Source: a virus
Length of the DNA stretch: 28,533 nt
Reading direction: 5' to 3' (one strand)
IMG/VR virus record: IMGVR_UViG_3300021957_000223
Location: 1 to 28,533 of that record
Shown: positions 1-28,533 of the stretch, piece by piece
Layout of the letters: every line of letters begins with the position of its first letter
Numbering within the stretch: the stretch's first letter is position 1
Program-made: the position numbers and the translations under genes
Notes under the pieces: model-generated
Databases searched by the model: none
What the model saw: only the letters and a program-made list of their open reading frames with translations
What the model was told of the DNA's origin: nothing

Positions 1-168
1 ACCACCAAGTACAATCATATCTTTATTAACTACAATTGGCCTAATATCCAGCATCTCAGGAAACTCTTTTATTGACTTAACTAACTTATGAAATTTATTA
101 TCCTTTATCAGTCGTGGATTGTTTGGATTCTTTTTTATTTTGCTCAGTTTGATTTTCTCTGTTTTCAT
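1..168 (-). CDS. ParB/Srx-like N-terminal domain protein, cut by the window edge
   Basis: The ATG is at 168 and the frame stays open through 56 codons to base 1, so the C-terminal part lies outside the window. The peptide opens with a short basic segment (KIKKNPNNPRLIKD), then a helix (KLVKSIKEFPEML) and the strand-loop-strand stretch IRPIVVNKDMIVLGG. This is the layout of the ParB/sulfiredoxin-like N-terminal domain, in which the GG-containing turn is normally followed by an N-x-R motif that would fall just past the edge. In phages such domains occur alone or fused to DNA methyltransferases or other nucleic-acid enzymes, often near the terminase genes. Partitioning, nuclease or modification roles cannot be told apart from this fragment. 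It is the last gene of the leftward transcript seen here. Confidence 0.75.
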   Translation of the reverse strand, partial: MKTEKIKLSKIKKNPNNPRLIKDNKFHKLVKSIKEFPEMLDIRPIVVNKDMIVLGG

Positions 169-194
169 CTTTAAAAAATTTAATTAATTTTCTT

Positions 195-575
195 TCAATT
201 GCTTTTGCTTTCTCTTTCGTATTCATATTCGTTATATAATCTTTTCATCGTATCAACTAAACCTTTAACACAAGAACCGCAGCTGGATGTTTTACGATTT
301 GTTTTAAACACCCTATTGTGAATCTTTAATAGTTCTTTTTGTTCTGGACTGTTAACTATATTTTTATTAATACTAAAGAATCCTTTTAGATATATGTACT
401 CCTCTTCTGTTAAGCATTCAGGGTCTTTGTAAGGAAACATAGAATTTAGCTTTTTCTTTCTTTCAGAGCACCCGCAGTCTTTGCCTAACTTGTCAAATAT
501 CCAGTCAGTAGCTTTCTTTATTCCTGTAGCCTTTGTAACCTTTTCTATGCTATCGCCTAAACCTTTACTTTTCAT
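195..575 (-). CDS. Conserved Cys-rich phage protein of unknown function
   Basis: This 126-aa protein has an N-terminal helix (GLGDSIEKVTKATGIKKATD), then a CGC motif near residues 34-36 and an SSCGSC motif near residues 97-102. The two cysteine clusters are spaced so that they could form one zinc site or disulfides, but no known metal-binding family is recognised. The C-terminal third is charged and probably helical. From general knowledge of flavobacterial phages, proteins starting with a GLGDTIEK-like segment and a CGC motif recur near the packaging and late-early boundary, without an assigned function. The start at 575 overlaps the end of the upstream Nmad1-like gene by 11 bases, so the two are probably translationally coupled. 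Confidence 0.8.
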   Translation of the reverse strand: MKSKGLGDSIEKVTKATGIKKATDWIFDKLGKDCGCSERKKKLNSMFPYKDPECLTEEEYIYLKGFFSINKNIVNSPEQKELLKIHNRVFKTNRKTSSCGSCVKGLVDTMKRLYNEYEYERESKSN

Positions 576-831
576 TTTTTATATATGCTATTTTTAACAA
601 TACTAAGTAACCAATTAAATCACTAAGCGTGTCTTCTGTCTTATCGTATAATCCTTTGTTTTTTATCCTTGCTAACTTGTCATCTATTCTAACTTTGATT
701 GCTTCGGTAGAATCTAACTTGCTAAATATATTAGAGGGATTGTTTGCAGTATCTCCGTAGGCTGAGTTCTTTTCTAATAACAAGTCTATAACTTCATTAC
801 CTATTTTTTTAATTAAGTATTCAGTCTTCAT
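565..831 (-). CDS. Nmad1 (DUF1599)/MazG-like small all-alpha protein
   Basis: The 88-aa protein carries the pattern KNSAYGDTANNP near residues 21-32, then EAIKVRIDDKLARIKN and EDTLSDLIGYLVLL near its C-terminus. An early K-N-x-x-Y-G-D segment, a central D-K-x-x-R-I helix and a final E-D-x-x-x-D-L-x-x-Y helix are the hallmarks of nucleotide-modification-associated domain 1 and the related MazG-type NTP pyrophosphohydrolases, whose acidic residues bind Mg and nucleotide. A role in sanitising or supplying (modified) nucleotides for phage DNA synthesis is therefore likely. It starts inside the end of the sigma-like gene (11-base overlap) and overlaps the next gene as well, placing it firmly in the operon. 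Which nucleotide it acts on cannot be read from the sequence. Confidence 0.6.
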   Translation of the reverse strand: MKTEYLIKKIGNEVIDLLLEKNSAYGDTANNPSNIFSKLDSTEAIKVRIDDKLARIKNKGLYDKTEDTLSDLIGYLVLLKIAYIKNEK

Positions 832-1330
832 TAATCTTTTTTTTTATTTCTTTAATACAATTGTTTATTGTTCTCCATACTACAACGTGAGAGATGTTTG
901 TTGCTGCTGATAGTTTTCTAATGCTGTGGAATTTCTTTCTATATAAATTAAATAGCTTTTTATCAAACCAGTAAAATTCGTCAACTATATCGTCAACCAT
1001 TTTTTCTATATCTACATAGCTATCGTTGTCAGCCTCAATAATGTTTTTTAAATCTTTTTCAATTAGTATTTCTTTGTCTACTCTTATTGTATCAATGAAT
1101 ATATTGTGCATCATCTTATATATAAACGCTTTATTTAAAGAATCGTTATATAGAATGTCATTAATTTTTACTTTACCGTTATAAATTTTACTATGTAAAG
1201 CAATGTAAAAGTCGTGTAATAAATCTTTTGCTGGTACTTTACTGTTGCTGCTTATTTCTTCAGCCATACTTAACCAAGTAGCTTCATCTCTTACTAATAT
1301 TTGTAGTATGTTATCTACTTCTGAATTCAT
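821..1330 (-). CDS. Sigma-70-like (ECF-type) transcription factor
   Basis: This 169-aa protein looks like a small two-domain sigma factor. Residues 17-85 resemble region 2: an amphipathic helix, then DLLHDFYIAL and AFIYKMMHNIFIDTIR, the position where -7/-10 element recognition helices end in ECF factors. A linker of about 35 acidic residues follows. Residues 122-166 form a region 4-like helix-turn-helix (KLFNLYRKKFHSIRKLSAATNISHVVVWRTINNCIKEI). Phage-encoded sigma factors redirect host RNA polymerase to middle or late promoters; the AT-rich TAnnTTTG-like element before the structural operon could be a target, but that is inference. The gene overlaps its neighbours by 20 bases upstream and 11 downstream. 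A stand-alone HTH regulator is the alternative. Confidence 0.6.
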   Translation of the reverse strand: MNSEVDNILQILVRDEATWLSMAEEISSNSKVPAKDLLHDFYIALHSKIYNGKVKINDILYNDSLNKAFIYKMMHNIFIDTIRVDKEILIEKDLKNIIEADNDSYVDIEKMVDDIVDEFYWFDKKLFNLYRKKFHSIRKLSAATNISHVVVWRTINNCIKEIKKKINED

Positions 1331-1661
1331 CTAACTCAAGTAATATATTTACAAAGTCATCATACTTTAAAGCAATGTAATCATCTTCAAAGTTTTTAGT
1401 AAATACAACAACAGGAGTTTTTAATGTTCCCCTTGCATCTCCTTTGCTTTGCTCTAATGCTTTCCAGATGTTTAGCTTTTCTTGGTTTTTACATTCCCAG
1501 CTATATTCAGATAGTATACCAGTTGTAGTTAAAATATCACCTTTAAAGCTGAGGCCGCCTGAATTGGGTGTCCTTTTTATATCTGTTTTAAAACGTTTAG
1601 CTAAATCTTTTGAAATTTTTAGCTCGAACCTTTTACCTTTTTGATTTGCGTTTAAACTCAT
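1311..1661 (-). CDS. PD-(D/E)XK nuclease, Holliday-junction-resolvase-like
   Basis: The 116-aa protein has the order of motifs found in Hjc-type resolvases and related phage nucleases: a helix with a conserved glutamate (GKRFELKISKDL, E13), a loop with basic and small residues (KRTPNSGGLSFKGDI, D42), the core strand WECK (E56, K58) and a following helix with Q71. D42, E56 and K58 would make up the PD-(D/E)XK metal site. The likely role is cleavage of branched DNA during recombination or before packaging. The start ATG overlaps the TGA of the upstream 53-aa gene, so the two are coupled. It ends 20 bases inside the sigma-like gene. A restriction-type endonuclease activity is possible, but the small size and setting favour a resolvase. 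Confidence 0.7.
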   Translation of the reverse strand: MSLNANQKGKRFELKISKDLAKRFKTDIKRTPNSGGLSFKGDILTTTGILSEYSWECKNQEKLNIWKALEQSKGDARGTLKTPVVVFTKNFEDDYIALKYDDFVNILLELDEFRSR

Positions 1662-1819
1662 AATTTTTGAAAGTGTTTTCTTATTATTGCTCCAAGTTCA
1701 GCGTCGTTAGGGTATAACCTACACAAAAAATTAATACTATACTCAACAGGAGTATCACCACTAACATAGTAGTTGTCTTTTGTTTGTCTGTATTCATTTA
1801 AACCCCTTTTTTTACTCAT
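1658..1819 (-). CDS. Small 53-aa protein of unknown function
   Basis: The frame runs from an ATG at 1819 to a TGA at 1658-1660. It encodes 53 residues with a basic N-terminus (MSKKRGLNEY), a tyrosine-rich middle and a C-terminal helix (DAELGAIIRKHFQKL). Its stop overlaps the ATG of the PD-(D/E)XK gene as ATGA, and its start overlaps the end of the 29-aa membrane peptide gene upstream. These two tight junctions fill the space between neighbours exactly and are the main reason to call it real. No family is recognised and it has no membrane segment. Confidence 0.6.
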   Translation of the reverse strand: MSKKRGLNEYRQTKDNYYVSGDTPVEYSINFLCRLYPNDAELGAIIRKHFQKL

Positions 1820-1901
1820 TGTAAAATAAATATGCTATAACAGAACCAGCTATAAAACTGATTAAATGTGTTGTAATAATTAATGCTAATAATCCGTTCA
1901 T
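1812..1901 (-). CDS. 29-aa single-pass membrane peptide
   Basis: The ATG at 1901 overlaps the TGA of the upstream coiled-coil gene (ATGA). The frame encodes 29 residues ending at a TAA at 1812-1814. Nearly the whole peptide is one hydrophobic helix (LLALIITTHLISFIAG), ending in YLFYNE. Size and composition fit a single transmembrane segment with a short polar tail. Phage peptides of this kind can be membrane-active regulators, superinfection factors or accessory lysis proteins, but nothing in the sequence decides between these. It overlaps the next gene by 8 bases. Confidence 0.5.
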   Translation of the reverse strand: MNGLLALIITTHLISFIAGSVIAYLFYNE

Positions 1902-2161
1902 TTTTTAAATGTATTAAATTTTTTCTTAAGTTCTGCAGTTTCTTGATATGCTTTTACATTTTGCATTGTTAATAATAATTGCTTTTTATTTATTTCATCT
2001 ATTGTGCTTCTTAGTTCTATCATACACTTTAAGCTACTTTGCAGCGTCTCTACTGCATCCAATTTGCTTTGTGTTACCTTACCCACCTTTAAGCCTTCTT
2101 GAGCCTTTAAAAGCAATATTTCTAATTTGTTCTTTGTAATTGTATAATCTAAATCTGTCAT
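1898..2161 (-). CDS. Small coiled-coil protein of unknown function
   Basis: This 87-aa protein is predicted by eye to be almost entirely helical, with long runs of charged and leucine-rich residues (NKLEILLLKAQEGLKVGKV, then ELRSTIDEINKKQLLL and a lysine-rich C-terminus). A two-helix coiled-coil hairpin is likely. No catalytic or DNA-binding motif is seen. Its start overlaps the stop of the gene at 2158 and its stop overlaps the start of the 29-aa membrane peptide, so it sits in a chain of coupled small genes between the methyltransferase and the resolvase. The function is unknown. Confidence 0.7.
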   Translation of the reverse strand: MTDLDYTITKNKLEILLLKAQEGLKVGKVTQSKLDAVETLQSSLKCMIELRSTIDEINKKQLLLTMQNVKAYQETAELKKKFNTFKK

Positions 2162-2397
2162 TGTTTTAAGTTCATCGTTAATAAAAACTCATCTCCAAGC
2201 TCTTTGTCTATCTTTTTAATAGTTCTGTATATCTCTACGCTTTTTCTTTTAACCTCTTCTTTTTCTGCTTTAGTAGAGTCTGTTCCTAAATGTGCATACA
2301 AACTGCAATCTATTTCTAAAAGTGTATCAATTTTTCTTTTATCAGTCCAGCTTTTAAATCCTGTAAACTCTTCTATGTTTTCGTATTTGTATTTCAT
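2158..2397 (-). CDS. Small hypothetical protein (79 aa from the ATG start)
   Basis: The ATG at 2397 is preferred. The frame can be extended to a GTG at 2436, but that would overlap the methyltransferase gene by 29 bases and add a low-complexity NYFKTKT stretch. From the ATG the protein begins MKYKYENIEEF and has a K/E-rich second half (DSTKAEKEEVKRKSVEIYRT) that is probably helical. It contains no motif that I recognise. It begins 10 bases after the methyltransferase gene ends and overlaps the start of the coiled-coil gene by 4 bases, so it may be co-translated with either. Confidence 0.65.
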   Translation of the reverse strand: MKYKYENIEEFTGFKSWTDKRKIDTLLEIDCSLYAHLGTDSTKAEKEEVKRKSVEIYRTIKKIDKELGDEFLLTMNLKQ

Positions 2398-2407
2398 TGT
2401 TTTTGTT

Positions 2408-2992
2408 TTAAAATAATTCTGTTTGTTTATTAGCACTATGTTTTAAAAAGTGCAAACCTATTTTTGGCTCTACACAGTTTCTTAACAATAAACTTGATTT
2501 ATATCTTGGTTTAGGAATACCTAAATATTCAGAAAGCTCTTCAGCTGTTGAACGAGATATATCTATATTTTTTATTGGTAATGTTGGAACTTGAAAATTA
2601 CACCAGTAAGGATGCCTACCAATCACAACACTTGGATTAATAAGATAATCATAATATGGAATAACATTTTCTATAACCCACTTGCCTTTAAACCAAGACT
2701 TTAAAAGTATAATTTGTTGGTATAATGCTAAATCAATATATTTCTTTTCTTTTTGTGAGTAGCATAATCTACTATGGCTCGGACAAGGTGGTGAACTCCA
2801 AATAAAATCAAAGTCTTGAAAGTGATGTAATAAGTAAAAATGTGCATCTGTATTTATTACATTATCATTTGGAAACTTCTCTTTATATATAGCTGATATA
2901 TCTGGGTTTATCTCAATAGCTGTTATTTCGTGTTCATCTCCCCAAAGAGTTCTGTTACCCCCTATGCCTGAATATAAATTTAATATTTTCAT
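2408..2992 (-). CDS. Phage C5 cytosine DNA methyltransferase (compact)
   Basis: The 194-aa protein carries motif I for S-adenosylmethionine binding at the N-terminus (LNLYSGIGGNRTLW, residues 4-17), an acidic residue after strand 2 (AIEINP), motif IV with the catalytic cysteine (SSPPCPSHS, C70), motif VI (WVIENV, E108) and a motif IX/X-like end (RNCVEPKIGLHFL). These identify a 5-methylcytosine methyltransferase. It is about half the length of typical bacterial enzymes and has little room for a separate target recognition domain, which is common in phage orphan enzymes. The usual PCQ is PCP here. The likely roles are protection from host restriction or marking of phage DNA. It starts inside the last codons of the helicase gene. 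No cognate restriction gene is present. Confidence 0.85.
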   Translation of the reverse strand: MKILNLYSGIGGNRTLWGDEHEITAIEINPDISAIYKEKFPNDNVINTDAHFYLLHHFQDFDFIWSSPPCPSHSRLCYSQKEKKYIDLALYQQIILLKSWFKGKWVIENVIPYYDYLINPSVVIGRHPYWCNFQVPTLPIKNIDISRSTAEELSEYLGIPKPRYKSSLLLRNCVEPKIGLHFLKHSANKQTELF

Positions 2993-3846
2993 TTTTTTTG
3001 TTTTAGTACATTATTACCACCAATTGTAAAACCTAAGCCACCATTGTAATTAAAACATAGTGGTTGATCAAGAGTTGGTGTTCCTCCAGTCAATTTGTCT
3101 TTAATTTTTTCTACTCTTACTTGTGTCATCATCCAGCTTTCAGGTGAATTAATAAACCTATGTATCGAAAGAAAAGAATCGCATCTATTCGCAAACACTT
3201 GACCACCTTCAACATCAGATTTTCTTGGTGGTTGTATATAACCAGCATATTCATGGTTGGGTGGAAATACTCTTCTTGCTGATTCAGTCATTGGATGAGT
3301 CATTACATAAATTGACTTTCCTGTAGTATTGCAAAAGTCTCTTATGTCATTACATATTAAATAATTACGTTCATATTGATTAACTCTTCTGTCATGGTTT
3401 AAACCAGTAAAAGGATCAAGCGCAAATGAATCGCAATTACTTTGCTTAAATATTTTTAACAAGTCTTTATGATTGTACATTTTTTTATTACTTACAAAAG
3501 TAAACCACTCTGAAATCTTATTATTGTATTTATTAATTTGAGTCTTACTTAAATCATTTAATTTACATTGTGCATACATTTGAATTAAATCTCTTGTTAA
3601 TTGACCTGAACTATTTTCACCAGACCAAATGCACCACTTTACATTGTGTTTAATACTTAAGCATAAAAAATACCATAACATAAAAAAAGTTTTACCAACA
3701 TTATCTAATCCAACAATTACAGTAAAGCTGCCACGCTTATGAACATACCACTTGTCAAACTCGTTACCAATTTCTAAACCACGTTTAATTTTACCTTCCT
3801 TAAAAGCGTACAAGTATTTTAAGTTATCTTCCTTATTAACTATCAT
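2989..3846 (-). CDS. DnaB/RecA-like replicative helicase ATPase
   Basis: This 285-aa protein has a P-loop at residues 46-53 (GLDNVGKT), a glutamate in the position of the DnaB catalytic base (WSGEN, E77), a Walker B-type strand ending in LDPF (D144) and the sensor-like YVMTHP (H184). The segment DVEGGQVFANRCDSFLSIHR resembles the DnaB motif that contacts DNA and nucleotide. It corresponds to the C-terminal ATPase domain of DnaB/T7 gp4 helicases without the N-terminal primase or primase-binding domain. It probably unwinds phage DNA at the fork, either alone or with a host primase. It starts inside the stop of the DUF6291-like gene, which may encode its loader. Other RecA-fold ATPases such as Sak4-type are less likely because of the DnaB-like motif 4. 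Confidence 0.8.
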   Translation of the reverse strand: MIVNKEDNLKYLYAFKEGKIKRGLEIGNEFDKWYVHKRGSFTVIVGLDNVGKTFFMLWYFLCLSIKHNVKWCIWSGENSSGQLTRDLIQMYAQCKLNDLSKTQINKYNNKISEWFTFVSNKKMYNHKDLLKIFKQSNCDSFALDPFTGLNHDRRVNQYERNYLICNDIRDFCNTTGKSIYVMTHPMTESARRVFPPNHEYAGYIQPPRKSDVEGGQVFANRCDSFLSIHRFINSPESWMMTQVRVEKIKDKLTGGTPTLDQPLCFNYNGGLGFTIGGNNVLKQKK

Positions 3847-4217
3847 TTGATGAAAGTTGTAGTTAGGTAAGGGTCTTTAAACTTAACACCTTTCTCTTTC
3901 CCTTTTACTTTCTCTTCTACTTCTACTTGTAACTTAGGGGTTTGCTTAGGTCCATGCTTACCCCCTTGCTTAGGGTCTTGTGATAGGGCATTGCCAGTCT
4001 TAGTCTCATAACCTTTAACTTGGCTATCAATACTATTAGTCTGACTTATATAAGCAAACTTAGCCATGCCTTTTAAATTAGTAGGTTTTACACCTAAGAA
4101 CTGCCTGTTAAGTAACGCTTCAATAAATTGTAATTTGTCTTTATCTTTTTCTAATTCGTTATAAACATCGTAATAACTTCTAAAAAAATTAAAACCTTTT
4201 CTTTTTGTTAGTTTCAT
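3843..4217 (-). CDS. DUF6291-like protein, candidate replication initiator or helicase loader
   Basis: The 124-aa protein starts with a compact helical domain (FNFFRSYYDVYNELEKDKDK, then FIEALLNRQFLGVKP and LKGMAKFAYISQTNSID). This arrangement matches the DUF6291 pattern, in which a helical bundle often found in phage replication regions carries a variable basic tail. The second half is low-complexity and rich in lysine, glutamine and glycine, and is likely a disordered DNA- or partner-binding tail. Its 4-base overlap with the helicase gene fits a replisome organiser or helicase loader, but this is inferred from position. There is a 38-base AT-rich gap upstream with no clear promoter. Confidence 0.6.
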   Translation of the reverse strand: MKLTKRKGFNFFRSYYDVYNELEKDKDKLQFIEALLNRQFLGVKPTNLKGMAKFAYISQTNSIDSQVKGYETKTGNALSQDPKQGGKHGPKQTPKLQVEVEEKVKGKEKGVKFKDPYLTTTFIK

Positions 4218-4255
4218 AATTAGTTTGATTTGATTGGTTTAATATATAAAAATAT

Positions 4256-4723
4256 TTATTTATTTATTCTTTTTAATTCATATTGTTTAATGTCATCATA
4301 TTTAACTTTAATCACTTGATCTTTTCTATCCCATTTTTTTCTTGTGTATATTTTATAAAATTCATGTTTATTATCAGTATATTCTTTAAAGGTTAAAGCG
4401 TAATTTAATAAATCAATTCTTTTAAATACAGAATAACAATTTAATTCTACTATCTCAAATATTATATAAAATGCTTTTCCTTTCAACCAACCATTATTTC
4501 CATTAACATTGCTTAATTCAAGCCAAATACTATTTAGATGTTTATTTGATTTTGCATCAACTCCAAAACCATTAACAAAAAAATCTATATGACTATATCT
4601 ATCTTGTTCAATTGTTGATTTTTTTACAGTGTAACCTAATAATTTTAATTTTTCTTTTAAATCATTTTCAACTCTATCACCTTCTTTTTTAGAGTAATCA
4701 TATCTTTTTTTAGTAACTTCCAT
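4256..4723 (-). CDS. PD-(D/E)XK endonuclease-like protein
   Basis: The ATG at 4723 (MEVTKKRYDY) is preferred, giving 155 aa. In-frame alternatives are an ATG at 4747 and a TTG at 4762, both of which run deeper into the HTH gene. A helix with E15 and E20 is followed by HIDFFVNGFGVDAKSNK, where D47, D56 and K58 fit the PD-(D/E)XK core, and by IWLELSNVNGNNGWLKGKA. That combination occurs in small phage and restriction-type nucleases. It could process replication intermediates or cut host DNA. The gene is co-directional with the replication genes but separated from the next one by a 38-base gap. This is the second PD-(D/E)XK nuclease in the block; the other is the resolvase-like protein near 1.5 kb. 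Confidence 0.65.
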   Translation of the reverse strand: MEVTKKRYDYSKKEGDRVENDLKEKLKLLGYTVKKSTIEQDRYSHIDFFVNGFGVDAKSNKHLNSIWLELSNVNGNNGWLKGKAFYIIFEIVELNCYSVFKRIDLLNYALTFKEYTDNKHEFYKIYTRKKWDRKDQVIKVKYDDIKQYELKRINK

Positions 4724-5027
4724 AATATGCTTTGTGTTTTGCTTCATACTTATAATAAGCAATCAGCTCATCTTCGTTTAATGATTCTTCTGTATATAGT
4801 TTGTCAAAGGTGAAGGACACCTTTTCAATGTCCTCCACTTCTTTTTTAGGTTGTACAAAATCAATATACTTGAAATCTTTCTTTTGGATTTTATATGCCT
4901 GTACTAAAGAGATATAACTAATTTTATACCTCTTTGCTATTTCTGGCATTGACACTCCGCTCATCAATAAATTTTGTATATCTGACGAAGTCAAACCCAA
5001 TGCTTCCAAGACTTTTGATTCTTTCAT
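4710..5027 (-). CDS. Helix-turn-helix protein, probable DNA-binding
   Basis: The 105-aa protein contains a clear helix-turn-helix near residues 21-46: SGVSMPEIAKRYKISYISLV fits the two helices of a resolvase- or sigma-like HTH, with G24 before the first helix and the turn around YKIS. The C-terminal half is acidic and tyrosine-rich (DELIAYYKYEAKHKAYYGSY) and may mediate protein contacts. It could regulate the replication operon or act as an origin-binding protein. It starts six bases upstream of the SSB-like gene's stop region and overlaps the nuclease gene by 14 bases. No dimerisation domain can be identified. Confidence 0.6.
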   Translation of the reverse strand: MKESKVLEALGLTSSDIQNLLMSGVSMPEIAKRYKISYISLVQAYKIQKKDFKYIDFVQPKKEVEDIEKVSFTFDKLYTEESLNEDELIAYYKYEAKHKAYYGSY

Positions 5028-5032
5028 AATAC

Positions 5033-5296
5033 TTAAAAGGGTAAGTCATTTGAAGTTTCTTTTACAGCAGCTTTTGGTGCTTCTGCATCTGGCTTCCAAG
5101 TATCAACACTAATACTTACATTTTTATCGTACTGGTCTGGCTCATCTTTTATATTAATATTTAATTTGATAAACTTATTACCATTAAACTCTTGAATGTA
5201 ATCAGCAAGTTTAGCTGGATTAATAGTGACTTTTAACCATTTGTCATTCATAACTTTACCGCTTCCGCAATATATTGTTTCTTCTTTTTTATTCAT
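5033..5296 (-). CDS. Small ssDNA-binding-like protein with SSB-type C-terminal tip
   Basis: The 87-aa protein has a beta-rich body (KWLKVTINPAKLADYIQEF, FIKLNINIKDEPDQYDKNVS) and a flexible alanine-rich linker ending in TSNDLPF. Bacterial SSB proteins end in an acidic tip with the consensus DDDIPF, which recruits RecQ, PriA, ExoI and other repair enzymes. The ending DLPF, together with an OB-fold-sized beta body and a position between the RecE-like exonuclease and replication genes, suggests a phage single-stranded DNA-binding protein. The body shows no sequence motif specific to SSB families, so the call rests on the tip, size and context. Such proteins occur in many Bacteroidota phages as hypotheticals. 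Confidence 0.5.
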   Translation of the reverse strand: MNKKEETIYCGSGKVMNDKWLKVTINPAKLADYIQEFNGNKFIKLNINIKDEPDQYDKNVSISVDTWKPDAEAPKAAVKETSNDLPF

Positions 5297-5315
5297 TGTT
5301 ATTTATTTTTGATTT

Positions 5316-5471
5316 TTAAAATTTGTAGGTAATTCCTACAGCTACAAAAAAACCTCCTGTAGCTATTGCAAATGTATTAGGATTTAAATTTAAGTTTTGT
5401 TTATGCCAGACTATACTTGTAGTGCCAGCAGTCATTAAACTTAATCCACCTATTATTGCAAGTTTTTTCAT
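5316..5471 (-). CDS. 51-aa membrane protein, two predicted TM segments
   Basis: The ATG at 5471 overlaps the TGA of the RecE-like gene (ATGA) and the frame ends with TAA at 5316-5318. It encodes 51 residues with two hydrophobic segments: LAIIGGLSLMTAGTTSIVW near the N-terminus and FAIATGGFFVAVGITY near the C-terminus, separated by an asparagine-rich loop (HKQNLNLNPN). A helical hairpin in the inner membrane is likely. The first segment could also be read as a signal peptide. The gene exactly fills the space between the exonuclease and SSB-like genes. No homologous family is recognised. Confidence 0.55.
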   Translation of the reverse strand: MKKLAIIGGLSLMTAGTTSIVWHKQNLNLNPNTFAIATGGFFVAVGITYKF

Positions 5472-6196
5472 AATATTTCTTCTGTTTCTGTTTTTACTTC
5501 TACTATACTATTTGAGTAACCTTGTGGCTTACCATCCCATTCTAAAAACTTATCAGTATAATGGTCGTAATCCATCCAGCCTTTAAACAATAAACTATCG
5601 TCTAATTTATAAACCTGTATGTTAAAAGGAGTTGCTGTTTCTATTGCTACAATATAAGCATCTGTATCTTTGTCATATTGGTCTTGATACATTGCTAATT
5701 GCATTTTATAGTCATTGTAGTACAAGTCACGTTCAAAACGTCTACCAGCGTCAAAAGTAGTTTTTATATCTACTACACACTTTCTACCGTTAAACGTTGT
5801 TAAAAGGTCTGCAAAGCCTTTAAAATTAACATCTTTATGATGCCACTCTAATTTAATTTCAGTATCTACTTTATTTTGCATCATTTCAGTAAGTACAGGG
5901 TGCGACATTGCGTTGTTAATTATTTTATTAGCATCGTCTAACTCTTGTTGCTTGATTAGTGTTTTACCTTCGTTCTGTTCTTTAAACTCTACCCATTGCT
6001 TGCCAGCTCTTCTTGCACCTTCAAAGATTGCAAACTCATCAGCAAACGTTTCTGGTTCTAATAACATCTTGTGTATTATTGTTCCAAACTGCATTGCATC
6101 AGTAGTTTTTGTTTCTTTATTCCAGTAAGCCAATAAGTGATTAGGTGACTTTTTAAACTGGCACAATGCCGAGTAACTTAAGTGATTCTTTTTCAT
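5468..6196 (-). CDS. RecE-like exonuclease (exodeoxyribonuclease VIII/DUF3799 type)
   Basis: The 242-aa protein starts with a cysteine- and serine-containing segment (LSYSALCQFKKSP) and then shows the motifs of the RecB/RecE PD-(D/E)XK exonuclease branch: GTIIHKMLLEP (H42), GFADLL (D130), CVVDIKTT (D143, K145) and QLAMYQDQY (Q166, Y170). The order and spacing are those of phage RecE-like nucleases, which degrade one strand from DNA ends to give 3' tails for annealing. It covers the nuclease domain only. The SSB-like protein and a possible annealing protein are nearby, making a recombination module, although no RecT or Rad52 homologue is obvious. It is followed by a coupled 51-aa membrane protein gene. 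Confidence 0.85.
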   Translation of the reverse strand: MKKNHLSYSALCQFKKSPNHLLAYWNKETKTTDAMQFGTIIHKMLLEPETFADEFAIFEGARRAGKQWVEFKEQNEGKTLIKQQELDDANKIINNAMSHPVLTEMMQNKVDTEIKLEWHHKDVNFKGFADLLTTFNGRKCVVDIKTTFDAGRRFERDLYYNDYKMQLAMYQDQYDKDTDAYIVAIETATPFNIQVYKLDDSLLFKGWMDYDHYTDKFLEWDGKPQGYSNSIVEVKTETEEIL

Positions 6197-6211
6197 AATA
6201 TATAGTTTAAT

Positions 6212-6304
6212 TTATTTTTTATTTAACTGAGTTCCGATTACAACTCCTAATGTGAGGCAAAGCAAGACCACTTGTATCACCTCTAAAACGTTTGTTTCTA
6301 TCAT
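6212..6304 (-). CDS. 30-aa single-pass membrane peptide
   Basis: The ATG at 6304 overlaps the TGA of the upstream 124-aa gene (ATGA). The frame of 30 residues ends with TAA at 6212-6214, 15 bases before the exonuclease start. It holds one hydrophobic stretch (VIQVVLLCLTLGVVIG) flanked by an acidic N-terminus and a lysine end (NKK), so a membrane-spanning orientation with the C-terminus in the cytoplasm is plausible. No family is recognised. The coupling and exact fit between neighbouring genes support it; its shortness leaves doubt. Confidence 0.45.
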   Translation of the reverse strand: MIETNVLEVIQVVLLCLTLGVVIGTQLNKK

Positions 6305-6675
6305 TGTTTTTTAAAGTTATCTGCTTCAGAATCTGAATAAATTGAATACTGATAAGCATCTATTAATTTTAAAACAAGTCTGTCCTTCAGTCTCTTTTCG
6401 GCCATTGCAAAAGGATAAGGTGCTTTGCAGTTCTTAGGGCTTGCTTCACCAGTTGACCAGATAATCTTATTACCTCGTTTTGCATCTCCAACAATTGCAA
6501 CATCTTGGTTGCTGTCTCTATATATTGTAGGTGCGCCGAACTGTATGTTTTCTTGTGCTGCTATCTTTTCACAAGCATCGTGTGTAATTATCCACATTGA
6601 GCGTGTACCTCTTTTTAATTCCCAAAAGTCATCTTTTGACAAATTATATTTCTGTGCTATTTCTTTAATTTTCAT
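6301..6675 (-). CDS. Conserved phage protein, possible recombination/annealing factor
   Basis: The 124-aa protein begins with an HTH-like helix pair (IAQKYNLSKDDFWELKRGT). A beta-rich middle (APTIYRDSNQDVAIVGDAKR) is followed by WSTGEASPKNCKAPYPFAMA and the helix EKRLKDRLVLKLI. A GEAS-x-x-N segment followed by A-E-K-R-x-x-D-R occurs in several phage proteins of recombination regions, and the final helix is reminiscent of annealing proteins, but I cannot place it in RecT, ERF, Rad52 or Sak3 with confidence. Its position one gene before the RecE-like exonuclease is where an annealing partner would be expected. It overlaps the upstream gene by 11 bases and the membrane peptide downstream by 4. 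Confidence 0.45.
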   Translation of the reverse strand: MKIKEIAQKYNLSKDDFWELKRGTRSMWIITHDACEKIAAQENIQFGAPTIYRDSNQDVAIVGDAKRGNKIIWSTGEASPKNCKAPYPFAMAEKRLKDRLVLKLIDAYQYSIYSDSEADNFKKQ

Positions 6676-6982
6676 AGTTTTTAATTTTTGTAAATATAGT
6701 TTTTAATTTATTTATTCTTTGTTCATTGTATTGCACCGCAATAGTTTTTAATTGTTTTGCAATGTTGTCTAATTGTGAAATGTAACCTTCAAACCTGTGT
6801 CTATGTATTTCTAAGTCATTGCTTGATAGTCTTATTTGACAAATAATTCTCTTATTCCAGTTAGCTCTTACAACTAAGTTTCTTAATCTGTCTTGTAAAT
6901 ACTTATTAGTTTCATAAGCCCACCAATGAGCTATATTGTCATTATGGTGCTGTTCGTTGTGAGGGTGCGGATAATGTATCAT
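6665..6982 (-). CDS. Histidine-rich N-terminus helical protein, unknown
   Basis: This 105-aa protein starts with a histidine cluster (MIHYPHPHNEQHHNDNIAHW) that could bind metal, followed by long amphipathic helices rich in arginine and asparagine. No enzyme or DNA-binding motif is evident. Its start overlaps the stop of the ribbon-helix-helix candidate upstream (ATGA). The coding frame is well defined, with a continuous 318-base reading frame between coupled neighbours. The function is unknown, and the histidine cluster is the only feature that might guide work on it. Confidence 0.6.
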   Translation of the reverse strand: MIHYPHPHNEQHHNDNIAHWWAYETNKYLQDRLRNLVVRANWNKRIICQIRLSSNDLEIHRHRFEGYISQLDNIAKQLKTIAVQYNEQRINKLKTIFTKIKNYEN

Positions 6983-7134
6983 TGATTGTTGTATTGCTCC
7001 ATTAAACTCAGTAATACCTCAGAGTAAGAACGGTGTCCGTTCTCTTTGCATTTACCTTGAAATTCTACCAGCGTATCAATTTTATTTGCTGGTACATAAA
7101 AAGTTCTTGTTGTGTATGAAATTTCTCTGCTCAT
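6979..7134 (-). CDS. 51-aa ribbon-helix-helix-like candidate regulator
   Basis: The ATG at 7134 opens a 51-residue frame ending at TGA 6979-6981, which overlaps the next start as ATGA. A short N-terminal strand (SYTTRTFYVPANKI) is followed by helix DTLVEFQGKCKENG, the turn HRSYSEV and helix LLSLMEQYNN. This is the strand-helix-helix plan of Arc/MetJ-type repressors, in which the S-x-S-E-V segment starts the second helix. If correct, it would bind DNA as a dimer and is a candidate for the palindromes at 7.48 and 8.57 kb. The family call is by pattern only; residues of the strand that contact DNA are not conserved enough to be certain. Confidence 0.45.
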   Translation of the reverse strand: MSREISYTTRTFYVPANKIDTLVEFQGKCKENGHRSYSEVLLSLMEQYNNQ

Positions 7135-7136
7135 AA

Positions 7137-7247
7137 TTATTTATTTATATAGTTAATTAATTGTTCGTTTTGTTTATCTATTTTAATTGCTAATTGACTT
7201 AATTCTTCTAAGTCGTTAAAGATTTGCGTTTTATTAAATATATCCAT
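7137..7247 (-). CDS. 36-aa small helical protein
   Basis: A 36-residue frame runs from ATG 7247 to TAA 7137-7139. The product is acidic and helical (NDLEELSQLAIKIDKQNEQL), with leucine spacing suggesting a short coiled coil. It begins 5 bases after the preceding gene ends and stops 2 bases before the start of the ribbon-helix-helix candidate, so it fills the gap. The evidence is limited to the tight fit and the plausible composition. Confidence 0.4.
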   Translation of the reverse strand: MDIFNKTQIFNDLEELSQLAIKIDKQNEQLINYINK

Positions 7248-7251
7248 TTTC

Positions 7252-7395
7252 TTAATGTTTAGAAATTGAAACTGCTGTTGTGTTAAAATTATCATCAATA
7301 AATTCTTTTACCTTTTGTACAGTATGAAATGGTAAATTTAACTCTATTGTTTTTTTATTAATAAGAGTAATTGTAAATGTGTTTAAGTTTTTCAT
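7252..7395 (-). CDS. Small hypothetical protein, first gene after the 7.4 kb intergenic region
   Basis: The ATG at 7395 gives 47 residues beginning MKNLNTFTITLINKK and ending in a strand-helix arrangement (LPFHTVQKVKEFIDDNF). The frame stays open to a TTG at 7479, but the extra 28 residues are an isoleucine- and phenylalanine-rich run expected from AT-rich non-coding DNA, and they would cover the palindrome there. The ATG start is therefore preferred. It would be the first gene of the replication block. No family is recognised. Confidence 0.5.
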   Translation of the reverse strand: MKNLNTFTITLINKKTIELNLPFHTVQKVKEFIDDNFNTTAVSISKH

Positions 7396-7492
7396 AATAA
7401 TAGTTTTAAAGTTTATGGTTGTAAATATATATATAAATATAATACAAATTACAAAACACACTAAAAACTTTATTAACAATAAAATGTTAATT
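7396..7492 (-). promoter_or_regulatory. AT-rich intergenic region, possible promoter for the replication block
   Basis: This 97-base gap is the longest one between genes in the replication half. Its minus strand is a long AT run with TAATTTG and TATATTTA, near matches to the Bacteroidota -7 element TAnnTTTG. No convincing -33 TTG partner at 17-19 bases was found. The palindrome at 7473-7490 lies at its upstream end. A promoter for the genes from 7.4 to 0 kb is plausible, but the element cannot be fixed by eye. Confidence 0.35.
7473..7490. promoter_or_regulatory. Palindrome TTAACA-N6-TGTTAA, copy 1
   Basis: TTAACA (7473-7478) and TGTTAA (7485-7490) form a perfect inverted repeat with a 6-base spacer. 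It lies 2 bases past the metallophosphoesterase stop codon. The same arms and spacer length recur at 8558-8575 on the other side of that gene. It may be an operator for a dimeric repressor. As RNA it could be a weak terminator-like hairpin, since a TTTTT run lies 8 bases downstream on the minus strand. Confidence 0.45.
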
Positions 7493-8557
7493 CTAAAATA
7501 AATGTGTAATTCTGGCTACTTGGCCATTGTATTTAGAGAAGATAAAACCCTCTATTGCTTGGTTATTAGACGAAGTGTAACCTTGCTTGTGATGCCAACT
7601 GTCCGAAGGCGATGGGCTACGGAAACTTTCTAAACTGCAACCGATTAAATCCTTTGAAACTTTGTGATGTAAATGATGCGTAAACATATATCTATACTTT
7701 GATTCACTCCATTCTTTACACTCATCAGCCATTAATAAAGGTAGTAAATCCCACTTAGCACCATCTCCGTGAGTGCTGCCGATTAACGAGTTAAAGTAGG
7801 TGTAATATTTACGATGTTGTAAACTAATATCAAAAGTTATGTTTTTACTATTTCTAAAATAAGTTGAAATTGTATCTGCTAAACAAAATCCTGTCAAATA
7901 ATCGTGGTTACTACTATTATAAACAACGTGTAAATCAGGATAGAAACTAACTAATGTTTCAATAATATTAATATATAATCTTTTAGCTATATGAAAATGC
8001 TCAAAAAACATTCCATCAACATCTTGAACAGTTCCCCTTGTAGTTTTACCACCGCTTGGTGTGTCAATGTGCATAACATCATTGCCAATACAAAGTATTA
8101 ATTTATCTATATTAAAACCGTTACTTTTCTGTAATATACCATCAACAGCTTCAAGCGTTCTTTGAACTGCTATTTGCTTATTATATTCTTCACCACTTAC
8201 AAAAGATTTACATAATTTACCAATATGTATATCTGCTGGAGATATTAAAAGGCAATGGCCATCGTTTACTTTAGGTTTAACAACCTTTTCAAAGTTTGGT
8301 GAATATTCTTTTAAGTCGTTTAGTAACTGTTGCTTAAACTGCTTTAAATCGTTTTTCTTAAAATTAGGATTCTTAAAATATAAACTGGCTTTTTTGTTTT
8401 TAATCCAACCACTGTGAATGTCATTAGGATTTAAACCTTCTGCTTGTGCTTCTTGTTTTAACCTTCTGTAATCGTTTATAATCTGAGCTTCGTCTGTATT
8501 TAAACGGTATCTTGGGTTAGCACCCTTTTCTCGCCACCTTTTATTATGTGATTTCAT
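7493..8557 (-). CDS. Calcineurin-like metallophosphoesterase
   Basis: This 354-aa protein has the five blocks of the calcineurin-like metallophosphoesterase fold: SPADIHIGKL (D109, H111), CIGNDVMHID (G158-N159-D160), SSNHDY (N217, H218, D219), GSTHGDGAKW (H263) and FTHHLHH (H294-H298). Together these bind two metals. The N-terminal 60 residues are basic and helical (TDEAQIINDYRRLKQEAQAEG) and may bind nucleic acid. Known family members cut phosphodiester bonds in DNA or RNA (for example Mre11/SbcD, archaeal Pol D small subunit) or dephosphorylate proteins; phage members of this length are usually unannotated. It sits alone between the lysis and replication blocks, with matching palindromes at both ends, which hints at separate control. 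Confidence 0.8.
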   Translation of the reverse strand: MKSHNKRWREKGANPRYRLNTDEAQIINDYRRLKQEAQAEGLNPNDIHSGWIKNKKASLYFKNPNFKKNDLKQFKQQLLNDLKEYSPNFEKVVKPKVNDGHCLLISPADIHIGKLCKSFVSGEEYNKQIAVQRTLEAVDGILQKSNGFNIDKLILCIGNDVMHIDTPSGGKTTRGTVQDVDGMFFEHFHIAKRLYINIIETLVSFYPDLHVVYNSSNHDYLTGFCLADTISTYFRNSKNITFDISLQHRKYYTYFNSLIGSTHGDGAKWDLLPLLMADECKEWSESKYRYMFTHHLHHKVSKDLIGCSLESFRSPSPSDSWHHKQGYTSSNNQAIEGFIFSKYNGQVARITHLF

Positions 8558-8575
8558 TTAACAGTTTTTTGTTAA
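8558..8575. promoter_or_regulatory. Palindrome TTAACA-N6-TGTTAA, copy 2, at the metallophosphoesterase start
   Basis: TTAACA (8558-8563) and TGTTAA (8570-8575) flank a 6-base spacer, immediately next to the ATG at 8555-8557. One more base pair (T8557/A8576) extends it. A bound protein, or the mRNA hairpin itself, would block ribosome access to the start codon. It matches the copy beyond the 3' end of the same gene. Confidence 0.45.
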
Positions 8576-8597
8576 ATATATAAAAAAAATTTATTAA

Positions 8598-9035
8598 TTA
8601 CTTTTTGGAGCTTGTTCCGTAGTAAAAAGCAAAGATGTTTCCAATAACAACACCTTCTACCATACCCATTAAATGTATAAACAATTCATTGTCTAAAACT
8701 TGTGGTATATACACTACTGCATAAATTATAAAAACAAAACAAGCTAAACCAATAACCCCTGTAACGTTCATCATCCAGTCGTTAGCACCAGCCTCAGCCA
8801 TTTTGACTTCCCTATCTCTTGCGCTGTCTCTGTCTTTTACCTCTAACTCGTAAAATTCTACAAGCTGCTTGTGTATTTTTTCTTTATCTTCTTGCGATAA
8901 ATCTGATTGACTAACTAAATTTTTAACAACTCCTAACAAGCCTTTGTCTGGTAAAAGGTTTTTTGCTACCTCAAAAACTTGTGGTGCTTTTTCTTTTAGT
9001 AATTGACCTATTTTAGTGTCTTGTAGTTTCTTCAT
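8598..9035 (-). CDS. Holin of the 3TM/gene-transfer-agent type
   Basis: The 145-aa protein has a cytoplasmic helical N-terminus ending in the signature KDRDSARDREVKMAEAGAND (about residues 72-91), then two hydrophobic segments, VTGVIGLACFVFIIYAVVYI and HLMGMVEGVVIGNIFAFYYG. The D-R-x-x-A-R-x-R-E segment before membrane helices is typical of the phage 'holin of 3TMs' family. It would form holes in the inner membrane to release the amidase. Its ATG overlaps the TGA of the 37-aa gene, and the amidase gene lies just upstream, so this is the end of the lysis cassette. Only two strong membrane segments are seen, not three; the amphipathic first helix may be the third. Confidence 0.75.
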   Translation of the reverse strand: MKKLQDTKIGQLLKEKAPQVFEVAKNLLPDKGLLGVVKNLVSQSDLSQEDKEKIHKQLVEFYELEVKDRDSARDREVKMAEAGANDWMMNVTGVIGLACFVFIIYAVVYIPQVLDNELFIHLMGMVEGVVIGNIFAFYYGTSSKK

Positions 9036-9145
9036 CCGCTACAACTTTCACAAGTTTCGTCATCTATGTTGCAAGTTCTTTCTGGAACTGGAACATTTTC
9101 CATTCTTTTAATTAAGTCCTCTAAATTAGTTTGGTTTTTTTCCAT
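9032..9145 (-). CDS. 37-aa Cys-containing protein in the lysis cassette
   Basis: The frame runs from ATG 9145 to TGA 9032-9034 and encodes 37 residues. The N-terminal half is a charged helix (NQTNLEDLIKRMENV); the end has three cysteines (TCNIDDETCESCSG) that could bind metal or form disulfides. Its start overlaps the amidase gene by 20 bases and its stop overlaps the holin start (ATGA). There is no signal peptide or lipobox, so it is not an obvious spanin. The tight overlaps favour a real gene. Confidence 0.5.
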   Translation of the reverse strand: MEKNQTNLEDLIKRMENVPVPERTCNIDDETCESCSG

Positions 9146-9665
9146 CTACTTTCTTTTTTGCTTTTTTTGATTTAACTTCTTGTGCTGCTGCACTTCTTGG
9201 TTTAAAACCTTTTGGCTGATATTCTAAATATTCAGCTTCTGCATCAAAGCAAGGACATTGTTTCATAAATTCAAACTCATCAATCTTGCCATCTTTATTT
9301 AAATCAGGTGACAAATCACGATGTCCGTGTATAGTAGCTTTTGGATATTTTGCTTTTAGTTGTTTAATCAACTTAATTATTAATTCTTTTTGTCTTGGTG
9401 TTCTTGTATCTTCTGGTTTACCTGTTTCTGGGTTTAAACCACCAACATAACAAATAGCAATAGCGTGGTCGTTGTGTCCTCTTGCGCTTGCTGGTTTCCT
9501 ATGCACTGGTCTTCCAAACTCAATAGCTGAGTTTATTACATAGTGATAACCAATATCACTCCAGTTTCTTGGTGCTGATGTATGCCACCTTTTAATTGTG
9601 CTTGAAGCAATACTATTAGAACGAGTAGCACTACAATGAATATGTATTTCTTTAATTTCTCTCAT
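9126..9665 (-). CDS. N-acetylmuramoyl-L-alanine amidase endolysin (Amidase_2)
   Basis: This 179-aa endolysin belongs to the T7 lysozyme/PGRP-type zinc amidases, which split the bond between MurNAc and L-alanine in peptidoglycan. The zinc ligands are likely H10 (IHIHCSAT), H115 (GHRD) and C137 or C139 (QCPCFD); GYHYVI carries the tyrosine expected near the active site. Between GHRDLSP and CPCFD lies an EF-hand-like loop with D121, N123, D125, G126, D129 and E132. The C-terminal 30 residues are lysine-rich and probably flexible. There is no signal peptide, so it depends on the holin. It overlaps the coiled-coil gene upstream by 14 bases and the small Cys gene downstream. Confidence 0.9.
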   Translation of the reverse strand: MREIKEIHIHCSATRSNSIASSTIKRWHTSAPRNWSDIGYHYVINSAIEFGRPVHRKPASARGHNDHAIAICYVGGLNPETGKPEDTRTPRQKELIIKLIKQLKAKYPKATIHGHRDLSPDLNKDGKIDEFEFMKQCPCFDAEAEYLEYQPKGFKPRSAAAQEVKSKKAKKKVDGKKPN

Positions 9666-9975
9666 CTTTTCTTTTGTTTACTTTTTTCTTAGCACTATTA
9701 ATTAAGCGTGCTTCCATCTTCACAACTTTAACCCTTAACTGTATATTTTCTTCAATTAATAATTCAATCTTTGTTTCAAGCTGTTGTATCTTATTACTAA
9801 GAACAGCAACTTGTTGCGCATATAAACTGTCCTCTCTTTCATCTTTCTGAGCAGTTATGTCAATTTTCTTTTTCCATATACTCCAAACCTCTTTTAATCC
9901 AATAGCGGATATTAAAGCAGTTACGGCCATCAATATACTGTGGTCATCCATCTTTATACTTTTTAAACAATTCAT
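9652..9975 (-). CDS. Single-TM coiled-coil protein of the lysis cassette (spanin- or holin-like)
   Basis: The 107-aa protein has one hydrophobic segment (ILMAVTALISAIGLKEVW, about residues 14-31) followed by a lysine cluster and a long coiled coil (LSNKIQQLETKIELLIEEN and beyond), ending in a very basic tail. A membrane anchor with a rod-like coiled coil is the plan of inner-membrane spanins and of some holin-associated proteins, and the gene lies directly before the endolysin. An outer-membrane lipoprotein partner was not found. The ATG at 9975 shares a base with the upstream stop (TAATG). An internal ATG at 9951 (MDDHSIL) would give a shorter form and is also reasonable. Confidence 0.55.
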   Translation of the reverse strand: MNCLKSIKMDDHSILMAVTALISAIGLKEVWSIWKKKIDITAQKDEREDSLYAQQVAVLSNKIQQLETKIELLIEENIQLRVKVVKMEARLINSAKKKVNKRKDERN

Positions 9976-10220
9976 TATTCTGGCATTGGTTCACTCCAAT
10001 CGCTACCAGCTAAAATTACTAAAATTTCTTCGTGAGTGTATACTCCTAAAGGCGTTAAAGTTCCATCAGTTATAAAACTTGGTTCAACTTGGTAACTTAA
10101 AACCATTTCAGTATTAGCTAAATTCCTTCTTACAGATTGAGCAGAGCTTTGGTTTACTTGTGAAAATAACACGAGGTTACTGTCTGATAAATCACAAATT
10201 ATGTATGTTCTATTATTCAT
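9975..10220 (-). CDS. Small conserved phage protein between adhesin and lysis genes
   Basis: The 81-aa product is beta-rich: TYIICDLSDSNLVLFSQVNQ, then VRRNLANTEMVLSYQV and a C-terminal strand-helix (THEEILVILAGSDWSEPMPE). It has no signal peptide or membrane segment. From memory, similar short proteins with a TYVI-x-D/N start lie next to tail-fibre genes in flavobacterial phages and may be small virion or fibre-assembly proteins. This is not established. The gene follows the large adhesin gene after a 26-base AT-rich gap and shares a base with the start of the coiled-coil gene. Confidence 0.55.
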   Translation of the reverse strand: MNNRTYIICDLSDSNLVLFSQVNQSSAQSVRRNLANTEMVLSYQVEPSFITDGTLTPLGVYTHEEILVILAGSDWSEPMPE

Positions 10221-10246
10221 TTTTATTTATTTAATATTATTTAACT

Positions 10247-12370
10247 TCACGACGGTGTGTCTTCTGTTCTGTCAAGTACGTCCATATTGACACTTAGTGA
10301 ATTGCTACTGCTGTAAGGTGCATCACCTATTACTTCATCGCCACCCATTCCAGAACTCAAACCGTTGGCATAACTACCAACGCCATCTACTATATCTACT
10401 TCAGTCATATTTACAGAAGTTCCATTGTTACTACCTTTTTCATCAAGTACTGTCCAGTTAGTATTAAAAGAACTATTACTTCCTAACTGCCACCAGCTTA
10501 CTAAGTTTGAATAGGCGCTATGGTTGTTTAGATTAGATGGTACTCCTTCGTTATAAATTTCTTTAACTTGTGAAGATGTTAAAGCAGCATTCCAGATAGC
10601 GCAGTTAGACAATTTACCATCAACACCATAATATCCAGCACCTTCTGCGTTTATCAATTTAAAAGTAAAACCCTTGTCTGTTTGTGTACCTAATGAAGAA
10701 CCATTTAAATAAGCAGTAGCATTAGTTCCATCTCCTGTTATACAAATGTTATACCATACACCAGCAGTTAAACCTCCGTGAGCAAAAGTACTTAAAGCTC
10801 CTCCAGCTCTTATATATATAGAAGTTGCGTCAATATATGGGTAATAATTACTTGATGCTCCACCAAAAACCACTCCAGCTATTGTGCTTGTAAAATTCAC
10901 CCAAAAACTAACACTTTTATTACCAGTTAAAGTTATGTCTGAATTTAAATCTATGTAATCCCCAGAACCACTAAAAGATAAAGCGTAGGGTGAAATAGAA
11001 GTTTTGAAAGATAAATCTGACTGTTGTAATGCTGATTGTGTCATTCCTGAGCTTGTGCCATCGTTTGAGTTAGAACTGTCATCAGGGATAGACCAAGTTG
11101 TAGTTGATGAATCATAAGTAGCAGAAGCATCTAATTTCCACCAACCCTGTAAAGAAGTAAATCCTGACATTGAAGTAAGTGGAGAACCATTATTGTAAAG
11201 AGTTTCTATTGAGTTAGAACCTGTTGCTGATAGTGCTGTGTTGAATACTTGAACGTTTGAAATAAAGCCATTAAACTCATTATTAAAATTATCTGAACCA
11301 ATATAAGTAGTTCCTTCAATAAAATCTTTAGTTACAGTTGCTGTAGTTTGAGAAACCCCATTATAATATAATGTTGTTAAATTACTTGCATCTCTTGTAA
11401 TAACTATATGAGTCCATTCTCCTGCTGTTGGTAAAGTATGAGTTAAATAGTTAGCATCACTACTTGCTCTTAAAACAAAACCGCTACTATTTAATTTGCC
11501 TATCCATATTCCATTAGTTGTAGGGTTTGCATATACAACAGAATAAGTAGCTGTCCAGTTATTTGGATTAATCCAAGCTGAAAAAGTAAAAGTATTTGTT
11601 CTTGGAGCAAGAATTGCTGAATTACCAAGATTAATTGAATTGTTATTTACTAAACTAAAATCAAAAACAAAGTCCTTCAGAGAAGCGTTGGGTGTCAAAT
11701 AATCTGCTCCGTTAAACGCATCTTGATCACCTAAAGGGTAGTAAGCAACAGGAGCTGGACTTAGCGACATTGGGTTTCCTATAGCAGAACCACCACCATA
11801 CAATGTAGCTATTTGACCAGTAGCAGTTTGACCTACTGAAACACCACCATCAGAAAGGGCATAATTAAAAACAACCACTTGGTCTAATTTCGTTTGATAA
11901 ACTCTATATGTAGGATATAGAGAGCTTAAAGCTCCAATATATAAATTTCCTTCAGCGTTTTTTATAGTTCCACTTGCAGTATTAGAAGCTGTTAAAACAC
12001 CATCAATATACATTTTATGGATAGTGCCACTATAGCTAACAATTACGTGATGCCAATTTCCATCATTATAAGTAAATGTTGAAGTAAGAGTGCTTCGAAC
12101 ATCCAAATAAGACCTTATGCCAGATGTTACAAAGAGTAAATCAAAACCATTTGCGCCAGACGCTTCAGGAAAAGACAAAAAATATCTATTATTTTGCGAA
12201 GTAGAAGTTTTAAACCATATTGACATAGTAGCTGAACTAAATTCATCTATAGTTAATGGCGTTGATATATAATCATTTTGGTCAAATTTGTCCATAGAAT
12301 AGTTACTTTGCTTGTCTTTATTCTCATTGTTAGGCAATCGCCATTGTCTATTTGTAAACTGTGTACTCAT
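10247..12370 (-). CDS. Triple LamG-domain tail adhesin/fibre protein
   Basis: The 707-aa protein contains three concanavalin A-like (LamG/Laminin_G_3) domains, at about residues 23-192, 231-395 and 457-610. Each shows the signature of an early W-strand (MSIWFKTS, FSAWINPNNW, VSFWVNF), a W-x-H/N strand (NWHHVIVSYS, EWTHIVITRD, VWYNICITGD), the turn Y-x-x-G (MYIDGVL, LYYNGVS, AYLNGSS) and a last strand with FN/WN-x-ALS/T. LamG folds bind glycans or proteins, so it probably contacts the host surface polysaccharide. The C-terminus ends with a conserved-looking NMDVLDRTEDTPS segment, perhaps a virion attachment or trimerisation tag. No signal peptide is present, as expected for a virion protein. 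It follows the adhesin gene at 12373 after 2 bases. Confidence 0.8.
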   Translation of the reverse strand: MSTQFTNRQWRLPNNENKDKQSNYSMDKFDQNDYISTPLTIDEFSSATMSIWFKTSTSQNNRYFLSFPEASGANGFDLLFVTSGIRSYLDVRSTLTSTFTYNDGNWHHVIVSYSGTIHKMYIDGVLTASNTASGTIKNAEGNLYIGALSSLYPTYRVYQTKLDQVVVFNYALSDGGVSVGQTATGQIATLYGGGSAIGNPMSLSPAPVAYYPLGDQDAFNGADYLTPNASLKDFVFDFSLVNNNSINLGNSAILAPRTNTFTFSAWINPNNWTATYSVVYANPTTNGIWIGKLNSSGFVLRASSDANYLTHTLPTAGEWTHIVITRDASNLTTLYYNGVSQTTATVTKDFIEGTTYIGSDNFNNEFNGFISNVQVFNTALSATGSNSIETLYNNGSPLTSMSGFTSLQGWWKLDASATYDSSTTTWSIPDDSSNSNDGTSSGMTQSALQQSDLSFKTSISPYALSFSGSGDYIDLNSDITLTGNKSVSFWVNFTSTIAGVVFGGASSNYYPYIDATSIYIRAGGALSTFAHGGLTAGVWYNICITGDGTNATAYLNGSSLGTQTDKGFTFKLINAEGAGYYGVDGKLSNCAIWNAALTSSQVKEIYNEGVPSNLNNHSAYSNLVSWWQLGSNSSFNTNWTVLDEKGSNNGTSVNMTEVDIVDGVGSYANGLSSGMGGDEVIGDAPYSSSNSLSVNMDVLDRTEDTPS

Positions 12371-12372
12371 AA

Positions 12373-14040
12373 TTAATCTCCCATTCTATTCCAGTATATT
12401 AGGTTTGAACCTGATACTGTGGTTAAGTCTTTAGTTAAATTAGTTCCTGTTGCGTTGTATATCTCCGATACTTGTGTAGATGTTAGAGCTGTGTTCCATA
12501 CTGCTACCTCGTCAATAGAGCCATTGAAATAACTTGTAGCATATTTACCTATTGTTGCACTTATATCTATAGAATAAACTATTTGTGAAACACTTGCTGT
12601 ATTTGTTTGTAAAACTCCATCAACATACATTTTAATGTTGCTACCATCCCAAGTAGACACTATATGATACCATTGGTTTGTAACTATACCAACATTGTTT
12701 TGTATGGAAACCCAACCGCCTGAACCTGTTGTGTCTACATAAAATTGAAATCTTGAACTTGTAGGATGAAGAGTAATTAAAAAACCGCCATTATTTGATG
12801 AACTTTTACTACTTGAGTAAACAGCAGGAGTAGAACCAGTGCCACTTCCAATTTTTTTAACCCAAACAGATAATGTTAATTGTGATGTCGGATTTAAACT
12901 ATTATTATCACCTACATCTATATAATCATCTGAACCATCAAAGCTCATACTGTAATTATTAGCAATACCAGCTAAAGCAATATCTACAGTTTGTGTAGAT
13001 GTATTTGGGCAAACACTTGAACCGCTTGAAGTAGTATCATAAGTAATAGTGTGACTCGCAACAGTAGAAGCACTCAAATCAATTTCACCAGTAGTTGAAT
13101 TAATTACTAAACCAGTAGTTCCGCTAAACGTTCCACCTGTTAAACCTGTTATTGTTGGCGTTGGGTCTGAATCTGTTGGTTCGTAACTACTCGCAGAATA
13201 AGCAAAAGCAGCATTGTCAGCAGCGTTAATTGTAATGTTTGTACTTTGGTTATCTGGACAAACTCCTGTAGTCGTATAAGTAATTGAATAAGTGCCAACT
13301 GTAGAAGCATCCAAATCTATTTCACCATTAGAACTATTTAAAGTTATTCCAGCAGTAGAAGTAAAAGCACCACCAGCAGTACCTGTTATTGTTGGACTTG
13401 GGTCTGTACCATTAGCGCAGAAAGCACTTGCAGCATAACTAAAAGCAGCACTATCTTGAGCATTAACTGTAATTGTTGTTCCGCCTGAGCTTGTACAACT
13501 ATTTGAATCTGTTCCAGTTGCAGTAAATATAGTTGTTGTGCTTGGTGAAACTGTTATGCTCGATCCTGTTCCGCCATTACTCCAAGTATAAGAATTAGCA
13601 CCACTTGCAGTTAATATTGTGCTTTCACCATCACAAATAGTACCAGCAGAAGCACTTACTGTTACAGTAGGTATTGTATTAATAGATAAATCAAAAGTTG
13701 CAGTAGCAGCATCAGTATCTGTATAAGTAATTATATAACTACCAGCAGTTGAACCAGAAATGTCAACTTCACCTGTAGTTGTACTAATAAAAACTAAACC
13801 AGCAGTAGAACTAAAAGTTCCAGCACCAGCGTTGTTACTTATGGTTGGTGTAGGGTCATTTGCATCAGAACAAAATGCGCTTGATGAATAAGTAATGGAA
13901 ACAGAAGTTATGCCAACAATATCTGTTTGACCAGCCCAACTTTCCTTCTGAGATTTACCCCAGTCATTAGTTGCACTACCAGCAGCTTGTCCCCAACCTA
14001 TGTTATTATTTACCGAACCTTTACCCCAAGTGTCACTCAT
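12373..14040 (-). CDS. Virion adhesin with SprB-like and Ig-like repeats plus a LamG domain
   Basis: The 555-aa protein has four parts. Residues 1-40 are a tryptophan-glycine segment (TWGKGS, IGWGQAAG, DWGKSQ, SWAGQTD) that may dock to the virion. Residues 46-355 carry three SprB-like repeats of about 75-78 residues (46-120, 198-272, 278-355) with the core DPTPTITG...TGEIDLSAST...YTITY. An Ig/PKD-like domain, CDGESTILTASGANSYTWS...SITVSPSTTT, lies between repeats one and two. Residues 362-550 form a LamG domain (LSVWVKK, WYHIVSTWDG, MYVDGVL, VWNTALTSTQ). The repeats are typical of Bacteroidota gliding and surface adhesins, so the gene was probably assembled from host-derived pieces. It likely attaches the phage to the host or to mucus-like glycans. 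Confidence 0.75.
   Translation of the reverse strand: MSDTWGKGSVNNNIGWGQAAGSATNDWGKSQKESWAGQTDIVGITSVSITYSSSAFCSDANDPTPTISNNAGAGTFSSTAGLVFISTTTGEVDISGSTAGSYIITYTDTDAATATFDLSINTIPTVTVSASAGTICDGESTILTASGANSYTWSNGGTGSSITVSPSTTTIFTATGTDSNSCTSSGGTTITVNAQDSAAFSYAASAFCANGTDPSPTITGTAGGAFTSTAGITLNSSNGEIDLDASTVGTYSITYTTTGVCPDNQSTNITINAADNAAFAYSASSYEPTDSDPTPTITGLTGGTFSGTTGLVINSTTGEIDLSASTVASHTITYDTTSSGSSVCPNTSTQTVDIALAGIANNYSMSFDGSDDYIDVGDNNSLNPTSQLTLSVWVKKIGSGTGSTPAVYSSSKSSSNNGGFLITLHPTSSRFQFYVDTTGSGGWVSIQNNVGIVTNQWYHIVSTWDGSNIKMYVDGVLQTNTASVSQIVYSIDISATIGKYATSYFNGSIDEVAVWNTALTSTQVSEIYNATGTNLTKDLTTVSGSNLIYWNRMGD
12976..13209 (-). repeat. SprB-like repeat C (78 aa) in the adhesin
   Basis: This codes for residues 278-355 of the adhesin. 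It shares the core DPTPTITG, then GGTFSGTTGL, NSTTGEIDLSAST and TITY with the two other copies, but the cysteine found near its start in the others is replaced (SSYEPTDS rather than SAFC). The repeat is protein-level, with nucleotide divergence. Confidence 0.7.
13225..13449 (-). repeat. SprB-like repeat B (75 aa) in the adhesin
   Basis: This codes for residues 198-272: AAFSYAASAFC, DPSPTITGTAGGAFTSTAGI, NGEIDLDASTVGTYSITY and a C-P-D-N segment. It is adjacent to repeat C with only five residues between them, so B and C form a tandem pair, while A is separated by the Ig-like domain. Confidence 0.75.
13681..13905 (-). repeat. SprB-like repeat A (75 aa) in the adhesin
   Basis: This codes for residues 46-120: YSSSAFC, NDPTPTISNNAGAGTFSSTA, TTGEVDISGSTAGSYIITY. 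It is the first of three related modules in the protein and follows directly after the tryptophan-glycine docking segment. Confidence 0.75.
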
Positions 14041-14052
14041 AGTTTTTTTATT

Positions 14053-14559
14053 TTAAAGTACCCAAGTTTGATTTTCTGCAACGTCATCTGGATACATATC
14101 CGCTTGTGTATTACTGTAATATTCTGGAAAGTTAGAAGGTGCTACTCCACTTTGCATATAATCAATAAATCTTCTTGTATAAAATTGTGCTGTACTTTCT
14201 GACTTTTGTATTAAGTAGTCTACGTGTTCTTTTGTTAGTGCTGTACTGTTTTCAGGATTCTTAGTATATATACCACCATTAGCAATATTAACACCAGCAT
14301 AAGGTAAGTATTCTACCATTGACCAATGTAGCAACATATCTTTTATATAGTCATTTAATAAAGCTAAATAAGGGTCAGCTAATGTACCAGCAACAATCTC
14401 TGCTTGTATTTTATTATACAAATCAGTACCAAGATAATTCTGTATATGTATATCCTGCGCTTGGTTTATAAATGGCAACAGTTTGTCATTATCAATCGAA
14501 CCATTAGCAGCAGTAAATACTGAAATATCGTGTCTTGTTACAAATAGTGCTTTACTCAT
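14053..14559 (-). CDS. DUF6712-like head-tail connector
   Basis: The 168-aa protein begins ALFVTRHDISVFTAANGSID, then LPFINQAQDIHIQNYLGTDLYNKI. This pattern is characteristic of the DUF6712 family in Bacteroidota phages: mostly helical, encoded just after the portal, and similar in plan to gp6-type connector proteins that bridge portal and tail. The central part is helical (NDYIKDMLLHWSMVEYL) and the C-terminus is tyrosine- and aspartate-rich. It starts 4 bases inside the end of the portal gene, which fits assembly of the neck from neighbouring genes. The family-to-function link is inferred from context. Confidence 0.65.
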   Translation of the reverse strand: MSKALFVTRHDISVFTAANGSIDNDKLLPFINQAQDIHIQNYLGTDLYNKIQAEIVAGTLADPYLALLNDYIKDMLLHWSMVEYLPYAGVNIANGGIYTKNPENSTALTKEHVDYLIQKSESTAQFYTRRFIDYMQSGVAPSNFPEYYSNTQADMYPDDVAENQTWVL

Positions 14560-16373
14560 TTCTTATAATTTGGGTGATGTCCATTATTAGGCATATTAAC
14601 AGGAGCTTTTTTAGCTTGTTGTGCGCCTCTTGGAGTTGGTTCGTAACTTTTAGGGATTGATTTAGTTTTCTTATAATCTTCTAAATCTTCGCTCCCTTTG
14701 TCATCTAAGTTTTTCACTTTATACAATACTTGTTGCCATTTATGTCGGCAATAAACACCGCCTTTGAATTTAAACAAATCGTAGTTCTGTAAATTGTGTC
14801 TTGGTAACTTAGCAGCTGCAAAACTCATTGTCCTACTCGCTTTATCAATATCTTCTAATCTGTAAACTACACCAGCCTTGCTTCTGTTCATCATTTCAAT
14901 ACAAAAATCTCTGGACTTATTAGCTTTTTTATTTTTACCCTTTCCGCTCGTCTTGTAACCTTTTCTTGATCCTACTTGATACTTGTATCTTACTTTATAA
15001 AAAGATTTATCTAAAACAGAAAAACCATCTTCTTTACTTTTTATAGTATCACTAAGTTGAATCATATCAGTTGCCCAATCTTCAACGCTTTCATTTTCTT
15101 CGTCTACATCTCTAATATCAACTATTTCAAACTGCTCTGAGTCCATTAATTCACCGTTAAGCTCGTTTAAAGCTTCTTGTAGTAGTTCTTTATCTTCTTG
15201 CGAAGAAAAGCTCTTAGAAGCCATCATTTCGAGTTCTGCGGTGTTTTCATCTTCTTTAATTCCAGTTTGTTCTTCAATAGCATCTTCGCCTTCAACGTTC
15301 TCTAAATCCATAAACTCAAGTGGTTCAATAGTTTTAAAGTAAAGGTTTAAACTAATATCATTAACAGCTAATATTGTGTCTAAGCAATCAATCAAAAGGT
15401 TTTGATATGGTTGTATTACCACGTTGTTAAAAAGCCTTGATGCGTTTTCTATTTCGTCAGCATTACTTGAGAAACCATTAGCAGAAGATAAACCTAAAAG
15501 CAATGGTGAAGTAACTCTATGAGTTAACATAATCTTTCTTGAACACTCTTCACTTAAATAAGAGTAGTGTGCTGGAGCATCTGTCAAACTTACGTCATCG
15601 ATAGTCGTTTTACTTTCTGCATTATTGTTGAATGCTACAATTACTTTTTCACCATAGCTACCAGTTAGCTTTGACATTATGTCATTTTTGATAGCTAATT
15701 GTTTTTCCCTATCAGGAATACCATTCGAAAAATTTATAATTTTTGTGCCTGAAAAAGAACACATAGCATCATTTATTAAATAGCTTGCAATCTCCTTTTC
15801 AAGTTGCGCATAAGAGGCATTCCAGTCCGCTGGAGCGTAGTAATAGAAACCTGTGACATATCTTTTAATAATATAAATTTCATTTTGTCCACCACTACCA
15901 AAAACAGGAAACTTTTTTAGTTTAGTATTTCTTTGAACCTTAGACCAATCAGCAGAATAAAAATAATTTTTTATTTCGCCTTTGTCATTCATCTTTTCAG
16001 CTCTAAGCGTTTCTCTTGGAAAATGTGTTATTGCTGATATTTTATTGCCATTATAAGTAATTTGAAAAGCAGCTTCTCCTAATAACTTAAGATCTTGACA
16101 AACATTTCTTAAATCGTGAGGTTTAACTAAACTCATCATTTGAGCATACTGGTCAGGCTTTTCAGCTGAATCAGTAGCATCTAATCCTTTGCCATATATC
16201 TGGTTGACTATTCCGTTAATTACCGCATTGTTTGTAGTGCTATCCATGTAAGCATCAATCAAACATTGATAATAGTCGTTGTTATCTCCTATTGAGACGT
16301 AGTTTCTATTACGTTCTTCTGTAATAGTAGGTCGTTCGTATTGATTAAGTTGTATTAAGTGTAAGTTATCCAT
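14556..16373 (-). CDS. Portal protein with a C-terminal extension
   Basis: The ATG at 16373 (MDNLHLIQLN) is preferred over a TTG at 16382; it gives 605 aa. Residues 1-380 look like a portal: the early NYVSIGDNNDYYQCLIDAYMDSTTNNAVI, a helix-rich clip/stem region, and the SPLLLGLSSANGFSSNADEIEN segment that precedes the long helices of siphophage portals. The dodecameric portal is the vertex for DNA entry and tail docking. Residues from about 470 to 570 form a separate domain (DFCIEMMNRSKAGVVYRLED, YDLFKFKGGVYCRHKW) with cysteines and histidines, like a part often found as a separate head-morphogenesis protein in related phages. An acidic stretch links the two. It overlaps the upstream gene by 8 bases and the connector gene by 4. 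Confidence 0.75.
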   Translation of the reverse strand: MDNLHLIQLNQYERPTITEERNRNYVSIGDNNDYYQCLIDAYMDSTTNNAVINGIVNQIYGKGLDATDSAEKPDQYAQMMSLVKPHDLRNVCQDLKLLGEAAFQITYNGNKISAITHFPRETLRAEKMNDKGEIKNYFYSADWSKVQRNTKLKKFPVFGSGGQNEIYIIKRYVTGFYYYAPADWNASYAQLEKEIASYLINDAMCSFSGTKIINFSNGIPDREKQLAIKNDIMSKLTGSYGEKVIVAFNNNAESKTTIDDVSLTDAPAHYSYLSEECSRKIMLTHRVTSPLLLGLSSANGFSSNADEIENASRLFNNVVIQPYQNLLIDCLDTILAVNDISLNLYFKTIEPLEFMDLENVEGEDAIEEQTGIKEDENTAELEMMASKSFSSQEDKELLQEALNELNGELMDSEQFEIVDIRDVDEENESVEDWATDMIQLSDTIKSKEDGFSVLDKSFYKVRYKYQVGSRKGYKTSGKGKNKKANKSRDFCIEMMNRSKAGVVYRLEDIDKASRTMSFAAAKLPRHNLQNYDLFKFKGGVYCRHKWQQVLYKVKNLDDKGSEDLEDYKKTKSIPKSYEPTPRGAQQAKKAPVNMPNNGHHPNYKK

Positions 16374-16719
16374 AATGTACAAATTGATTGTCTCCTGTGC
16401 TTTGTTCTATATAAACACCGTTTGAAATTTCATAGTCTGAAAGTGTTTGATCCGAACAATACATCTTGTCTTTAAAAATTATTGCGTTGTCTGTTGTATT
16501 GGTGATTGTAATAGTATAGTAATTATTTTCAACTAATGCTTGAGTAGTTGAATATTGGTAATAGTAATCCATTTCAGAAAATGTTGCTGCATCGTCTGTT
16601 AATATAACTTTATTTTGAGCCTCTGACTTTATCACTAATTTATAAGTTTTAGTACCAGTTATTGTTTCTCTTGGTATAAAGTTAATAATTCGTGTGCCAC
16701 TTGTAGTTAATATTTGCAT
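16366..16719 (-). CDS. Small beta-rich structural-region protein, unknown
   Basis: This 117-aa protein alternates hydrophobic and polar residues throughout (TRIINFIPRETITGTKTYKLV, YYTITITNTTDNAIIFKDKM), so a beta sandwich is likely. Similar short proteins with an early F-I-P-R-E segment and a late I-x-x-K-D-x-x-x-C lie beside the portal gene in flavobacterial phages. A virion decoration, spike or assembly role is possible. It starts after the terminator-like hairpin at 16724-16761, so its transcription depends on read-through or on a promoter hidden in the gap. It overlaps the portal start. Confidence 0.6.
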   Translation of the reverse strand: MQILTTSGTRIINFIPRETITGTKTYKLVIKSEAQNKVILTDDAATFSEMDYYYQYSTTQALVENNYYTITITNTTDNAIIFKDKMYCSDQTLSDYEISNGVYIEQSTGDNQFVHYG

Positions 16720-16723
16720 ATTT

Positions 16724-16761
16724 TTAAATAAAAAAAGGGGAGGCTAATCACTTCCTCCCCT
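16724..16761 (-). terminator. Rho-independent terminator/attenuator between tube-like gene and portal operon
   Basis: On the minus strand AGGGGAGG (16754-16761) pairs with CCTCCCCT (16736-16743) around a 10-base loop, followed by a TTTTTTATTT tract. A perfect 8-bp GC-rich stem in AT-rich DNA with a U-tract is a textbook intrinsic terminator. It lies between the tube-like gene and the portal group, probably lowering expression of the latter relative to capsid and tube. Confidence 0.85.
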
Positions 16762-16813
16762 CCAATCAAACTATATATTATGAATCACACAATTATATTA
16801 ATCGCGTCTTTTT

Positions 16814-17362
16814 TTAACTATTTGTCCCAACAGTTACAGTCACAGTTGCAGAACTCATTCCAGCAAAAGGATCAGCAGAAGTTCCACCACTAATAAAGTT
16901 AGCTGGTTCTAATTCCTGTCCAGTAAGAGTTAATGAATAACCTGAAAGGTCACCAAAAGCAGTTCCCGTAGCTATACTACCGCCTGTAACATCCATTCCG
17001 TGTTCTAAACCGCATAGTAAAAAGTTTCCGTTTCTGTCCTCTACAGCAATGTGAGGTCTTCCGTAAGCCATTAGCTTAAGTTCCTTATTATCTTCTTTAG
17101 ATAATTTAGGTAGTGTTAAAGTCAATGTTTCTTCGAAAAAGGTTGTTCCGTTTTCTCTTGAAGATGTAATAGCAGTTTCTAAACTGTTAGTACCTTTTAA
17201 ATCGTATTGAAAGCAAGTAAATGTTCCAGATAAATCAGTGATTTCATCGTCAGTTTTGGTTACAGTTCCTAAGTCTCCAAAGTCAACAAACCAAGCTCTA
17301 ACTATGCCACCGATTACGTCTTTACATGGTAATTTACGTCCTTGTGTTAAATCGCAAGCCAT
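16814..17362 (-). CDS. Probable major tail tube protein
   Basis: The 182-aa protein begins ACDLTQGRKLPCKDVIGGIV and continues with beta strands and the segments SSRENGTTFFEETLTLTLPK and GLEHGMDVTGGSIATGTAFGD. Proteins with this start are common in flavobacterial siphophages and are thought to form the tail tube; the beta-sandwich pattern and abundance signals (strong position after the capsid gene, own terminator) agree. The C-terminal T/S/A-rich end is likely flexible. A head-decoration protein is the alternative, because the gene lies directly behind the capsid gene rather than beside the tape measure. It is bracketed by two hairpins and starts 57 bases after the capsid stop. Confidence 0.5.
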   Translation of the reverse strand: MACDLTQGRKLPCKDVIGGIVRAWFVDFGDLGTVTKTDDEITDLSGTFTCFQYDLKGTNSLETAITSSRENGTTFFEETLTLTLPKLSKEDNKELKLMAYGRPHIAVEDRNGNFLLCGLEHGMDVTGGSIATGTAFGDLSGYSLTLTGQELEPANFISGGTSADPFAGMSSATVTVTVGTNS

Positions 17363-17381
17363 TTGTTATTAATTTTAAATT

Positions 17382-17403
17382 AAGGGAGCATTACAGCCCC
17401 CTT
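17382..17403 (-). terminator. Hairpin between capsid and tube-like gene (weak terminator or mRNA stabiliser)
   Basis: On the minus strand AAGGGGGC (17396-17403) pairs with GCTCCCTT (17382-17389) over 8 bp with one G-U pair and a 6-base loop. The following bases (AATTTAAAATT) are AT-rich but not a clean U-tract. It may cause partial termination after the capsid gene, or protect the capsid mRNA 3' end from exonucleases. Confidence 0.5.
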
Positions 17404-17419
17404 GTTATTTTTTTATTTC

Positions 17420-18346
17420 TTAAACGTGATAAAGAACAATGTCAGAACCAATTCCGTACTGTACACCAGCGGTGTATCTCATCACGACTCTTACATTTTG
17501 TGATCCGTCGATGTCAGCCATGTCTATCAATTTCACTTCGTTCATGTCAGAAAGTAAACCAGTCCCAAAGAATAAGTTAGATTTCTGAGCAGCCATTGCA
17601 GTGTTATCATTAAGACCATTTGCAACGAATAATTTAACACCATCAAAAGAAAGTGCGCCATCACCATACCACATGTGAGACTGAGCGTTTACACCACTAT
17701 TGGTAGCAGCGAAACCACCTAAAGCTCTAACATAAGCTCTCGCTATATTTTGTGAAATGTAAATGTGTACGTCTTCTTTACCGTAAAGTGAAGCTGGTAT
17801 GCTATCTACAATTTTCCCTAATTCTGCAACAACATTCGCAGCGTCAACAGTTGTTCCAGTTACATCAAGAACGTCAGTATCAGCAAGAGCTAAAGTAGCC
17901 AAGCCATCGAATTCCCCAGCAGTAGCGTTTGTACCTTCCCAGATATTTTGCTCTGTTTTTTCTGCAACCATTCCAGCAACATGACCTATGATGTAATCTG
18001 AAAATTTAGGTGGCATATTATCAAATGCAGAATAACCCATTGAAACCGCTTCCCAATCCTCAGAAAAATCTTTTTTACAAAATTCAAGGTTTACTTGAAA
18101 CTCCTCTGGTTGTAGGATTCTTTCAGTTATTGTTACTGCATCGTCAGTCTTAGTAAAATCACAACTTGCATTTGCTATTACAGCACCAGTTGCTACTTTT
18201 TTCATTACTGATTTGAATTTGATATTAGGTTTTACTTCTATTCCACCTTTATCAATTGTGTTAGCTGATAATAAAGCAGCAGATAAATATTTACCCGCAC
18301 TCTCACCAGCATAAGTAGTCGCTAAACTATTTAAACTATTAGCCAT
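17420..18346 (-). CDS. Major capsid protein, HK97-fold
   Basis: This 308-aa protein matches HK97-fold capsid proteins in plan: an N-terminal arm (YAGESAGKYLSAALLSANTI), a long spine-helix region (FSEDWEAVSMGYSAFDNMP, MVAEKTEQNIWEG), a central A-domain stretch (DVHIYISQNIARAYVRALGG) and a C-terminal P-domain strand set (VRVVMRYTAGVQYGIGSDIVLY). No separate delta domain is seen, which fits the separate acidic scaffold encoded just upstream. The gene is the most GC-rich and codon-regular in the window, as expected for a highly expressed protein. A small gap of 11 bases separates it from the scaffold gene. Confidence 0.85.
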   Translation of the reverse strand: MANSLNSLATTYAGESAGKYLSAALLSANTIDKGGIEVKPNIKFKSVMKKVATGAVIANASCDFTKTDDAVTITERILQPEEFQVNLEFCKKDFSEDWEAVSMGYSAFDNMPPKFSDYIIGHVAGMVAEKTEQNIWEGTNATAGEFDGLATLALADTDVLDVTGTTVDAANVVAELGKIVDSIPASLYGKEDVHIYISQNIARAYVRALGGFAATNSGVNAQSHMWYGDGALSFDGVKLFVANGLNDNTAMAAQKSNLFFGTGLLSDMNEVKLIDMADIDGSQNVRVVMRYTAGVQYGIGSDIVLYHV

Positions 18347-18357
18347 TTTTTTATTAT

Positions 18358-18978
18358 TTAATTATTGTTAAAAATTTTATCAAAAACCCTGTCTTTAGTT
18401 GTTTTAATTCTGTTTTCAGAAATTTTAAAATTTAGTTTATTATCAACTTCAGCTTCAGGATTATGTTTTACAGGTTCAGGAGCAACAGCAGAAAGTTCTT
18501 CTTTTTCTTCTTTAACTTCTTCTTGTGCTTCTTCCTTCATTTCTTCTTTGTTACCAAGTTTTTCGTCTATCATTGCTTTGATTTCTTCAACAGCAGATGC
18601 AAACTCCTCTTTAGTAACGTAGTTCATTTCTTCTTTTTCTTCTTCTTCTAATTCAGTTTCTTTAACTTCTTTAGACTCTTCAGAAAGTTCTTCTTCAACT
18701 GCTTCTTCTTCTTTAGCAGCTTCTTTAATACTGTCAATTAAACCTTCTTCAACAACAGCTAAGATCTTACCACCTTCTAACTCATATTCCCCAACAGGTA
18801 AAGCAATTTGCTCATCTTCTGTTTTAATGAATATTGAATTACCAGCTTCAAACGATTCTGCAATAAGTACAGTTCCATTTTCTAAAGTAACTTCAGCCAT
18901 TTCTATTTTGTTTTCAGAAAGTTCAACTTTTTCACCAACAATATTTTTTATTTTGTTTAGTATGTCGTTTGCTTTCAT
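18358..18978 (-). CDS. Capsid scaffolding protein
   Basis: The 206-aa protein is strongly acidic, with glutamate-rich helices (about residues 86-165) and a lysine/arginine-rich C-terminus (FKISENRIKTTKDRVFDKIF). An N-terminal beta region (MAEVTLENGTVLIAESFEAG, LPVGEYELEGGKILAVVEEG) precedes it. Scaffolds are typically acidic coiled coils with a basic C-terminus that binds the capsid protein, and are encoded immediately before it, as here. The protease upstream would remove it. It has no similarity to enzymes. A regulatory gap with the motif TATAAACGTTT lies before its start. Confidence 0.75.
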   Translation of the reverse strand: MKANDILNKIKNIVGEKVELSENKIEMAEVTLENGTVLIAESFEAGNSIFIKTEDEQIALPVGEYELEGGKILAVVEEGLIDSIKEAAKEEEAVEEELSEESKEVKETELEEEEKEEMNYVTKEEFASAVEEIKAMIDEKLGNKEEMKEEAQEEVKEEKEELSAVAPEPVKHNPEAEVDNKLNFKISENRIKTTKDRVFDKIFNNN

Positions 18979-19043
18979 AATTTGAGTATATACCTATAAA
19001 CGTTTGAAAACGTTAACTGTTATATTTTTTTGCAACTTTATTT
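18979..19043 (-). promoter_or_regulatory. Putative control region before scaffold and capsid genes
   Basis: This 65-base gap is non-coding. Its plus strand contains AAACGTTT followed two bases later by AAACGTTA (18998-19015), an AACGTT pair in both orientations. On the minus strand a TTG lies 17 bases before TAACGTTT, an imperfect match to the Bacteroidota -33/-7 pair. TATAAACGTTT (18995-19005) also occurs before the first structural gene (28427-28437). A promoter that boosts scaffold and capsid is plausible. Confidence 0.35.
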
Positions 19044-19196
19044 TTATTCTGGCGTTTTAGTTATGTTTCCTATCCCTTGCGCTTGTAAACTTCCGTCACA
19101 ACATTTACTACTGTAAGTATTATCAGCACATAAACAACCGCGTTTACTATTACTTGGTGATACATTACTTGGTGTTTTAAATCTTTTACTTTTCAT
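19044..19196 (-). CDS. 50-aa Cys-rich protein, conserved in flavobacterial phages
   Basis: The ATG at 19196 opens a 50-residue frame ending at TAA 19044-19046. The sequence has a basic, serine-rich start (MKSKRFKTPSNVSPSNSKRG) and then CLC...KCC, four cysteines within 13 residues, followed by LQAQGIGNI. The CLC-x9-12-CC-x-x-x-x-QGIG arrangement recurs, from memory, in small proteins of Bacteroidota phages and suggests a structural zinc or disulfide knuckle. It overlaps the protease gene by 11 bases. Its function is unknown; position suggests a minor head protein. Confidence 0.65.
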   Translation of the reverse strand: MKSKRFKTPSNVSPSNSKRGCLCADNTYSSKCCDGSLQAQGIGNITKTPE

Positions 19197-20148
19197 TTTC
19201 TATTTGTTTTAATTTACTTTCTGACCATCTTAAACCAGCTTTACCACCCCACAATAAATATGAGATAGTTCCACACGCTTCTTTATTTCCTTCATCATAA
19301 TACTCTTGCGCTCTGCTTAAATAACTGTACATTCTTTTTAAGGTTTCAACGCTAATGTTTTCTTTGTTAGCTAATTGTTGTGCACGAATCTTACCTACTT
19401 GTGTAGCACATTTATTATTAACTTTTTTATTTAATTCTATACCTCGCTTTGCATTATTACTTACCGCTTGTGGATAGTCATTAAATGTTTCAAGCTCTGT
19501 TCTTTTACCAGACTTAGTTCTTTTGTCTTTTTTAATTAGTGCTTTAATGTTATTAAGCATATATTCAGCTTCTTGTTCTTCAATAGCTTCCAACTCTTTA
19601 CTCCATTCAGATTTTAAACTTGGGTCTTTTGCTTGTGCTTTATCTGCGAAAAAACCCTCTATGCTAAAACCTTTTACTTTGCCAGTTTCTATGTAGTTCT
19701 TCCAAACGTCTTCGTTTTCTACTTTCATTGAAATCATCCAAGTTCCTTTTGGTACACTTAAACCATACTTTTTAGATTTATCCATTTCAGTATCTTCTAC
19801 AATCCACGATTCAACAACAGTCAAGTTATTAATTTCCATTTCGTGTTCAAGTGTTGCGTTGTTCTGCATACTGTTTTGAAAAAACAATTCGCTTGCTCTC
19901 CTTACTGTTTTCTCAGAAAAGTAAACATAGAAAGTATTCTCTCCGTTCTTTCTAAAGATAGGTTTGTTAGGTATTAAAGCAGCTCCCATAAGTAAACGCT
20001 TCTCGCCATCTACCTTAGCTAATTTAATTTCTTGTTCTGATAGTGCTACAAAGTCAGACTCTATTGCTGGTAGCTCGACAATGCTAACCGCTTCGATTCC
20101 AGTTAGACCTTCACTATCTTCGTCTAATATTAATTCTATTATATCCAT
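19186..20148 (-). CDS. XkdF-like prohead serine protease with extra C-terminal domain
   Basis: The 320-aa protein starts with a short beta segment (MDIIELILDE, VSIVELPAIE). Residues 50-170 match the XkdF-like protease: LLMGAALIPNKPIFR, NATLEHEM (H102), VVESWIVEDTE (S114), KGTWMISMKVENEDVW and GFSIEGFF (S162). H102 with S114 or S162 would form the catalytic pair. Residues 215-317 form a separate domain (NDYPQAVSNNAKRGIELNKK, GKIRAQQLANKENISVETL, WGGKAGLRWSESKLKQIE) that is also known in other Bacteroidota phage and host proteins. The protease would process scaffold and capsid during maturation. It lies upstream of scaffold and capsid, with the tape measure gene before it. Confidence 0.7.
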   Translation of the reverse strand: MDIIELILDEDSEGLTGIEAVSIVELPAIESDFVALSEQEIKLAKVDGEKRLLMGAALIPNKPIFRKNGENTFYVYFSEKTVRRASELFFQNSMQNNATLEHEMEINNLTVVESWIVEDTEMDKSKKYGLSVPKGTWMISMKVENEDVWKNYIETGKVKGFSIEGFFADKAQAKDPSLKSEWSKELEAIEEQEAEYMLNNIKALIKKDKRTKSGKRTELETFNDYPQAVSNNAKRGIELNKKVNNKCATQVGKIRAQQLANKENISVETLKRMYSYLSRAQEYYDEGNKEACGTISYLLWGGKAGLRWSESKLKQIENEK

Positions 20149-20158
20149 TGTATTTATT

Positions 20159-23008
20159 TTAAAATGTTGCTTGTGTAATTGTATTGTTTTGTAATTGTTG
20201 TGCAGTTGTTACGTTACCAGCTACAACATACGCTTGTACTGGTTGTTGTTGCCCTAATGCTCCAGCCACTTGATTAAACCCTGATTGACCTACTACATTA
20301 AAACTTGGTGGTTGTGTAGATGATTCTCCACCCCCTGAAATGCTTGGACTTGGTGCGCTTCCACCACCGCCATCAGCAGGCTGAAACTTTGTGCTTGCAA
20401 TTGTTGCTATTTGTGCAGCTCCAGCTAAACCAATGCCAATACTTTTCGCAAACGCAACTCCACTCGCAACATCAACTGGGTTAGTGTAAGCATTCATTAT
20501 ACCTTGTGATGTAGCTATTATTGCTTGAGCAATACCTAATCCTTTATTTATGTTAAAAGCCTTCTTTGCCCTTTCTTCGTCATCGCCAGCAAAAGCATCA
20601 GCAATTTGACCAATAGAACTTAAAGCTGAACTTGTTGCGTTTAATATAGCATTTTGATTATCTATTTTTTGTCTTTTAGTTTTTTCATCAGCGTCAATTT
20701 CAATTTCTGATTTTTTTCTTTGATAATCTTTTTCTATTGCTATTTTTTGTTCTGCTGAATAATTTCCATCAAGAATAGATTGTTTAATAATGTTTTCTTT
20801 ATTCCATTCTAATTGTTGTAGTCTTAATTGTCTTTCTTGTTCAATTTCATCTTTAATGCCTCTTATTTTTACTTCTGTTTGAAACTTGCTTGCTTTTTCT
20901 GTATTCTTTAAAAAATCTGTTTCAAAAACAGGTTCTTCTTCTTCTAAATCAAAATCATCTAAATCTTCTTTTATTTCAATTTGTTCTAATAATTTTTTAT
21001 TTAATTCATTATTAACTTCAATTTCTTTAACAGCTTTTTTCTCTTGTTCAATTCCTAAAGATTTAAGTCTTTTAATTTCTTTATTTATTAAGGCAATTTT
21101 TTTATTCTTAACAGCAAGTTCCGCTTCTGTTGATTGCGGTAGTTTTTCAGCTTGTTCTAATAGTTCTTTTTGCTCTTTTATTAAATCTCTTATAACAATA
21201 GTTTGCTCTTCATCTGCTTTAACACCACCTTCTGTTTTTTTAGTAACATCATCTGTTGTGATTCCAAGACGCTCCATTAAAGCATCTTTTTCTTTTATTA
21301 AATTGTTTCCTTTTTCTTGTTCTTCTTGAAAATCTTCTTCTGCTTTATTTAGTGCTTTTATTTTAGATTGTAAATTAATTTGCTCATTTACTAATCTACC
21401 AATGTCATCAATTTTAAGTTTATTTTGTCCGTTTCCTTCTTCACGAAGTTTATTTTCTCTTTCTTGAATTTCATTTAATTCTTTTAAAACTTCATTTGGC
21501 GAAGTTGCTTTTATTTCAATACCTAAATCAGAATATTTTTGCCTTAATTTAGCAGTATAATCAAGGGTTTCAGCTTCTTTATCAAGTACTTTATTTAATT
21601 CGTCAGCAGTTTCTTGTGCTTGCTCTTGTATTTCTTCTTCCCTCTCTTGTATTAGTATTTTATTTATTAATGATTTATTTATTTCTTGAATAGCTGCGTT
21701 TAAATCTTCATTACTTGCAGTTTCAGCATCAATGTTTTTTAAGTAATTTGGGTATTGTTTTTGAAGTTCTAAAATTAAAGATGTTCTTTCTTCTTGTGTA
21801 GTGTTTACATTTCCAAGTTGCGCTTGCACCCTAAACAAAGATGCTCTTTCTTTTTCTAAAGATTCTGATAATTTTTCAGTTGGTGTTATAAAATTTAATA
21901 GCGATGTTGTAGCTTGAACTATACCTCTTGCAATACTGTTAAATAATCCTTCGCCATCTTCAATAGATAATAAGAAACCTTCCCAAGCTGAACCAAGTTT
22001 AGTTGTATCACCAGCTAAATTGTCAAGCCTTGTTTCTGCTAATCTTTGTGCTGCTCCTTGTGAGTTTCTAAAAGATTCAGTTAATACATCTATTTTAGGA
22101 GCATTATTAGCTAAAGTTAAAAGTGATTTTGAACCAACAACACCAACTAAATCAATAGCTTCATTCAGTGAGTTAGAACTGTTTGCAACTCTTTTAAGTG
22201 CTTCATTTAATGGAATACCTTTTTTATTTAATTCAATAAATGTTTTACTTAATCCAGTACCAGCAATAGAACCTTTTAAACCATTATCAGCAAGAGTAGC
22301 TAAAAGAGCAGTTGTTTCTTCAATATCTACATTTAAAGCTCTTGATGTAGGAGCTACTAATTTTAAAGATTCTCTTAACGCATCATAATCTAAAGCAGAT
22401 TTACTTGTAGATGCAGCCATTACATCAACAACTCTTTGTGTTTCTTCAGCTTCTAATCCAAACGCTCTTAAAGTAGAACCAGCTATCATTGCAGCTTCAC
22501 CCAAACCAACATCCAAAGAAGCAGCTAAATCTAATGTTGCTTTTGTAGATTCAAGTATTTCTTTAGTAGAGAATCCAAGTTTTGCGAATTCTGTTTGTAG
22601 TTCAACAACTTGTTTTGATGTGAATTGAGTTGATGCACCAAGTTCTTTTGCTGAGTTGGAAAGTTGATTCATTTCAGCATCGCTTGCTCCAAGCACAGCT
22701 TCTAATCCAGATAATGCTTTTGCAAACTCTGCTCCTTTTTTAGTTGCCATTACAAACAAAGAACCAAGACCAGCAATTGCAGCAACACTACCGCCAACTG
22801 CTAACGCTTTAAAAGATGTACCAAGATTTTTAACTTGACCTATTGCACCTTGTATTGATGCTGGTAAAGCATTAAAAGCAGATGTCATTGCTCCAGATGT
22901 TTCTTTTGCTTGTTTCTCAGTTGTTTTTAAACTCTTATTAACCTTGTTTAAATTAGCATTCGCTTTTCCAGTTTCTGCTTCTAATATAACTTTTACTACT
23001 TTAGTCAT
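20159..23008 (-). CDS. Tail tape measure protein (TP901 family)
   Basis: The 949-aa protein sets the tail length and is the longest gene here. Residues 1-60 are helical. A hydrophobic segment at about 66-88 (FKALAVGGSVAAIAGLGSLF) precedes the TP901 core at 98-310: LSGLEAVLGASDAEMNQLSN, TQFTSKQVVELQTEFAKLGF, AAMIAGSTLRAFGLEAEETQ. Long coiled coils (about 365-760) rich in glutamate and lysine follow. A second hydrophobic region (about 845-890) precedes a glycine/serine-rich end. At roughly 0.15 nm per residue the tail would be about 140 nm; this is an estimate from the general rule. It starts in the ATGA overlap with a 45-aa gene and ends 10 bases before the protease start. Confidence 0.9.
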   Translation of the reverse strand: MTKVVKVILEAETGKANANLNKVNKSLKTTEKQAKETSGAMTSAFNALPASIQGAIGQVKNLGTSFKALAVGGSVAAIAGLGSLFVMATKKGAEFAKALSGLEAVLGASDAEMNQLSNSAKELGASTQFTSKQVVELQTEFAKLGFSTKEILESTKATLDLAASLDVGLGEAAMIAGSTLRAFGLEAEETQRVVDVMAASTSKSALDYDALRESLKLVAPTSRALNVDIEETTALLATLADNGLKGSIAGTGLSKTFIELNKKGIPLNEALKRVANSSNSLNEAIDLVGVVGSKSLLTLANNAPKIDVLTESFRNSQGAAQRLAETRLDNLAGDTTKLGSAWEGFLLSIEDGEGLFNSIARGIVQATTSLLNFITPTEKLSESLEKERASLFRVQAQLGNVNTTQEERTSLILELQKQYPNYLKNIDAETASNEDLNAAIQEINKSLINKILIQEREEEIQEQAQETADELNKVLDKEAETLDYTAKLRQKYSDLGIEIKATSPNEVLKELNEIQERENKLREEGNGQNKLKIDDIGRLVNEQINLQSKIKALNKAEEDFQEEQEKGNNLIKEKDALMERLGITTDDVTKKTEGGVKADEEQTIVIRDLIKEQKELLEQAEKLPQSTEAELAVKNKKIALINKEIKRLKSLGIEQEKKAVKEIEVNNELNKKLLEQIEIKEDLDDFDLEEEEPVFETDFLKNTEKASKFQTEVKIRGIKDEIEQERQLRLQQLEWNKENIIKQSILDGNYSAEQKIAIEKDYQRKKSEIEIDADEKTKRQKIDNQNAILNATSSALSSIGQIADAFAGDDEERAKKAFNINKGLGIAQAIIATSQGIMNAYTNPVDVASGVAFAKSIGIGLAGAAQIATIASTKFQPADGGGGSAPSPSISGGGESSTQPPSFNVVGQSGFNQVAGALGQQQPVQAYVVAGNVTTAQQLQNNTITQATF

Positions 23009-23142
23009 TTCTTCATTCTTAATTGGTTAAAACCTTCTTTAATTGTCATTGGCACTTTATTAACACCTAATGCTATTTTAATGTATTTATCGTAAAGTTT
23101 ATTTTCTTTACAAAATTCTAATGCTTCAATTATTGTTTTCAC
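23005..23142 (-). CDS. 45-aa GTG-start protein before the tape measure gene
   Basis: The GTG at 23142 overlaps the TGA of the upstream baseplate gene (GTGA), and the frame ends in a TGA overlapping the tape measure start (ATGA). It encodes 45 residues of one or two basic helices (TIIEALEFCKENKLYDKYIK, PMTIKEGFNQLRMKK). Both junctions are tightly coupled, so it is probably real, perhaps a small factor for tail assembly. It bears no similarity to classic tail assembly chaperones, which lie at the other end of the block here. Confidence 0.55.
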   Translation of the reverse strand: MKTIIEALEFCKENKLYDKYIKIALGVNKVPMTIKEGFNQLRMKK

Positions 23143-25355
23143 GTTGGTTCGTTTAATAGTTCTAAATTCGTTTCTCCTGATTGTAATTTACTTGACATTT
23201 TATTAATAGTATAAGCTCTTGTGCCAACTACAATCAAATCATCTAAAGTTAAATTCAATAATACTTTTAATGGTAGTATTGCAGAAAATTTAAATATTCT
23301 TGTTTTCTTGTTAAATATTCTTGTTATGTAATTAGTATAATAAGTTTGAAACAAACTGTTATTGTTACCGCCATAATCTGTTAAGGTATAAGTGTTTATC
23401 TCACTACCAAAGTTTAGATTATAAGTTGGTGCTGTTGTTGATGTTCCTAACTCATTGCAAGAACTGGGAATCCAATAACTTGTTAAATCATACTGGTCAT
23501 TTGATGAATTATGTGCTAACGCTCCATAAACTTCTGGCCTTGTATTATAAACAAAATGTACTTCATCTGCTGACTGCTGGTAGATTCCATAAAATAAAAG
23601 TGGTTGTCCTATACTTGGCTCTAAATTATCATCTAAGAAACTGCCAACTTGTACTGTAGTCAACGCTCCGCTTGTTTTATCTTGTAACCTTTCAAATAAC
23701 ATATGCTCAAAAGGTAATGTAATTTTATATTCTCTTTTTTTACTTGCATCACCAATGTAAGTTAATTCTCCATATCTTCTATTGTTTAAAGATTGAAACG
23801 TTTGAGCCAAAATGCTTTTAGGTTCTGAATATTCTAAATCTACATTTGAAAATGGTAAAGCATCGCTAATAGTATGTTCATCAGTTTTTACAAATTCAGT
23901 AATATTAAAAGTATCACCACCAGCATAATAATCATCTAAAGTTTCAACAATTACTTGCCCGAAAAAATCTACATAAGCAGTTAAGTTAAAAGCTCTAAAC
24001 AAACCATTTAAAAAGTCTTTAATTTTAATTTGTGGTATTTGTTCTGTAATTATTATTGTAGCACTTGTTACAATGCTTGATGATTGTGTATTGTAATTAG
24101 CAATTAAATTATATTCCCTCCTTTGTGTGCTTGGATTATAAAATGAATGGTCTAAAGAAACACTTGCAGAAAATGTTAAAGGGTCAACACTTCTAACTCT
24201 TGCAAATAATCTTCTTGACTCATTTAATGCTAATGAATTAGATTGACCAAAACCATAACCAATTGAATGACTTTGAGCACCTGTTAAATTGTTTGCTGTT
24301 GCTACAATAGTATCTGTTAAGCTGTCAACAATTTCAATTGAGTAAGTGATGGAGCTTGAAGCTGGTGTTATATTAACAGTAAATTTAAATCCCTCTTCCA
24401 TTGGTGTAGGTGGATTAGCACTTGCGGAAAACCTTTGTGTAAATATATAATCTCCCTCTTCAAATTCAACTGAGTCATAAGTTATACCATTATAGTGAAC
24501 ACAATTAGAAGTTGTTTGACATATAAACGTAACACCACTTAATTCAACTAATAAATCTCCTGTAACTCTACCTTTAGCCCTATGTAACCATAGATACAAA
24601 TTATCCATTGCAGTAGAATCAAAGAACTCACCAGTTTTAAAAATTATGCTGTATTGTTCTTCAATTGCTTTAATAATATTTTTTACTGGAATAGCTGGTT
24701 TTAAATCTTCTGGAAATACTCCACGTTTACCAAGATGTGATGCGTTTTGGTGATTACTAATGTTTAATCCATTGCTTTGACTTCCAGTACCATCATAAAT
24801 ATAGCTTTGTGAATGCGCTATTAAAGGATATATAATAGCATCGTTGTATAAAACACTATCAACTGTGAAGTTTTTCCCGTTTTCTAAAGCAGCTTTAATG
24901 TAATCAGCATCTGCATTATGATTAAAATTATTTAACCAAACCAAATCTGACAACTGGTCTTCATTAATCTTATTTTTAAAAGTTACTGTATTTCCAAAGA
25001 ATGTAACCTTGTACATTGATGGCTCTCCATACTTAATAGCAACCTCATTTAATTGTATTTTACCAAACCTAAAATGTAGGTGGTTTAATTCAATTCTTGA
25101 CTCACAAAAGATATTAGCATCAAAACCTTCAACCTCTGGGTTGTACCAATGCTTAAAGATTTTATTATTTGTTTTACTTGCTGGTAAATTAAAAGTTCTA
25201 CTATAATCCGTAAATATTTTATCTATGTCACTAACATCTTGAATAACCTGAGTTAATGAAATAAGTTCTTCTTCCATTAAATCAACTCTAACAAAATCTT
25301 GTTCTGTTGTTGTGTTTCTAAGTTGTGGCTGTATATATAGAATTACTTTTTGCAT
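23139..25355 (-). CDS. Large tail-tip/baseplate-like protein
   Basis: The 738-aa protein has an N-terminal segment (SLTQVIQDVSDIDKIFTDYS) followed by FNLPASKTNNKIFKHWYNPE. Similar segments occur in long structural proteins of flavobacterial phages that sit at the tail tip. The rest is beta-rich, with regions such as IKIKDFLNGLFRAFNLTAYV, where baseplate-hub folds are often found, and a regularly spaced set of strands to the end. There is no cell-wall hydrolase or lectin motif. It is placed beside the next structural gene (1-base overlap) and just before the tape measure gene. A hub or Dit/Tal-type role is inferred from context; a minor fibre is the alternative. Confidence 0.6.
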   Translation of the reverse strand: MQKVILYIQPQLRNTTTEQDFVRVDLMEEELISLTQVIQDVSDIDKIFTDYSRTFNLPASKTNNKIFKHWYNPEVEGFDANIFCESRIELNHLHFRFGKIQLNEVAIKYGEPSMYKVTFFGNTVTFKNKINEDQLSDLVWLNNFNHNADADYIKAALENGKNFTVDSVLYNDAIIYPLIAHSQSYIYDGTGSQSNGLNISNHQNASHLGKRGVFPEDLKPAIPVKNIIKAIEEQYSIIFKTGEFFDSTAMDNLYLWLHRAKGRVTGDLLVELSGVTFICQTTSNCVHYNGITYDSVEFEEGDYIFTQRFSASANPPTPMEEGFKFTVNITPASSSITYSIEIVDSLTDTIVATANNLTGAQSHSIGYGFGQSNSLALNESRRLFARVRSVDPLTFSASVSLDHSFYNPSTQRREYNLIANYNTQSSSIVTSATIIITEQIPQIKIKDFLNGLFRAFNLTAYVDFFGQVIVETLDDYYAGGDTFNITEFVKTDEHTISDALPFSNVDLEYSEPKSILAQTFQSLNNRRYGELTYIGDASKKREYKITLPFEHMLFERLQDKTSGALTTVQVGSFLDDNLEPSIGQPLLFYGIYQQSADEVHFVYNTRPEVYGALAHNSSNDQYDLTSYWIPSSCNELGTSTTAPTYNLNFGSEINTYTLTDYGGNNNSLFQTYYTNYITRIFNKKTRIFKFSAILPLKVLLNLTLDDLIVVGTRAYTINKMSSKLQSGETNLELLNEPT

Positions 25356-26494
25356 TATCTAATATTATTTACTAAGCTAAATGACTTTTCAAAATTCATT
25401 GTATAATTAATTAACCTATCATTTAAACCAGTCTTGTAAATAAATGAACTGTCTTTTAAATTAACAGGATAGATTGTGTTAGTTGAATCAGTTAGCCAAA
25501 CATATTCGCTGACCATTAACTCCTCAAAATATGGATTCATTAATTCGTTAACAAAACCAGTATTTAAAGAAATGCTTTCAGTAGCATTAGAATTAAAAGT
25601 TTTCTTTGCGTGTGCTGTTGTTGAGTAAGTATTATATGTAATTGATTCATCACAATTAACACCTTCTTCTGGTGGTGACAAAACTACATTCCTTGCTTCA
25701 AATATACTTGCATTAAAGTTTTCACTTCTTGAGTCTAAACTTTCTGTAGATTTTTTAAAGAAAAATAAATCTTGCATTGCTCCCCATCTATTAACAAAAG
25801 TAATTTTATGAACTGGGTATTTGCATTCTTCAATTGGTACTATTGTAATAGTAGATTCATACGAATCATCGTAGGTAACTAATATATTGTCTAATACTGT
25901 AGAACCTGAGAACTGCGCATATCCTATTTTTTGGTTTTGATTTCCATTATCTGCAAAACTATCTGTTTCTCTTGTGCTTGTACCTGACCGCCATTGAATA
26001 GAAATAACTCGTTCAACATTTACTGGTATTGTAATTGTACTCCCTTGATGGTATTGTAAATAACTTCCACTAATCATTGCAATAGGTTCTGCTGTATAGT
26101 TAACACCATCTTTAAAATGATTGTAACCCTCTTGAGCTAAATAAGTGTTAGAAGTTGTAACAGCGTCGTCTACTAAAGAACCATCTGCTTTTCTTGGAGA
26201 TGTTGCAACAGTTACCCAAATAGAACTTTTTGCTGATGATACAGAATAAACTCCAGTAAATATTTGCTCCAGATGGTCGTTTACTATTTCACTAATATCT
26301 ACACTAACAGAGTCTTCGCTACCTATTGGTTTTTTTTGTAGTGAGTAGGTTGCATATAAATCGTCGCATTGCTCTGTTGAATTACTTAAACCACCAAATA
26401 CAGTTATATTAATTTGAAAGTAACTTAACTCGCTATTAGTTTCTTGTGGTGTCCTTATAAAGAAAGGGCTCCTTGTTCTTATTATTGTACTCAT
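25355..26494 (-). CDS. Distal-tail-like structural protein
   Basis: The 379-aa protein is beta-rich, beginning with IIRTRSPFFIRTPQETNSEL, and contains the segment YPVHKITFVNRWGAMQDLFFFKK (in two parts: HKITFVNRWGAMQDL and FFFKKSTESL). A V/I-N-R-W/F-G segment is typical of Bacteroidota phage tail proteins that cap the tube end. A C-terminal helix-strand part (LNDRLINYTMNFEKSFSLV) completes it. There is no catalytic motif. It shares its stop with the start of the 738-aa gene and overlaps the neck gene by 4 bases. The assignment as distal tail protein is by context and composition, with baseplate wedge as an alternative. Confidence 0.55.
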   Translation of the reverse strand: MSTIIRTRSPFFIRTPQETNSELSYFQINITVFGGLSNSTEQCDDLYATYSLQKKPIGSEDSVSVDISEIVNDHLEQIFTGVYSVSSAKSSIWVTVATSPRKADGSLVDDAVTTSNTYLAQEGYNHFKDGVNYTAEPIAMISGSYLQYHQGSTITIPVNVERVISIQWRSGTSTRETDSFADNGNQNQKIGYAQFSGSTVLDNILVTYDDSYESTITIVPIEECKYPVHKITFVNRWGAMQDLFFFKKSTESLDSRSENFNASIFEARNVVLSPPEEGVNCDESITYNTYSTTAHAKKTFNSNATESISLNTGFVNELMNPYFEELMVSEYVWLTDSTNTIYPVNLKDSSFIYKTGLNDRLINYTMNFEKSFSLVNNIR

Positions 26495-26970
26495 TTTATT
26501 TCTAAATTATCTTCTATGTAACCAGCAACAATTTCATCTCCGTATAGATCTAAACCCCTTTCAAAAGGTTTAGTAAAAAACAATGTTGCTTTAATTCCTT
26601 TTTTGTAAATACTTCTTGCAATTAAAAAGTTTAGTGATTGCCTACTTACAAACCTACCTTGCTTATCTCTTGGTGCTATTCCTTTTTTAATACTCCATTT
26701 ATCAAAAGCAGAACTTGGAGGTTGTTTAGTTGTATATTTAAATGGACTTGCAGAGCTTTCTGGATATGTAGACTTTGCACCCTTAACACCTTTATCAATA
26801 AACTGTCCGTAATCTTCGCTAAGAAATGAAACTTTATCTCCTTTAATTGTATAAGCTAAACTATTATATAAGGCCTTAGAAGCATTGTTTTTCTTTTTAG
26901 TCAAATTACTTCTTGACTGTTGAATAACATACTTAGCATATTTATCTAAAGCTTTTCTAAATTTACTCAT
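26491..26970 (-). CDS. HK97 gp10-like neck/tail-completion protein
   Basis: The ATG at 26970 (MSKFRKALDKYAK) is preferred; a TTG at 26976 would add two residues only. The 159-aa product has a basic helix, then AYTIKGDKVSFLSEDYGQFIDKGVKG, a segment diagnostic for the HK97 gp10/tail-component family (Y-x-x-F-x-D-x-G), and later SSAFDKWSIKKGI. These proteins join the finished head to the tail or form the tail-terminator ring. The start overlaps the stop of the upstream gene (TAATG), so the two tail-completion genes are coupled. Confidence 0.75.
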   Translation of the reverse strand: MSKFRKALDKYAKYVIQQSRSNLTKKKNNASKALYNSLAYTIKGDKVSFLSEDYGQFIDKGVKGAKSTYPESSASPFKYTTKQPPSSAFDKWSIKKGIAPRDKQGRFVSRQSLNFLIARSIYKKGIKATLFFTKPFERGLDLYGDEIVAGYIEDNLEIK

Positions 26971-27425
26971 TAGCAATAAGTCATTTCGTCTTTAGTACCA
27001 CAATCAAAAGTAACAGCCCAGCCAGCAAGCATATTGTCAAACCTTTCTGTAAATGGTTCACAAGTAGCTGGATTGATTAACTCAAATTTATCTTTGTATA
27101 AATCACTCTTTTGTAAAACTCTTATAACTCTGGTTGCTAAAGCTAATTGTGTGTTTAATATATCTTGCCTGTTGTCATTACCTCTATATAGATCAGTCAC
27201 TTGTTCGTTGCTAATATCTACTAAATCCATAAAGAAAATAGTAATGTTAAAAGTTACGTAGTTGTTATTGATAGTACTGTTGTTGACCATTACATGAGCT
27301 AAAGGGAATAAGCTCTGCTTCTTTAAATCAATGTCAGCAATATCACCAAATGTTATTTCATTATTAAATGGTTCTGCTACAACTACTTCTTTGATCTTGT
27401 CTATTATGTTGTAAAAACTGTTCAT
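26970..27425 (-). CDS. Tail terminator-like protein
   Basis: This 151-aa protein shows an alpha-beta pattern: FYNIIDKIKEVVVAEPFNNE, VTFNITIFFMDLVDISNEQV, DILNTQLALATRVIRVLQKS and a C-terminal beta part ending with FTERFDNMLAGWAVTFDC. An EPFTERF-x-x-x-L-x-G-W-x-x-T-F end is, from memory, typical of a small tail protein in flavobacterial phages that resembles tail terminators (gpU type). It is encoded immediately before the gp10-like protein, where the terminator is often found. The assignment is from order and pattern. Confidence 0.6.
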   Translation of the reverse strand: MNSFYNIIDKIKEVVVAEPFNNEITFGDIADIDLKKQSLFPLAHVMVNNSTINNNYVTFNITIFFMDLVDISNEQVTDLYRGNDNRQDILNTQLALATRVIRVLQKSDLYKDKFELINPATCEPFTERFDNMLAGWAVTFDCGTKDEMTYC

Positions 27426-27688
27426 ACTAATTTTATATAAGTTGGAGTGTGTTCTCCTAAGTCTTGTTCAATAAATTCATCTAAGCTATCAATAGCTTCA
27501 TCAAAGTCGACACCCTCTCTTTGTATTAATAAATCTAAACATATCCAATAATCGTAAACTGCTTTAATTGGGTTGTTTGCTGATATACCTATAAATGCTT
27601 CTTCAAATCCATCTACCAGAATAATGTGTTCATTCTCGATTAATAAGTTACGTTCTGTTAATTCTTCTAATATATCGTCTTTTGTCAT
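27422..27688 (-). CDS. Small conserved phage protein after the tail chaperone
   Basis: The 88-aa acidic protein (DILEELTERNLLIENEHI) contains KAVYDYWICLDLLIQREGVDFDEAIDSLDEFIEQD, an arrangement of a DY-x-x-C-x-x-x-L-x-x-R-x-G-x-x-x-x-E-A motif. It is found in many phage and prophage small proteins without a known job. The start shares one base with the stop of the frameshifted chaperone frame and its end overlaps the tail terminator-like gene by 4 bases. A tail-assembly accessory role is a guess from the neighbours. Confidence 0.65.
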   Translation of the reverse strand: MTKDDILEELTERNLLIENEHIILVDGFEEAFIGISANNPIKAVYDYWICLDLLIQREGVDFDEAIDSLDEFIEQDLGEHTPTYIKLV

Positions 27689-27939
27689 TATTTGTTTTTT
27701 AATAGTTGTTGTTCTAATTCATATTTATCCTTTTCAAATGCTAAGTGCATTAAACAGGTGTGGAGTTTTGATTTTGTGATACTATCGTATTTAAGAATGT
27801 TCCCGTTAGTAAGTCCGTAGATAGATTGATACCAGCCCCATTTTGCAGCGAATCCCGCATTTGCTGAGGAAGCTCTACCTCCTCCTGTGTTGCTAAATAA
27901 TTCAGGGTAGTTTTCAGTAATTCGCTCTTTAAATTCCAA
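27688..27939 (-). CDS. gpT-like extension of the tail assembly chaperone (-1 frame)
   Basis: This 83-codon frame overlaps the upstream chaperone by 190 bases in the -1 frame. It has no ATG before its conserved core; the first candidate is a TTG at 27937-27939, next to the run of nine T on the minus strand. Its sequence (FAAKWGWYQSIYGLTNGNI, then KLHTCLMHLAFEKDKYELEQ) fits the gpT-like part in Bacteroidota phages, where F-x-x-K-W-G-W-Y-x-S is typical. It is therefore most likely joined to residues 1-161 of the upstream protein by a -1 frameshift, giving a 244-aa fusion. Independent initiation at the TTG is the alternative. Confidence 0.65.
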   Translation of the reverse strand: MEFKERITENYPELFSNTGGGRASSANAGFAAKWGWYQSIYGLTNGNILKYDSITKSKLHTCLMHLAFEKDKYELEQQLLKNK

Positions 27940-28421
27940 AAAAAAACAAGCGCACCAAATGCAACATCTAAAGTGATTTCTGTCATGTCGTACTTTTCAG
28001 CACTATCGTAATCTTCTACCAAGTATTGCTTTTTCTTTTTAAATGTTATTGGTCTAAATAAAACACCCATTGCTTTGTGCATGGACTCCCAGTCAGCAAG
28101 GTAGGTATCTAAGTCAACGTATTCACCAAAGCTAATGTCATCGAGTTTAGGTATAAATCCAAATTCTTTACCATTCATTTCGAATCTATCTATAAACTTA
28201 GGTGTATTAGTAAACAACTTTGTAAGTTCTTCAGTAATATTATTAATGTCGCTTGCTTTTATTTGTAGAACATTCTTTAGTGGTATATTACAAAAAATCT
28301 CAATCATTTTCTGTTGTAGAAATGAATCCAGCTCTTTACCCTCAGCAATCTTTAACCACTTTTGGTATTGCTTTAAAGTAACTTCATTTAGAGTTTCAGG
28401 TATATTGATTGTAAGTTTCAT
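27750..28421 (-). CDS. Tail assembly chaperone (gpG-like)
   Basis: The 223-aa protein has an N-terminal segment (MKLTINIPETLNEVTLKQYQ), a helical body (EYVDLDTYLADWESMHKAMG) with the conserved LFRPI, and a C-terminal helix bundle (GALVFFWNLKSELLKTTLNY). This plan matches the long form of tail assembly chaperones in Bacteroidota phages, which bind the tape measure protein during tube assembly. At GTT TTT TTT TGG (codons 159-162) it crosses the slippery site that opens the gpT-like frame, so two products in a fixed ratio are expected. It is the first gene after the promoter-like element at 28459-28466 and lies a long way upstream of the tape measure gene. Confidence 0.7.
   Translation of the reverse strand: MKLTINIPETLNEVTLKQYQKWLKIAEGKELDSFLQQKMIEIFCNIPLKNVLQIKASDINNITEELTKLFTNTPKFIDRFEMNGKEFGFIPKLDDISFGEYVDLDTYLADWESMHKAMGVLFRPITFKKKKQYLVEDYDSAEKYDMTEITLDVAFGALVFFWNLKSELLKTTLNYLATQEEVELPQQMRDSLQNGAGINLSTDLLTGTFLNTIVSQNQNSTPV
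27938..27946 (-). other. Candidate -1 ribosomal frameshift site (nine T)
   Basis: The minus strand reads GTT TTT TTT TGG in the gpG frame. It contains T_TTT_TTT, a canonical X_XXY_YYZ heptamer. Slipping back one base yields TTG GAA TTT, the start of the open gpT-like frame. No strong pseudoknot was identified downstream by eye. Confidence 0.6.
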
Positions 28422-28426
28422 TTATA

Positions 28427-28437
28427 TATAAACGTTT
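28427..28437 (-). promoter_or_regulatory. TATAAACGTTT motif before the first structural gene
   Basis: The plus-strand 11-mer TATAAACGTTT begins 6 bases upstream of the chaperone ATG and recurs exactly at 18995-19005 before the scaffold gene. It includes the self-complementary AAACGTTT. A shared operator or leader element for two structural transcription units is possible, though the sites are within about 17 bases of the starts, where A-rich translation signals also occur. Confidence 0.35.
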
Positions 28438-28458
28438 TAATTAGTGAATCGTTATATA

Positions 28459-28466
28459 CAAATATA
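28459..28466 (-). promoter_or_regulatory. Bacteroidota-type -7 element TATATTTG
   Basis: The minus strand reads TATATTTG, a perfect match to the Bacteroidota -7 consensus TAnnTTTG, 38 bases before the first structural gene's ATG. No TTG is seen at the -33 position, which would fall in the terminator stem-loop; a phage-encoded sigma factor might dispense with it. Its position directly after a terminator suits a promoter. Confidence 0.45.
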
Positions 28467-28504
28467 AAAAAAATAGGTAACGCTCTTTTGCCGACTACCT
28501 ATTT
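28464..28504 (-). terminator. Rho-independent terminator ending the upstream transcript
   Basis: On the minus strand AATAGGTA (28496-28503) pairs with TACCTATT (28472-28479) around a 16-base loop, followed by a run of eight T. It would end a transcript coming from beyond the right edge, insulating the structural operon. The 16-base loop is long, but short inner pairing (GGC/GCC-like) may shorten it. Confidence 0.7.
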
Positions 28505-28533
28505 TAACCAAAACGCAAATTAATTTTTTGCTT

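Follow-up and report, generated by a model that had tools for sequence, protein, structure and literature searches.

Near the right end of a 28,533-nucleotide stretch of viral DNA, which we analysed whole and call the window, a gene on the minus strand overlaps a second reading frame in the -1 phase. This raises the question of how the second frame is expressed and, if the frame changes within the first gene, whether RNA polymerase or the ribosome changes it. We found the following features.

27750 to 28421, minus strand: 0-frame gene, gpG-like, 223 aa, PHROG 32199 (unknown function)
27938 to 27946, minus strand: T9 slip run (A9 on the plus strand), T9 or T10 in 353 of 354 genes reaching the site
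27688 to 27939, minus strand: -1 frame read from the slip, putative gpT-like domain of 83 aa, KWGWYQS core, predicted helical
27750 to 27939, minus strand: dual-coding overlap of 190 bases, about the first 20 codons evolving 0-frame-like and the remainder mainly -1-like
27929 to 27931, minus strand: +1-frame stop TAA, two codons past the slip, spacing kept in relatives
20159 to 23008, minus strand: tape measure protein gene, downstream of the frameshift gene and five genes away

Two overlapping frames probably joined at a run of nine T

The 0-frame reads GTT TTT TTT TGG through the slip, with the in-phase heptamer T_TTT_TTT at 27945-27939, and the run is the single T9 on the coding strand in the 28.5-kb window. 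Read from the slip, the -1 frame gives LEFKERI...KWGWYQS.... The preliminary description had linked the two frames by a probable programmed -1 shift, with a 190-base overlap and 62 0-frame codons past the slip. Both figures were confirmed, and the link is strongly supported by the kept run, the absence of an own ATG and the dual coding. The heptamer does lie within T9; the -1 frame, which was said to open precisely there, is instead open from 27996, 19 codons upstream, to 27688. Nor do the two C-termini overlap fully, as had been claimed, since the -1 frame runs about 20 codons beyond the 0-frame stop.

We propose that the T9 run in this chaperone-like gene programs a net -1 change of reading frame. 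The majority product would be the 0-frame protein (G), and a minority product would carry its first 161 residues followed by the 83-residue -1 domain (G-T, predicted at 244 aa). RNA polymerase would slip on the run, adding one U (or dropping two), and ribosomal -1 slippage at the embedded U_UUU_UUU might contribute. If lambda G/GT is a guide, the two products would probably aid tail assembly around the tape measure protein. Judged from the sequences, it is very likely that G and G-T arise by a net -1 frameshift; the whole proposal, with polymerase slippage as the main cause and with the fusion and the tail role included, is somewhat favoured. The sequences show the two frames, their conservation, the dual coding and the kept run length; that the fusion is produced, in what proportion and by which machinery, and that it serves the tail, we infer.

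The start codons of the second frame bear on this proposal. In the window, the -1 frame has neither ATG nor GTG ahead of KWGWYQS (the lack of ATG had been noticed before), and its sole common start is the TTG at the slip. Across 285 sites, the -1 frame starts after the slip with TTA in 206 cases and TTG in 69, the remaining 10 having other codons. An ATG precedes the core in 11 of the 275 sites with a recognised core, and 185 of these 275 have no ATG, GTG or TTG ahead of it. The -1 frame might be an independent gene started within the overlap, at the slip TTG or at a later ATG, and both the TTG of the window and the annotation of the -1 frame of Nonlabens phage P12024S from an internal ATG fit such a start; however, P12024S has conserved residues between the slip and its annotated ATG, and across the relatives the first codon is mostly TTA and an ATG is rare. 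Hence, an independent start is very unlikely. The preliminary description had named a lost T-run and a second frame with its own ATG as evidence against the shift; the relatives keep the run, and 264 of 275 have no ATG before the core.

Phages P12024S and P12024L (Inhavirus) carry homologues of the two frames as ORFs 38/39 and 40/41 (29% identity), with T9 in the same phase. In contrast to the window, their 0-frame stops 25 codons after the slip, and each pair is annotated as two hypothetical proteins. The starts of P12024S_39 (L155 9528-9695) and P12024L_41 (L156 3528-3695) are probably false internal starts; the conserved -1 sequence extends back to T9.

Conservation of the run and selection in both frames

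Scans of viral contigs and bacterial genomes gave at least 528 records with a match and at least 358 distinct 0-frame genes, window included; these totals are lower bounds, as the best 80 matches were kept per viral scan. Excluded rows comprised 11 loci cut at the 5' end and 159 duplicates, and four genes lie on contigs that end before the site. The protein patterns were back-translated to degenerate DNA, so TTT should not be favoured over TTC, and some patterns included the FF residues. The relatives reach down to about 25-30% identity and include the two Nonlabens phages and copies in bacterial genomes. The yield from genomes was low, with one relative in 178 genome-contig stretches and, by group, hits in 3 of 397 genomes (a family), 1 of 395 (a phylum) and 6 of 395 (a class; one spurious). 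L453 was deemed spurious by eye, and the other eight loci from the genomes searched by group (L445-L452) all have T9, including the remote copies L450 and L452, which were read by eye.

The site is covered by 354 distinct genes, with T9 in 337, T10 in 16 and T8 in one (L074), and T_TTT_TTT is in phase at 356 of 356 sites. The run is composed of 2+6+1 T's in 331 T9 genes and of 3+6+0 in four (TTT TTT TTT CTG); 1+6+2 occurs in two genes plus L452, with GGT, GCT and ACT before TTT TTT TTG. The ends therefore compensate each other: where the first codon supplies one T the fourth supplies two, and where the fourth supplies none (CTG) the first supplies three. In the 2+6+2 class, the fourth codon is Phe in six of eight genes, always as TTC, which caps the run, and Leu in the other two (TTG, TTA). 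When the T counts of the fourth codon were permuted among clusters, no run fell below nine in 3 of 20000 permutations with clusters at 50% identity, 93 of 20000 at 40% and 581 of 20000 at 35%; this clustering picked unusual architectures first, L074 was left out, and independent changes of architecture are few (three 1+6+2 genes and one or two 3+6+0 clusters). Compensation by chance is thus unlikely.

Codon choice within the run is equally fixed. All 170 aligned genes write both slip Phe codons as TTT, and all 14 other conserved two-fold columns mix T and C; when the comparison is restricted to the closest 62 genes, invariance is also seen at some other Phe columns. TTC at the second Phe would keep a heptamer (T_TTT_TTC) and be synonymous in both frames, yet it was never seen. 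On the 62-gene tree, the nine T sites show zero changes.

A stop in the +1 frame follows the slip at a distance of two codons in 179 of 180 genes, and in 274 of 285 in a larger set. Hence, transcripts lacking one U would yield a short G. Across a set of 166 genes for which both frames are complete, the 0-frame extends 16, 25 or 47-84 codons past the slip (2 in L074) and the -1 frame 80-92 (62 in L074). Both frames of L074, the sole T8 copy, are consistent with the loss of one T, perhaps by assembly error.

To follow selection on the two frames, we used a tree of 62 of the 66 genes that share the 62-codon extension. Upstream of the slip, changes per site at 0-frame positions 1, 2 and 3 were 1.43, 0.59 and 5.30; in the overlap they were 0.48, 2.28 and 1.61, position 2 being the wobble base of the -1 frame. 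The switch is gradual, with 0.90, 0.95 and 2.40 in the first 20 codons after the slip and 0.29, 3.48 and 1.24 in the last 21. Third-position changes of the 0-frame that alter the -1 frame were silent in the 0-frame in 68 of 80 cases, against 54.1 expected, a count reached in none of 2000 draws (62 genes). The same silent-change test gave P = 0.035 in the 84-codon class (17 of 18 genes used) and was not significant in the 48-, 53- and 56-codon classes (9 of 23, 6 of 13 and 8 of 12 genes used; P 0.24-0.50). At changes silent in the -1 frame, 0-frame BLOSUM scores were raised in all five extension classes (P ≤ 0.04). No stop was found at 780 stop-capable sites in the overlap against 488 expected, a contrast inflated by the overlap ending at the first stop by definition; in a fairer test, the chance of no stop over a fixed length was 0.0003 to 0.17 by class. 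Selection acts on the 0-frame tail as well as on the -1 frame, and the overlap is dual coding. A phase-variable or decayed site, with the gene switched by DNA indels, would draw on the mutability of homopolymers and on the one T8 copy, but with T9 or T10 at all but that one site and both frames under selection it is most improbable.

RNA polymerase or ribosome

Seven T's suffice for a ribosomal heptamer, and the run is kept at nine or ten. According to PMC5009743, bacterial polymerase slips efficiently in vivo on nine A or T and the hybrid of the Thermus polymerase measures 9-10 bp, and PMC1088944 and PMC3711429 describe efficient bacterial slippage at runs of nine to ten bases. The conserved length of the run is this slippage length; hence, transcriptional slippage is favoured over ribosomal slippage, though not separated from it.

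Known cases of programmed transcriptional slippage at A9 or T9, as described in PMC1088944, PMC3711429 and PMC5009743, include Thermus dnaX, Shigella mxiE and spa genes, and IS elements. Like the genes in those accounts, the site here has an uninterrupted run of nine whose length is conserved (nine or more at 353 of 354 sites), and runs of nine or more are avoided in other genes, here those of G216 and of the phages. In contrast to them, the run also contains a perfect in-phase ribosomal heptamer.

Run avoidance was tested in 780 kb sampled from the 3.9-Mb contig carrying copy L447 (G216), in 400 kb of a second genome (G840) and in 670 phage genes, of which 96 were set aside as slip-site genes. 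In G216, T7-8 runs forming an in-phase heptamer were not avoided (105 observed, 91.1 expected), T runs of nine or longer were (6 observed against 20.1 and 21.3 expected in two shufflings), and A runs of nine or more numbered 12 against 50.2 expected. The phage genes held one T run of nine or more against 17.8 expected, and 14 A runs against 46.9. Avoidance begins at T7 both in G840 (in-phase T7-8, 20 against 40.6 expected; other T7-8, 24 against 29.9) and in the phage genes (19 against 52.4; other, 21 against 37.3), so that the threshold at nine is clear in G216 only. The stronger avoidance of in-phase runs in these two sets points to a ribosomal cost as well. Long-run avoidance can also reflect replication errors. 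Of the three tests, G216 alone clearly backs polymerase slippage.

Ribosomal -1 frameshifting at U_UUU_UUU, in the manner of lambda G/GT, may be the sole cause, with the extra two T's held by the protein constraint of two frames. The heptamer is in phase at every site; hence, the ribosome alone could suffice, and the outer T's could be kept for the residues they encode. Tail-chaperone shifts of this kind are a known case (PMC5009743), PMC3711429 gives measured shifts of 6-7% for two genes from a cluster of HK97-like phages, and the avoidance of in-phase T7-8 in G840 and in the phages' other genes fits a ribosomal hazard. Against this, the run never falls to T7 and is T8 once (L074), its ends compensate each other, the Z base is never C although that change is doubly synonymous, and G216 tolerates in-phase T7-8. 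In addition, no flanking RNA structure that could stimulate a shift was detected, upstream or downstream, in the window or in 95 representatives. We hold the ribosome as sole cause to be quite possible, short of probable, and prefer polymerase slippage as the main one. The preliminary description had the shift as lambda-like and ribosomal: the net -1 direction stands, and the length of nine to ten T's and the differing end codons point rather to the polymerase or to both.

Protein identity, known counterparts and meaning

The frameshift gene is the first in a run of minus-strand genes that includes tape measure, head protease-like, virion-structural-protein-like and portal genes. It keeps the upstream order relative to the tape measure gene, yet five genes intervene and the two are not adjacent. 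Neither protein matched a Pfam family at cut-off, and PHROGs gave only families of unknown function or noise. The 0-frame profile had no match at E 10 among PDB sequences. Its structural model (mean pLDDT 80.5) has good confidence as far as residue 180 or so and poor confidence in the extension, and searches of PDB structures with Foldseek and VIA-align gave nothing credible. The -1 domain is modelled as helical (mean pLDDT 73.4); a second look with VIA at 20 PDB chains gave a best Z of 2.2 and nothing credible.

Against predicted viral proteins, the 0-frame model had mostly unnamed matches, including the P12024S homologue, and one weak match to an annotated tail assembly chaperone (probability 0.95, E 0.054, TM 0.38-0.43). 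Six matches of the -1 model exceed 200 aa (E 0.05-0.5), and every one of them also matches the 0-frame model (E 2.5e-9 to 0.12). They are single proteins of 226-260 aa (BFVD A0A516L5A8, A0A6J7XA66, A0A6J5N3F3, A0A6J7WDG4, A0A6J5SVK3 and A0A6J5MY57). These shared matches between models suggest, as a lead, remote relatives with both domains in one frame. Flavobacterium phage 6H (L364 10352-10927), reached via a fold match, is by length and position a likely relative of the 0-frame fold; its gene ends in FFYSTR at T_TTT_TTC. We set it aside, the gene end having no T-run and no T9; a possible T-like frame follows.

The pair resembles lambda gpG/gpGT and its counterparts in long-tailed phages as described in PMC5009743: two frames overlap, a net -1 shift lies inside the first, the fusion gives part of the product an extra C-terminal domain, and the gene lies in the structural region. 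At the level of sequence, the in-phase slippery heptamer (356 of 356 sites) and the dual coding would suit a second frame reached by a -1 shift. The pair differs in that a sequence relation was not detected, the run is nearly uniformly T9, the unshifted product extends 16-84 codons further (2 in L074) over dual-coding DNA, and the gene lies five genes before the tape measure gene rather than next to it. In open-licence literature on frameshifting, slippage and Bacteroidetes or Flavobacterium phages, we found no report of a phage tail chaperone with T9 or polymerase slippage.

A putative tail-chaperone function, and with it the gpG/gpT label already given to the pair, draws on the architecture, the weak fold match and the place among tail and head genes, and not on sequence homology. 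The frameshift may also be real in a pair that serves another assembly step. For this speak the annotated position after the large terminase gene in the Nonlabens phages, the distance of five genes to the tape measure gene of the window, and the lack of a Pfam family or PDB match; the gene of L015 also presumably follows a large terminase gene, as judged from position and motifs. But the G/GT-like architecture, the helical -1 domain and the match to a named chaperone make a role other than tail chaperone unlikely.

Window positions 1-1661 hold genes that, by their motifs, seem to resemble the VRR-NUC and sigma-like genes preceding the terminase in P12024S. The right end of the window (28421-28533) begins with the gene that follows the terminase in P12024S, and no terminase was seen in the window ORF lists. 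Hence, the contig resembles a permuted assembly whose gap falls at the terminase.

What is new is that the run length holds when other codons supply the T's, that the slip Phe codons are never TTC and that flanking RNA structure was not detected. It is about evenly balanced whether this large phage family, with Flavobacteriia as its named hosts, produces a G/G-T tail-chaperone pair by polymerase slippage, with T9 held at the 9-10 bp hybrid length and two alternative C-terminal ends beyond it. In hundreds of phage contigs, a likely fusion product is assigned to two 'hypothetical' ORFs, and both frames show selection along as many as 84 dual-coding codons. Ribosomal frameshifting that fixes a structural ratio has its textbook example in G/GT; if polymerase slippage is true here, a family that keeps nine T's while tolerating different codons around them would show that the polymerase can set the same ratio in place of the ribosome.
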